From Nitrospirota bacterium (lineage in GTDB: Bacteria; Nitrospirota; Nitrospiria; SBBL01; JAADHI01), in contig JAJDBU010000032.1 of the NCBI GenBank assembly GCA_029261195.1, positions 1 through 55,056 on the forward strand: a stretch of DNA of 55,056 bases, written 5' to 3'. The notes below the pieces were generated by a model that did not search any database, was not told the DNA's origin, and saw nothing but the letters and a program-made list of their open reading frames with translations. Each line of letters starts with the position of its first letter. Position 1 is the stretch's first letter. Shown piece after piece: positions 1 to 55,056 of this stretch. Both the position numbers and the translations under genes were made by a program.

Positions 1-200
1 CGGGTTACTTTTTCGATACATGGAGGCTCCTGGTGCACGCTTTTTAGGGGCTAAAGGTCTTTTTCTTTGCACTTGGAGCAGGATACTACAGATTAAAACC
101 TTTTAAAATCAAAAACTTATCGTTTTTTCAGCAAGCCCTAAGTAGAGGTTTTGATCATTGATAGGCCTTCAGAAATTCATAGGGTGTTTTATTTGTAAGA
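1..200. other. Left edge, no gene recognised
   Basis: This stretch is AT-rich and carries no open frame resembling a known protein. I searched it by eye for the missing upstream part of the IS3 transposase (its first two acidic catalytic residues) and for integron attC-like core sites, and found neither. It may be rearranged flanking DNA from the same mobile-element debris that follows. Confidence 0.4.
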
Positions 201-485
201 TTTGACAGCGATGATTTTACTGCCATCCTTAAAGACAAGGGTCTGCAGATCAGCATGGATGGAAAGGGTCGTTGGATAGATAATGTCTTTATTGAGCGCC
301 TTTGGCGTAGTCTGAAATATGAGGAAGTCTACCTCAAGGCCTATGAAACGGTCGCACAAGCAAAAGAGAGTATTGGTGTTTGGTTAGCGTTCTACAATCA
401 AGACGGGCGACATGACAGCCTAGACAGAATGACTCCCGATCAGGTTTACTATGACCTGCCATCGGGACTTCCAAAGGCAGCATGA
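201..485 (+). pseudogene. IS3-family transposase OrfB, C-terminal fragment
   Basis: The frame is open from about position 183 and reads as the last ~95 residues of an IS3-family OrfB (rve integrase core). The landmarks are LQISMDGKGRWIDN, then FIERLWRSLKYEEVYLKAY, which holds the third catalytic acidic residue (the E of IERLW), then an FYN..R.H.SL....P..VYYD tail that is typical of these proteins. Full-length OrfB proteins have roughly 280 residues, so the first two Asp of the DDE triad and the whole N-terminal part are missing. No OrfA is present. The fragment cannot encode an active transposase. A stop just before position 183 shows that the frame does not continue left. Confidence 0.85.
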
Positions 486-547
486 CTTTGACTCAGGATT
501 TCACTTATAAATGATATTGCTCTGTGTCAGCCGTGGGGTCCACCTCT
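201..547 (+). mobile_element. IS3-family insertion sequence remnant with probable right end
   Basis: The transposase tail ends at 485. After about 60 noncoding bases comes GTGGGGTCCACCTC near 533-546, which resembles an IS3-type terminus. Immediately to its right the integrase-like reading frame begins abruptly in mid-domain. The simplest reading is that the element inserted into the integrase gene and its own left part was later lost. The exact terminus is inferred, because the matching left inverted repeat is not in the window. Confidence 0.55.
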
Positions 548-954
548 AAGGCACTTCAAAAAATGATTTAGCGACCGGCTACGACGGTACATTTATGTAC
601 AAACAAATGGAACGAAAATACAAAAATAGTGCAAAAGAATTGATATGGCAATGGTTTTTCTCTGGGATTAAATTAACGATGGCACCTGAAACACGTGAAC
701 TGCGGCACTATCATTTACACGAAAAACATATGCAAAAGGAAATAAGAAGAGCCGCCCTAACATCTCAAATCTGCAAGCGAATCACGGCGCATACCTTTCG
801 ACATAGCTCCGCAACCCACTTACTTCAGGCCAATTATGATATTCGGATGATACAGGAATTATTAGGACACCGTGATATCCGAACAACAATGATTTATACC
901 CATACAATAAAAAGTTTGACCTTGAAAGAAGCTAAAAGTCCGCTTGATCTTTAA
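548..954 (+). pseudogene. Integron-integrase-like tyrosine recombinase, 5'-truncated and frameshifted
   Basis: The frame from about 562 to 954 matches the C-terminal half of integron integrases (IntI). It contains [10 protein letters not shown], then [18 protein letters not shown] (the region just after the IntI catalytic-domain start), a HYHLHE segment, the [13 protein letters not shown] box with catalytic H..R, LLGH, MIYTH with the catalytic Tyr, and a closing SPLDL. The first catalytic Arg and the DNA-binding N-terminal half are absent. Upstream, KALQK in another frame (548-562) joins this one only if a single base is gained or lost in the run of six A at 558-563, so the gene also carries a frameshift. 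The left boundary coincides with the probable IS end. An isolated ATG at 595 could give a 119-residue product lacking half the active site. Confidence 0.75.
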
Positions 955-1033
955 CGGAACTTATTGTTCCGCATTATCAGAGAAGAGCAGGGCAATGCCT
1001 AGCATTATAATATCAAACAAGACCACGAAATCT

Positions 1034-2116
1034 TTAGCTCTGGTCCCCCTGCCCTGATTCCCATCCCCCGGATTTTGAAAACCTCCGGTGGATGATTGTA
1101 AGCAGAAGCAGAAAACAGGCGAAGAATGAGACCGTCGTGAGTCCATCGAGCCAGGTAAAGTGCTGGGGAATTGTCGCAGCACTTTCATTGAGATGTCGGA
1201 TGGGCGGGACGACAATCAGGTAGCGCTCAATCCAAGATCCAATCAGGATGGTAATGAGAACCGGTTTGAGCAATGCGCCTTTTCCTTTGCTCAACAGGGT
1301 AGTGACGAAGGGGATAAAAAATAGGAAGAGAAACATCAGTCCTGCGAGCAGAGAAAACTCCCCGTAAAATCGGGAGTAAAAGGCCTCGGTCTCTTCCGGT
1401 AGATTTGCGTACCATATCGGCAGATATTGCGACCACCAGAGATAGGCCCAAATGCTTGAGAAGGCGAGCAGGAGTCTACGCATGTTGTCAGTACTTTGCG
1501 GTGTTAGAATCGTCTTCTTTTCACCAAAGGCCATGCTCATGAGAATAGCCAAGCCGCCATAAAGGCCACCAAACCAGTAATAGGGCGCAAACAGGGTGCT
1601 GTGCCAACCGGGAGAAAGATTCACTCCGAAATCCAGGGCAATCACACTTTGGTTGATGACAAAAAGAACGAGCAGAATAAAAAGTCGCCCGGGCTGCCGA
1701 CTTTGATTCCCCATGTGTTTTTTTATGATGTAGAAAACAACGGCGTAAAAAGCAAAGAGCGACCCCAGGTTTCTGACAAAAAAGGCGCTTAAGCTAAACC
1801 AGGTGGAATGGCCGGGGGAGCGGCTCCAGTGAAAGATCTCCGCTTCCCCGCTGAACAGGCTCAAGAGTACGAAAAAAGCCATGGGGGCAAAAGAAAGTGT
1901 GATGATGCCTGCCGATACAAGATAGGTTTCGACCCACTTGACGCCAAGCAGCCACAGTAAAACCACGATGGCAAAAAGACCTTGTGTGACGCCCATGAGG
2001 TAGACAAAATTCGCCGTGATGCTGGCCCAGGGCCAGCCGAAAAAGAGTGCTGATGCAATGCCCGAGAAGAGCAAAGCAACAAGGACAAGCATATTTATTG
2101 AAGAGGTCTTCTTCAT
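1034..2116 (-). CDS. actF: Alternative Complex III integral membrane subunit ActF
   Basis: This 360-residue, almost entirely hydrophobic protein has about ten predicted membrane helices. It belongs to the NrfD/PsrC-like group whose two copies (ActC and ActF) form the quinone-oxidising membrane core of Alternative Complex III. Identification rests on its length, the helix pattern, late-helix motifs such as SWIERYLIVVPP (matching WIERYLIMVP in the neighbouring ActC), and its place as last gene of an actABCDEF order. It starts 8 bp after actDE stops, in the same operon. No terminal-oxidase gene follows; the operon runs into mobile-element debris. ActC and ActF are paralogues, so the label depends on position. 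Confidence 0.9.
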   Translation of the reverse strand: MKKTSSINMLVLVALLFSGIASALFFGWPWASITANFVYLMGVTQGLFAIVVLLWLLGVKWVETYLVSAGIITLSFAPMAFFVLLSLFSGEAEIFHWSRSPGHSTWFSLSAFFVRNLGSLFAFYAVVFYIIKKHMGNQSRQPGRLFILLVLFVINQSVIALDFGVNLSPGWHSTLFAPYYWFGGLYGGLAILMSMAFGEKKTILTPQSTDNMRRLLLAFSSIWAYLWWSQYLPIWYANLPEETEAFYSRFYGEFSLLAGLMFLFLFFIPFVTTLLSKGKGALLKPVLITILIGSWIERYLIVVPPIRHLNESAATIPQHFTWLDGLTTVSFFACFLLLLTIIHRRFSKSGGWESGQGDQS

Positions 2117-2124
2117 TAGTCGTT

Positions 2125-3594
2125 TTATTGTCCCAGCTCATGCTTCATATAATTCACGATATGCCAGCGGTCGATCAGGAGAATTGCATCTCGATGAGGC
2201 GGCATAAAATGTTTTTTACCCCCTCCGTGTCCGTCCTTATCTTCACCACCGTCGCCATGTCCGCTATCTCCGCTATCTCCGTGACCTTCTCCAAGCGCAT
2301 GGGCATGTCCGGAATTACACTCATTTCCGCCACCATGGTCGTGGGCGTCTCCATCATCATGACCATCCCCTCCGCCGTGTGAATGTTCGTCTTCGAGGCT
2401 AAGGCCCTCGTCATGAGCATGATCATCCTCTGCAAACATGGGATCGCCGTGTGAGTGTTCATCTTTGAGGCTCAGGCCCTCGTCATGAGCATGAGCCTCT
2501 TCCGCAAACATGGGATCGCCGTGTGAATGTTCATCTTCGAGGCTCAGGCCCTCGTCATGACCCTGTCCGTGATCATCCTCTGCGAGCATCGAATCGCCGT
2601 GTGAATGCTCTTCTTCATGGCCGTTTTCTTCCAGTGTCTCAAGCGCCAATGCTTCTGCAGGGAAAACGGCCTTCCTGAAATTTGCGCCGTTCGTAATTGC
2701 AAAATAGATGCAGCCACCCGGCTGATTTCTAAAGGCGGCTTCTGTGAAGTCGGGCAATTCGCCAATCTTTTCTGCAATGATGCCGTCCCCTTTCCCCTCA
2801 CTACCGTGACAGAGCACACAAAAACGCTCATACAGGGTTTTTCCTCTCTCCAGTGATTCCGGAGTCAAGTCCGTCGGATTTGGAATCCCGGGGGCCTGGG
2901 TTTTTTCAGTGGCTTCAAAGGTCCTACGATGGCGTGGCACGGCTGAGGGAAGTATAGTGACTTCTTCCGACTGCGCTTTGCGTGCAGGTTGATGCACCAT
3001 GTCCTGTGACCAGGGCCAGGCGAAGACAAAGTCGGGTCGTGTTGCGGGTAAGACTGAGACAATAAAGAGCGCGAGGCAGAACTGCGCCATCTGATGACTG
3101 ACCTTGGCTACGCTCGTTTTATTTAGAACCTTTGCTGCCGATGCCAATGTCTTTTTATCTCCCTCAACTCTGATGCCAAAGTGGTCTTTGCTGAGGCTTT
3201 CGGGTAGTCCGGACTTTCGTTCCGGGGATAAAATGCCGAAATAGATAAACCCTGCAATGGTGAACAAAATCGCAAACAACAGCATGAAATCAAAACTTAA
3301 AATAGCAATGGCGGGAAGACTTAAGACAGGCATCCCTCCGGTTTCAACCGGATAAAGCATGGCCGTTCCTACAGTAAAAGCGACGCCACTTATCGCACCC
3401 AATACGGCACCGCTAGCCGTAAACCACCCCACAGGACTTTTTACCTTTGCGACGGGGATATCGGCTTCTTCAGGATCAAAGGGGGAGTAGAGTGAAACTT
3501 TATTGAGTCCCGCTTTTTTTAAAGACGTAAGCGCAGCGGTGGTGTCTTCCGCTGTCGAGAAGATCCCCAGCACATGGTCTGTGTCTTTTTTCAT
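2125..3594 (-). CDS. actDE: ActD-ActE fusion with His-rich repeat insertion (Alternative Complex III)
   Basis: Residues 1-165 are an ActD domain (DUF3341) with two membrane helices at roughly 57-82 and 92-120. Residues 169-190 form a third hydrophobic segment resembling the export signal of a separate ActE. Residues 190-489 are an ActE-type monohaem cytochrome c: WPWSQDMVHQPA at the mature start, haem site CVLCH at 259-263, and a C-terminal DRWHIVNYMKHEL helix. ActD and ActE are separate proteins in the best-studied complexes. Between the haem motif and the probable distal Met464 (FMPPH) lies a ~137-residue region (326-462) dominated by His, Asp, Glu and Gly. It includes 24-26-residue repeats with a DEHSHGDPMFAE core. 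A link of periplasmic metal binding to electron transfer is inferred. The gene overlaps actC by 4 bp. Confidence 0.88.
   Translation of the reverse strand: MKKDTDHVLGIFSTAEDTTAALTSLKKAGLNKVSLYSPFDPEEADIPVAKVKSPVGWFTASGAVLGAISGVAFTVGTAMLYPVETGGMPVLSLPAIAILSFDFMLLFAILFTIAGFIYFGILSPERKSGLPESLSKDHFGIRVEGDKKTLASAAKVLNKTSVAKVSHQMAQFCLALFIVSVLPATRPDFVFAWPWSQDMVHQPARKAQSEEVTILPSAVPRHRRTFEATEKTQAPGIPNPTDLTPESLERGKTLYERFCVLCHGSEGKGDGIIAEKIGELPDFTEAAFRNQPGGCIYFAITNGANFRKAVFPAEALALETLEENGHEEEHSHGDSMLAEDDHGQGHDEGLSLEDEHSHGDPMFAEEAHAHDEGLSLKDEHSHGDPMFAEDDHAHDEGLSLEDEHSHGGGDGHDDGDAHDHGGGNECNSGHAHALGEGHGDSGDSGHGDGGEDKDGHGGGKKHFMPPHRDAILLIDRWHIVNYMKHELGQ
2392..2613 (-). repeat. In-frame tandem repeat, ~72-78 bp units, His/Asp-rich
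   Basis: Three consecutive units lie inside actDE: 2536-2613 (26 codons, more diverged), 2464-2535 (24 codons) and 2392-2463 (24 codons). A partial fourth begins at about 2391 with DEHSHGG. Each unit encodes a core like DEHSHGDPMFAE followed by an acidic/His stretch and DEGLSL. The second and third units differ at only a few positions, suggesting recent expansion by slippage or recombination. The wider His/Gly/Asp-rich region extends to about 2209. Copy number may vary between strains. Confidence 0.9.
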
Positions 3595-4931
3595 CCGACC
3601 CCCTTTTTCTGTAAGGCAAGCATTTCTTTAATTTCATAGAGTGAAACCACTGGAAAAAGTTTGATGAAGAGCAAAAAGTTGAGGGCGAACAGAGCAAAGG
3701 TTCCGGTGATGATCGTAATCTCCACGGGAGAGGGGAAATAGGATCCCCAGGAAAAAGGCACATCTGAAATCACCAGTGATGGCACCATGATGAGGTAGCG
3801 TTCGATCCACATCCCGATGACGACGAGTATGGAAATCACAAAGAGATGTCGTGTGGAGGTCCGAATGCGTTTCACAAGCAGCGAAAAGGGAAGCAGGGCC
3901 AGTACGGCAACCATAAACCAGTACATCCCGGCAAACTTCCCGGTCATTTTAGAGGCAATCAGGGCCGCTTCGACATGATCTTCCGACTGAGAAAAGATGA
4001 AGGTTTCGCTGACCATGATGTAGATCCAGACCAAAGAGAGCACAAAGAGAAAAATCGCCAGTTTTTCAAGATGCTCAATCTTGATGTAGTCTTCAAAGTG
4101 AAAATATTTTCTGAGGCAAATCGCCAGGACAATGACGGCCGCCACACCCGAATAGAGTGCGCCCAAAACAAAGAGCGGTGCAAAAACGGCGCTGTGCAGG
4201 CCGTGCATCACAGAAATAGCAAAATCCCAGCCAACAATACTCGAAACAAGCACCATTAAGGGGATGATGAACGCGGCCATCATCGTATAGGCACGGCGAA
4301 AGTGCGCCCACTGCACATCGCCTCCCTGCCATCCCAGGGCAAAGATACGATAAAAACATTTCCGCCATCCTGTTGTTTGGTCACGCAATGTCGCCATGTC
4401 GGGAATCAAACCCAGAAATAAAAAGAGGGCGCTGCACACCATGTAACTGTTGATGGCGATCGAATCCCAAACAAGCGGAGATCTCATATTGGGCCAAAGC
4501 CCCCGTTCATTGGGATAAGGGGGAAAGAGCCAATAAAAAAACCAGGGCCGACCGATGTGGTTCAGCAGAAGCAGGCTGGCATTAATCAGAGAAAAGAGCG
4601 TCATAATTTCCGCAGCCCGGTAGATCGGCTTTCGCCAATGACTTTTTGTGAGATAGAGTACTGCGGAAAGCAATGTACCCGCGTGACTGAGGCCTATCCA
4701 AAAAACAAAGGTCAGGACATAGACCCCCCAAAAGGCCGAGTTATTGAGTCCGGTGACCTCAAGTCCGGTACTGGCTTGATGGTAAAAGGCCATAAAGGCC
4801 CCGACAACCACCACAGCAAGCACAGCAACAAGCACCCAATAACGCGGGGAGGTTTGCGTCATACTTCGGAGAACGCACTGATCGAGTTTGGTGTATTCGG
4901 ATTGGCTTTTCTGATTTGTTCCTTCAGGCAC
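3591..4931 (-). CDS. actC: Alternative Complex III integral membrane subunit ActC
   Basis: This 446-residue protein has an N-terminal cytosolic extension of about 30 residues followed by about ten membrane helices of the NrfD/PsrC type. It is the larger of the two quinone-site membrane subunits of Alternative Complex III. Visible landmarks are FWIGLSHAGTLLSAVLYL in an early helix (a conserved His-bearing segment in ActC), NHIGRPWFFYWLFPPYP in the following loop and WIERYLIMVPSL late in the protein. The gene overlaps the end of actB by 8 bp and the start of actDE by 4 bp, so it is translationally coupled within the act operon. Confidence 0.92.
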   Translation of the reverse strand: MPEGTNQKSQSEYTKLDQCVLRSMTQTSPRYWVLVAVLAVVVVGAFMAFYHQASTGLEVTGLNNSAFWGVYVLTFVFWIGLSHAGTLLSAVLYLTKSHWRKPIYRAAEIMTLFSLINASLLLLNHIGRPWFFYWLFPPYPNERGLWPNMRSPLVWDSIAINSYMVCSALFLFLGLIPDMATLRDQTTGWRKCFYRIFALGWQGGDVQWAHFRRAYTMMAAFIIPLMVLVSSIVGWDFAISVMHGLHSAVFAPLFVLGALYSGVAAVIVLAICLRKYFHFEDYIKIEHLEKLAIFLFVLSLVWIYIMVSETFIFSQSEDHVEAALIASKMTGKFAGMYWFMVAVLALLPFSLLVKRIRTSTRHLFVISILVVIGMWIERYLIMVPSLVISDVPFSWGSYFPSPVEITIITGTFALFALNFLLFIKLFPVVSLYEIKEMLALQKKGVG

Positions 4932-7900
4932 TTTTTTTGTCCGTATCGATAATCCGTTTTAAATAAATCACGGCGGATTCTGTATTGAGATGTTCCAATG
5001 CCCGATAACGCCTTGGATCTCTGGATGCTTTCGAGACCTGACTTTCGTGATCCAATAGGGAGCCGAAAACAATCGCATTTGCGGGGCAGGATTGCACGCA
5101 GGCCGGTTGGATCTCGCCGTCTTTGACCTGACGTTTTTCGATCTTGGCATCCTCTTTGGCGACTCGAATGCGCTGTACACAGAAGGTACATTTTTCCATC
5201 ACACCGGCTTGCCGCACGGAAAGATCGGGGCTGAGTTGCTGATCCAGCGGCTTTGGCCATTCGGGCTCAGACCAGTTAAAAGAACGGACTTTGTAGGGAC
5301 AGTTGACGCCGCAGTAACGGGTGCCGACGCAACGGTTGTAGACTTGGGCGTTGAGACCATCGGGCGTATGATAGGTGGCCGTGACGGGACAGACAGGTTC
5401 GCAAGGGGCATTGCCGCATTGCTGACAGAGCATGGGCAGAAACATCGCCTGCTGCGCTTCATCATCATGATCATTGTGACCCCAGTAACGCTCAATGCGC
5501 ATCCAGTTCATTTCCCTCTGATTTTTTACCGCTTCCTCGCCGACAGTCGGGAGATTGTTTTCGGCGTGGCAGGCGACATTGCAAGCCCCGCAACCGGTGC
5601 AGCGATCCAGATCAATGACCATACCCCAACGGTAGTCTTCACTTTGATTGTTTATTTCCGGCTTGAGGTATTTTGAAATCGACTCCGGTAAAAAGCCGGA
5701 GGCATTCACGCCTGTTCGAGTCGGCAGGGCCTCAATCACTTCCAGTGGCGCACGACCTTTCAGTTGCCTGGCTTCATCACCGCTCATTGAGAGCACCAGG
5801 TCATGGTGACCGATATGATGTGTGACCCCTTCCGTTTTCGCAAAGGCGCTCTGCCGTCCCGTTTTTTTGATTGAAACCGCGACTGAGGCCCATGCCAAAG
5901 AGGCGGTTTCTGGCTCCAGATCCAGCGGAAGGACTTTCAGGGGATTGACACCACGGCCCTTTGCATAACGGCCATAGTCAGTGTGGCCTTGACCGATCGG
6001 TATGGCAAGGGTCTCTGGCCGGATACCCAGTGTCGGATAGACCGGTGCTTCAAGCCATCCCTCACTGCTTGAAAGCCGAAGGATATCTCCTTCCTGCACT
6101 CCCAAGTTCCTGGCCGTGACCGGATGGATTTCGACCCAGGAACCCCAAGTGATAGTCGTCATCGGATCGGGCGCTTCCTGCAACCAGGGCTGATTGGCGC
6201 CCCGTCCGTCATGTAGGTTAAGTGAGGGGTAGAGCAATAGATCGAACTGGTCTGCATTTCCTTGTTTTCCTGTTTTAAAGGCTTTCAGAATCTTTGAAAT
6301 CTTTTGCAGGTCGGGATGTGAAACGGCAATGGCTTCACTGGCTTTGTTGTCCCAGCGTCCTCCTTGTTGTAGCAGTCGATTCCAATAGGGCCGAAAGTCG
6401 ATACCGAAACCCAGCCCTTCTTCTAATCCGGAAACAAAAAACTGCTCTTCCCAATGTTCTTTTAAATAGCTCTCAAAATTTTCTTGTGGAAACTGATCCG
6501 ATACAACTTCACCCAGTTCCGGGGCCAGGCCCAGAAAGATGTCCCCCAAAGGGCGAGTGTCGTATAAAGGGGCAACGACGGGTTGCATGAAACCGACACT
6601 CCGATAGCCGCCGTCCTCTTCGGGAACATAGTCTCCAAAAGATTCGAGGGGGGTATGAAGTGGAAAAATGAGGTCGGCATGACGCGTTGTTTCATCTAAA
6701 AAGGACGAAAAAGCGGCGATGAAGGGAATTTTTTCAAAAGACTTTTCAAGTGCAAGTCCTTCAGGAGAATGGAAAAGGAGGTTGGCATCATGTAACAGGA
6801 GAAGCTTGATCTTGCCGCTATCGATTTCATGAGGAAGGTTTTTGATGCGCTGCCAGTCGAGTCTTTTTTCATCAATCGTTTCATAGGGAGCATAGAAACT
6901 TAGGCCGCCCTTTTCTCCGATATTGCCACTTAAATAATTGAGTATATTCACTGCGACCGCATGGAAAATGCCATCCTTTTGTGCCGTGGCGTTTTCTCCG
7001 CAGAGGGCGAGACTTCGAGGCCTGGATGTAAATTCCAGAGCCAGTTGACGAATGATTTGTTCCGGGACATCACAGATTTTAGACACCTTTGAAGTGCTGT
7101 ATTCAGAAAGCATCTCCTTCCAGATGTCTAATTCCAGTAAATTTAAGTTTTTCGTCTGTCGGCCCTCATTCACAATGACGTTTGACAGGCTCAGGGCCAG
7201 CAGGCCTTCAGTTCCGGGTCGAATGGAAATCCACTGATCGGCATTCGCTGCGGTGAGGGAAAGGCGGGCGGAGATGTGGATGAATTTCCCTCGATTTTGC
7301 CGCGAAGCCGACTGGCGAAATTCCCCATAAGCCACACTCTGGTTGACAGGAGAACGCCATCGCTCCAGAAAATCAGCGCCGAAAGAGAGGATAAAGTCTG
7401 TTTCGGCGATGTCATGATGCCCAAGCACATCCACGCCAAAACAAATTTGATTCGCCGACTTCTGAACGGCGCCGTCGAAAAGTTCATAGTTGTAACTATG
7501 AGGTGTGCCATAGCTTTCCATGAATTGTGAGATGAGCTGGCTCAACTGTCCCCGAATTGGACTACTGATAAAGTGGAGACGATCACTTTCTTTCTTCTCT
7601 TGCAGTTGTTTCATCTCTGAAGCGAGTAGACCGAATGCCTTTTCCCAGGAGATCTCTTCCCATTCACCCATGCCGCGTGTCCCGATACGCTGAAGCGGTT
7701 TTTTTATCCGATCCGGGCTGTAGAGCACTTGAAGGGCCGATTCCCCCATTGAACAGAGTTTTCCCCGGTTAATCGGCGAATCGGCGTTTCCTGCAATTTT
7801 TTTCGCCTGTCCTTCCTGAATCTTCACGGAAATACCGCAGCCGGAAGGACATTGACGACAGGTGCTGGCATACCATGTGGCTATGCCCGGCACGACATCA

Positions 7901-8046
7901 TCCGCAGGAATAACAAAGGGGATCAACTTTTTAACCGGCTGTTCGACTTGAGAACAGGCGCCGAGCAAAGCGGCTGAGCCAGTCAACTTTAAAAAGTTCC
8001 GGCGGTCAATGCTGCTTTCTTCTTTTGATTCGGTTTTTTTACTCAT
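4924..8046 (-). CDS. actB: Alternative Complex III ActB (molybdopterin-oxidoreductase-like plus Fe-S domains)
   Basis: A 1040-residue periplasmic subunit. Residues 14-24 carry a Tat-type twin-arginine motif (DRRNFLKLTG). Residues ~55-760 resemble the molybdopterin oxidoreductase fold. Residues ~790-1010 form an NrfC/HybA-like ferredoxin domain with four Cys clusters (CTGCGACNVAC; CQQCGNAPCEPVC; CVGTRYCGVNCPY; CTFCVQRI paired with CVQSCPANA), fitting three 4Fe-4S and one 3Fe-4S centre. The N-terminal part still holds Cys63, 66, 70 and 98 in a CxxCxxxC-x27-C pattern like the Fe-S site of true molybdoenzymes. The Mo domain of the characterised complexes is reported to lack its cofactor, so whether this site is filled is open. 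It overlaps actA by 4 bp and actC by 8 bp. Confidence 0.94.
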   Translation of the reverse strand: MSKKTESKEESSIDRRNFLKLTGSAALLGACSQVEQPVKKLIPFVIPADDVVPGIATWYASTCRQCPSGCGISVKIQEGQAKKIAGNADSPINRGKLCSMGESALQVLYSPDRIKKPLQRIGTRGMGEWEEISWEKAFGLLASEMKQLQEKKESDRLHFISSPIRGQLSQLISQFMESYGTPHSYNYELFDGAVQKSANQICFGVDVLGHHDIAETDFILSFGADFLERWRSPVNQSVAYGEFRQSASRQNRGKFIHISARLSLTAANADQWISIRPGTEGLLALSLSNVIVNEGRQTKNLNLLELDIWKEMLSEYSTSKVSKICDVPEQIIRQLALEFTSRPRSLALCGENATAQKDGIFHAVAVNILNYLSGNIGEKGGLSFYAPYETIDEKRLDWQRIKNLPHEIDSGKIKLLLLHDANLLFHSPEGLALEKSFEKIPFIAAFSSFLDETTRHADLIFPLHTPLESFGDYVPEEDGGYRSVGFMQPVVAPLYDTRPLGDIFLGLAPELGEVVSDQFPQENFESYLKEHWEEQFFVSGLEEGLGFGIDFRPYWNRLLQQGGRWDNKASEAIAVSHPDLQKISKILKAFKTGKQGNADQFDLLLYPSLNLHDGRGANQPWLQEAPDPMTTITWGSWVEIHPVTARNLGVQEGDILRLSSSEGWLEAPVYPTLGIRPETLAIPIGQGHTDYGRYAKGRGVNPLKVLPLDLEPETASLAWASVAVSIKKTGRQSAFAKTEGVTHHIGHHDLVLSMSGDEARQLKGRAPLEVIEALPTRTGVNASGFLPESISKYLKPEINNQSEDYRWGMVIDLDRCTGCGACNVACHAENNLPTVGEEAVKNQREMNWMRIERYWGHNDHDDEAQQAMFLPMLCQQCGNAPCEPVCPVTATYHTPDGLNAQVYNRCVGTRYCGVNCPYKVRSFNWSEPEWPKPLDQQLSPDLSVRQAGVMEKCTFCVQRIRVAKEDAKIEKRQVKDGEIQPACVQSCPANAIVFGSLLDHESQVSKASRDPRRYRALEHLNTESAVIYLKRIIDTDKKSA

Positions 8047-8573
8047 TTATGACAGACATTACAATCAATTGGCGCTTCCTGTTTCTGATGGCATTTCAGA
8101 CACCATCCCATTGAAAGTGAGGAGACTTTCTCGATTTGCACCATCTCGGCCACTTCGCCATGACATGCTTTACAATCCACTTCCGCGTTTAAGTGCATAC
8201 GATGCGAAAAATAAACAAAATCGGGCAGGTCATAAATCTTCAGCCAGGGAATGGGCTTTTTATCTTCCCAATATGCGAGGAGCTTTTCAACTTCTTCCAC
8301 ACCTTCCTGTGCCTCGACCTCAATCATTTCATGGCAGCCGATACATTTCTGAACGCTGGGCACACCTGCGACAGAAGATCTTTCGGCATAGATATGACAG
8401 TAGAGACAGGCAATTTTTTGCTCACCCGCGTGGCTCTTATGGCTGAAGGCAATGGGTTGGTCTTTGATGGTTTCGTTTGAAGAAAAAAATGCGTAAGACC
8501 CTACGCTTGTCATTGCGATGAGGAGTACAAACAGGGCAAAAACAATCGATAGGGACGGGCTTTTTCGTGACAA
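8043..8573 (-). CDS. actA: Alternative Complex III pentahaem cytochrome c ActA
   Basis: A 176-residue protein with one N-terminal membrane anchor (about residues 8-30) and five CxxCH haem-attachment motifs (His at 60, 81, 138, 162 and 175). Additional His residues (HKSH, SHRMH) are placed to serve as distal axial ligands, as in class III-like multihaem cytochromes. It would accept electrons from the Fe-S chain of ActB and pass them to ActE or a soluble cytochrome. It starts at TTG (8573), chosen because it keeps the membrane anchor and has GAAGGG six to seven bases upstream. It is the first gene of the act operon, about 20 bases from the predicted transcription start. Confidence 0.93.
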   Translation of the reverse strand: MSRKSPSLSIVFALFVLLIAMTSVGSYAFFSSNETIKDQPIAFSHKSHAGEQKIACLYCHIYAERSSVAGVPSVQKCIGCHEMIEVEAQEGVEEVEKLLAYWEDKKPIPWLKIYDLPDFVYFSHRMHLNAEVDCKACHGEVAEMVQIEKVSSLSMGWCLKCHQKQEAPIDCNVCHK

Positions 8574-8599
8574 CAGAGACCCTTCAGAGACGGAAAGTG

Positions 8600-8627
8600 A
8601 TTATACAGCGGCTCGACTTTAAGTCAA
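8600..8627 (-). promoter_or_regulatory. sigma70-type promoter of the act operon
   Basis: On the minus strand TTGACT (8622-8627) is followed after 16 bp by a perfect TATAAT (8600-8605). The expected start near 8593 gives a short leader to the actA TTG codon at 8573. This is a strong match, suggesting high constitutive expression of ACIII. Confidence 0.75.
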
Positions 8628-8759
8628 GGCGCTACAAAGTTTAAGTTCGATTCAGATTTTGGAAAGATAACATTGGTTTTCGGGTAAGACCGTAGTGTCG
8701 GCTACAATATCAGGAAAAGGCAGATGTACTTACGCAACCCTAAACACCGGGTTCTAGGC

Positions 8760-8777
8760 GAGGGTGGCATCACCCTC
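8760..8777. other. Perfect 7-bp inverted repeat
   Basis: GAGGGTG and CACCCTC enclose a 4-base GCAT loop. It lies between the act promoter and the terminator of the adjacent minus-strand gene, with no U-tract, so it is not a clear terminator. It could be a back-up transcription stop or a protein-binding site. Confidence 0.35.
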
Positions 8778-8787
8778 CAAAATATTG

Positions 8788-8822
8788 AAAAAAAAGGGCC
8801 GGGTTCAAAACAAACCCTGCCC
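8788..8822 (-). terminator. Intrinsic terminator of the small secreted-protein gene
   Basis: On the minus strand a GC-rich stem (8813-8822 pairing with 8796-8805, one mismatch in ten) with a short loop is followed by about eight T (8795-8788). It lies 40 bases downstream of the gene at 8865-9251 and separates that unit from the act operon. Confidence 0.85.
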
Positions 8823-8864
8823 TCATTGTTTTGTGCTGTGATGAGCTTCAATTTGAGTCAAATA

Positions 8865-9251
8865 TTATCCCCACTCCCTGAACACAGTATCGGCGACGAT
8901 AAAATGATCGGCCAGAAATCCGGCATAGCGTCCACGATGATGATAGACGCCCTGCACAATGACACGATTATTCACGACGTTATAAGGAGGAAAAGCGCTG
9001 AATACAGTAACAGTCGTCTCCTCCTCACCGATTTCTGTTTTGACGTATTCCGAGCCGAGCCGACCTCGCATGTGTTGTGCCGAACGAGCCCAAGCCATCA
9101 CGGCCACTCGTTTGCCATCATACGCTTCACTCAGTTCTGAAATATCGACCAACAGAGGAAGCTCCTTCGCCAGAACCGTGTATGTCATCAAAAAAAGTAT
9201 CGAAATCACGGCTAAACTGGCGGCAGTTAATATGCGATATATGTTTTTCAT
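8865..9251 (-). CDS. Small secreted protein, OB-fold-like
   Basis: A 128-residue protein with a hydrophobic signal segment (about residues 6-28, cut near VLAKE). The mature domain of about 100 residues is beta-rich: KRVAVMAWARSAQ, then YVKTEI, TTVTVFSAF, NRVIVQGVYHH and FLADHFIVADTV. That strand pattern is like the small periplasmic OB-fold (tRNA-anti-like) proteins seen near cytochrome genes. The family call is inference and no catalytic residues are evident. The ATG at 9251 is preferred over one at 9266 because GGAGGG stands seven bases before it. The gene has its own promoter and terminator, so it is monocistronic and not part of the act operon. Confidence 0.7.
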   Translation of the reverse strand: MKNIYRILTAASLAVISILFLMTYTVLAKELPLLVDISELSEAYDGKRVAVMAWARSAQHMRGRLGSEYVKTEIGEEETTVTVFSAFPPYNVVNNRVIVQGVYHHRGRYAGFLADHFIVADTVFREWG

Positions 9252-9270
9252 TGTCCTACCCTCCATCTCT

Positions 9271-9298
9271 ATTATACCACCACATCTGAAACTGTCAT
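9271..9298 (-). promoter_or_regulatory. sigma70-type promoter of the small secreted-protein gene
   Basis: On the minus strand ATGACA (9293-9298) and TATAAT (9271-9276) are 16 bp apart, ending about 20 bases before the start codon at 9251. Confidence 0.6.
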
Positions 9299-9330
9299 TT
9301 TCAAGGCATGAGATTCACTTATTTTTCTTT

Positions 9331-9353
9331 TAAATCAATATCTTATTGATTTA
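9331..9353. promoter_or_regulatory. Perfect 10-bp inverted repeat, candidate operator
   Basis: TAAATCAATA and its complement TATTGATTTA flank a 3-base centre. The palindrome lies between two divergent promoters (9271-9298 minus, 9460-9488 plus). It lacks a GC-rich stem, so it looks more like a dimeric repressor or activator site than a terminator. Confidence 0.45.
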
Positions 9354-9459
9354 TTACGGGCCTTTAGAGTTCAGATCGAATCGTTTTCTGTACTCAGCAG
9401 GCTAGTCTCTCCTGTCGGGAAACGGGCGGTTAAAGGCAAATAGTGTTGCCCTCCCCTGT

Positions 9460-9488
9460 TTGACAACCCCTTGTCTTTTAAATAAAAT
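9460..9488 (+). promoter_or_regulatory. sigma70-type promoter of the aspartate-family operon
   Basis: A perfect TTGACA (9460-9465) is followed after 17 bp by TAAAAT (9483-9488). The start codon of the first gene is at 9527, so the leader is only about 30 bases. That leaves no room for a T-box, SAM riboswitch or leader-peptide attenuator downstream of this promoter. Confidence 0.75.
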
Positions 9489-9526
9489 CATCCGGTTTAA
9501 TTGTTCTTGCTAATCAGGAGTATCCA

Positions 9527-10711
9527 GTGCGCGAATTTCCACGGATTAAACGCTTACCACCCTATGTCTTTAACGCCGTCAACGCCCTTAAAATCGATGC
9601 CCGACATCAGGGGGAAGACATCATCGACTTCGGCATGGGAAACCCGGATCAGACGACCCCGCCACACATCGTCGAAAAGGCGATTGAGGCGATTCAAAAC
9701 TCGCGTAATCATCGTTACTCCGCCTCAAAAGGGATTACCAAGTTAAGGCTGGCCATTTGTAACTGGTATAAACGAAAATATGATGTCGAACTCGATCCGG
9801 CATCGGAGGCGATCGTCACGATCGGATCGAAGGAGGGCATCGCCCACCTGGCCCTTGCTCTTGTCGGGCCGGGTGATATTGTCATGGCTCCCAGTCCGAC
9901 CTATCCCATCCATACCTATAGCGTCATTATCGCAGGGGCCGAACTCCGCTCAATCCCGCTCCGCCCCGGTAGCGATTTTTTTGAAGCTTTGGCTCAGGCC
10001 ACCAAACAATCCTGGCCCCGTCCCAAATTGCTGATCATCAATTTTCCGCATAATCCGACGACTCAAACCGTCGAACTTGATTTTTTTGAAAAAATCGTCG
10101 ATTTTGCGAAAGAGAACGACTTGATGGTGATTCATGATCTCGCTTATGCCGACCTTGTTTTCGACGGTTACAAGGCGCCCAGTCTGCTCCAGGTGCCCGG
10201 TGGAAAGGATGTAGGGGTTGAACTCTACTCCCTTTCAAAAAGTTACAACATGCCGGGATGGCGAATTGGCTTCTGTGTCGGTAACCCGGAAATGGTCGCC
10301 GCCTTGACACAACTGAAAAGCTATCTCGACTACGGCATTTTTCAACCGCTGCAAATCGCCGCAATTATTGCGCTCAACGGACCTCAGGATTGTGTAGATG
10401 AAATGGTTTCACTCTACGAGGGCCGCCGAAATGTCCTGGTTGACGGCCTGGACCGGATCGGATGGAAGATGGAGCGACCCAAAGCAACGATGTTTGTCTG
10501 GGCACAGATTCCGGAAGAATTTCGGAAGATGGGATCGATCCCCTTTTCAAAACATCTTCTGAATGAGGCAAAGGTCGCCGTTTCTCCGGGCATCGGTTTT
10601 GGTGAATACGGGGATGATCATGTTCGCTTTGCACTGGTTGAAAACGAACACCGAACCCGGCAGGCGATTCATGGCATCAAACGGGTCTTGGCGAAAGGTT
10701 TAACATCATGA
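9527..10711 (+). CDS. alaC: Aminotransferase class I/II, AlaC-like
   Basis: A 394-residue fold-type I PLP enzyme. It has the start of the small domain with [13 protein letters not shown], the NFPHNPTTQ substrate loop, [12 protein letters not shown] with the PLP-nitrogen Asp, the Schiff-base lysine in [15 protein letters not shown], and the carboxylate-binding Arg near [11 protein letters not shown]. Members of this branch (AlaC, formerly YfdZ) transaminate pyruvate/alanine; relatives beside hom may act on aspartate-pathway intermediates. It starts at GTG with CAGGAG seven bases upstream. Its last codons overlap the start of hom by 4 bp, so it is coupled to homoserine and threonine synthesis. 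The exact substrate cannot be set from sequence. Confidence 0.85.
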
Positions 10712-12027
10712 CGGGCGTTCCCATCAAGATTGGTTTTATCGGCTTTGGAACGGTTGCGTGCGGAGCTCTGGAAATTCTGGTCTCACAAGAAACCTTGCTT
10801 AAGCGTCGTCTCGGCCGGACACTGGAAATCACCCGAATTGCAGATCGTGAAATTAAGCGGGAGCGTGGGGTGTCGGTGCCGAAGAAGATTTTAACGACCG
10901 ACCCAACAGAGATCCTTAAAGATCCAAGCATCGATATTGTCGTTGAACTGATCGGTGGCATTGATGCGGCAAAAACTTTTGTACTCCAGGCCATCAAGGC
11001 AGGTAAACATGTCGTGACGGCAAACAAGGCCCTGCTGGCCATTCACGGGGAAGAGATCTTTGAAGCCGCTTTACGCGCAGGGGTCGATGTCGGATTTGAG
11101 GCCTCGGTCTGCGGTGGTATTCCCATCATTCGAGCCATAAAAGAGGGCTTGGCCGCAGAGCGTATCAAGTCGATCTACGGTATCGTCAATGGCACCTGTA
11201 ACTACATCCTCAGCAAAATGTTGGAAGAAGGCGGCAGTTTTAACGACATCCTTGCGGAAGCCCAGGCATTAGGCTTTGCTGAGGCTGATCCCAGCCTTGA
11301 TGTGGGTGGCGGGGATTCTGCCCACAAGCTGGCCATCCTCAGCAACCTGGCCTTTGGTACCTCCGTTTCCCTCAAAGAAATCTATACAGAAGGCATTGAA
11401 AAAATCACTCCGATTGATATTCGTTTTGCACATGAATTCGGATATCGCATCAAACTGCTTGCAATTACAAAATTCAGCGGGAATGAGATTGAAGCGCGTG
11501 TGCATCCCACGATGATCTCAGAGGACACCCTTCTGTCCAAGGTGGACGGGGTTTTTAATGCGGTTTATGTCGATGGAGAAACACTCGGCCCGACGCTCTA
11601 TTACGGTCAGGGAGCCGGAAGTCTGCCGACAGGAAGCGCCGTCGTCAGTGACATCGTCGAGATTGCACGGAATATCATGAGCGGCTCTAGCGGTCGTGTG
11701 CCGCCAGCATCATTTGTCGCGGGCGCTCGCAAAAGCCGACGCATTCGACCCATAGCGGAGATTGAATCGCTCTACTACCTCCGCTTTACCGTGCGGGATG
11801 AACCGGGCGTGCTCTCAAAGATTTCCGGCATACTCGGATCGTACAGCATCAGCATTTCCTCCATGATTCAGCAGGGAAGGAAGATTGACGGAGGTGTTCC
11901 CCTCGTCATGATGAGCCACATGGCGAAGGAGCGAGACCTGCAATCCGCTCTCTCCGAAATCAATCGCCTCAATTGTATCTCGGGTGAAACCCTGCTCATT
12001 CGTGTTGAAGGAGAAGACGCCTCATGA
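10708..12027 (+). CDS. hom: Homoserine dehydrogenase
   Basis: A 439-residue enzyme reducing aspartate semialdehyde to homoserine. It has an N-terminal Rossmann domain with the [11 protein letters not shown] nucleotide loop, then [10 protein letters not shown], the [15 protein letters not shown] and [12 protein letters not shown] catalytic-domain signatures, [18 protein letters not shown], and a C-terminal ACT domain (about 350-430) for feedback by threonine. The usual GFGTVG loop reads GFGTVA here, a mild variation. Length is normal for the monofunctional ACT-bearing form. It overlaps the aminotransferase and thrC by 4 bp on each side, which is strong evidence for one operon. Confidence 0.95.
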
Positions 12028-13079
12028 AGTGGCCCGGCATCATCGAAGCCTACCGGGAATTTCTTCCTGTGACCGATGACACACCGATCGTCACCCTCGA
12101 AGAAGGCGGTACGCCATTGATCCGCTCCCCGCGTTTAGCGGCTGAAATCGGGGCCGATATCGACCTCTACCTCAAGTTTGAAGGGGCAAATCCGACGGGT
12201 TCTTTCAAGGACCGGGGCATGACCCTCGCTATTTCAAAAGCCAAGGAGGACGGTGCGAAGGCAGTGATCTGTGCATCAACGGGAAATACTTCTGCCTCTG
12301 CTGCCGCCTATAGCGCCCACGCAGGCATGGAGGCCTATGTCCTGATTCCGGAGGGGAAAATCACCCTCGGCAAACTTTCTCAGGCCATGATCCATAAAGC
12401 AACGATTCTTCAGATTGACGGCAATTTTGATGAAGCCCTGTGCCTGGTCAAGGAGATCGCAGAAAACTATCCGGTCACCCTCGTCAACTCACTCAACCCT
12501 TACCGCTTGCAGGGCCAGAAGACGGGTGCCTTTGAAGTGTGTGATCAGCTTGACTACGCTCCGGATCATCATTTTCTTCCCGTCGGAAACGCAGGAAATA
12601 TCACAGCCTACTGGATGGGTTATAAGGATTATTACAATGCAGGGAAAATCGATTCTCTGCCGAAAATGATCGGTTTTCAGGCCGCAGGGGCTGCCCCGAT
12701 TGTCAGAGGTAAAATCATTAAAAATCCGAAAACCATTGCCACGGCCATTCGAATTGGTAATCCCGCAAGTTGGAAACAAGCCGAAGCGGCCGCCGCAGAA
12801 TCGCAAGGCCGGATCGACATGGTGACGGACGACGAGATTGTCACAGCCTATCGCATGATTGCGGGACTGGAAGGCATCTATTGTGAACCGGCATCGGCAG
12901 CGGGAGTGGCCGGTTTGATCAAACTCAACAAGACCGGGTATTTCAAAAGTGGTGATAAAGTGGTTTGTACCCTGACCGGACACGGCTTAAAGGACGCAGA
13001 CTTCTCCTTGACAATTTCAGAAAAACCCGCCTCAATTTCAGGCAGCATGGACGAACTTGTGAAGGCCCTTGGGTTTTAA
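12024..13079 (+). CDS. thrC: Threonine synthase
   Basis: A 351-residue PLP enzyme of the short class. It converts O-phosphohomoserine to threonine. Motifs are the PLP lysine in GANPTGSFKDRGMT, the CASTGNTSASAAAY substrate loop, the glycine-rich PVGNAGNITAYW phosphate cup, and EPASAAGVAGL near the end. It overlaps hom by 4 bp. No homoserine kinase (thrB) is in the operon, so that step must be encoded elsewhere. Confidence 0.95.
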   Translation: MKWPGIIEAYREFLPVTDDTPIVTLEEGGTPLIRSPRLAAEIGADIDLYLKFEGANPTGSFKDRGMTLAISKAKEDGAKAVICASTGNTSASAAAYSAHAGMEAYVLIPEGKITLGKLSQAMIHKATILQIDGNFDEALCLVKEIAENYPVTLVNSLNPYRLQGQKTGAFEVCDQLDYAPDHHFLPVGNAGNITAYWMGYKDYYNAGKIDSLPKMIGFQAAGAAPIVRGKIIKNPKTIATAIRIGNPASWKQAEAAAAESQGRIDMVTDDEIVTAYRMIAGLEGIYCEPASAAGVAGLIKLNKTGYFKSGDKVVCTLTGHGLKDADFSLTISEKPASISGSMDELVKALGF

Positions 13080-13121
13080 AAGAAGGTCACCTCAGATAAG
13101 TCAAGCAATGTTCCCTCACAA

Positions 13122-13176
13122 TGTCATCTCGACCACGAGGAGACGTCCACGATTTCTCACTTTCTTCGGAATAACA
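13122..13176. repeat. REP-like imperfect palindrome between thrC and lysC
   Basis: The segment begins TGTCATCTCGACC and ends TTCGGAATAACA, partly complementary ends enclosing GAGGAGA...ATTTCTCAC. This layout resembles the dispersed REP-type repeats found between genes in many Gram-negative genomes. Only one copy is visible here, so the assignment rests on resemblance. It lies in the sole large gap (116 bp) of an otherwise tightly packed operon. Confidence 0.4.
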
Positions 13177-13195
13177 TCATAATCAAAATTCTCCC

Positions 13196-14443
13196 ATGGC
13201 TCTAATCGTTCAAAAATATGGTGGCACTTCGATTGGTACGCTTGATCGCATTAAAATTGTCGCGAAGCGTATTGCGAAGCGGCGACGAGAAGGTTCGTCC
13301 CTTGTAATCGTTGTCTCGGCGATGTCGGGAGAAACCAACCGCTTGACGAAGATGGCCAGCCAAATCACGGACAACCCGAATGAGCGGGAGATGGATATGT
13401 TGCTTTCGACGGGAGAACGTGTGACGATTCCACTGTTGGCAATGGCCCTGCAGGAACTGGGCTGCGCCGCCCAATCCTTTACAGGACGACAGGTGGGGAT
13501 CATGACAAACTCTGTCCATACCCAGGCAAGGATTGAGGAAATCCGGGCTGATAGGTTGAAGTCGGCTTTAGCCGACGGAATAATTCCAATTGTCGCCGGC
13601 TTCCAGGGGATCAATGCACAATCGGATGTCACGACATTGGGGCGGGGGGGATCAGATACTACGGCCGTGGCCCTTGCGGCGGCCCTTTCGGCGGACTTGT
13701 GTGAAATCTATACGGATGTTGACGGAGTTTACACGACGGACCCGAACATCGTTTCCGCCGCAAGACGGATTCCTCGGATTTCTTATGAAGCGATGTTGGA
13801 GCTGGCGAGTCTCGGTGCAAAGGTACTGCAAACCCGCTCTGTCGAGTTTGCAATGAAATACCGTGTGCCGGTCCATGTGCGGTCGAGTTTCAATGACAAT
13901 GCAGGAACGGTCGTCACAATGGAGGATAAGGCAATGGAACAGGAGCTTGTTTCGGGCATCACGTATAATAAAGACCAATCCAAGGTAACACTCGTTGGCA
14001 TTCCGGACCGCCCCGGCATCGCCTCAATGATCTTCGAAGCCATCTCCAAGGAAAACATGAATGTCGATATGATTATTCAGAACGTCGGGCAAGGCGGATT
14101 GACCGACCTTTCATTTACCGTCCCAAGAGGGGAAGCCCCTCGGGCAAAAAAGATTCTTCTGGCCTTGGGAAATGAAATCGACGTGCATCATATTGCCCTG
14201 ACCGAAGCGATTGCCAAAGTTTCGATTGTCGGTGTCGGTATGCGTTCCCATTCCGGCGTGGCCGCAAAGACCTTTTCCTGCCTCTCTGACGAAGGCATCA
14301 ATATTATGATGATCTCCACCTCTGAAATAAAAATTTCCTGCGTGATCGAAGAAAAATACACCGAACTGGCCGTCCGCACCTTACACGAAACTTTCGGATT
14401 AGGAGAGGATCTCAGCTCTGCTCATGAAGAAGTAGGGCATTAA
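13196..14443 (+). CDS. lysC: Aspartate kinase
   Basis: A 415-residue kinase for the first step of the aspartate pathway. The amino-acid kinase domain carries KYGGTSIGT (ATP site), [34 protein letters not shown] and [11 protein letters not shown]. Two ACT domains follow (about residues 265-340 and 345-410) with [11 protein letters not shown] and [13 protein letters not shown], the effector sites for lysine/threonine feedback. The length fits the monofunctional form. It follows thrC after a 116-bp gap and precedes cimA by 5 bp. Confidence 0.95.
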
Positions 14444-14448
14444 AAAAT

Positions 14449-16020
14449 ATGGCGACTCAAATCACCTTATACGATACTTGCCTCCGGGACGGCGCACAAT
14501 CGGAAGATGTCTCCTATTCCGTCGAAGATAAGCTTCGCATCGTTCGCAAACTAGATGAATTGGGTCTCCATTTTATTGAAGGCGGGTGGCCGGGAGCCAA
14601 TCCGAAAGACATCCTCTTTTTCCAGGAGATGAAAAAGCTTGAACTGAAGTCGGCACAACTCGTGGCCTTCGGCGCAACACGACGCTGGCGGAACAAGGCC
14701 TCGGAGGATCAAGTTCTGAAAGACCTGATTGATGCCGGAACCGAGTGGATCACCTTGTTTGGAAAAAGCTGGGACCTGCACGTTACGGATGCCCTCGGCA
14801 TCACCCTGAATCAAAATCTTGAGATGATCTCCGATTCGATTGCCTATCTTAAATCTAAGGGGAAACGGGTTTTCTATGATGCCGAACATTTTTTTAACGG
14901 ATACCTTGCCCGACCGGACTATGCCCTAAAAACCCTTGAAGCGGCGCGGGATGCGGGTGCGGAGTGTCTCATCCTTTGCGATACGAACGGCGGGATGATG
15001 CCCTGGCAGATCAAAGACATTATTGCCGTCGTCATCAAAGAAATCGGCGGAGCGATTGGCATTCATGCCCACAACGACTCGGAGTTGGCCGTCGCCAATA
15101 GCCTCACGGCAGTCGCAGAGGGAGTAAGCCATGTGCAGGGAACGATCAACGGATTCGGGGAGCGTTGCGGCAACGCCAATCTCTGTTCGATTTTGCCGAA
15201 TTTGAAATTAAAAATGGGAATTGATTGTCTCTCAGACCGACAGCTTCAAAAGCTTCGTGAAGTCTCCCGCTACGTCAGTGAAATTGCCAATCTAAGTCAC
15301 AACAAACATCAAGCCTATGTGGGTGATGCGGCCTTTGCTCACAAAGGAGGCATTCATGTCCATGCCGTCCGGAAAAATCCCGAGACCTATGAACATATCG
15401 CTCCTGAAAAAGTCGGGAACAGTCGTCGGATTTTAATTTCTGATTATTCAGGAAAAAGCAACCTGCTTGAAAAAGCAAAGGCTTATAATATTGATCTCTG
15501 TGATAACAGCCCGGAGGTTCAGACCCTCCTTCAAAAATTGAAAGTTCTGGAACACGCAGGTTTTCAATTTGAAGGGGCGGAGGGTTCGTTTGAATTGATG
15601 ATGAACCGGGCTCTGGGGGAGAAGAGTACATTTTTTGATCTGATCGGATTTCGTGTCATCGACGAAAAATATAAAATGAATGAAAAATCGATCTCTGAAG
15701 CAACGATTCGACTTTCGGTAAAGGGAGAAGTCGAACATACGGCGGCGACTGGCGCGGGTCCGGTCGATGCCCTTGACCACGCCTTGCGCCGCGCTCTTGA
15801 AAAGTTCTACCCTGTTCTCTCAGAGGTTAAATTGCTTGATTACAAGGTGAGGGTACTCACTGGAAAGTCGGGAACGGCTTCTCGAGTCCGTGTTTTAATT
15901 GAATCGGGTGACGGGAAAAGGAAATGGGGAACGGTCGGCGTTTCCGAAAACATCATCTCTGCGAGCTGGCAGGCCCTTGTTGACAGCATTGAATACAAAC
16001 TCCTCATCTTAAACAGGTGA
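14449..16020 (+). CDS. cimA: (R)-citramalate synthase
   Basis: A 523-residue enzyme of the DRE-TIM/LeuA-like group condensing pyruvate and acetyl-CoA to citramalate, the threonine-independent route to isoleucine. It starts TLYDTCLRDGAQSEDV and has FIEGGWPGANPKD, CDTNGGMMPW, GIHAHNDSELAVANS (metal His pair) and NGFGERCGNANL. A C-terminal LeuA-type regulatory dimer domain begins at about residue 400. The variant signatures and the length favour CimA over isopropylmalate or homocitrate synthase. Co-transcription with hom-thrC-lysC ties two routes to isoleucine together. Confidence 0.92.
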   Translation: MATQITLYDTCLRDGAQSEDVSYSVEDKLRIVRKLDELGLHFIEGGWPGANPKDILFFQEMKKLELKSAQLVAFGATRRWRNKASEDQVLKDLIDAGTEWITLFGKSWDLHVTDALGITLNQNLEMISDSIAYLKSKGKRVFYDAEHFFNGYLARPDYALKTLEAARDAGAECLILCDTNGGMMPWQIKDIIAVVIKEIGGAIGIHAHNDSELAVANSLTAVAEGVSHVQGTINGFGERCGNANLCSILPNLKLKMGIDCLSDRQLQKLREVSRYVSEIANLSHNKHQAYVGDAAFAHKGGIHVHAVRKNPETYEHIAPEKVGNSRRILISDYSGKSNLLEKAKAYNIDLCDNSPEVQTLLQKLKVLEHAGFQFEGAEGSFELMMNRALGEKSTFFDLIGFRVIDEKYKMNEKSISEATIRLSVKGEVEHTAATGAGPVDALDHALRRALEKFYPVLSEVKLLDYKVRVLTGKSGTASRVRVLIESGDGKRKWGTVGVSENIISASWQALVDSIEYKLLILNR

Positions 16021-16901
16021 CTATGTACGCGCTTTTAAAAAAAGCCAACAAACGCATAATCCCGATGATGTTTTCCTGTGCGGTACTCCTTTCCTGCCAG
16101 AGTGAAAATAGCGCCACTTCACCCGTGCAAACGGCTCTGAAGCTGCCCGATGCCTCGTCTGTCAATATAGAGATTGCGATTCCTGCAAGATCGCTCTTGA
16201 TTACAGAGCAGGCCTTTGTGCGTGCGGCAAAGCTGGTGATTCCCGCCGTCGTCAATATCAGCACCGTCAACTATGTGCGTCATCCATCCCGAGTGGATAG
16301 CCGGGATCAGGGCGACATCCGGGATTTTTTTGACAATTTGTTCAACAAGAAATCACCTCAAAAATTCAAGGCGAAAAGCTTAGGCTCAGGATTTATCTTC
16401 AGCAAAGCCGGTTTTATCATGACCAACCAGCATGTGATTTCCGAAGCAGAGAAGATTACCGTCAGGTTGTCAGATCAGCGGGAGTTTGTCGCAGAGGTCA
16501 TTGCCCAGGACAAAGACAGAGATCTTGCTATCATCAAAATTCCAGAGAACGACGACCTGCCTCTTGCCCCTTTAGGTAACTCCGATCAGACCGAAGTGGG
16601 TGAATGGGCGATTGCAATTGGCAATCCCTTCGGGCTTGACCGAACGGTTACAGTCGGTGTCATCAGCGCCACTGGCCGCTCCAAGATCGGCATTGCCGAT
16701 CACAGCAGCTTTCTCCAGACAGACGCTTCAATCAACTTCGGCAACAGTGGCGGCCCACTCCTAAACGCCTCCGGCAATGTGATCGGTATCAATACCGCCA
16801 TCATCGCATCGGGCCAGGGCATCGGATTCGCCATCCCGATCAACACCGCCAAGTCCATTATCAGAGAGTGGATTGAAGCGCAGCGTCTGCGGCAGAGTTA
16901 G
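16017..16901 (+). CDS. PDZ-less HtrA/DegP-like serine protease, lipoprotein
   Basis: A 294-residue trypsin-fold protease of the HtrA group with an intact triad: His139 (MTNQHV), Asp169 (DRDLAII) and Ser244 (NFGNSGGPLL). The N-terminus is a hydrophobic segment ending in a lipobox (LLSC, Cys27), so the mature enzyme is probably anchored to the envelope. Typical DegP/DegQ proteins continue into one or two PDZ domains; this one stops straight after the protease domain, without a frameshift visible downstream. The GTG at 16017 overlaps the cimA stop by 4 bp; an in-frame ATG at 16023 is an alternative. A quality-control role is inferred. Confidence 0.88.
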   Translation: MTMYALLKKANKRIIPMMFSCAVLLSCQSENSATSPVQTALKLPDASSVNIEIAIPARSLLITEQAFVRAAKLVIPAVVNISTVNYVRHPSRVDSRDQGDIRDFFDNLFNKKSPQKFKAKSLGSGFIFSKAGFIMTNQHVISEAEKITVRLSDQREFVAEVIAQDKDRDLAIIKIPENDDLPLAPLGNSDQTEVGEWAIAIGNPFGLDRTVTVGVISATGRSKIGIADHSSFLQTDASINFGNSGGPLLNASGNVIGINTAIIASGQGIGFAIPINTAKSIIREWIEAQRLRQS

Positions 16902-16980
16902 ACGCTTTTCACCTGACTCTTAAGCCCTTTCTCAAGTCTTGACGCGCCTCTTGGTTAACTCAAGCGCTTATACACACAAT

Positions 16981-18708
<1,728 letters not shown>

Positions 18709-18717
<9 letters not shown>

Positions 18718-18876
18718 GCCGCCCCCTCCTTTGATCGTAAAAGAAACTGGGGTGATGGGCTTATTCAGGGCTGACGGGGCTGAACCTGGACCCGGACCAG
18801 GTGGGCCTGGACTCGGTGGATCTTGGTGGACCTGGACCCTCCGGGACGTGGATGTCCGGTTCTTTGTGAGTTTCAT
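18709..18876 (-). CDS. Candidate Pro/Gly-rich miniprotein
   Basis: A 55-residue reading frame, basic at the N-terminus (MKLTKNRTSTSRR), then a Pro/Gly run (DPPSPGPPGPGPGSA), then a hydrophobic beta-like segment (ITPVSFTIKGGGGSS). GGAGGG stands nine bases before the ATG, and the frame begins 37 bp after the stop of the preceding minus-strand gene, as expected for the last cistron of that operon. The final codons overlap the 3' end of the deacetylase fusion on the other strand. I recognise no family. The strong Shine-Dalgarno and position support translation; the low-complexity core weakens it. Confidence 0.4.
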
Positions 18877-18913
18877 CGATCCAGACCCTCCAATCCTTTA
18901 TGGAGATTTATTG

Positions 18914-19171
18914 TTATGTTTTTCGCCTGGCGGCAATCTCTAAGAGGAGTTCATCGGGGTTGAGGATTTCTTTTCGGGTGAGGATTGCAATCAGAGCCTC
19001 AAGCGTTTCTTTGGCATCATCTTCATCCAACTCTTGTTCAAGTTCTGCCATTTGCTCCTCCTTACTTGGCTCATCCAGAAGACGTTCTGAATCAGGTCTC
19101 ATCTTAGACGCAAATTTTGCAATCATGATGATTAAAAACACGCCAATAAAAAATATAACTAAAAGTCCCAT
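18914..19171 (-). CDS. Small single-pass membrane protein, unknown
   Basis: An 85-residue protein with one N-terminal hydrophobic helix (LLVIFFIGVFLIIMIAKF) followed by an acidic, probably coiled-coil segment (EEQMAELEQELDEDDAKETLEALIAIL). The cytoplasmic tail may contact a partner. No named family is recognised. It follows the SAM hydroxide adenosyltransferase gene by 18 bp and precedes the candidate miniprotein by 37 bp, so it belongs to the tail of the greA cluster. Confidence 0.7.
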   Translation of the reverse strand: MGLLVIFFIGVFLIIMIAKFASKMRPDSERLLDEPSKEEQMAELEQELDEDDAKETLEALIAILTRKEILNPDELLLEIAARRKT

Positions 19172-19189
19172 CGTCTTAATACATCCTTT

Positions 19190-19993
19190 TTAGTCGTTTG
19201 GTGACTTAATAACATTTAGGACGGCAACAACATCCAGTAATTCCAAGTTCAATCGTTCTTTTACGCTTTTTTCTGGCATAAAAATTTCAAGATACCCTGA
19301 ACTGTTGATGATGAGGTTTACTTTCGCCTCGTCCCCCTCTGCATAGTTCTGTTTCAGTCCGGTCAATGTCTCTCCAGCAATCACAATTTCAAACTTCTCA
19401 GGTAAATCAGCCCTTTTTATATTTGTAATCGCATTGCCAAAATGGTCGAAATAGACGATCTTCCCGCCTAGCTTCGATTCTTTTTTTTCAATAGCAAGCC
19501 CTGAAATTTTATAGGCATCCTCTATTTCCACACCCAATGCCGCAGGATCTGTTCCAGAAGCAAGCGCCGCAGCGATTGGCGCAAAGTGGTCTCTTCCCGC
19601 AAAGGTGGGACTTTCTTCAAATTTGAGGAGGGTATTTCCCCTGATTTCAAATACCCGGCTTTCCGCTTTATCCACTAAGTAGGTCAGGAGTCCATTGTCC
19701 GGCGCAACGAAGTGCTGTCCTTGGAAAGAGACGACTATTTTCCTCCGAACGGTTCCGACGCCGGGGTCAACAACCGCGAGGTGGACCGTTCCAGAGGGAA
19801 AGTAGCGACAGACCTCATTGACGACAAAAGCGCCGCTGATGATATCGTGGCGGGGGATTTCATGGCTGATGTCGATCAGACGTGCTTTTGGAAGGGCTTG
19901 AAGGATGACCCCTTTGATGGATCCGACAAAATAATCACGCAGACCAAAATCAGTCGTCAAAGTGATGATAGGTGGCCGAGCGCGCTTACTCAC
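19190..19993 (-). CDS. SAM hydroxide adenosyltransferase (DUF62 family)
   Basis: A 267-residue protein of the DUF62 family, related to fluorinase/chlorinase but hydrolysing S-adenosylmethionine to adenosine and methionine with water. Landmarks are ITLTTDFGLRDYFVGSIKGVI (SAM site), DISHEIPRHDIISGAF, VHLAVVDPGVGT, FVAPDNGLLT, AGRDHFAPIAAAL and YFDHFGNAITNI. Its Asp-Arg-His set corresponds to the water-activating residues of the hydroxide-transferring subgroup. It lies 14 bp after greA. Confidence 0.9.
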   Translation of the reverse strand: MSKRARPPIITLTTDFGLRDYFVGSIKGVILQALPKARLIDISHEIPRHDIISGAFVVNEVCRYFPSGTVHLAVVDPGVGTVRRKIVVSFQGQHFVAPDNGLLTYLVDKAESRVFEIRGNTLLKFEESPTFAGRDHFAPIAAALASGTDPAALGVEIEDAYKISGLAIEKKESKLGGKIVYFDHFGNAITNIKRADLPEKFEIVIAGETLTGLKQNYAEGDEAKVNLIINSSGYLEIFMPEKSVKERLNLELLDVVAVLNVIKSPND

Positions 19994-20007
19994 AGTAAGG
20001 ATTCAGA

Positions 20008-20481
20008 TCAGCCTCCAAAGCTGATCTTGAGGATTTCATATTCGACGGTTTTTGCAGGGGCAATCACTTCTGCAAAGTCGCCAACGGAGCGACTAATCAA
20101 GGCCCTTGCGACGGGAGAGTGGATGGAGATCGTGCCGTTTTTCAAATCCGCCTCGTCGCGCCCGACAATGGTGTATTGTTTTTCTTCATCGGTATCGACA
20201 TCCAGCAGATTTACAGTCGCACCGAAGACCACTTTTTCTGTCGAAAGATTGGAGGTGTCTACGACTTGGGCGTCAGCCAACTTCCCCCCGATTGCCCGGA
20301 TACGACCTTCGATGAAACCCTGCCGTTCTTTGGCCGCATGATATTCGGCATTTTCACTGAGGTCTCCATGCGCCCTCGCTTCGGCAATGTCTGCAATATT
20401 TTGTGGTCGTTCGATTTTTTTAAGGCGTTCAAGTTCTTCTGTCAGGAGCGCATGTCCCCTGGGTGTCATCGGTGTACTCAA
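20008..20481 (-). CDS. greA: Transcription elongation factor GreA
   Basis: A 157-residue, normal-length Gre factor. The N-terminal coiled coil carries the acidic tip in [15 protein letters not shown], which enters the RNA polymerase secondary channel and stimulates cleavage of backtracked RNA. The C-terminal FKBP-like domain contains [17 protein letters not shown] and [14 protein letters not shown]. It lies 50 bp downstream of carB on the same strand, an arrangement often seen in Nitrospirota- and Deltaproteobacteria-like genomes. Confidence 0.95.
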
Positions 20482-20531
20482 ATCTTCCTCCGGATTACAG
20501 ACAATGGATCATTCTTTATGATCTATTGTCA

Positions 20532-23500
20532 TTAGGATTGATAATAGTCTTGTATCGCTTTAACGGAGAGTCGATCTTTCAAGATTGCCTCAATTCCCCG
20601 TGCGGCGGCGCGTCCCCCGGCGATCGTTGTAAAATAAGGGATGCCGTCCTGAAGCACCTTGTGACGAATCGCGCCCGAATCGGCTTCGGACTTTTTGTCT
20701 CCCACTGTATTAATGACCAGCTGCACTGCACGATTTTCCAGGTGATCAATGATATTCGGGCCGCCTTCCTGGATCTTTTTAAGCCTCGTTACATTTAAAC
20801 CCTGCTTCTTCAGGTAGGCCGCTGTTCCAAAGGTGGCAATCAACTTGAAACCAAAGGCATCAAGCTGCAAGGCAATCGATGCCGCTGCGTCCTTGTCCCC
20901 ATCCTTAACGCTGATAAAAACCGTTCCGGAAGTGGGAAGGTGGTTATCGGCGGCAGTCTCGGCCTTGGCAAAGGCGCGACCAAAGTCACGATCAATACCC
21001 ATAACCTCTCCCGTCGATTTCATTTCAGGGCCTAAGAGCGAATCGGTTCTAAAACGCTTAAAGGGAAAAACAGCCTCTTTGACAGCAACATGCTGAAGGG
21101 GTTTGGGCTTGGCTGAAACCCCTTGCATTGCCAGGCTTTCTCCCATGATAACCTTCATTGCGATCTTTGCAAGCGGCAACCCGATGGTTTTGCTGACAAA
21201 GGGAACGGTCCGGGAACCTCTGGGATTGACCTCAATAATATAGACTTGACTGTCTTTTACCGCAAACTGGATATTAACTAAACCAATGACGCCCAGCTCT
21301 TTGGCAATTAATGTTGTCTGGTGACGAATTGTATTGATCACGGCCTCGTCAACAGAAAATGGCGGAAGGGCACAAGCTGAATCCCCTGAATGCACACCCG
21401 CCTGTTCGATATGCTCCATCACCCCGGCGACAAAGACCTCTAAGCCATCCGCTACGGCATCGACATCCAGTTCAATGGCATCTTCCAGGTATTGATCCAC
21501 CAGAATCGGATGATCCGGAGAGGCCTTGACAGCATGAATCATATACTCATGGAGGCTGTCTGTGTCGTAAATGATCTCCATTGCCCGTCCCCCCAGGACA
21601 TAGGAGGGGCGAACGATCACGGGAAAACCGATATCACCTGCGATCTTCACTGCCTCCTCAACTGAGCGTGCCATGCCGTTTAAAGGTTGTCGTAGTCCGA
21701 GCTTGTTCACCAGTCTATCGAAGCGTTCTCGATCTTCAGCCCGGTCGATGGCATCCGGAGAGGTGCCGAGTATGGCGACGCCTTCTTTTTCGAGCGGTAT
21801 CGCCAGCTTTAGCGGGGTTTGTCCTCCGAATTGAACAACGACGCCCAGGGGGTTTTCTTTTTCGATGATATGAAGCACGTCTTCATGGGTCAAAGGTTCA
21901 AAATAGAGTCGATCAGAGGTGTCGTAATCCGTACTCACCGTTTCGGGATTGCAGTTGATCATAATGCTTTCAAAGCCCAGGTCTTTGAGGGCAAAGACCG
22001 CGTGTACGCAGCAATAATCAAACTCCACCCCCTGCCCGATCCGATTCGGCCCACTGCCCAGAATAATGACTTTTTTTCGCTCGCTCGGTTCGGACTCGCA
22101 CTCCGTCTCGTATGTGGAATAGAGATAAGGCGTATGGGCCTCAAACTCGGCCCCGCAGGTGTCTACCCGCTTATAAACTGGAACAATGCCGTTAAGCTTT
22201 CTTAATGTCGCAACCTCATTCTTGGGTCGATTTGTAATGCGGGCAATCTGCCGATCGGAATATCCCGATCTTTTGGCTTCGCGAAGAAGGTCGAGATTAT
22301 CTTCAAGATTCCTGGGGTCTTTGCTCAGTGCCGTTTCCATCTGAACAATCTGCTCGAACTGATTAAGAAACCAGGGGTCGATTTTTGTAATCTGATGGAT
22401 CTCTTCAAGGGAAACCCCTAAACGAATGGCATCCGTAATTTGAGAGATCTGATTAAAGGTCGGGCGGGCAAGCAGGGCCTTCAAGGGCTCAATGCCTTCC
22501 GCAAGCCGGTGATTCGGCTCGACGCCTTCCCGATTGACCTCCAGAGACCGAAGGGCCTTTAAAAAGGCCTCCCTGAAATTTCTCCCGATCGCCATCACCT
22601 CACCGACTGACTTCATCTGAAGCGAAAGCGTGCGATCGACTTTCGGGAATTTTTCAAATGCAAAACGGGGGATCTTAACCACGACGTAGTCAATTGTCGG
22701 CTCAAAACAGGCAGGTGTGACGGAAGTAATGTCATTTTGTATTTCATCAAGGGTCAAGCCGATGGCCAGTTTCGCCGCGACTTTTGCAATCGGATAACCC
22801 GTTGCCTTGGAGGCCAGCGCCGAACTTCGTGAAACACGCGGATTCATCTCGATCACACGCATCTCCCCATTGGCAGGATTGAGCGCAAACTGAACGTTCG
22901 AGCCTCCCGTATCCACGCCTACCCCCCGGATGATGCGAATCGCCGCATCTCGCATCAACTGATATTCCTTGTCGGTCAGGGTCTGCACGGGTGCGACAGT
23001 GATCGAATCTCCCGTATGGACGCCCATCGGATCGAGATTTTCGATGGAACAGATGATGACAACATTGTCGTTTTTATCCCGCATGACCTCAAGTTCAAAC
23101 TCTTTCCATCCCAGAGCCGATTCTTCAATCAAAACCTCGTGTGTTGGGCTGTTGGCAAGACCCGCCTCAACAGCGTCTTCAAATTCTTCTGCGTGGTAGG
23201 CGATACTGCCGCCTAAGCCGCCTAAGGTGAAGGAAGGCCGGATGATGGCTGGAAAACCGGTTTGTTTTACGATGGCAAGCGCTTCATCAAGACTTCCTGC
23301 GATGCGGCTTTGAATATATTCCAGCCCGGCTTCTTTAATCACCTTTTTGAAGGCGTCTCTGTCTTCCGCTCGTTTGATTGAATCGTAATTTGCCCCGATG
23401 AGTTCGACCTCATAGGTTTTGAGGATACCGGCATCGTGCAGGGATATCGCCATATTCAGGGCGGTTTGACCCCCCATTGTCGGCAAAATGGCCTCGGGTC

Positions 23501-23744
23501 TTTCCTTCTTGATAATTTCTTCCAGACAATCAAGGGTAATGGGTTCGATATAGGTCCGATTCGCCACATCGGGGTCAGTCATAATCGTGGCCGGATTGCT
23601 GTTGACCAGGACAACCTCATAACCCTCATCGCGGAGCGCCTTGCAGGCCTGAGTGCCTGAATAGTCAAATTCGCAGGCCTGACCAATCACAATCGGTCCG
23701 GCGCCGATAATCAGAATCTTTTTTATGTCGGTTCTTTTTGGCAC
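20532..23744 (-). CDS. carB: Carbamoyl-phosphate synthase large subunit
   Basis: A 1070-residue protein made of two ATP-grasp halves joined by an oligomerisation domain, with a C-terminal MGS-fold allosteric domain (about 930-1070). Signatures are [18 protein letters not shown] in half one, [17 protein letters not shown] in half two, [29 protein letters not shown] and [18 protein letters not shown]. It uses ammonia channelled from CarA, bicarbonate and two ATP to make carbamoyl phosphate for pyrimidines and arginine. The full length is intact. It is separated from carA by sppA, with 25 bp to that gene. Confidence 0.97.
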
Positions 23745-23769
23745 GTTAGTTCCTTATAAAACGATTTTC

Positions 23770-24735
23770 CTAAGGCATCCAAAGGTAAAGAAAACGGGGA
23801 GATCCGCCCCGGAGCAATTGTTTCGGCTCAAGCCCCCAAGCCGCAAGCGGATCCACTGCAGCCGCAAAGCTGCGTGAATAGATGTTGTTCTTGTATTCAC
23901 CGGGGCGTTTATACAGGATGACGCTGGCCTCAGAGAGTCCTGCGGCCTCTTTGCTCATGTCGATGACCTCTTCAAAATAAGCAATTTTATCGATTAGACC
24001 CGACTCCAAGGCTTTGGAAGCCGTGTAGACCCGTCCATCGGCCAATGCCTTGATACGTTCCGGCCTCAGCCCTGTCCGATTCTCTGCAATCACTTTTAGA
24101 AAACGGCCATACATGTCATTAATAATACCTTGGAGAATATCCCGCCCTTCGGATGAAAGAGGTTTAATCGGAGAACCTAAATCTTTGTGGGTGCCGGATT
24201 TAATCGATTCTGCACCTACTCCGACCTTTTCCATCAGTCCTTTAAAATTGACATGAAGCATGATCACCCCGATGCTCCCGATGACGGATGTCGGATGAGC
24301 GACCACCTTGTCCGCCGCCATCGCAATATAATAGGCCCCGGATGCACCGAGATCCAGAATAGAAGCAAAGACCGGTTTCCCCGTTTTTTCTTTAAAACGC
24401 TGAATTTCGTGATGAATCAGATCCGATGCGGTAATGGTTCCACCGGGGCTATTGATGCGTAAAACAACCGCCTTCACTTTTTTGTCTTTAGCCGCACGAC
24501 CCAGTTCCTCTTTCACACGAGAGACCATGTCCGGCATTTTGACCAGGTTCCCTGTCTCCTCTTCCGAGATAAAGCCGGAGATATCCAGGAGAAGAATCTT
24601 GTCGTCTCCCTCCCCGCTGATCACCTCCTCCTGAAAGGCTTCCAACTTGGGAAAAAGGGAAAGGTTGTAGACACAGCCCGAAAGTAAAACTGAGACGACC
24701 GGGATAAGAAACCATCGCTTTGCCATCTTGTTCAT
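23770..24735 (-). CDS. sppA: Signal peptide peptidase SppA-like protease, lipoprotein
   Basis: A 321-residue S49-family serine protease of the short type (one SppA domain). It carries a signal anchor ending in lipobox LLSGC (Cys21). The core reads VLRINSPGGT, LDLGASGAYYIAMAADK with nucleophile Ser132, and SGTHKDLGSP with general base Lys184. It would cleave remnant signal peptides in the membrane. It sits between carA and carB in the pyr operon with short gaps (38 and 25 bp), so it is probably co-transcribed with pyrimidine genes, an unusual setting. Confidence 0.9.
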   Translation of the reverse strand: MNKMAKRWFLIPVVSVLLSGCVYNLSLFPKLEAFQEEVISGEGDDKILLLDISGFISEEETGNLVKMPDMVSRVKEELGRAAKDKKVKAVVLRINSPGGTITASDLIHHEIQRFKEKTGKPVFASILDLGASGAYYIAMAADKVVAHPTSVIGSIGVIMLHVNFKGLMEKVGVGAESIKSGTHKDLGSPIKPLSSEGRDILQGIINDMYGRFLKVIAENRTGLRPERIKALADGRVYTASKALESGLIDKIAYFEEVIDMSKEAAGLSEASVILYKRPGEYKNNIYSRSFAAAVDPLAAWGLEPKQLLRGGSPRFLYLWMP

Positions 24736-24773
24736 TATTGTCCTTTATACTTTATTAAGAGAAGCAGTGAACA

Positions 24774-25862
24774 TCACTTGGCAAACGAACCAATAAAGTC
24801 TTTGAAAAAGAAGGCGGCATCATGCGGGCCGGGGGAGGCCTCGGGATGATATTGAACAGATGAAACAGGCAAAGTCTTGTGGCGCATGCCTTCTACGGTT
24901 TGATCGTTCAGATTGATATGGGTCACTTCGATTTCGTTTTTAAGGCCTGAAAAATCAACTGCAAAACCGTGATTCTGCGCTGTAATCTGAACCCGTCTCG
25001 TTGCCATGTCCATCACAGGCTGGTTGCCGCCATGATGCCCGAACTTCATTTTAGAACAAAGTGCGCCCAAGGCAAGACTTAAGATTTGATGACCCAAACA
25101 AATGCCGAAAAGCGGCTTTTTTCCAAGAAGCGCTTTGGCCTGAGCAATCGCATAAGGCACGGCTTCCGGATCTCCAGGGCCGTTCGATAAGAGAATACCG
25201 TTCGGGTTCATCTGCAATACGGTCTCAGCCGCCGTGTCGGCTGGCACGACGGTGACATGACAATCCAGTTCACTGAGCATGTGTAGGATAGTACGTTTAA
25301 CCCCGAAATCGTAGACGACGACATGGAATCGTTTGGATTCTTGTTCGCTTTCTCGCCAGACGTAGGGTAAGGTGCAGGTGACTTTAGAAACGAGATCTTG
25401 ACCAACAAGTGGCGGTACTTTTTTGAGGGTATTCAAAAGACTCGCGAGATCGCTTGATTTCGTCGAAATAATGCCCTGCATCGCACCCTTTGAACGGATT
25501 TTTCGAGTCAGTGCGCGGGTATCGATCCCTTCAATCGCAATGATGCCATGTTGTTTAAGTAGGGTGTCCAAAGCGCCCTCGGAGCGCCAGTTACTCGGCT
25601 TAGGCGAATATTCCCTTACGATAAGGCCTTCCAGCCAGAGTCGTTCCGATTCATCATCCTCTGAATTCACACCGGTGTTTCCGATCAGGGGATAGGTCAT
25701 TGTGACCATTTGACCCGTATAAGACGGGTCGCTCAGAATCTCCTGGTAGCCGGTCATACTGGTATTGAAGACCACCTCACCAACCGCCTCACCTTCGGCC
25801 CCAAAGGAGCGGCCTTTGAAAATTGACCCGTCTTCTAAAAGGAGGATGGCTTCGTTTGTCAT
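24774..25862 (-). CDS. carA: Carbamoyl-phosphate synthase small (glutaminase) subunit
   Basis: A 362-residue protein with an N-terminal CPSase small-chain domain ([33 protein letters not shown] in shorter pieces at residues 6-40) and a class I glutamine amidotransferase domain. The nucleophile Cys lies in [10 protein letters not shown], with HxE in [14 protein letters not shown]. It supplies ammonia to CarB. It overlaps pyrC by 4 bp and precedes sppA by 38 bp. Confidence 0.96.
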
Positions 25863-27163
25863 CTTAATTTTCCACCATCATATAAACCTTCAAGGACCTT
25901 CCCCGAAACAATCACGGTGCTTGCGCGGCCTTTCATTGTCCAGCCGATAAAAGGGGAGTTTTTACTGAGCGACTTCATATCCGAAGCCTTCACCGTCCAT
26001 TCGACATCGGGATCAATGAGGGTGATGTCGGCTCGATCTCCAATACCCAATCGGCCGATTTTTTGTCCGATGACCTTTGCAGGTCCCGACGTCAGTTTTT
26101 CAATGACATCTGAGAGGCTCAAGACGCCGGTCTCGACCAGCTTTAAAGAAAGCGGCAGAGCTGTTTCCAGGCCGATGATGCCGAAGGGGGCGCAATCCAA
26201 TTCCTGCTCCTTCTCCTCTGAGGCGTGAGGCGCATGATCGGTCGCAATGACTTCGATGGTGCCGTCGGCCAGACCGGCGAGGATCGCCTCCATGTCCTTC
26301 GAGGATGCCAGCGGCGGTTTCATTTTTGCGTTGCTGTCATAGCCGCGAAGGGCCTCGTCTGTCAAGGTGAAATAGTGGGGACAGGTTTCTGCTGTCACCG
26401 AAATGCCTCGTTTTTTCGCCTCTCGAATCAGTTGCACCGAGCCTGCCGTGCTGATATGTGCCAGGTGAACACGGGCGCCGGTTAACTCGGCCAACTCAAT
26501 ATCACGCGCCACCATGACGGTTTCGGATGAAGAGGGGATGCCCCTGAGGCCCAGATCGGTCGATACCTTCCCCTCAAAAATAACGCCGTCCGCCGTCAGA
26601 TTCAGGTCTTCGCAATGGTCAATCACCGGGATGTCAAAGATTGTGGCATAAGTCATTGCCAGACGCATGATCTCGCTGTTCATCACGGGCAAACCGTCAT
26701 CAGATACAGCGACACATCCGGCAGAGACCAGTTCAGCCATCTCGGCAAGTTCCTTCCCCTGAGAGCCTTTTGTGATGGCCCCGACCGGCAGGACATGCAC
26801 AAGGCCTTCAGCAGCAGCTCGTTCCAGAATCAGTTCCGTCACCGCCTGGTTGTCATTCACCGGGTTGGTATTCGGCATGCAACAGACCGTTGTGAAGCCG
26901 CCCGATGCAGCGGCAGCCGTCGCTGAAGCGATGGTTTCTTTGTATTCAAAGCCGGGCACACGAAGATGGGTATGCAGGTCGATCAGTCCAGGGACGACCA
27001 GTAAGCCACGGGCGTCAATGGTGCGGAATGTGCCTTCCGGTTGAGCAATTGACGGGGAAATTCCGGAAATCACACCGGCTTCAATCAGCAGGTCAGCGAC
27101 CTCATCTCGTTTGTGCGAAGGGTCGATAATCCGTCCCCCTTTGATCAAAATCTTGTCACTCAT
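25859..27163 (-). CDS. pyrC: Dihydroorotase
   Basis: A 434-residue amidohydrolase of the class I (Bacillus/Thermus-type) dihydroorotase group. Metal motifs are [47 protein letters not shown] and [13 protein letters not shown]. It cyclises carbamoyl aspartate to dihydroorotate. The ATG at 27163 is chosen because the family begins at [12 protein letters not shown], and it starts 1 bp after the pyrB stop. The frame stays open upstream by 18 codons inside pyrB. It is followed by carA with a 4-bp overlap. Confidence 0.95.
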
Positions 27164-27164
27164 A

Positions 27165-28091
27165 TCAGTGCTGACTCCCTTCTGAAAGCAGGAAAAAGAG
27201 GGCCATGCGTACCGCAAGCCCGTTGGTGACCTGATCCAGAATTACAGAGGAGAGGCCATCCGCAATCTCAGAACTCAGTTCTATTCCCCGGTTAATCGGG
27301 CCGGGATGCATCACCAGGACTTCCGGATCGGCAAGATTCAATCTGTTTTGGTTGAGCCCGTAGAGCATGGCATATTCTCGCAAAGTGGGGAAAAATCCTC
27401 TGGATTGCCGCTCAAGCTGCAATCGAAGCACGATGATGATATCAGCTCCGACAAGGGCTTCGTCCATATGCAGAGAGACTTTCACGCCCCATCGTTCAAT
27501 TCCTGAGGGGATCAGCGTGGGCGGCCCGACCACACAAACCTCTGCCCCGTATTTCACAAGGCCCTGAATGTCTGAGCGTGCAACACGACTATGCAGGATG
27601 TCGCCGACAATCACGACTTTAAGTCCTTTGATCTCCCCTTTTTTTTCCTTGATGGTCATCAGGTCCAAAAGGCCCTGGCTTGGATGCTGGTGGGCACCGT
27701 CTCCCGCGTTGATCACTGCACTTCGAAGTACACCTGCCAATAGTTGGGGAACGCCCGAGGCACTGTGCCGGACAACAATAAAATCAGAGTGCATTGCTTC
27801 AATGTTCCTGGCGGTGTCGAGAATCGTTTCATTTTTTACCGCGCTGCTTGATGCGGCAGAAATATTAATCACATCGGCGGAGAGGCGTTTTCCGGCCAGT
27901 TCAAAGGAGGTGCGGGTACGAGTGCTGGGCTCAAAAAAAAGGTTAATGATGGTTTTGCCACGCAAGGCGGGTACTTTTTTGATGTCCCGCGTTGAGACTT
28001 CCTTAAAGGACTCTGCCGTTTGAAGAATCAGATCAATTTCCTCACAGCTCAAAGCATCAATCGAGAGAATATCTTTTCGTTTCAGGGGCAT
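27165..28091 (-). CDS. pyrB: Aspartate carbamoyltransferase catalytic subunit
   Basis: A 308-residue normal-length ATCase. It has the carbamoyl-phosphate motif [19 protein letters not shown], the loop [42 protein letters not shown] and [11 protein letters not shown]. No regulatory chain (pyrI) follows; control is more likely through PyrR at the operon leader. It starts 6 bp after pyrR and abuts pyrC. Confidence 0.96.
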
Positions 28092-28097
28092 ATGACT

Positions 28098-28640
28098 CTA
28101 GTGTGTTTTCGAGGGTCTATTGAGGATAACCCGGTCTTCTTCTCCGGTTTCTTCCAGAAAAACTTTGACCTTTTCCTCAAATGCGGTGGGCAGGTTTTTA
28201 CCAACATAGTCGGCTCGAATGGGCAATTCTCGATGGCCCCGATCAATCAGTACCGCCAATTGAATTTCCCTGGGTCGTCCGAGGTCAATTAGAGAATCAA
28301 GGGCCGCCCGAATGGTTCTGCCCGTATAGAGTACGTCGTCAACTAAGATGACCTTATGATCCGTCATATCAAAGGGAATATCTGTTTTTTTAAGCGTCGG
28401 ATATGCGCTTCTGTTAGCAAGGTCATCCCGGTAGAGGGTGATGTCCAGCGCACCGACGGGAAGCGGATCTCCTTCGATTTTCTCTATTTGGGATGAAAGC
28501 CGTTGTGCGAGATAGACACCGCCTGTTTGAATGCCGATGAGAATAAGATCCTTCGGGCCCTTATTACGCTCCAGAATCTCATGAGAAATACGGGTTAAAG
28601 CGCGTGAGATTTCATTTGAGTTGAGGATGACTCTTTCCAT
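28098..28640 (-). CDS. pyrR: PyrR bifunctional pyr operon regulator / uracil phosphoribosyltransferase
   Basis: A 180-residue type I phosphoribosyltransferase of PyrR length. The PRPP loop reads [21 protein letters not shown], with [12 protein letters not shown] (PPi loop) and [24 protein letters not shown] near the RNA-binding face. In characterised systems PyrR bound to UMP stabilises an RNA hairpin in the leader and promotes attenuation. Such a hairpin is visible just upstream (28736-28766), which makes an autoregulatory role here very likely. It is the first gene of pyrR-pyrB-pyrC-carA-sppA-carB. Confidence 0.95.
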
Positions 28641-28655
28641 TTCAAGACTCGAAAC

Positions 28656-28766
28656 AAAAAAAAACCTTCTCTTGATCTGTCACCGAGGGAAGGTTTGAAT
28701 GAGTTGTTTTCGCTGTGTAAACCATTCTGTTGTCGCCTTTCCAACCTCACAGGGTCAGTTTAAAGG
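28656..28766 (-). promoter_or_regulatory. PyrR-binding attenuator of the pyr operon
   Basis: In the minus-strand leader, 28766-28736 folds as the classic PyrR anti-antiterminator. An outer stem CCTTT/AAAGG and an upper stem TGACC/GGTTG enclose the loop core CCTGTGAGG, matching the UCCNGNGAGG consensus of Bacillus PyrR-binding loops in sequence and layout. About 40 bases later an intrinsic terminator (AACCTT at 28695-28690 pairing with AAGGTT at 28668-28663, followed by at least seven T) ends before the pyrR start at 28640. PyrR-UMP binding should favour the terminator and shut the operon when pyrimidines are abundant. Confidence 0.85.
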
Positions 28767-28774
28767 ATGGACGC

Positions 28775-28804
28775 ATCCTAAGAAGAATAGAAGAAGGATG
28801 TCAA
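28775..28804 (-). promoter_or_regulatory. sigma70-type promoter of the pyr operon
   Basis: On the minus strand a perfect TTGACA (28799-28804) lies 18 bp from TAGGAT (28775-28780). The -35 box overlaps the stop codon of the upstream diguanylate cyclase gene. The predicted start near 28768 is just before the PyrR-binding hairpin, as expected for an attenuator leader of about 128 bases. Confidence 0.7.
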
Positions 28805-29952
28805 GCCGAATCGTCTACTTCGTTATCCCTCTCAAGGCCCTCCGGCGTGGCGAGACAAACCCTGTCTTTACCGTTGGTTTTTGCGCAATACATGGCGGCA
28901 TCCGCTTTTTTGATTAAGAGTTGTCGGGTTTCTGAGCGGGAATACGTATATCCGATATGGGTTTGAAGCGATGAAAGGCCGATGCTGAAGGTCAGTTTTT
29001 CGATGAAACCTTTCGGTCCTCTTTCAGGCAGGTAGGGTCTCGATAATACCTCGAATTTTTTTATCGCAGTACAAATTGCCCGGGCAACCTGTTCAGCCTC
29101 TGAGAGGCTTGCCTCGTTAAAAATAATAATAAACTCATCGCCCCCGTATCGAGCGATGGTCGTTCCCTTCTTTGGTACAATTTCTTTCAGAATCCGGGCA
29201 ACATCCTGCAAGACCCGGCTTCCGCACAGGTGGCCGAAATTGTCATTCACTTCTTTAAAATGGTCCAGATCGGCAAAGAGCAAAATGAGATCCTGTTCAC
29301 GTCTTTTTTTCGCCTGCCGGATATCCTGGTCGAGCTTCACATAAAAATAGCGGTCGTTAAAGAGGCCTGTGAGTCCATCCTGTTTCGACATTTCAAGGTG
29401 TGTTCTGGCAAAGAGGACATTTTGAATCAAGGTTGAGGTGTATCCTGCAAAGATTTCGAGTAAGTGTAATTCCTTTTCAGAAAAGTTGTTTTTCTCTTTA
29501 CGATTGATCATTTCGATGACACCGCAAACAGAGGATTCAATAATGATCGGCGCGCAAATAATTGATCTCGTTTTAAAACGACTCACTTGATCCCGCTTTG
29601 CAAGGAAGGTCTTATCTTCATGGATATCTTTGTATAAGTAGGCTTGGGCAGAAAGATAGCTCCTCCCGGCGACTCCGGAATTCACCGCGAGCTTCATTCC
29701 CGGCAGATTGGATGATCCCGTGCCAAAACAAGCGACAAAAACAAGCTCCTGGAAAGTCGTTTCTCCTTTTTTTCTGATGGGATCATCTAACAAAATTGAC
29801 CCGGCCTCAGAAGGAACAAACTGATTTGCCTTTTTTAATACCTCTTTTAATATCAGGTCGAGAGCCGGGGTGTTTTCGTCGGGTTGTTTGCTCTGACGTT
29901 CCCGGCTCAAAAGTCGATTGAGTTGCTCTTTTCCTAAGGTGTGGAGACGCAT
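28801..29952 (-). CDS. GAF-GGDEF diguanylate cyclase
   Basis: A 383-residue cytosolic protein with a GAF sensor domain (about 30-185) and a GGDEF domain (about 190-365) that makes cyclic di-GMP. The catalytic motif is intact (ARYGGDEF, GGDEF at 270-274), as are DGLTGLFNDRYF and the metal Asp in LLFADLDHFKEVND. No RxxD inhibitory site is seen in the usual place a few residues before GGDEF, so product feedback is probably absent. A ~25-residue insertion (PYLPERGPKGFIEK) follows. It could connect to the exopolysaccharide-like locus downstream on the map, but that link is speculation. Confidence 0.93.
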   Translation of the reverse strand: MRLHTLGKEQLNRLLSRERQSKQPDENTPALDLILKEVLKKANQFVPSEAGSILLDDPIRKKGETTFQELVFVACFGTGSSNLPGMKLAVNSGVAGRSYLSAQAYLYKDIHEDKTFLAKRDQVSRFKTRSIICAPIIIESSVCGVIEMINRKEKNNFSEKELHLLEIFAGYTSTLIQNVLFARTHLEMSKQDGLTGLFNDRYFYVKLDQDIRQAKKRREQDLILLFADLDHFKEVNDNFGHLCGSRVLQDVARILKEIVPKKGTTIARYGGDEFIIIFNEASLSEAEQVARAICTAIKKFEVLSRPYLPERGPKGFIEKLTFSIGLSSLQTHIGYTYSRSETRQLLIKKADAAMYCAKTNGKDRVCLATPEGLERDNEVDDSA

Positions 29953-30062
29953 TGCGGGCTAAAATACTCTCTTTAAAAGAAGGGTGTCAAGACGGAAATC
30001 TTGAAAAAATACCAGACGAATTAAATAATTTTAATCTGTTCAGGCACAGGAATAAAAATGGC

Positions 30063-30099
30063 AAAAAAAAGAGGGGAGCCTGTAATAAGCTCCCCTCTT
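30063..30099 (-). terminator. Strong intrinsic terminator after the copper-site-like protein gene
   Basis: On the minus strand an 11-bp perfect stem (AAGAGGGGAGC, 30099-30089, with its complement at 30079-30069) and a 9-base loop are followed by eight T (30070-30063). It ends the transcript of the gene at 30127-30969. Confidence 0.93.
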
Positions 30100-30126
30100 T
30101 CAAAAAATATCCGCTAAAAAAACGGC

Positions 30127-30969
30127 TTATTTTGCTGCGAATTCAAAGTTACCTGAGGCAGTTCCACCACCGGCGACTTCGATATCCATGCTCTTGAAAC
30201 CGTAAGTTGAGTGAAAGGCACTCAACTTGTATTTTCCTGCCGGGACATCACCGATCGAATAGCTGCCATCGTCATTGACAACGGCGTAGTAAGGGTTTCT
30301 GACCGGCACGGCCCAGACATTCATATAGTTGTGCTGATCGCACTCAATCTTCATGTTGGTGCTACCTTTTTTAAACCAGGTTTTTTTGACCTTCAGGGCG
30401 ATTTCCTGGCCCTTTTTCGGAATCGGTTTATTGAAGATTGTTTTGTTTAGAGGGCCTTTGCTCTCATAGCCATGCGGGTTGTGGAGCACGCCTTCGGCTG
30501 TCTTCGGGTCGCTGGGATCAGCATCCAGGTTCATCACTTTGATGACCGATTTTTCGCCTGTTTTCTTGGCGTTGACCACAACTGTAACCTGACGGGAAGG
30601 GCCCTGGCCTTCAGCAACGAGAAATTCGCAGCCTTCGGCAACGATCTTAGTTTCAATTGTTTTAAAAGGCTTGCCGGCTTTGACTTCTTCAATAAACACG
30701 ACGACATCGCCGAGTCCACCGTCCTTGACACGGACATCAGGGCGAAAACGCACGCCACCTTTAGCCTTCACTTTTCCGCAAAACTCCGCCTGAGGAAAAC
30801 CACCCAGACCAAACTCTTTGTCTGCTGGCGGGGTGCCATTAAACGCAACTTTCCCTGAAATTGTGCCACCGTTGCTGACTGGACCTCCGGAATACTTTGC
30901 AAAAACCAGTGTTGACGACAAAAAACCAATCGCAAGCGTCACACCGAATACTTTAAAAAACTTGCTCAT
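30127..30969 (-). CDS. Secreted carboxypeptidase-regulatory-like / cupredoxin-type protein
   Basis: A 280-residue exported protein (signal peptide 1-24, VFAKYS). It starts with a beta-sandwich opening GGTISGKVAFNGTPP and has FCGKV, VEGC-like EGCEFLV and VLHNPHGYE in the middle. A distinctive KIECDQHNYMNVWAV box follows, and the C-terminal carboxypeptidase-regulatory-like sandwich reads YAVVNDDGSYSIGDVPAGKYKLSAFHS. The Cys-His-Met spacing of the box (CxxHxxM) suggests a copper site, as in related periplasmic proteins of metal- and nitrogen-oxidising bacteria. No enzymatic activity can be claimed. It has its own promoter, long leader and strong terminator, indicating a well-expressed single-gene unit. 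Confidence 0.8.
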   Translation of the reverse strand: MSKFFKVFGVTLAIGFLSSTLVFAKYSGGPVSNGGTISGKVAFNGTPPADKEFGLGGFPQAEFCGKVKAKGGVRFRPDVRVKDGGLGDVVVFIEEVKAGKPFKTIETKIVAEGCEFLVAEGQGPSRQVTVVVNAKKTGEKSVIKVMNLDADPSDPKTAEGVLHNPHGYESKGPLNKTIFNKPIPKKGQEIALKVKKTWFKKGSTNMKIECDQHNYMNVWAVPVRNPYYAVVNDDGSYSIGDVPAGKYKLSAFHSTYGFKSMDIEVAGGGTASGNFEFAAK

Positions 30970-31012
30970 CTATCTCTCTCCTTGTTGGGGTTATGAAGAA
31001 AAAGGAGTACAT
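30953..31012 (-). CDS. Candidate upstream leader peptide overlapping the next gene start
   Basis: A 19-codon frame begins at ATG 31012 (MYSFFFITPTRREIDEQVF) with AGGAG six bases before it, and ends 14 bases inside the following gene in a different frame. Its ribosome-binding site lies in the 5' arm of the hairpin at 30997-31029, and its first codons fall in the loop and 3' arm. Translation of this peptide could open the hairpin and couple ribosomes to the downstream start. This is inference from layout. Confidence 0.35.
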   Translation of the reverse strand: MYSFFFITPTRREIDEQVF

Positions 31013-31029
31013 ATTGCTCTCCTTTTTCT
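30997..31029 (-). promoter_or_regulatory. Leader hairpin sequestering a ribosome-binding site
   Basis: An 11-bp perfect inverted repeat (AGAAAAAGGAG / CTCCTTTTTCT) with an 11-base loop sits in the 190-base leader between the predicted transcription start near 31159 and the ATG at 30969. It lacks a following T-run in the minus direction, so it is probably a translational or stability element and not a terminator. Confidence 0.55.
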
Positions 31030-31165
31030 CCTAACGGCTTATCTCAACTACAACGGACTAAAAAAATAATTGTTCCTTCTGATGTTTATAGACCTTATCC
31101 CCCCAATCAAGGTCATTGGCTTAAAAAAGCAAACATACCTTAGCATCCGAGGATGAAGCGCGAAC

Positions 31166-31194
31166 ATAATATTGCAAGCCAATTCGTTTGTCAA
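31166..31194 (-). promoter_or_regulatory. Near-consensus sigma70 promoter for the copper-site-like protein gene
   Basis: On the minus strand a perfect TTGACA (31189-31194) is followed after exactly 17 bp by TATTAT (31166-31171). The predicted start near 31159 leaves an unusually long 190-base untranslated leader. Confidence 0.8.
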
Positions 31195-31249
31195 GATGGA
31201 TTTTTCTTTAATATTTAGAGAAAATTTTCCTCGATTTTTTATGCCAAAT

Positions 31250-31615
31250 CTAAAGTGGTTTGCAGAATTTCGAGAGAATTAACTCATGGCGCTGATTAAA
31301 TTCAGACTGAATTCCAGGGGCCAGTTTTTCCATAGAAAACGCTTTTTTTAACAAGTCTGAGGCCTTTTCCAATTGCGAGCGTGTCGGGTATTCAAAAGGG
31401 GCCTCAATCGAAGCGAAGACGAGATTTGCCTTTTCTCGAATTTCAATGGCTTTTGCTTCCAGCCAGTCTTCCGAAAGTACTTCCTCTGTCAATGTAAGTT
31501 CATTCTTTTGCAGTGCAAGCAGAAATGCCGCCAGAATCAGATCTCGTACCGTATTTGCTGAGAGTGCCTTCTTTGACAGCTTTTCCTGAATAAATTGCTC
31601 CGGCTGATTAAACAT
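31250..31615 (-). CDS. Small helical protein, unknown
   Basis: A 121-residue protein, predicted mostly alpha-helical and soluble (KLSKKALSANTVRDLILAAF, EDWLEAKAIEIREKANLVF, SQLEKASDLLKKAFSM). No signal peptide, metal motif or named domain is recognised. Its start lies close to the start of a divergent secreted-protein gene, so the two probably share a very short promoter region. Confidence 0.65.
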   Translation of the reverse strand: MFNQPEQFIQEKLSKKALSANTVRDLILAAFLLALQKNELTLTEEVLSEDWLEAKAIEIREKANLVFASIEAPFEYPTRSQLEKASDLLKKAFSMEKLAPGIQSEFNQRHELILSKFCKPL

Positions 31616-31680
31616 CTGTGTTCTCCACTCTTATGACCGCTTTATTGACACCTATGGGTTCTTCTGGCAACATGCTCGGC

Positions 31681-32688
31681 ATGACACCCCAGCGGAATAT
31701 TATCAGCTATTTTCTATTTTTTCTATTCCTAATCAACAATATCACCTTCCTCCAAAAGGCCTCCGCTGAAGCGGAAAACAACACAAAAAAAACCGACTCA
31801 ACAGATGATTTCGGCGAAACTGTCCTGCACTCTGATCGATTTATCTTTAGGGGTAAGAATGTCGATGATCTATTCCTTGTCTTCCTAACCTTTGAACGTG
31901 GCATTGACACGGATCGGATTTTTGGAGAATTTCTTGGCGCGGTCTTCGAAAAAAACCAGATGGCTTTTCTAGAGGGGAGCGCCAAATACCCTTACCAGTC
32001 GAGTGACTTTGAAAACATCTTTCCTTCTTATCACACCAAAGTTGAAGGGACATCCGAATCGGGCTTTATTTTGAGCTATGATGGCGGTGACTACACCCTC
32101 AAGATTTCAAGTGGTCCGGTTGTCCCCCTCTATCAACCGCACAAGGGAGAAACACTCAAACGGACCATCGGCATTGCCGAAGCAGTGGTCACAGTACACG
32201 GGAAGGAATACTGGGGAGATCTCATTCATGAGTCGATGGTTTGGAAGGGATTTACGGCCCTCAGCCGACATGAGCATCTTTATAAAAATTACCAAGCCTT
32301 CTATCTCAAAACTGAAAAGGGCCGACAAATCTACCTGCATCAAAATAAAGCCGACAATAAGGCCTTCCTGAAAAAGTACCCGCTTTCTGAAAGCCTCCAA
32401 TCCGAGGGAGGCTTCATTATAGAAAATCAAGAAATCATTCACTCTTTCAAAGCGCCCATCCCTTTAACATGGCTCAAAGAAAAAAGAGCTTCGCTTGGCC
32501 TCTACACCGTCCCTCAGCAATGGCGCATTGACACCACCGAAACATTGGGTTCACTCTTCATCTGGCCACGGGGAGAGGTATCGAAAAACTGGTTTTATGG
32601 TGGATACTACCTGATGGCAATCGAAGGCCAGCTCAAAGAGGGGGATGAGGAAGAACGGGTTTGGGGCTTAGCAGAGTATTTTCACTAG
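31681..32688 (+). CDS. Secreted protein of unknown function
   Basis: A predicted exported protein of about 335 residues: a hydrophobic signal (ISYFLFFLFLINNITFL, cut near KASAEAE), then a long beta-rich domain. Recurrent strand patterns are HSDRFIFRGKNVDDLFLVFLTFERG, AFLEGSAKYPYQ, YTLKISSGPVVPLY, YWGDLIHESMVW and GGYYLMAIEGQL near the end. The overall look is lipocalin-like or AttH-like, but I cannot name the family. The frame is open from a GTG at 31618; the ATG at 31681 is preferred because it places the signal peptide at the N-terminus. No clear Shine-Dalgarno precedes any candidate. Convergent with the lipoprotein gene that follows. Confidence 0.65.
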   Translation: MTPQRNIISYFLFFLFLINNITFLQKASAEAENNTKKTDSTDDFGETVLHSDRFIFRGKNVDDLFLVFLTFERGIDTDRIFGEFLGAVFEKNQMAFLEGSAKYPYQSSDFENIFPSYHTKVEGTSESGFILSYDGGDYTLKISSGPVVPLYQPHKGETLKRTIGIAEAVVTVHGKEYWGDLIHESMVWKGFTALSRHEHLYKNYQAFYLKTEKGRQIYLHQNKADNKAFLKKYPLSESLQSEGGFIIENQEIIHSFKAPIPLTWLKEKRASLGLYTVPQQWRIDTTETLGSLFIWPRGEVSKNWFYGGYYLMAIEGQLKEGDEEERVWGLAEYFH

Positions 32689-32724
32689 TGTTGTTCAAGT
32701 GTGAGAGGGCGGTTTCAGGAGGCC

Positions 32725-33546
32725 TTAATTCTCATCATTATCAGGACGATCAGGAGCTATTCCTCCTGTCACAAAAGACCACCTTAAATTTGGATTCGTA
32801 GAGAGTGAGTTTCCCGATAAATCCCTAATTCCTTTCACTCCAGCAACAATTTCTACGGTGTAGTTTTTATTCGGCCTGAGTTTTTTTGGATTTGGCGTGA
32901 AAGTAATTACTTTAGGTGACGGAGAATCTAGTATCCCTTTAGCCCCTTCGTTGATACTAAACACCGCATCCGTAACAGTTGTTGGATCGATATCTTCGCT
33001 AAATTCGACTGTAATCACTTGATCCAAGGAAACCCCCTCGGTCCCGTCATCCGGGATTTTAGAAACAATGCGGGGAGGCACCTTGTCTCTCCCCGCATCA
33101 GGTGGAGTATTCAGACCCGGATCGTCAATTGTCGTAAATTTCCATGACTTCCCCAAAATTGCCTGCCCTGATAAATCTTGTACCTTAGCGCTTACTGTCA
33201 CGAAATACTGTGTGGAAAATTCGAGGTCTTTATTCGGTCTAAAGCTTGATGATTTGAGCCCATGAGTTATAGTCCCTGCTTCTGATTGCTGACCTCCAGC
33301 TTTTTGCAAGAAAAAATTCCCAGGTGTGATGGTTTCTGAATCCATTTCCTTATTGAATCTCACAATGACAGCCTGGTTCACAGATACACCACTAACATCA
33401 TCAAATGGACTGTTTGAACTCACTTGGGGCTTTGGAGCGGGTACAACTCCCCCGCAATCAAGAAGAAAAAGCGATAGTATGAACAGTTTTAAAACCAGAT
33501 AGGGAGAATACTTTCCCTTCATATTTTTTTCTGTTGCACCTTGCAT
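32725..33546 (-). CDS. Lipoprotein with two SbsA Ig-like (Big_5) domains
   Basis: About 273 residues. The start at 33546 is chosen because AAGGAG stands five bases before it. A hydrophobic signal (LVLKLFILSLFLLDCGG) supplies a probable lipidated Cys, although LLDC is an imperfect lipobox. Two ~100-residue SbsA Ig-like (Big_5) repeats follow, each opening with a P.V...P.DG..GVS..Q...V.F...MD..T pattern (FDDVSGVSVNQAVIVRFNKEMD; DDGTEGVSLDQVITVEFSEDID) and ending with a W.FTT/W.FVT strand. Such domains bind or scaffold cell-surface glycans and proteins. It is probably the last gene of the minus-strand glycan locus, 50 bp after the outer-membrane barrel. Confidence 0.82.
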   Translation of the reverse strand: MQGATEKNMKGKYSPYLVLKLFILSLFLLDCGGVVPAPKPQVSSNSPFDDVSGVSVNQAVIVRFNKEMDSETITPGNFFLQKAGGQQSEAGTITHGLKSSSFRPNKDLEFSTQYFVTVSAKVQDLSGQAILGKSWKFTTIDDPGLNTPPDAGRDKVPPRIVSKIPDDGTEGVSLDQVITVEFSEDIDPTTVTDAVFSINEGAKGILDSPSPKVITFTPNPKKLRPNKNYTVEIVAGVKGIRDLSGNSLSTNPNLRWSFVTGGIAPDRPDNDEN

Positions 33547-33620
33547 TACGTCTCCTTCCTCGCCTGGCAAAAGACACGGGCACCAAGCGTCTACTAATTT
33601 TTACGATAAAGCCCCTTATA

Positions 33621-34979
33621 TTACAATAGGTAACGTATCTTAATCTTTGCCAAAAAAGCATTGTCTGCCCCGGGGAAAGCCGACCCTGGAAGGAAAAAAG
33701 CCGCAAGAGCCTCGACCTTTAAGTCTGTCGTCACTTTCCAACCAAAAACCAGGTCAATTTCATCACCCAAGTCCCGTGATTCCCCATTTGGATCTGGTTT
33801 TATCCCGACATCCCTGAGCTCATTTTCTCTCTCTTGAAGTGCCCAGACCTGTTGAAAATGATGATAGATCAGGTCAATGGACGCCTTTTTCAGAGGGCGA
33901 ATCCCAAAGGCAAGGGTTCCGACCACCAAATTACTTAGTTCAGGTTCAAACAGTTCTCCATATTGCTCTACCTTGATCACCCCACGCAGTTTTGAAGAAT
34001 TATCCTGCAGACCCGTCTGACGAAAACTTCTGTCCCGATTGTCATCCGGGTTGGAATCACCCGATCCGAAGGCATAGCCAATAGTGACGGCGGGTTTGAA
34101 ACGATGCTTAAAACGGGAGGTCCAACCGACATCGAATGCAAATCCGCTAACATTTTTACCCGCCTCATCACCACGAACAATCGCCGCTTCCAACCAGTAT
34201 TTCTGTCTCTTGATCGACTTCCCCTTCCAGGAAACCCCGATAAAGCTTAGATTTAGGCCGGTCGGATCATTTTCGGAATGGTCTCCGCGTCGATTGATGA
34301 GATAAGCTACAGCCTTATCTTTTTCCCAGATATCATAAACACCATACAGAATTAGGTTTTTGATCCTATCTTCCGCATCCTCAGGATCAAGAATATTGCT
34401 GCTATAGGAGAATTGCAGCTCCAGTCTGTTATTTTCATAAAATAGACGCACCGCATCAAGCGTTTCATCAAAAACCCATTCCCGAAAGTCCTTAAACCGC
34501 TGTCTCCCAACTTGGAGGCGCAGCTTGGGGTGAAGGAAGCCCCGCCAAGTCACATACCCCTTTCTAAAATCCAGTTCCGTTTCATCTTTCGTTTTACCCT
34601 CGCCTTCGTCAAACCGAACTTCACGTTGAATCCGAACCTCTCCGAAAAATTCAAACCGCGGTTCGAATACCCTTGAATCCGATAACATCAACGCAGCAAT
34701 TGAGAGGCTCCCTCCTGTACGAAGGTCACGGTCGTCTTCTCCATCATCAAGATCCCGGTTATCTCGAATCCGCTCCTCAAAATTCAGCTTTGCCCCCCAT
34801 GAAAACTTCGTCGTGACTTCATGGCGTAATGGTGGTGAAGCCTCAGAATCAATTTCAATCGCGATGTTTTCCAATTCACCCTTTTCCTCACCGGCCTTCG
34901 CATTAGCGATAGGTGGAAACTGAAGCGAAATAGATATTATCATAATTAAATAGATTATTTCAATAAAACGACTATACAT
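33621..34979 (-). CDS. Outer-membrane beta-barrel, alginate-export (AlgE)-like
   Basis: A 452-residue exported protein (signal peptide ending ANAKA, about residue 29) composed of alternating amphipathic strands ending in an aromatic/leucine terminus (IKIRYLL), typical of outer-membrane barrels. VGRQRFKDFREWVFDETLDAVRLFYE and the GFLHPKLRLQVG strand are the signature stretch of alginate-export-family proteins. It would form the outer-membrane exit for a polymer or lipid-linked sugar. It follows the ABC exporter by 9 bp, suggesting a coupled inner/outer-membrane route. Confidence 0.82.
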   Translation of the reverse strand: MYSRFIEIIYLIMIISISLQFPPIANAKAGEEKGELENIAIEIDSEASPPLRHEVTTKFSWGAKLNFEERIRDNRDLDDGEDDRDLRTGGSLSIAALMLSDSRVFEPRFEFFGEVRIQREVRFDEGEGKTKDETELDFRKGYVTWRGFLHPKLRLQVGRQRFKDFREWVFDETLDAVRLFYENNRLELQFSYSSNILDPEDAEDRIKNLILYGVYDIWEKDKAVAYLINRRGDHSENDPTGLNLSFIGVSWKGKSIKRQKYWLEAAIVRGDEAGKNVSGFAFDVGWTSRFKHRFKPAVTIGYAFGSGDSNPDDNRDRSFRQTGLQDNSSKLRGVIKVEQYGELFEPELSNLVVGTLAFGIRPLKKASIDLIYHHFQQVWALQERENELRDVGIKPDPNGESRDLGDEIDLVFGWKVTTDLKVEALAAFFLPGSAFPGADNAFLAKIKIRYLL

Positions 34980-34988
34980 ATATATTTC

Positions 34989-36875
34989 CTATATTGTTTT
35001 CAAATGTTGACACCGGAATAATTCAGCATAGTAGCCTTTCCCGGCAAGCAGCTCCTTATGTGTCCCATTCTCTATATTTTGTCCATTTTTTAAAACGATG
35101 ATCTGATCATAACTTTCCATTTCATCAAACTGATGAACAATGACAAAACAGGTTTTTCCTTTTTGGAAGTTTCGCATAGATGATTGAATGAATCTCGCAG
35201 ATTCGGCATCTACCGCAGAAGTCGGTTCATCTAGAATCAGGATTGAGGGACGTCGAATAATTGCGCGGGCAAGCCCAATCCGTTGTCGTTGCCCTCCGGA
35301 TAAGGTCGCCCCTTGTTCGCCCACAAGTGTGTCATAACCCTCAGGAAGTTCATTGATGAAAACATCCGCGTGGGCTTTTCGGGCAGCTTCTTCAATCACT
35401 GCTTGTGTAGCGTCTATTCTGCCGTACGTGATATTTTCCCGAATCGTTGTTCCTAAAATAATCGCTTCTTGCAATACGAGCCCAATTCTACGTCGGAGAT
35501 TTTTTCTTTTATATTTTTTGATATTAATTCCATCAATCAAAATTTCACCATTCTGAGCTTCATATAAACGAAGGAGAAGTTTTGCAATGGTCGATTTTCC
35601 AGATCCGGAAGCCCCGACAAGCGCGATGCGCTGACCTGGAGAAACCTCGAATGAAACATTCTTTAAGACCGGTTTATTTTTATCGTAGGCAAAAGAAACA
35701 TCTCTAAATACAATGGCCCCATGCAGTTCTTTTACTCTAATCGGGTTGGCTTGGTCTGAAATTTCAGGTTCCATTTCCAAGAGATCTGAAATGCGTTCTG
35801 CACCTGCCATCGCCTTCGATATTTTTGAAGACAACCTTGGAAGTTTTCTTAAGGGACCGTACATTTGTTTTAGATAAGCCATGAAAATCAAAAGATCTCC
35901 AGGGCTCAATAAACCTTTTTTTACCTGTAGTGCTCCAAAAAAAATCGCAAGCACTGTTCCCAATGCGGTGATGACCTCCATGACACGAGTTGTTCTCGCA
36001 GTTAATCTGACAATATGTATGGATTCTTTGAGGGTTTCCTTAGAATCCTCCTCAAAACGCCCTAGTTCATAGCCTTCTCGCGCATACGATTGCACAAGCG
36101 GAATCATTGTGAGCAGTTCGTTGATCCGAGAGGCCACATTCCCCTCTTCTTTTCTTTGTTTTTTTGCTCTCTTCTTGATTCTTTGATAAGAAGAAACCAA
36201 CAGATAAATCAGAGGGGGGAAGGTTAAAAGAACAAGAAATGCAAGCTGCCAATTAAGAAAAAGCATCACAACAAACATGCCAATAATCTTTAAGAAATGG
36301 GATGAAAGCGTAAGGGCTGATTCGGAAAAGGTATCTTTCAGTAGCTTTGTGTCCCCGCTCACCTTCGTGATTAATTCGCCAGATTTGGAACGGTTGTGAA
36401 AGGAGAGTGAAAGCCGTTGAAGGTGAGCAAAAAGCTCTATCCTCAAAATATGAACCAGATGAAACCCTACTTTTGAAGTAATGAATATTTGAAAATAGGC
36501 AAAAAACCCCCTCAAAGCCGCAATCAAAAGGATGGAAATCGATAAGACTCCCAAAGAGAATAGGGGCCCTTTTTGGATAATAGATTCCAATAGCGCAAAA
36601 TTTTCAGGAACAGGTTTTCCCAGAAGGATATAGTCAAAAATAAGTTTTATAGGCCATGGAGCGAGAAGTTCTGCTCCCGTGAAACAGACCATACAGAGGA
36701 TAGCGAAAAAGATCTCGCCTTTGACCTCACTGAAGTGCTCAACTACTATTTCCTTAAAAAGTGGATGTCGTTTGTTTTTCATTTTCTTATTCCACAGTTC
36801 CTGTAGCATCTTGTATGAAATTTTTGCAATATAATCTTGTTCATCTAATGTCTTTAAAAACTCTGCCTCCCTCAT
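34989..36875 (-). CDS. MsbA-type ABC exporter (fused permease-ATPase)
   Basis: A 628-residue half-transporter with six membrane helices (about 55-330) and one nucleotide-binding domain: Walker A GASGSGKST (421-429), Q-loop Gln469, signature LSGGQ (525-529), Walker B ILILDEPT (545-552) and switch His581 in VIVHQF. It resembles lipid A/lipid-linked-oligosaccharide flippases and would work as a homodimer exporting a glycolipid or glycan. About 30 N-terminal residues precede the usual MsbA start, so MKNKRHPLF at 36782 is an alternative start. Its position between kinases/glycosyltransferases and an outer-membrane barrel supports a glycan substrate. Confidence 0.92.
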   Translation of the reverse strand: MREAEFLKTLDEQDYIAKISYKMLQELWNKKMKNKRHPLFKEIVVEHFSEVKGEIFFAILCMVCFTGAELLAPWPIKLIFDYILLGKPVPENFALLESIIQKGPLFSLGVLSISILLIAALRGFFAYFQIFITSKVGFHLVHILRIELFAHLQRLSLSFHNRSKSGELITKVSGDTKLLKDTFSESALTLSSHFLKIIGMFVVMLFLNWQLAFLVLLTFPPLIYLLVSSYQRIKKRAKKQRKEEGNVASRINELLTMIPLVQSYAREGYELGRFEEDSKETLKESIHIVRLTARTTRVMEVITALGTVLAIFFGALQVKKGLLSPGDLLIFMAYLKQMYGPLRKLPRLSSKISKAMAGAERISDLLEMEPEISDQANPIRVKELHGAIVFRDVSFAYDKNKPVLKNVSFEVSPGQRIALVGASGSGKSTIAKLLLRLYEAQNGEILIDGINIKKYKRKNLRRRIGLVLQEAIILGTTIRENITYGRIDATQAVIEEAARKAHADVFINELPEGYDTLVGEQGATLSGGQRQRIGLARAIIRRPSILILDEPTSAVDAESARFIQSSMRNFQKGKTCFVIVHQFDEMESYDQIIVLKNGQNIENGTHKELLAGKGYYAELFRCQHLKTI

Positions 36876-36890
36876 TTCAGGTAAAAGGCT

Positions 36891-37022
36891 CTAATCAATC
36901 ATAAATTCAGGGGTTTTGGGTGCTTCACAGTGGGGGAAGATGGAACCAGATTCAATGATGAGCTGGCCTGATGTTTGCGTTGCTCCTTCCAGCTCATTCG
37001 GGTAATTGATGCAGAAGGTCAA
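36891..37022 (-). CDS. Candidate small ORF before the ABC exporter
   Basis: A frame of 43 codons from TTG (37022) reads with natural-looking composition (LTFCINYPNELEGATQTS, then QLIIESGSIFPHCEAPKTP, ending FMID). It stops 15 bp before the exporter start and begins 17 bp after the kinase stop, filling a gap in an otherwise compact operon. Two Cys and several acidic residues are present. No clear Shine-Dalgarno or ATG supports it, so it could be a remnant of a longer gene. Confidence 0.3.
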   Translation of the reverse strand: MTFCINYPNELEGATQTSGQLIIESGSIFPHCEAPKTPEFMID

Positions 37023-37038
37023 ACAATATTTTTGTCAC

Positions 37039-38409
37039 CTATTTTTGAAAGCATAGACCCTCCATTGCCTTATTGACAATCAGTGGAACCTGTTCAGACC
37101 ACTTAGTTTCTTGATGCTGTACATGGTAAAGAGCGACTTTTAACGCCGCACAGGCGTAGTTAACAGAAAATCTCTTTCTCCAGATGTAAGGAACTCTTGA
37201 AAAATAATCTTCAATAAAGATTTCCGACATCGTCTTAATCTTCGACTGGGAGATAGAGGATAGGTTAGGTAGCATTTCCATCCGAACAAAAAGACTTGCA
37301 GCGTCAAACACGGGATCACTCAGGGCAAAACTATCGAGGTCAATGAAAGTCAAGCCTTTCTCACCCAAAAATATATGATCAACCTTCATGTCTAAATGGG
37401 TGGGGCATGTCGAAATCACCTGCATTTCTTTCTCGATTTTCTTCATGAGTTCCTCGACACTTCCTCGAAGATTAGGAAGTGCCCACTGGATAAAATCCCC
37501 GGCTTTCTTCGCTCGAGATAAGGTTCCCTCAGGAGGTCTGTGTGCAGACAAATCTACCTTTCTCTGATGAAATGCGGCTAGAGCGGCAGAAGACTTTAAG
37601 ATTGCGGCATGGGCATTATTATCTTCTAATATAATATCCTCAAGCGATTGGCCCGCTGCACCTTCCAGAATTAATGCGCGAAGGTCCTCGAAGTAAGCAA
37701 GTGGTTTTACTGTGGTAAATCCACTTTTTCCAGAAGAAAATTGTAAGTAAAGCTCCTTAAGTAGATCGAAGGTCTTTCTGCCACCTTCATCACGATAGAC
37801 CTTGATAAAAAAACACTTTTTTTGGTACTCCTGAGTCGAAGACTCCACGGAATCAACTTCATATCTGAGCGTCACTCCTTCTTGAGGTCGATACCGAACT
37901 GTTTCGACTCGGCATTGATCCATTTTCCAATTTCCTTTGCCAAACTGGTCTAGCAGGAATTTTTCAAGTTGAGGTGGCGGACCTGTGATTAAGAGGGGTA
38001 AATTATTAAGGTATCGATCTTGAGGATAGACTTGGACTGTCATCTTCAAATCGGAAAGATATGAAATTGGTTCAAAAGGCAGTAATGCATCAGGGATATC
38101 TGACCAAGGGTGAACAGCTATAAGTTTCTTGTAAACGCGATTCGCACGCTCACCCGGGTATATGACCCCGGTCAACCAAATATTTTTCTTTACATCGGAC
38201 TTTTTATCCACAATCTCCAATTGATACAAGACGATGGAGCGTAATTTTCGACGATATCTAAATCGCTCCACTTTGCAATTGGTGATATCGTAATTGGCTC
38301 CCCCGAAAGGTTGAAGATGTTTCCGAAAGGCTTCCAACATCAAATCAGAATTCCATGCGATCTGAAGTTGAGGAAGAACTGGATCTTTTGGGAAGAGACT
38401 CTTACTCAT
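37039..38409 (-). CDS. APH-fold phosphotransferase with duplicated N-lobe element
   Basis: A 456-residue kinase-like protein of the aminoglycoside phosphotransferase fold. The catalytic loop reads THLDMKVDHIF (His338, Asp340), with His345 in place of the usual Asn, and the metal Asp lies in FIDLDSF (357/359). In the N-terminal half the element CKVERFRYRRKLRSIVLYQLEI (split at residues 45-66) recurs as CRVETVRYRPQEGVTLRYEVD at 166-186, suggesting an internal duplication of N-lobe strands. Kinases of this fold beside glycosyltransferases usually phosphorylate sugars or lipids; true aminoglycoside resistance is unlikely. The substrate is unknown. It lies 112 bp downstream of a second APH-fold kinase. 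Confidence 0.8.
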   Translation of the reverse strand: MSKSLFPKDPVLPQLQIAWNSDLMLEAFRKHLQPFGGANYDITNCKVERFRYRRKLRSIVLYQLEIVDKKSDVKKNIWLTGVIYPGERANRVYKKLIAVHPWSDIPDALLPFEPISYLSDLKMTVQVYPQDRYLNNLPLLITGPPPQLEKFLLDQFGKGNWKMDQCRVETVRYRPQEGVTLRYEVDSVESSTQEYQKKCFFIKVYRDEGGRKTFDLLKELYLQFSSGKSGFTTVKPLAYFEDLRALILEGAAGQSLEDIILEDNNAHAAILKSSAALAAFHQRKVDLSAHRPPEGTLSRAKKAGDFIQWALPNLRGSVEELMKKIEKEMQVISTCPTHLDMKVDHIFLGEKGLTFIDLDSFALSDPVFDAASLFVRMEMLPNLSSISQSKIKTMSEIFIEDYFSRVPYIWRKRFSVNYACAALKVALYHVQHQETKWSEQVPLIVNKAMEGLCFQK

Positions 38410-38520
38410 GCCTTACCCTCTGGTTCTCGCCTGAAAATATGAGTTTGAAGTCTATACATTGATTCTCTCCATGAATTTCAAAAAAGAATCGAAACGCATA
38501 TTCAAAATATAGTGACTTGA

Positions 38521-39549
38521 TTAGGATTTCACATCCAATCTTTGTTCACAAACTTCCAGTAATACCTCCGTAAAGGGGCAGCGTTCTGGAAATAAGGTAC
38601 TCAAGTAGATATGCCTCACCAATGTAAGCGTTGCGTAGGTCTGAACCGCTATCCGAGTTTTCTCACCCGACAATTCTACAAAACATTCCTCCATAGATTG
38701 CTCAAGTGTCTGCAAGGCACATGGGTCGCCAAATGTACGGATACTCTGTTCGATAATATGGCCGATAAAGTTCCCAATGTCGAGTCCAGGATCACCCTGA
38801 CAGTAGAGATCAAAATCGATAAGGTAGAGGCGTGATTCATCCACAATCACCTGATCGCTGTAAAAATCCCGATGAACCCCGGCAACCTCAGGCATCGGTA
38901 CAGCCATACCAATTCGGTCCGCCGCATCAAGTACCCTGTCGATGCGTGATGACCATTTTGGATATTTCATGGCAACTTTTGGTAAATGTTCATGTAGAAT
39001 CCGGAGTTCATCTGCCATTGAGTGACTACGCTTTGTTGGCACACCCGCTTTGTGAAGCTTGTGAGCGGCTTCTGCAATTTGTCTGACGAGCAATTCACTG
39101 CCTGCTTGGGTTAGCAAATGCGTTGCTTCTGTTCCCGGCATCTTAAGTTGCATCCACATTCGAAAATTCGGGACAATTCCAATGGGTTTCGGCACAGAAA
39201 TTCCGTCAAAACAACTAGATTGAAAGCCGGCATCCCATAACAATTTCAGGAGACGGTAGGCAGATTGACCAGAACTGCGTGACCTTATTTTCCCAATGAG
39301 TGTAATTGCCTCTTGTTCACTGCTTACCTCCTCCGCACTACTAAGGTCATATTCGATTAAACAACGCCGACCAGGTTTATATCGAATGACCCGGATGGCT
39401 TGAACACGGGTGTTTCCGTGTTCCAATTCCTGAAAACTTAGACAATGATCAAATGCTCTTTGTACATCATCAGGATTAAGGGCATCAGAAAGCTCAGGCA
39501 TCTTGGGGTCATTGCGTACTCCAAAACGATCAGAAACTTCAATTGTCAC
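38521..39549 (-). CDS. APH-fold phosphotransferase
   Basis: A 342-residue single-copy relative of the adjacent kinase. N-lobe strands read RVQAIRVIRYKPGRRCLIEYDL; the catalytic loop is GVHRDFYSDQVIV (His226, Asp228, with Gln233 at the usual Asn place) and the metal motif is YLIDFDLY (Asp245/Asp247). Both kinases deviate at the catalytic-loop Asn, consistent with one subfamily. The gene overlaps the downstream end of a GT4 gene by 11 bp, tying it to glycan assembly. Likely roles are phosphorylation of a sugar, polyprenol-linked intermediate or choline/ethanolamine-like head group; sequence alone does not decide. Confidence 0.82.
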   Translation of the reverse strand: MTIEVSDRFGVRNDPKMPELSDALNPDDVQRAFDHCLSFQELEHGNTRVQAIRVIRYKPGRRCLIEYDLSSAEEVSSEQEAITLIGKIRSRSSGQSAYRLLKLLWDAGFQSSCFDGISVPKPIGIVPNFRMWMQLKMPGTEATHLLTQAGSELLVRQIAEAAHKLHKAGVPTKRSHSMADELRILHEHLPKVAMKYPKWSSRIDRVLDAADRIGMAVPMPEVAGVHRDFYSDQVIVDESRLYLIDFDLYCQGDPGLDIGNFIGHIIEQSIRTFGDPCALQTLEQSMEECFVELSGEKTRIAVQTYATLTLVRHIYLSTLFPERCPFTEVLLEVCEQRLDVKS

Positions 39550-40807
39550 GCTTGTCCCCCGGGTTTAAAATCAATGATTTCGCAAGATTTGTGACATGCT
39601 CTGCGTTGTGATCCCAGGTATAATTTCTGTGAACCTTTTCGCTTGCGGCTTTTCCCATGGCTGTTCGTAAAGTGGGCTCAGAGAGAAGACGATCACAAGC
39701 AGATTGGAGCGCATTAATGTTACCGGGAGGATAGAGTAAGCCCGTTTTATTATCTTCTAGCACTTCAGCAATCTGGCCTACATCCGAAGCCACAACGGGT
39801 ATCCCACAAGCCATGTATTCAAAGAGCTTAAGCGGAGAAAAATAGAAAGCGTGATCTAATTGAGGATAGGGAGCCAAGGCAATACTAAACTCTTGTATCA
39901 GCCCTACAACTTGTTTATGGGGTAATGCACCTGTAAAAACCACTCTTTTTGAGAGCTTCTTTTCTTTAAAATCTTGTTCCAATGTTTCACGTAAGGGGCC
40001 TTGGCCCACAATCACCATTTGAAGATTTTTAAACTGCTTCAATAAATGCTCCAGCAGATGAGGTAAAACATTTACGCCATGCCACGGACGCAATCCTCCT
40101 ACAAAACCCAAGATCGGACCTTCCCCTAAACCCCAATCACTTCGAACCTTTTGATTGGCAGGGCCGGGTTTAAAAACCCTTGGGTCAACACCATTTGGAA
40201 TCACACTAACACGCTCCGCATCGGCACCTTCTGCGACAACGTAGTCGCGCAATGACGATGAAACAGTGACCACATGCTCGGCTTCTATCAGACCCCAGCG
40301 CTCTGACTGAGAGGACAGTTCTCCCAAACCGCTTGCATTTTGATAGGTTGTATTTTCCATGGAAAGAGGGGCATTAAGTTCAAGTATCCTCGGAATATTG
40401 AGTTCACGAGCTAACATCGCCCCGGCAATGCCATAGAGGGATGCACGTTCATAAATAAAATCAGGAGGGTTTTTCTGAAACTTTTGGACCAGGGCAGCAA
40501 CCATCTCCTGATTATAGAGTACCTTGCGTAGCTCTCTTGGGAGTATATTGCTTACCCCTAAGACATGATTGAAGGATTCCAAAGTACGTTGAGTGTTAAT
40601 CAGGTGCTGGCTTGCCTCAATGTGTAAGACCTCTGCCTCTATTTCAGCCGGTAATTCCCAGGGTGATTTATTGAGTATTTGTGCCGCTAATACGACAGAA
40701 TGACCCATCCGGCTCAAGGCGGCAATAAGTTCGCGGACATGAACAGAGGCCCCTTTTCTACCCAATGTCGGGATGCCTGTATCAGAGCAGATATAGAGAA
40801 TTTTCAT
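39539..40807 (-). CDS. Glycosyltransferase family 4
   Basis: A 422-residue GT-B retaining glycosyltransferase. The N-terminal acceptor domain begins KILYICSDTGIPTLGRKGASVHVRE (in pieces, residues 2-26), with a flexible glycine loop. The C-terminal donor domain has VSVIPNGVDPRVFKPG, GFVGGLRPWHGVN, the EX7E-type FEYMACGIPVVASDVGQ and a HNYTWDHNAEH tail. It transfers a sugar from a nucleotide-sugar donor to a lipid- or glycan-linked acceptor in the cytosol. It overlaps the APH kinase gene and follows a second GT4 gene by 27 bp. Confidence 0.92.
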   Translation of the reverse strand: MKILYICSDTGIPTLGRKGASVHVRELIAALSRMGHSVVLAAQILNKSPWELPAEIEAEVLHIEASQHLINTQRTLESFNHVLGVSNILPRELRKVLYNQEMVAALVQKFQKNPPDFIYERASLYGIAGAMLARELNIPRILELNAPLSMENTTYQNASGLGELSSQSERWGLIEAEHVVTVSSSLRDYVVAEGADAERVSVIPNGVDPRVFKPGPANQKVRSDWGLGEGPILGFVGGLRPWHGVNVLPHLLEHLLKQFKNLQMVIVGQGPLRETLEQDFKEKKLSKRVVFTGALPHKQVVGLIQEFSIALAPYPQLDHAFYFSPLKLFEYMACGIPVVASDVGQIAEVLEDNKTGLLYPPGNINALQSACDRLLSEPTLRTAMGKAASEKVHRNYTWDHNAEHVTNLAKSLILNPGDKRDN

Positions 40808-40833
40808 TTTGTTACTCCAAGACCTCGATGCCT

Positions 40834-42060
40834 TTAGGTTTTTTCTGAAAGGAAATAGTTTTTTAACGTCCGGACATTTTCAATCACATTAAAATCGCTA
40901 TGTACTTTTTCAGAAGCCGCTTTCACGAAATTATTTCTAAGCATTTCGGACCCTAATAAGATATCAATCGCATGAGCCAACTCATCTGGATTCTTTTCTT
41001 TGACAAGAAAACCACTTTGCTGATCACTTATCATTTCGGGAATCCCAGTAACCTTTGTAGAAACAATTGCTACGCCTAGAGCCATCGCCTCAAGAATTAC
41101 CGTCGGTAGACCATCTCTATTTCCATCATCACCGACAATGCAGGGCAGAGCAAAAACAGCCGCCTTTTTGAGGATTTTCTTCACCTCTTCCTGAGGCCTT
41201 GCTCCCATTAATTTGACTTTCTCCTTTAACGAATATCGGGCGATATTTTTTGCCAGGGGATTTCTTTCCTCGCCTTCCCCAATAATGAGACAGCGAAAGT
41301 CCCTTCCTTTTTTATTCAAAATATTGCAGGCCTGAATCAAGTACTCAAACCCTTTTTTGGGAACCAGACGCCCGACACCGACAATCAAGCCGGGTTCTTT
41401 TTCTTCTTCCGATCCACAAAATTGGTCTAAATCAATCCCATTATAGAGTCGAATCACTCGTCCTGTTTTTTCTTCAGACTTGAGACATTCATCAAGGTAG
41501 CGCTTGTTAAAGTCGCTTACCGTGACCACAAACCGCGCATGAGCCATTTTTTCGGCCAATGAGCTTTTATCGACGCTCTCATGATAGATATCTTTCGCGT
41601 GGGCGGTAAAACTATAGGGAATGCCGGTGATACGGCTGACAGTTGAAGCGGCTGTCGTTGCCCATGTCGCAAAGTGGGCGTGTATCAGATTAATACCGAG
41701 CTTTTGGATAAAGGGCGCGATCATGGCCGATTCGATGAGCGTCCTGTAATCCGCCTTCGATAAATCCCCGGAAAGGATCTCCCGTCCAATCAGACAAGGA
41801 CTTGCGTTAAGGGAATCCAGAAATTTCATTGACGACGCTTCGTTGGGAATTAATCTCACCGGGGGCATGTAATAAATCGGTACTTTCAGCTTTGCAGTTT
41901 TTTGATGGATAAGCTCCTCATCAGCCGATCTTTGGGCAACGACCGTCACATCAATCCCTTGCCGTTGAAGTTCCTGCATTTCATTCACAACAAAAGTCTC
42001 TGAAAGCCGGGGATATCGTTTCAGAAAATAACAGACTTTAAATGGAGTTGGTTTATTCAC
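40834..42060 (-). CDS. Glycosyltransferase family 4 (WcaL/colanic-acid-like)
   Basis: A 408-residue GT-B glycosyltransferase. It opens VCYFLKRYPRLSETFVVNEM, a signature of the WcaL/AmsK-like branch acting in exopolysaccharide assembly. The middle holds HAHFATWATTAAS and IPYSFTAHAKDIY, and the donor domain holds VIRLYNGIDLDQF, GVGRLVPKKGFEYLI and LEAMALGVAIVSTKVTGIPE. It follows the COG4671-like gene by 8 bp. Confidence 0.93.
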   Translation of the reverse strand: MNKPTPFKVCYFLKRYPRLSETFVVNEMQELQRQGIDVTVVAQRSADEELIHQKTAKLKVPIYYMPPVRLIPNEASSMKFLDSLNASPCLIGREILSGDLSKADYRTLIESAMIAPFIQKLGINLIHAHFATWATTAASTVSRITGIPYSFTAHAKDIYHESVDKSSLAEKMAHARFVVTVSDFNKRYLDECLKSEEKTGRVIRLYNGIDLDQFCGSEEEKEPGLIVGVGRLVPKKGFEYLIQACNILNKKGRDFRCLIIGEGEERNPLAKNIARYSLKEKVKLMGARPQEEVKKILKKAAVFALPCIVGDDGNRDGLPTVILEAMALGVAIVSTKVTGIPEMISDQQSGFLVKEKNPDELAHAIDILLGSEMLRNNFVKAASEKVHSDFNVIENVRTLKNYFLSEKT

Positions 42061-42068
42061 GCATGCTC

Positions 42069-43289
42069 CTATATTCCGTTTTCTGATTGAAGTAATTTTT
42101 GGGCCTCACCGAAAAGTCTTCCCAGGGCATGACTCGCGCTTACAGCGCCATTCAAATTGATGCCAACTTCATTTGGAGGCACCGGCTGCCACGAGCCAAG
42201 CCCTGCATGCACTTCATTGGCAAGGCGTGAGGGGTTTAGGTCTTTAGGGTGGATCATCCGGACAAGACCTAATGCGGAAAAACATTCCGCCCTAATGAGT
42301 TGTTCAACACGAGGTTTAGTCCGAGGAACGATGATGGCTCGTTTATTCAGTGTGAGTATTTCGCAAAAAGAATTATAGCCCCCCATTGATATAACAAGAT
42401 CAGCAGCATTAAGATAACTTAACATGTCGGGTGTAAAATCAATTAACGTTAGCGGAAGGTCTTCGGACTGATAAGACTGAAGTTTTTTGCTGTTTTCCTC
42501 CGACATCATCGGTCCCGTCACGACTAATGAATCAAAGTTCAATCTCCCGGCCTGACCCATTGAGGAAATCATGCCCAGATAAGTTTCTAAAGTGCTGAAT
42601 CCATCTCCCCCTCCACCGGCTGTTACAACAACCAACTGCTCGGTTTTCATTTTCAAACCCATTCGAATTTCATTTTTCGGATGGAGCCCTCTAATATTTC
42701 GCCCGATATAGCCACAAGAAATTATTTTTTTTCCAACGCGACTTGAAAGCCCATACTCCTGAACCGGGTCATAAATTTTCTGAGACCCGTACAGAAAAAT
42801 AGTATCATAGATTTCTTCAAGTAAGGCGTACACACCGCTTTTTTCCCAGGCTGCTTTTGTATCCAGAGGATCATCCTCAATATCCCTCATACCCAGCACC
42901 AGCTTTGTGTGCGGAGACTCAGATTTAAGATAGTGAAGCGATCTCAATATTTCGCCACCAATGCCTCTTGGTGCCTTATCGACCAAAAAAATATCAGGCT
43001 TATAATGTCTAACTGTTTCAAAAATTATGTTTTCACGCATTTCTGATACCGTGTCAAATGGAACCTTAAGCGCTCCGGCACAATACTCACCATCCGTACG
43101 TTTAGTGATGGAGGGTAGCTTAATATAATCGAGCTGATCCGGTATTTCATACGAGTGAGATTGCGTTGATCCCGTGAGAAGGAGTTGTTCTGCAAGGGGA
43201 AAATCATTAGCAACCTGCGTGGCGATAGACAAGGATCTACGTATGTGCCCCAGACCATAGGAGTCATGGGAATAAATCAAAATTTTCAT
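42069..43289 (-). CDS. Full-length COG4671-like (MurG-type) glycosyltransferase
   Basis: A 406-residue GT-B protein of the predicted-glycosyltransferase group COG4671. The N-domain reads KILIYSHDSYGLGHIRRSLSIA and IFLVDKAPRGIGGEI; the C-domain has VVTAGGGGDGFSTLETY, the donor-site SMGGYNSFCEIL and an IVPRTKPRVEQLIRAE stretch like MurG. The ATG at 43289 is preferred over a GTG at 43295 because it begins exactly at the family start. Two shorter paralogues of its N-domain lie directly upstream. Confidence 0.88.
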   Translation of the reverse strand: MKILIYSHDSYGLGHIRRSLSIATQVANDFPLAEQLLLTGSTQSHSYEIPDQLDYIKLPSITKRTDGEYCAGALKVPFDTVSEMRENIIFETVRHYKPDIFLVDKAPRGIGGEILRSLHYLKSESPHTKLVLGMRDIEDDPLDTKAAWEKSGVYALLEEIYDTIFLYGSQKIYDPVQEYGLSSRVGKKIISCGYIGRNIRGLHPKNEIRMGLKMKTEQLVVVTAGGGGDGFSTLETYLGMISSMGQAGRLNFDSLVVTGPMMSEENSKKLQSYQSEDLPLTLIDFTPDMLSYLNAADLVISMGGYNSFCEILTLNKRAIIVPRTKPRVEQLIRAECFSALGLVRMIHPKDLNPSRLANEVHAGLGSWQPVPPNEVGINLNGAVSASHALGRLFGEAQKLLQSENGI

Positions 43290-43379
43290 AGTCACCTTCC
43301 CATCTCAATGGCTTTCCGGGTTAATACCCGATCAATGTAGCGTATATACTTCGTTATGACAGAAATAAAACAACAGTAG

Positions 43380-43937
43380 TCATGTAACCGCAGAATACCT
43401 ACTTGAAGTACTGTGGCCTTGCATCGTCTCGACATCATGACCTTCTTCGCAATGAATCTCCGATGTTGTTAAGTCAGGAGACGAGGCCATTCTGTTTTTG
43501 GAAGGAAATACATGACGAAGTGTCGTTGTATTACCCTCGATTTTGTGTAATCGAATGACGAGTTTTGTTTCAGGACGCTCAAGCTTAAGGCGATCCATTA
43601 CCTTAGTCATCTCTCCCCGTGCTTCCATTGAGGACTCATCCATAAAAACGACATCAGGATCGAAATGTCTTAGCGCATTCCATATGATCTCTTCTCGAAG
43701 AGAGGTAGTGGGCACTGAAGGCAAACCGGAATATCTCTCTTGAAAGGGCATATCCATCCCGGGAAGTTTAATCATATCGAGTTTATGAGGTAACTTCGTA
43801 TTACGAGGCTGCGGCATTCCTGATACCAGTAGTTGCGTGGCCTCGGGAAATTCAACTGCAACTTGTTCCGCACGAGTGATTGCCTGCCGCAAGTGACTCA
43901 CTCCATGGTAATCATAAGAATAATGAAATACTTTCAA
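43380..43937 (-). CDS. Short COG4671 N-domain paralogue (form A)
   Basis: A 185-residue protein homologous only to the N-terminal domain of the neighbouring full-length enzyme: FHYSYDYHGVSHLRQAITRAEQVA, LVSGMPQPRNTKLPHKLDMIKLPG, DPDVVFMDESSMEARGE and ERPETKLVIRL. The whole nucleotide-sugar-binding half is missing. After the homology it continues with a separate ~40-residue tail (LRHVFPSKNRMASS and onward), part of which is shared with form B. It starts at TTG with GGAGGAG six bases upstream, so it appears actively translated and not decaying. It cannot be a complete glycosyltransferase; an acceptor-binding, scaffold or partner role is inferred. Confidence 0.72.
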   Translation of the reverse strand: MKVFHYSYDYHGVSHLRQAITRAEQVAVEFPEATQLLVSGMPQPRNTKLPHKLDMIKLPGMDMPFQERYSGLPSVPTTSLREEIIWNALRHFDPDVVFMDESSMEARGEMTKVMDRLKLERPETKLVIRLHKIEGNTTTLRHVFPSKNRMASSPDLTTSEIHCEEGHDVETMQGHSTSSRYSAVT

Positions 43938-44242
43938 GATTTTCTCCTCCAGATTGAGCGAATTTTCAAGAACCGCTTCCTCTTCACTCCGTTAAATTAT
44001 ATGGGATTTTTTTCCCAAAAACTATATTACAACTATACTTCCCAGGCCGGAGTGTGTCAATGGCCTTTCAAGAAAGAACGAATTATTCTAATTAAAAAAC
44101 TATTTTACTGATATTTAGATCAGTATTGCCTTACTAGGACAGCATGAGACGATTTTTTTGAAGGATTACAGGGGCTGATTGCTAACCCTGGAGAAGAGAT
44201 CTAAATACAACGAGTGCCACTGACACGGTCCAGACTCAGTAC
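43938..44242. other. AT-rich intergenic region with promoter-like and palindromic elements
   Basis: No gene is seen. On the minus strand a TATAAT box (43996-44001) with TAGTTT 17 bp upstream (44019-44024) could drive form A; the spacer is filled by TGGGA/TCCCA arms separated by six T (44002-44017). A second perfect palindrome, ACTGAT/ATCAGT with a 6-base loop, lies at 44107-44124. Both are candidate operator sites. Confidence 0.45.
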
Positions 44243-44722
44243 TCATACCGGCATCAAGGCATAAGACGAAGCTGGTGCCCCCCTAGCTATCCGGGCATGT
44301 CGAGGCATCATTGCCGAACTTCTAATATTATTTATTCCAGTGATGAGTTTCGTTTCAGGACGTTCAAAATGAAGGTAATCCAGCGCAAGGGATATCTCTC
44401 CCCGGACTTCGATTAAGTCTTCATCTATAAAAACGATATCGGGGTCGAAGCGTTTTACTGCATTTAAAATAATCACTTCACGCAGAGGACGGAGCTGAGG
44501 GGAAGACCCTAAGCCATCTCCCCCTTTGGCAGACCTTTCTATGCCGGGAAGTTTGATCATGTCGAGCTTAGAAGGTAATTTCGTCTGATGTGGCTGAGGT
44601 GTACCCGTCACGAGAAGCTGTGTGGCCTCCGGGAATTCAAACGCGACTTGTTTTGCAAGATTCAGTGTCCACTGCAAATGTCCCGTTCCGTAATAATCAT
44701 AAGCATAATGAAAGACTCTCAA
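44243..44722 (-). CDS. Short COG4671 N-domain paralogue (form B)
   Basis: A 159-residue relative of form A and of the full-length COG4671-like enzyme: FHYAYDYYGTGHLQWTLNLAKQVA, LVTGTPQPHQTKLPSKLDMIKLPG, DPDIVFIDEDLIEVRGE and ERPETKLITGI. It also lacks the C-terminal sugar-nucleotide domain. Its tail (PRHARIARGAPASSYALMPV) shares with form A an RH pair followed at the same 8-residue distance by ASS, a feature absent from the full-length enzyme. It starts at TTG with a perfect GGAGGT about eight bases upstream. It is the first gene of the locus, behind a sigma54-type promoter. Confidence 0.72.
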   Translation of the reverse strand: MRVFHYAYDYYGTGHLQWTLNLAKQVAFEFPEATQLLVTGTPQPHQTKLPSKLDMIKLPGIERSAKGGDGLGSSPQLRPLREVIILNAVKRFDPDIVFIDEDLIEVRGEISLALDYLHFERPETKLITGINNIRSSAMMPRHARIARGAPASSYALMPV

Positions 44723-44790
44723 AATCTATACCTCCAAATTAATGATTTCCCTTTATATTCTATTATTTAGTTTTATTATTATTTATAGTC

Positions 44791-44807
44791 TGCAAGCTAT
44801 AGACCAA
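44791..44807 (-). promoter_or_regulatory. sigma54 (-24/-12) promoter of the glycan locus
   Basis: On the minus strand TTGGTCTATAGCTTGCA has the invariant GG and GC dinucleotides exactly 12 bp apart and agrees with the TTGG...TTGCA skeleton of RpoN promoters; the inner CACG is not conserved. Transcription would begin about 44780 and reach form B at 44722. A sigma54 activator gene (47490-48917) lies divergently nearby, which raises the prior. Confidence 0.6.
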
Positions 44808-44880
44808 AAAAATAATCACGTAAATCGACAACTTTATTTTTATGATTTATTCCAGATAGAGAAGTAATATCCAACTCATG

Positions 44881-44969
44881 TTAAAATAAAGTAATATTTT
44901 TTAGGAAAAAAATACCACAAGATCTTAAAATAGAACTAATTTAGGCTTATTTTAATCGTGTAAAATAAA
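44881..44969. promoter_or_regulatory. Cluster of TTAAAATAA motifs, candidate enhancer
   Basis: Motifs related to TTAAAATAA occur at 44881-44890, 44925-44932, inverted at 44947-44955 and again at 44961-44969. They lie 75-165 bp upstream of the sigma54-type promoter, the usual distance for NtrC-family binding sites. The second and third copies form an inverted pair. The region is AT-rich, so chance contributes. Confidence 0.35.
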
Positions 44970-44974
44970 CGAAA

Positions 44975-45157
44975 AATTTGAATACCGACAGAAAACAAAA
45001 ATCAGCAAGGGTGAGACAGTTTAGGGAAAGACATTCACGAATACAGATAAAAACAAAAAAATCAATGAGTTATGAAAAAGTAGACAATGTAGCAGATGCA
45101 ACAGATGTCGCATCCTTTTTAAGATTGACACAGGGAGTCAATCTTCCTATTTTTATT
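44975..45157 (+). ncRNA. Candidate small RNA or mini-ORF transcript
   Basis: A TGTGTAAAAT box (44957-44966) could serve as an extended -10 element, and a plus-strand intrinsic terminator ends at 45157, framing a transcript of about 180 bases upstream of the kinase gene. A 60-codon frame from TTG (44978) and an inner 31-codon frame from ATG (45065) both end in the terminator, but neither has a Shine-Dalgarno. Whether it is noncoding or encodes a tiny peptide cannot be decided. Confidence 0.3.
45121..45157 (+). terminator. Intrinsic terminator upstream of the histidine-kinase gene
   Basis: A perfect 9-bp stem (AAGATTGAC 45121-45129 with GTCAATCTT 45137-45145), a 7-base loop and then CCTATTTTTATTT. 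The U-rich side is on the plus strand. No annotated gene reads into it, implying an unannotated transcript. Confidence 0.7.
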
Positions 45158-45216
45158 TAGTGAGTCGATGTCTAGAGAAAAAACATCCCCCGCATGCATT
45201 ATTATTTTGATCAGCC

Positions 45217-47478
45217 ATGAAAATGAGATTCAATCCTAAAAAGAGCTTTAGAGTAGAGATTTTTTGCTACATTTTATTCGGCGCTCTCTTGCCGGCATTG
45301 ACGATTCTTATGATTTTTTCACAATACCTCACCGCTAACCTTCACACTGAATTGAAAAACCATGTCGAAAGAATGCAGAAAGTTGCCGCAGCGGATCTTG
45401 AGCAAGTGATTACCCAGTTTAAGTTTAATATCGGAGAACAATCCAAAGCGGATTTTGTAGCAGCACTCCTCGGAGCTAATGAAGATGTCGGCGATAGTCT
45501 GGAGAGACTTGCATCGCATCTCAAGCTAGCCGCACATGTCGAGACTGCCTCTCTTTATAAAAGCAACGGAATCAAAGTGGCTTCGACGGTTCAAGGCTCA
45601 CTTGGAGAAAACCTGAACCTTGATTTGTTAGACAAAATCGAGGCAAAGAAGGAGGATCGCATCCCTGTCCTTGTTCAAATCAGCACTGAAAAAGACGTAG
45701 GATTTAGAGTGGATGCTTACGCACCGGCGACAGAGCCGTTTTACAAGTATCTCATGGGTATCCTCCATGAGCATATCTTCATTGGCAGACGTTTTATTAC
45801 GGATCTCAAAAATAAAACCGGCCTTGAGATTGCCCTCTTTGTTCAAAAAAAATCCTTTCTCTACACAACGGACACCATGCCCGTCATTGATGCCGCAAGC
45901 TATCGCACACTGATTGAAACAAAAGACGTGACAACCCAGAATAGTCTTGCCGTTGCTGATGTCATCTACCACACCGTGCTCATTCCCATGATAGATGAAA
46001 CGGGAAACGTTCAAGGTGCAATTGGATTATTAGGATCTGAAAATGTCATCGAAGAGAGCAAGGCCTTTATAGAGAAGATTTCCTTGATCGCACTCTTAGG
46101 CATTATTTCTCTATCCTTTCTGATCAGCCATACTTCCACCAGACGCGTCATCAAACCAATCATGGAGGTTGTCGCCTCACTGCGGAAAACAGCCACAGGT
46201 GACTTGAGTCAAAGAATAGAAGTCCGCTCTCAGAATGAGATCGGAGAATTGGCCGACTCTTTTAATAAAATGACGGAGGACTTGCAGCATTCAAGTGAAG
46301 AACTCATCACAATGAAAGATTACACTGACAATATTGTTAAAAGCATGGTGGACACCCTCATTGTTGTGCATCCCGACGGGAGTATCAAGACGGTTAATCA
46401 GGCCACTGTCAATCTCTTGGGATGCAGCGAAGAAGAGCTGAAGGGAAAACCCTTGCAAGACATTATTGAAGACGAGACCATTGTCAGTGAAGATTTTCAA
46501 CAGACCTTAAGCGCCGGTTTCGTCAGCAATTATGAATTGACTTACAAAACACGCAGCGGCGTGCTGGTTCCCATGCTCTTTTCAGGCTCGGCGATGAAAA
46601 GCAAGACCGGAGAAATAGAGGGCATCGTCTGCATTGCCAGGGACATCACAGCACGAAAGGAGATAGAAAAAGAGGCGAAACGGATTCAGGGACAACTCAT
46701 CCACGCAAACAAAATGACATCACTGGGTACGATGGTGTCCGGTATCGCCCATGAAATCAATAACCCCAACAATGTGATGATGTTCAATGCCACCCTAGTT
46801 GCTGAGGCCTGGCAGGATGCGCTCCCGATTCTCAATGAATATTATCAAACACAAGGAGAGTTCTCTCTCGGGGGGCTCCCTTTTCAAGAAATGCGGGAAC
46901 TCTTACCGGACTTGACCTCAGCAATGTCGGACAGTTCGCATCGCATTAAAAATATTGTCGGGAATCTTAAGGGTTTCGCACGGCAGGATCAGTTGGGGAT
47001 GGACAATATCATCAATGTAAACAAAATTATCAAAGCGGCGATTGAGCTCATCAGCAATCAAATTAAGAAAACCACCCAAAAATTTTCCCTCCGTTGCGAG
47101 GAAGACTTACCTGAGATTAAAGGAAATGCCCAGCAGCTGGAACAGGTGATGATTAATCTCATCATTAATGCCCTTCAGTCGCTTCCCGATTCAAGCTGCG
47201 GCGTCAGCGTCTCCACTGCCAGTGACAAAAAAAACAATGCGATCCTGATTAAAGTCTGTGACGAGGGCTGCGGGATGAAAGAGGAAGTGATTGAGCGCAT
47301 CATGGAACCTTTCTATACCACCCGACTCGATTCGGGGGGGACGGGATTGGGACTTTCCATCTCCTATTCCATCATTAAAGAACATCGGGGGACCATAGAT
47401 TACCAGTCCAAAATCGGCAGAGGGACAAGAGTTTCCCTTACGCTCCCAGAGGGCAAACCAGCTGAAAATGAAAAATAA
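45217..47478 (+). CDS. Membrane sensor histidine kinase (periplasmic sensor-HAMP-PAS-HATPase)
   Basis: A 753-residue kinase. Helix 1 (~14-40) and helix 2 (~286-304) enclose a ~245-residue periplasmic sensor of double-Cache appearance (HVETASLYKSNGIKVAST, VLIPMIDETGNVQGAIGLL). HAMP follows (305-358), then PAS (~362-478, VHPDGSIKTVNQA), then the phospho-acceptor His512 in GIAHEINNPNNVMMF, and the ATPase with N-box NLIINAL, DEGCGM and GTGLGLS. The HEINNPN type and the insertion after it resemble the NtrB/DctB-like kinases that pair with sigma54 activators. It lies 11 bp before such a regulator. The ligand is unknown; small organic acids are common for this sensor fold. Confidence 0.93.
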   Translation: MKMRFNPKKSFRVEIFCYILFGALLPALTILMIFSQYLTANLHTELKNHVERMQKVAAADLEQVITQFKFNIGEQSKADFVAALLGANEDVGDSLERLASHLKLAAHVETASLYKSNGIKVASTVQGSLGENLNLDLLDKIEAKKEDRIPVLVQISTEKDVGFRVDAYAPATEPFYKYLMGILHEHIFIGRRFITDLKNKTGLEIALFVQKKSFLYTTDTMPVIDAASYRTLIETKDVTTQNSLAVADVIYHTVLIPMIDETGNVQGAIGLLGSENVIEESKAFIEKISLIALLGIISLSFLISHTSTRRVIKPIMEVVASLRKTATGDLSQRIEVRSQNEIGELADSFNKMTEDLQHSSEELITMKDYTDNIVKSMVDTLIVVHPDGSIKTVNQATVNLLGCSEEELKGKPLQDIIEDETIVSEDFQQTLSAGFVSNYELTYKTRSGVLVPMLFSGSAMKSKTGEIEGIVCIARDITARKEIEKEAKRIQGQLIHANKMTSLGTMVSGIAHEINNPNNVMMFNATLVAEAWQDALPILNEYYQTQGEFSLGGLPFQEMRELLPDLTSAMSDSSHRIKNIVGNLKGFARQDQLGMDNIINVNKIIKAAIELISNQIKKTTQKFSLRCEEDLPEIKGNAQQLEQVMINLIINALQSLPDSSCGVSVSTASDKKNNAILIKVCDEGCGMKEEVIERIMEPFYTTRLDSGGTGLGLSISYSIIKEHRGTIDYQSKIGRGTRVSLTLPEGKPAENEK

Positions 47479-47489
47479 GGAGAACAGTA

Positions 47490-48917
47490 GTGACCTTAAA
47501 AGACCGTAATTCGATTCCAGTTCTCTTAATAGATGATGAACCACAGCTCTTGCTCAGTTCGAGTACGATTCTCCGGTCCTCCGGAATCAGGCAGGTGATC
47601 ACCATGAATGACAGCAGGAAGGTCTTGCCCCTCTTGGCCAGGGAGGAAATCGCCGTCATTGTGCTGGACTTGCGGATGCCCTACATATCCGGAACGGAAT
47701 TACTCCCTCAGATCACCCAGGACTACCCTGACCTTCCCGTCATTGTGATGACGGCATTAAACGAGTTGAATATCGCAGTGGAATGCATGAAGTCAGGGGC
47801 ATTTGATTATCTCGTAAAACCGGTTGAAAAGAGCCGTTTTGTCTCCAGCATCAAGCGAGCCCTGGAACTCCTCGCATTGCGCAAGGAGTTATCCCTGCTT
47901 AAACAGTCTTTACTTTCCGGAAAACTGGCGCACGAAAACGTTTTTTCCTCCATTATTACAAACAGCAAGCCCATGCGGGCCATTTTTCAATATGTGGAAT
48001 CCGTCGCCGGAACAAAACAATCTGTTTTGATCGGTGGAGAAACCGGTGCCGGAAAGGAATTGATCGCCCAGGCAGTTCACAGACTGAGTGGACGAAAAGG
48101 TGAATTTGTTGCCGTCAACGTGGCCGGATTAGACGACGCCATGCTGGCCGATACCCTCTATGGGCATCGGAAGGGGGCCTTTACCGGTGCGGATAAAAAC
48201 AGGGAAGGACTGGTGGCCCGAGCCTCAGGCGGGACGCTGTTTCTTGATGAAATCGGCGACATGAAGGAATCATCACAAATTAAACTCCTCCGTTTATTGC
48301 AGGAAGAGCGGTATTACCCCCTGGGATCAGACATCCCGAAGCAGAGCGATGTGCGGATCGTTGTCGCGACGCATCAGGATCTGCCTCATTTGATAGAAAG
48401 CGGAAATTTTCGTAAGGATCTCTATTACCGACTGCGTGCCCATCAGGTTCAGTTGCCCCCATTGCGTGAACGCCGTGAAGACCTTCCCTTACTCGTCGAT
48501 CGTTTTCTGGAGCAAGCCGCCGAATCAATGGGAAAGAAAAAGCCGACCCCCCCGCCCGAGCTCTTTATCCTTTTGTCCACCTATGCCTTTCCAGGAAACA
48601 TACGGGAGCTTCAAACGATGGTATTTGATGCCGTAGCGCAGCATCAGTCCGGAATTCTTTCAATGCAGAGTTTTCAAAAGATTATCGGTCACGGGTCTTC
48701 ATTAACGCGGACGGATTTACCCGATGAAATCCATGAAGCCATTTTTTCATTGGACGACTCCGCACGTTTTCCCACCCTAAAGGAAGCAGAAAAATATTTG
48801 ATATCCAAAGCAATGGAACATGCAGACGGAAACCAGGGCGTTGCTGCAAGGCTCTTAGGCATCACACGGCAAGCCCTCAATAAACGTCTGACCAGAAAGG
48901 CCATGAAATCAGGATAA
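47490..48917 (+). CDS. NtrC-family sigma54-dependent response regulator
   Basis: A 475-residue regulator. The receiver domain (1-125) has Asp15-Asp16, phospho-site Asp60 (VIVLDLRMP) and Lys110. The AAA+ domain (150-380) has Walker A GETGAGKE (183-190), the sigma54-contacting GAFTGA loop intact (229-234), Walker B FLDEIGD (251-257) and arginine fingers near YYRLRAHQVQLPPLRERRED. A Fis-type HTH (440-470, NQGVAARLLGITRQALNKRL) binds DNA. It starts at GTG with AAGGAG seven bases upstream. Together with the kinase it forms a two-component pair divergent from the glycan locus, whose first promoter is of -24/-12 type. Confidence 0.95.
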   Translation: MTLKDRNSIPVLLIDDEPQLLLSSSTILRSSGIRQVITMNDSRKVLPLLAREEIAVIVLDLRMPYISGTELLPQITQDYPDLPVIVMTALNELNIAVECMKSGAFDYLVKPVEKSRFVSSIKRALELLALRKELSLLKQSLLSGKLAHENVFSSIITNSKPMRAIFQYVESVAGTKQSVLIGGETGAGKELIAQAVHRLSGRKGEFVAVNVAGLDDAMLADTLYGHRKGAFTGADKNREGLVARASGGTLFLDEIGDMKESSQIKLLRLLQEERYYPLGSDIPKQSDVRIVVATHQDLPHLIESGNFRKDLYYRLRAHQVQLPPLRERREDLPLLVDRFLEQAAESMGKKKPTPPPELFILLSTYAFPGNIRELQTMVFDAVAQHQSGILSMQSFQKIIGHGSSLTRTDLPDEIHEAIFSLDDSARFPTLKEAEKYLISKAMEHADGNQGVAARLLGITRQALNKRLTRKAMKSG

Positions 48918-48941
48918 ACCGATCCAGTCAGATCAGCCGCA

Positions 48942-49589
48942 TCAATGGGGCACGATGGGGGCCGAATATCCCTCTTTAAAATGAGGAAATATAATGACAA
49001 AGACCTCTTCCAAGCGCTTTCCCAATGCAGTAAATGTCTCTAAATCCGGCGGCCTTGCTTGATAACCAAATACCCCCGGACTCCCGAGGGTAGCGCTCAT
49101 ATCCACTAAAAGCTTCACAATTTCTCCTCTGTACGACGATTTATTTTCCCGGTCATGCGCTTTGATTTTCTGTTTTAACAAACCGAAATACTGGGAGATC
49201 ACTCGAAGTCTGGCTCGGGCGGCAATCGCTTTCTTCAATTCCTCTTTCCGGTTCCAGTAGAGTTTTTCCCTGATGGCAAAATAGACCAGTTGCTCAAATG
49301 TAATAATCAGTTTCTTTCCGTCCTCTTGTTCGATGGCCTGCAGAAAGGCCGGTTTCAGATTAATGCCGTAATAGTTGTAAAAATTTTTGAAGGGTACCTC
49401 TATTTTTTCTGCTTCTTTTTTAATCTCGGCGTAGTTTTTTTCTTCAATCAAGGCAACAACATCCTCATAGACCGCTTCCAGGGTATCCTTGCCGCGCATC
49501 CCATAGCTGTATCCAAAAGACTCTTCTACGCCAAAAGGCGAGAAAGACACGACAAGCAAAAATAAAGAGAGTACTTTCTTTAAAAGCAT
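48942..49589 (-). CDS. Secreted helical protein, unknown
   Basis: A 215-residue exported protein (signal LFLLVVSFSPFGV, cut near SFGYSYG). The mature part is helical and charged: DTLEAVYEDVVALIEEKNYAEIKKEAEKIE (in pieces, 35-64), FYNYYGINLKPAFLQAIE, FAIREKLYWNRKEELKKAIAA and a C-terminal LLVDMSATLG. I do not recognise the family. The start has AGGAG eight bases before the ATG. It is the last gene of the porin operon, 9 bp after the GT-C gene, and converges with the response-regulator gene. Confidence 0.75.
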   Translation of the reverse strand: MLLKKVLSLFLLVVSFSPFGVEESFGYSYGMRGKDTLEAVYEDVVALIEEKNYAEIKKEAEKIEVPFKNFYNYYGINLKPAFLQAIEQEDGKKLIITFEQLVYFAIREKLYWNRKEELKKAIAARARLRVISQYFGLLKQKIKAHDRENKSSYRGEIVKLLVDMSATLGSPGVFGYQARPPDLETFTALGKRLEEVFVIIFPHFKEGYSAPIVPH

Positions 49590-49598
49590 GACAAACTC

Positions 49599-51140
49599 CT
49601 AGACTTCAAGACGATAGAGCACAAGATGGTGATTCGCATTCTGAAGATAGGGATTATGCTGAAAACGGTCAACAAGAGTGAGCTTAAGTCTTGACACGCC
49701 TTCCTCATCTTCCACCCGCCACCGCTCAAGCAGATCCGATGTCACCAGAATCACATCGGGCTGCCCATAGCTATGGAAAGCGACCGCACCCTCAATGTCC
49801 ACTTCCTTTTCACTCACCGTGATGTATTGCGGCGCGTAATAGTCGAACAAGCGCCGTGTTTCCCGGCAAAAAATAATTGTCTTCGCAGGATCGTAGATGT
49901 TCTTTACATAATCCACCAACTGAAACATTGAAGAGCGTTCCAGACGATTGTTTAGCGCCAGTTTAAATGAGATGACCGATAAACTGACGATTAGAATCAC
50001 AGGGCAGGCATAACAGAGCTTCCGGGTAATGATAGAGGACAGGGTGAAAGCTTGACTCCGGAAGAGGCGATTGCCCAGTGCATCCGCCATATAGAGCGCC
50101 CCTCTTGCAATCATGAGAATGAGGATGGGGAGCAGGGCCAGAATATGCCTTGGATTATTGAGGTTTTGACCCATGAACACCCAGAGCAGATAGGGAAGAC
50201 CCCACCAAATTAAAAATCGCACACGGAAACAAAACCCTTCTTTGAACAGATAAAAGAGAACGCTTGCAGCCGTTAAGAGCGTCACCAAAATCCGTAGCGA
50301 ATCCGAACCTCCGCCTAATCCATGCATCATGACATCTTGTACCATCAGTTCTTTGAAGCGGGACAGGAGATCGGGATGTGTCCATACCGTCCCGCCCCAC
50401 TCCATGAGATGCCCTCTCCCGAAGTGGAGGACTTCGGAAAAAAAAGACTCGGTACCGACAACCATGGCCTGCCCCATGCCCCATAGCAGTGTCGTCCCAA
50501 TGAAGGTGAGCAGCGGAAAAACAAACATCCTGATTCTGTCCCCTTCTTCCTTGACTTGAACGCTGCAGGTGAAAAGAACAAAGCCCCACAAAAAAAGATG
50601 CGGGAAATAGGATATCCGCACGCCAAGCGCAATGCCTAGGAGAAAGGAGGCCCGGAGTAAGTCCTGTAATGTTTTCGTTTTATGATTGCGCGTGTTTGTG
50701 GCCCGGTATAAAAAATACACGCAAAGCACAACAAAAAAGAGACCCATGATATCGGACAGGGCTCTTGTACTCATCAGCCAATGCAGTGGATTCATAATCA
50801 ACAGCATCGCACTCAGTATTGCGGCCTGCTTTCCGTATATTTGTTTCGCAAGATAAAAAAAGGGAGCTACTGTGAAGGCCCCGAATAAAACGCTCGTGAG
50901 TCGTAAACTACCCATTTCATCTCCTAATGCAATGGACAGCAGTTTTGAAAAAAGCATGTAGATGGGATAGCCCGGAGGGTGGGGTTGATATTTCGAGAGA
51001 TCATAAGATCTCAGGCCCAAGGCAAAATCAATGGCATCCCCGCTCCACAAGGCCTCTGAGAGTGCAAAAAAGCGCAGAAAAAAAGCAAGGCCCGTGAATA
51101 GTCCGACAAACAATAGGTCCTGTTTATTGAGCCTAATCAC
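49599..51140 (-). CDS. GT-C membrane glycosyltransferase (ArnT/PMT-like)
   Basis: A 513-residue polytopic protein with about ten membrane helices. The first periplasmic loop holds the GT-C signature acidic pair (SEALWSGDAIDFALGL) and a QPHPPGYPIYMLFSKL stretch, typical of dolichyl/undecaprenyl-phosphate-sugar transferases. The C-terminal ~100 residues are soluble. It would move a sugar from a lipid carrier to a periplasmic acceptor. It abuts the FAD oxidoreductase gene (no gap) and precedes the small secreted-protein gene by 9 bp. Confidence 0.85.
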   Translation of the reverse strand: MIRLNKQDLLFVGLFTGLAFFLRFFALSEALWSGDAIDFALGLRSYDLSKYQPHPPGYPIYMLFSKLLSIALGDEMGSLRLTSVLFGAFTVAPFFYLAKQIYGKQAAILSAMLLIMNPLHWLMSTRALSDIMGLFFVVLCVYFLYRATNTRNHKTKTLQDLLRASFLLGIALGVRISYFPHLFLWGFVLFTCSVQVKEEGDRIRMFVFPLLTFIGTTLLWGMGQAMVVGTESFFSEVLHFGRGHLMEWGGTVWTHPDLLSRFKELMVQDVMMHGLGGGSDSLRILVTLLTAASVLFYLFKEGFCFRVRFLIWWGLPYLLWVFMGQNLNNPRHILALLPILILMIARGALYMADALGNRLFRSQAFTLSSIITRKLCYACPVILIVSLSVISFKLALNNRLERSSMFQLVDYVKNIYDPAKTIIFCRETRRLFDYYAPQYITVSEKEVDIEGAVAFHSYGQPDVILVTSDLLERWRVEDEEGVSRLKLTLVDRFQHNPYLQNANHHLVLYRLEV

Positions 51141-52583
51141 TTAAAGACTTGCCACCTCTCCCTCGAACAGTTCATTTTCCAATCCAATTTCCTCACTCTG
51201 AGTCTCGTCCAGTTTTCCTGCAATAATCCTCCGGGCAGCGTGACGTCCCATGAGCATGGCCTGATCCATGAAGATATAGCGAAAAAGCCCCTGTCGCCCC
51301 GTGGTAATGAGGTTTTTACAGGGTGCAATCTGTTGTAGCAAGCCCTCGACTTGTTCTCTGTAGCCCAAGTGATAAACCGGATAGCCGTGTCTGGCATAGG
51401 TCGAAAAATAATCCATAACATGAGGCCCGACGTGAATGCCTAAAGCAGAAAGGTCTTTTATCACGCGTTCAAACAAGGTCTTATCATCCACGCACCAGGT
51501 TGCATCCATATAATTACAGGGGATTTCAAGCATCAGCGAGGTCTTCCCGGGGGGAGCGTTATCCGGGCTGCGCAGTTTCGGCTCCTGAATCCGGGTCATA
51601 ATAAATCGTTCCTCAGGCACATAGGTCCAGGTATTCTGGCTGATCATCGGCTGATCAATGAGAATATTCAAAAACCGGACAGCACGAAACCTGAGACCCG
51701 AACCCTTCATCACTTTGAAACGGCTGTTCGGCGCAACCATTGAAGCCAGTTCAGGGAGCGGGATGGTACTGATTAAATAATCACAATCAATAGTTTCCTG
51801 ATGGCCTCCTTTAAGAAAGCTCAGCCCTTTGATCACATGATTCTCGATGAATACCTCTCTTGCTTTGGCATTCAAATGAATAATTGTGCCATTCTGCTGG
51901 ATTTCTCCGGCAATCTGTTCAAATATCTGGCCGATCCCGCGTTTAGGATAATAGAATTGTTTTGCATAGGCTTCGTGTTTTCTCTTCCTTCCCCCTGTGA
52001 GTTCCCGAATAATGTCACGAAAGGCCAACACGGGAATTCTCTGAACGGCCCAGTCCGCTGAAAGCACATTCGGATGAATGCCCCAGACCTTTTTTGTATA
52101 GCCCTCAAAAAAAATTTCGTAGAGGGTGCGGCCGAATCTCTGGAGCACCCAACTCTCAAAAGAGCGACTCGCCTGGCTGTTTCTGCCTGGGAAAAGGGTA
52201 ATTTTAAGATAGTCGACCATCGCCCGCAGCGAAAGGCCGGGGCTCATCTTAGTGGCAATATCCCGGAAAGAGAGCGGATAGCGGTAAGTTTTCCCATGCA
52301 GACGTATGGCGCTTTTTCTCTCCAGGCAGAGCAGCTCATCGCCCATCAGATCAACAATGGACTGAATCAGGTTTTTATTACGGGAGATAAAACGGTGTCC
52401 GCCCAGGTCAAAACGAAAATCCTGTTGTGTGTGAATATCCTGATAGGTAATTGTCCGGCACAATCCACCCACTTGAGATTCTTTTTCAATAATCGTGACA
52501 TTGAAACCCAAGTTTGAAAGTTCCCAGGCAGCGCTTAAACCGGAGGGGCCACCCCCTAAGATGACAACCTGTTTTTTCACCAA
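51141..52583 (-). CDS. FAD-dependent amine-oxidase/UGM-like oxidoreductase
   Basis: A 480-residue flavoprotein. An N-terminal dinucleotide-binding motif (VVILGGGPSGLSAAWELSNLG) ends in a ribose-binding Glu, followed by VGGLCRTITY and DLGGHRFISRN. The body has KVWGIHPNVLSADWAVQRI and YPKRGIGQIFEQIAGEI, and the C-terminal FAD segment reads NLITTGRQGLFRYIFMDQAMLMG. This combination belongs to the COG1232-like group near UDP-galactopyranose mutase that occurs in glycan clusters. It overlaps the porin gene by 7 bp. Start is TTG, with GTG at 52580 as alternative. The substrate is unknown. Confidence 0.87.
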   Translation of the reverse strand: MVKKQVVILGGGPSGLSAAWELSNLGFNVTIIEKESQVGGLCRTITYQDIHTQQDFRFDLGGHRFISRNKNLIQSIVDLMGDELLCLERKSAIRLHGKTYRYPLSFRDIATKMSPGLSLRAMVDYLKITLFPGRNSQASRSFESWVLQRFGRTLYEIFFEGYTKKVWGIHPNVLSADWAVQRIPVLAFRDIIRELTGGRKRKHEAYAKQFYYPKRGIGQIFEQIAGEIQQNGTIIHLNAKAREVFIENHVIKGLSFLKGGHQETIDCDYLISTIPLPELASMVAPNSRFKVMKGSGLRFRAVRFLNILIDQPMISQNTWTYVPEERFIMTRIQEPKLRSPDNAPPGKTSLMLEIPCNYMDATWCVDDKTLFERVIKDLSALGIHVGPHVMDYFSTYARHGYPVYHLGYREQVEGLLQQIAPCKNLITTGRQGLFRYIFMDQAMLMGRHAARRIIAGKLDETQSEEIGLENELFEGEVASL

Positions 52584-53872
52584 TTCGCCACCACTTGCAA
52601 TGCCAGGCCCTGATCATCTCTCTCAGCTTTGTTGTCCCGGTACAGATATTCTACTTTAAACTGTAGTTGTCCCATCGGTCTCAAAATAAACCCGACTGCA
52701 AGCCGCTGCGTACTTTTACCGCCAGGGATTTCACCTTGTTTTAAACCCTGGACGCCATCCGGGTTCGCGACCCAATCGTAACGTGTCACAAGCTCCAATC
52801 GATTGAAGAGTGCCCCTCCCGGTCCGGAGAAGCTGAAAGTGCCCTGCATATAAAATCCTTCCAAAATGGCATCCCCGTGACCTTCCCCCAAGGCAGCCTT
52901 TATCTCCTGCTTAACATACTCGGCCCTGACTTCTACCGGCTCGCGTTGATAAATAAAATGGGATACCCAGATGACCGTCTTATTTCTATCCCGATCGTCC
53001 CACTTCCCGAAATAGCCTGAGCCGCCCAATTCCAAATCTGGAAAAGGAAAGACGGCAATCTGAGTACCGACCGCCTTATTGCCATTATTATCACGGCCTC
53101 GCTTCAAGGCATTCTGTTCATAAATCTGATCTCCGTCCTCATCTCCCAAGCCATTCACGAGGTAGAAATGATAGCGAATCTTCGCGTCGGAAAAAGAAGG
53201 AAACCAGCCTCTGGCTTCAATCCCGATATCGCTATAAGTGCCCGGTATAATACTGATAGAGGGGAGCGGACGGCTGATTAGTTTATTCCTAACCGAGGCA
53301 TGTACCGGGTTTTCTACACCCAATGGCACAAGCATCATCCCCATCACAAGCTCCAGAAGGTCAGATGCAAAGGGCTTCCACTCCAGTGTCGCAAATTCCA
53401 AGCCGAAGGCCTCACCCGCATGTTCTATTTCAATCTCGGACTTTGCGATGAGATTATCGGTGATTCTGTAACCGAACCAGAGATTGAAGTGGTGATTGTC
53501 GAAAAAGTGATGTCCCCTTTGTCCCCCCTGTGCCCTGTCAAAGGCTTCGCTTTTCCATTCCAGGTCCACATAGCCATGAAAAATCATGTTTTCCAGGCCG
53601 CCATCAGAAAAGAGAGTGGCCAATTTTTTCTCTTCTTCCCTCTCATCCAAAAGATCTTCTGTAATACGCCTGATCTCTTCTTCGTCCTTTGTTTTCTGTA
53701 ATTGTTCTATAAGTTTTCTTTGTTCATTTAACTGTGCCTGTAAATCCTGATTCGCCTCTCGGATCTCTTTTATCTCCCTCTGAAATGCTGAAGGGGTTTC
53801 ACAGAACCCATTTTTCTGTAAAATAAAGGTCGAGGCGCATATCAGGGATATCAGACAGATGACACGAAGCAT
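52577..53872 (-). CDS. Outer-membrane porin (DcaP/OprP-like) with N-terminal coiled coil
   Basis: About 431 residues. A signal peptide (MLRVICLISLICAS) is followed by a coiled-coil segment (IKEIREANQDLQAQLNEQRK, EEIRRITEDLLDE) and then a porin barrel beginning FHGYVDLEWKS and ending in ALQVVANW, with an aromatic C-terminus for BAM recognition. Strands such as LELVMGMMLVPLGVENP and YSDIGIEARGWF fit phosphate-selective/DcaP porins. The ATG at 53872 is preferred over a TTG at 53905 because it puts the signal peptide first. It heads an operon with an oxidoreductase and a GT-C transferase. Confidence 0.85.
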   Translation of the reverse strand: MLRVICLISLICASTFILQKNGFCETPSAFQREIKEIREANQDLQAQLNEQRKLIEQLQKTKDEEEIRRITEDLLDEREEEKKLATLFSDGGLENMIFHGYVDLEWKSEAFDRAQGGQRGHHFFDNHHFNLWFGYRITDNLIAKSEIEIEHAGEAFGLEFATLEWKPFASDLLELVMGMMLVPLGVENPVHASVRNKLISRPLPSISIIPGTYSDIGIEARGWFPSFSDAKIRYHFYLVNGLGDEDGDQIYEQNALKRGRDNNGNKAVGTQIAVFPFPDLELGGSGYFGKWDDRDRNKTVIWVSHFIYQREPVEVRAEYVKQEIKAALGEGHGDAILEGFYMQGTFSFSGPGGALFNRLELVTRYDWVANPDGVQGLKQGEIPGGKSTQRLAVGFILRPMGQLQFKVEYLYRDNKAERDDQGLALQVVANW

Positions 53873-54193
53873 AAGCCACTTTAGTTCAAAAGAAACGGGG
53901 AACAATTTTTTTCAGACGGGGATAAGGCATTCTACATCCTTCAAGGGTAATTACTCTACAAAATACTGAGAAGAATTGTCCAGATTTTCTTAAAGAAGCA
54001 AGCTTTGTTTCACTGAAAACAGTAGACGCTTTCTCTTTGATCCGGCGATTAAAGGCCTCTGGCCCGCATTTTTTGATGTGTCCACTATCTCATTCAGGTT
54101 TGATTATAATCGTAAGCGGTGCTAAAAAAGGCGAGGTCTTTGTCGTTGAAGGGGAAGGGGATGGGGATGGGGGAGAATCGGTCGTTTATTCCA

Positions 54194-54742
54194 ATGCGTA
54201 TTTTGCTTGTTTTAATCTCTCTCGCAGTTTCTTTCCAGCTCAGCTCTCAGTCAGCACTTGCCGTCGAAAGCCTTCTCTTCCACGATTGGCAAGCCGATGT
54301 ACTTTCTGCAGAAAATTCAAAAAAACAGTGCTACATACAGTTCACCGGCATCAGTAAGGAAAGAATCCTTGTTTCAATGCGTCTTGCAATGATGGAAGAA
54401 AAAATACCCTTCAAGGATGCAGTCACATGGACATTGATTAAAGTTTCAGCAGGCCGCTTACAGAGTGATGACCCCTCCGATGTCATCGGCATAAAAATCG
54501 AAGAGGCCTGGCTTGAGACCAGTGCAGGATCGAGCATTGGACTGATCAAAAAGCTTGATCAAGGCCAGGCGCCCCAATTTCTTGGCGGCGTGGAAGGCTT
54601 CAGGCTTTTTGAGATGCTTTTAAAAGGGATCGGAAAGGATGGCATTACTGTCGGATTTCGAACAAAATCAGAACCGAGGGTCACGGTACTACATGCCCCT
54701 GCACCTCCGAAAAGTCTTTTTGTAAAATTATATACTTGCTAG
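54194..54742 (+). CDS. Secreted protein of unknown function
   Basis: A 182-residue exported protein: signal MRILLVLISLAVSFQL cut near ALAVESL, then a mixed alpha/beta domain (CYIQFTGISKERILVSMRLAMMEE, WTLIKVSAGRLQSDDPSD, FRLFEMLLKGIGKDGITVGF) and a C-terminal KLYTC ending in Cys. No family is recognised. The ATG at 54194 places the signal at the N-terminus; the frame is open back to 54119 through a G-rich stretch that could serve as ribosome-binding site for upstream in-frame ATGs. An intrinsic terminator follows at 54786. Confidence 0.68.
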   Translation: MRILLVLISLAVSFQLSSQSALAVESLLFHDWQADVLSAENSKKQCYIQFTGISKERILVSMRLAMMEEKIPFKDAVTWTLIKVSAGRLQSDDPSDVIGIKIEEAWLETSAGSSIGLIKKLDQGQAPQFLGGVEGFRLFEMLLKGIGKDGITVGFRTKSEPRVTVLHAPAPPKSLFVKLYTC

Positions 54743-54785
54743 ATCGAAGGAAAAAATAGTCGAACACAGCCCATAGGGCATATAT

Positions 54786-54824
54786 TTAGACCTTGTTCGT
54801 CATTAAGGTCTAATTCATTTTATT
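54786..54824 (+). terminator. Intrinsic terminator of the secreted-protein gene
   Basis: A perfect 9-bp stem (TTAGACCTT 54786-54794 with AAGGTCTAA 54805-54813) and a 10-base loop are followed by TTCATTTTATTT. Confidence 0.65.
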
Positions 54825-54930
54825 TGTCAAATTTCCAGAACTAAGGTATAAATGGCTAACAAAAAACAGAAATTCCTTTTTTAGGATAGACTATAAAAAC
54901 ATTTAAATACATCAGGAGCCTCTTCCAATA

Positions 54931-54980
54931 CAAGATGAGTCTGAACTGAGGAGTTGTTTCTAACGCAAGATGAGTCTGAA
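54931..54980. repeat. 15-bp direct repeat upstream of the edge gene
   Basis: CAAGATGAGTCTGAA occurs at 54931-54945 and again at 54966-54980, 35 bp from start to start. It lies 40-90 bases upstream of the partial gene at the window edge and could be a regulator site or part of a mobile-element end. Confidence 0.7.
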
Positions 54981-55020
54981 GTAGTCTGATCCTGTTCATA
55001 ATGGAGGGATGAAGACCATT

Positions 55021-55056
55021 ATGAACGACACACAATTAAAAACCATTGAAGAAATC
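55021..55056 (+). CDS. Start of a gene cut by the window edge
   Basis: Only 12 codons are present (MNDTQLKTIEEI). GGAGGG stands 12 bases upstream; another in-frame ATG at 55009 lies too close to that site. A MN..QL.TIE opening is seen in some transposases, but 12 residues do not justify a name. Confidence 0.55.
   Translation, partial: MNDTQLKTIEEI

Follow-up and report, generated by a model that had tools for sequence, protein, structure and literature searches.

The genome of a Nitrospirota bacterium (assembly GCA_029261195.1) carries, alongside a full-length glycosyltransferase of the COG4671 type, four short genes whose products match only the N-terminal part of such an enzyme and which appear to have arisen by deletion of the C-terminal domain. 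It is our tentative view that they are non-catalytic paralogues kept as modulators of exopolysaccharide synthesis. Two of them, A and B, lie next to the full-length gene (F) in the window, that is, the whole stretch of 55,056 nucleotides that was analysed (contig JAJDBU010000032.1); the other two, C60 and C55, are on other contigs. The genes and their signals are the following.

44243..44722, minus strand: short form A, 159 aa, TTG start, N-domain-like over residues 1 to about 133, followed by a tail predicted to be disordered
44731..44735, minus strand: Shine-Dalgarno GGAGG of A, 8 nt before the TTG
44297..44302, minus strand: RH codons of A (residues 141-142), invariant in the four short forms of the genome
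43380..43937, minus strand: short form B, 185 aa, TTG start, first gene 3' of the palindrome promoter
43946..43950, minus strand: Shine-Dalgarno GGAGG of B, 8 nt before the TTG
43512..43517, minus strand: RH codons of B (residues 141-142)
42069..43289, minus strand: F, full-length COG4671-type GT-B glycosyltransferase, 406 aa, with a PF04101 C-domain
34989..42060, minus strand: cluster downstream of F, with two GT4 glycosyltransferases, two APH-like kinases and an MsbA-like ABC exporter
C60:130586-131065: short form C60, 159 aa, 61% to A, with the same TTG and GGAGG context as A
C55:80365-80847: short form C55, 160 aa, 34% to A, ATG start

Read along the minus strand, A comes first, then B, F and the downstream cluster, most of whose families also follow the F orthologues of genomes G005 and G007 and, in part, that of the Gammaproteobacterium Ga0077554. 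B and F point in the same direction across a gap of 90 bp in which no terminator was found, and they would be co-transcribed from the promoter of B. Residues 1 to about 140 of F are matched at 39% by A and 37% by B, while A and B are 53% identical to one another and stand at 43-50% to the P1-type full-length relatives described below. Neither A nor B gives any Pfam match, and the PF04101 domain of F is missing from both. The first-pass annotation, which had proposed this homology, the want of a sugar-nucleotide domain and a strong Shine-Dalgarno before each TTG start, is borne out on all three points, GGAGG standing exactly 8 nt ahead of the start in A and in B alike; both reading frames are open, with no frameshift or stop. 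Divergently from A, at 45217-48917 on the plus strand, lie a sensor histidine kinase and a sigma-54 response regulator, the latter scoring below the cut-off of the PEP-CTERM-box regulator model that it matches.

Two short forms had been counted at first; both are real, and the genome holds four. C60 and C55 are solitary genes, C60 behind an apparent metal ABC transporter operon and C55 amid cytochrome c-like genes (neighbours named by eye), and neither adjoins any COG4671 enzyme. The proposed search for short-form relatives, across 396 genomes of the phylum and a collection of genome contigs, returned full-length relatives only, beyond six short forms: A, B, C60, C55 and two from other genomes, G002c and G003b. 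Two further candidates were rejected, G293 as its gene runs off the contig end and G017 as it reads as a frameshifted copy, and the viral contigs searched held no short form. Orthologues of A, B, C60 and C55 were found in none of the other genomes examined, the same genus included.

The tail that A and B were thought to share survives in part. Both carry RH and ASS; the former (R141-H142) occupies one gapless column in all four short forms, and the latter occurs in A and B only. The similarity between the tails of A and B, taken alone, lies within chance (shuffle test, p 0.18; after RH, p 0.86). The tail is nevertheless credible because the third copy, C60, links to both A (p 0.002) and B (p 0.0015), although beyond RH the tails are weakly similar at best (A-C60, p 0.02). 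Given this common tail column and the likeness of the C-terminal ends of A and C60 (ALMPV and ALMPA), the short form is judged to have been already common to A, B and C60 at their split. The tail feature had also been described as absent from the full-length protein, which is true of F; P1-type linkers, however, match the start of the tail in A and C55.

It is these linkers that point to the origin of the short forms. Relatives in the same family carry two adjacent full-length paralogues, P1 (about 449 aa) and P2 (about 386 aa), and P1, unlike F, has an extra linker of some 20 residues after the DIED motif (SAMMHRQ, NAMIARE, HAMMVRE), which the tail start of the short forms (AMMxR) resembles significantly in A (p<0.02) and C55 (p<=0.002) and, individually, not significantly in B and C60. 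Judging from these matches, the supposedly private tail is partly inherited from the P1 linker; the nearest two P1 relatives belong to the Nitrospirota MAGs OFTM336 and OFTM308. In the tree, A, B and C60 form a group (100/99) that, with C55, joins the P1 clade (96/96), G002c falls inside P1 and G003b inside P2, C55 and G003b being on long branches, so that their exact placement is less sure. These positions imply at least three origins of N-only forms in this family of genomes, two of them represented by the following genes.

L038:7262-7822, minus strand: G002c, a P1 gene that has lost its C-domain through an in-frame deletion
L039:6945-7691, plus strand: G003b, a P2-type N-part of about 244 aa that adjoins a full-length P2

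G002c lies directly upstream of P2, behind the palindrome discussed below, and an intact P1-P2 pair is present on another contig (L043). The 40 residues at its end form a gapless alignment with the last 40 of the full-length G002a (score 76; shuffles -2 +/- 7), and the C-domain of G002c has therefore been deleted in frame; at the joint, linker DNA runs into C-terminal DNA, and the linker and the C-terminal region hold similar DNA at the junction. G003b, an independent short form from a genome lacking DUF6502, has its GLGN loop degraded to GFEN. That relatives might be broken full-length genes had been named at the outset as a sign against purposeful short forms, and for one independent relative, G002c, this is what was found; A, B, C60 and C55 show no significant C-terminal match. 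Whether their tails, like that of G002c, represent the conserved C-terminus of P1 was also examined, and this was not supported, B against G006a giving p 0.03 among many tests and the rest being at or near chance. The other such sign, remnants of the C-domain downstream, was sought around all four copies in six frames (tblastn with eleven C-domains), and beyond F itself nothing was found (best E 0.09). We infer that A, B, C60 and C55 arose by deletion of the C-domain, an event that can be followed in detail for G002c only.

What remains of the enzyme in the short forms appears to be less than a whole domain. The AlphaFold model of A has a five-stranded core with pLDDT mostly above 90, opens directly with a strand and without an N-terminal membrane helix, and falls below 50 over residues 134-159. 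As modelled, F has an N-domain that reaches residue 185 or so, with a last helix (residues 381-403) presumably closing it. A and B, which had been taken for stand-alone N-domains, are therefore incomplete ones, and the short forms stop short of the domain's final strand and helices and lack the C-terminal helix. A fold search of the PDB gave mostly GT-B enzymes as best matches, MurG among them, and otherwise generic Rossmann proteins; no solved structure matched the N-part by sequence. The enzyme motifs have eroded as well. The GLG[HN]xxR loop (GLGHxRR) and the [VI]DK motif (VDK) are kept by nearly all full-length proteins of the set; the short forms have GTGHLQW (A), GVSHLRQ (B), RVEHLQW (C60) and GLNNLQR (C55) at the loop and IDE, MDE, IDD and VQA, respectively, at the VDK position. 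Sugar transfer by the short forms alone is very unlikely, and acceptor binding is doubtful because the domain is incomplete and the acceptor-side GLGHxRR is degraded.

The short forms are most likely under purifying selection. Their omega is about 0.35-0.38 (about 0.38 among A, B and C60), and a test against omega = 1 excludes that value (2dlnL about 31 with these three copies and about 49 with four), as against 0.06-0.10 for the N-domains of full-length enzymes; the constraint is real but relaxed, about four to six times weaker than on the enzymes. This holds at a dS of 0.85-1.02 between A, B and C60, with frames intact and the Shine-Dalgarno and TTG conserved. The earlier assertion that A and B are not random truncations is upheld by the start, Shine-Dalgarno and tail that they share with C60, by an omega of about 0.38 and by frames free of stops and frameshifts. 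The marks of a pseudogene are lacking in the short forms, which show no stops, frameshifts or remnants and an omega not near 1.

Regulation adds a further dimension. Upstream of B are found

44002..44017, no strand assigned: palindrome TGGGA-N6-TCCCA, also present upstream of C60, C55 and DUF6502 genes
44032..44060, minus strand: sigma-70-like promoter of B, TTGACA-17-TATAGT (11/12), with a half operator TGGGAAG ahead of the -10

with the half site inside the promoter of B and the complete palindrome 15 nt downstream of its -10. C60 and C55 are preceded by an exact TTGACA-N11/12-TGGGA-N6-TCCCA, in which the palindrome covers the -10 box, 11-12 nt after TTGACA; upstream of A there is no palindrome (best 11/18). 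In the same family, TTGACA with the palindrome also stands 5' of DUF6502 (PF20112), DUF5666 and beta-barrel genes and precedes the full-length COG4671 gene of G005 (G005a), the palindrome without a perfect TTGACA is found at the COG4671 gene of G007 and at G002c, and in the Gammaproteobacterium Ga0077554 a COG4671 and a DUF6502 gene both lie behind the palindrome. Sites of this kind were noted at L046-L053, L081-L115 and L126-L151, besides 44002-44017 in the window. The promoter-palindrome occurs in 27 of 396 genomes of the phylum, and 25 of those 27 encode DUF6502, which is present in 61 of the 396 overall and in 36 of the 369 palindrome-less genomes (Fisher p about 1e-20, a value inflated by related genomes that are not independent). 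Kinship between genomes does not explain the positional link, 22 of the 43 promoter-palindrome sites lying 19-31 nt before a DUF6502 match. Among the genomes with DUF6502, 36 lack the exact site, and many of these belong to a single family within the same class.

Because B, C60 and C55 are behind the palindrome that also precedes DUF6502 genes, they look co-regulated. On the strength of these positions, the palindrome probably acts as an operator of DUF6502, and the simplest reading would be that DUF6502 is an autoregulating DNA-binding protein with B, C60 and C55 in its regulon. A literature search turned up no paper naming DUF6502 or COG4671 or describing this operator or regulon, DUF5666 being merely mentioned. 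At L095-L104 the start codons of DUF6502 follow about 3-5 nt behind a palindrome holding the -10 box, and the transcripts may have little or no leader. In families f33 and f36 many DUF6502 profile matches contain one in-frame stop, perhaps where the profile reaches 5' of the true start. Two transposase-like frames, named by eye, lie between the DUF6502 and the DUF5666 gene of G006 (L041:4911-5661, plus strand). A palindrome over the -10 box ties the uncharacterised DUF6502 to exopolysaccharide and secreted-protein genes across the phylum, and the rule makes DUF6502 testable as a transcription regulator, whatever the short forms do.

According to the reading we tentatively favour, a P1-type full-length COG4671 glycosyltransferase would have lost its C-terminal donor-binding domain, and duplication and dispersal of the gene would then have given A, B, C60 and C55. 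These would have retained the start and Shine-Dalgarno of the COG4671 and DUF6502 genes, and B, C60 and C55 the promoter-operator too. The genes are most likely still translated, and purifying selection on them, though weakened, is most likely real. Their products, predicted to fold into part of a Rossmann N-domain trailing a loose tail and incapable of sugar transfer, might act as modulators by occupying, say, the acceptor or the partner surface that F uses, with B expressed from one promoter together with F; the modulator role itself is a guess. Somewhat less likely, they could be slowly decaying relics, C-domain-deleted P1 copies spread by duplication and now being lost, whose constraint reflects avoidance of misfolding or toxicity, or a function lost recently. 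Their sporadic occurrence, long branches, eroded motifs and an omega several times that of the enzymes fit such decay, as does the same loss-prone pattern in the independent G002c and G003b; the truncated form shared by A, B and C60 at a dS of about 0.9-1.0, the intact frames and conserved Shine-Dalgarno and TTG, the rejection of omega = 1 and the operator retained at C60 and C55 speak against it. We prefer modulators to fading copies, by a small margin, because frames are intact, translation signals and operators are kept in several copies, and EpsF offers a precedent; the lack of orthologues elsewhere, selection weaker than on the enzymes, the incomplete domain with its degraded acceptor-side motif, A without a palindrome and the solitary C60 and C55 count against modulators.

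The split or multi-subunit glycosyltransferase first proposed, in which A or B would lend its N-domain in trans to the C-domain of F and confer a second acceptor specificity, is improbable. B does directly precede F in the same orientation, and isolated GT-B domains can assemble in trans as active dimers (PMC10937113); yet F is complete with its own N-domain, the genome has no orphan C-domain (the C-domain profile matches F and one weak, distant protein only), two of the copies have no COG4671 enzyme nearby, and the short forms want the last N-domain strand and helices, the C-terminal helix and the GLGHxRR and VDK motifs. It is also quite unlikely, if a little less so, that they are small Rossmann proteins repurposed for a function unrelated to COG4671 enzymes, such as ligand sensing in a DUF6502 regulon. 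The positions of C60 and C55 beside apparent metal-transport and cytochrome genes and the promoter common to DUF6502, DUF5666 and beta-barrel genes would suit this; no residue pattern for another ligand was seen, and A and B head a glycosyltransferase cluster. To return to modulators, a broader and unlikely version would have the family repeatedly deleting the C-domain, leaving dead N-half glycosyltransferases behind a DUF6502-type operator that tune the COG4671 exopolysaccharide step in trans, which would amount to a family of N-domain-only regulators that has a regulon to itself. Should the short forms prove functional, they would be natural GT-B half-enzymes kept in a non-catalytic state, and a handle on the regulation of glycosyltransferases by their own fragments.

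Among the closest known systems are the COG4671/GT28-like GT-B enzymes themselves (F, P1 and P2), to which the short forms are homologous over the first 140 or so residues and with one of which B shares cluster and orientation; A, B, C60 and C55 differ in having neither the PF04101 C-domain nor the last N-domain elements nor the two motifs. In split GT28 enzymes of the Alg13/Alg14 type, the N-terminal half is a separate protein, as here; the present genome has no separate C-terminal half and possesses a complete fused enzyme, and the model of A is without an N-terminal membrane helix. Separate N- and C-domains of GT-B enzymes have been engineered to assemble in trans into active dimers, a case that resembles ours in the separateness of the domains and differs in being engineered and in having both catalytic halves present (PMC10937113). 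A further parallel is EpsFN, an N-terminal fragment of the exopolysaccharide rhamnosyltransferase EpsF of Streptococcus thermophilus 05-34, attributed to loss of the C-domain, and overexpression of the EpsF N-terminal fragment lowered exopolysaccharide mass about 5-fold and changed chain length (PMC7023835). EpsFN, too, is an N-domain-only fragment of an exopolysaccharide glycosyltransferase; it is a GT4 protein of 87 aa, whereas the Nitrospirota short forms are a set of four paralogues that have diverged, possess promoters of their own and show selection that can be measured.
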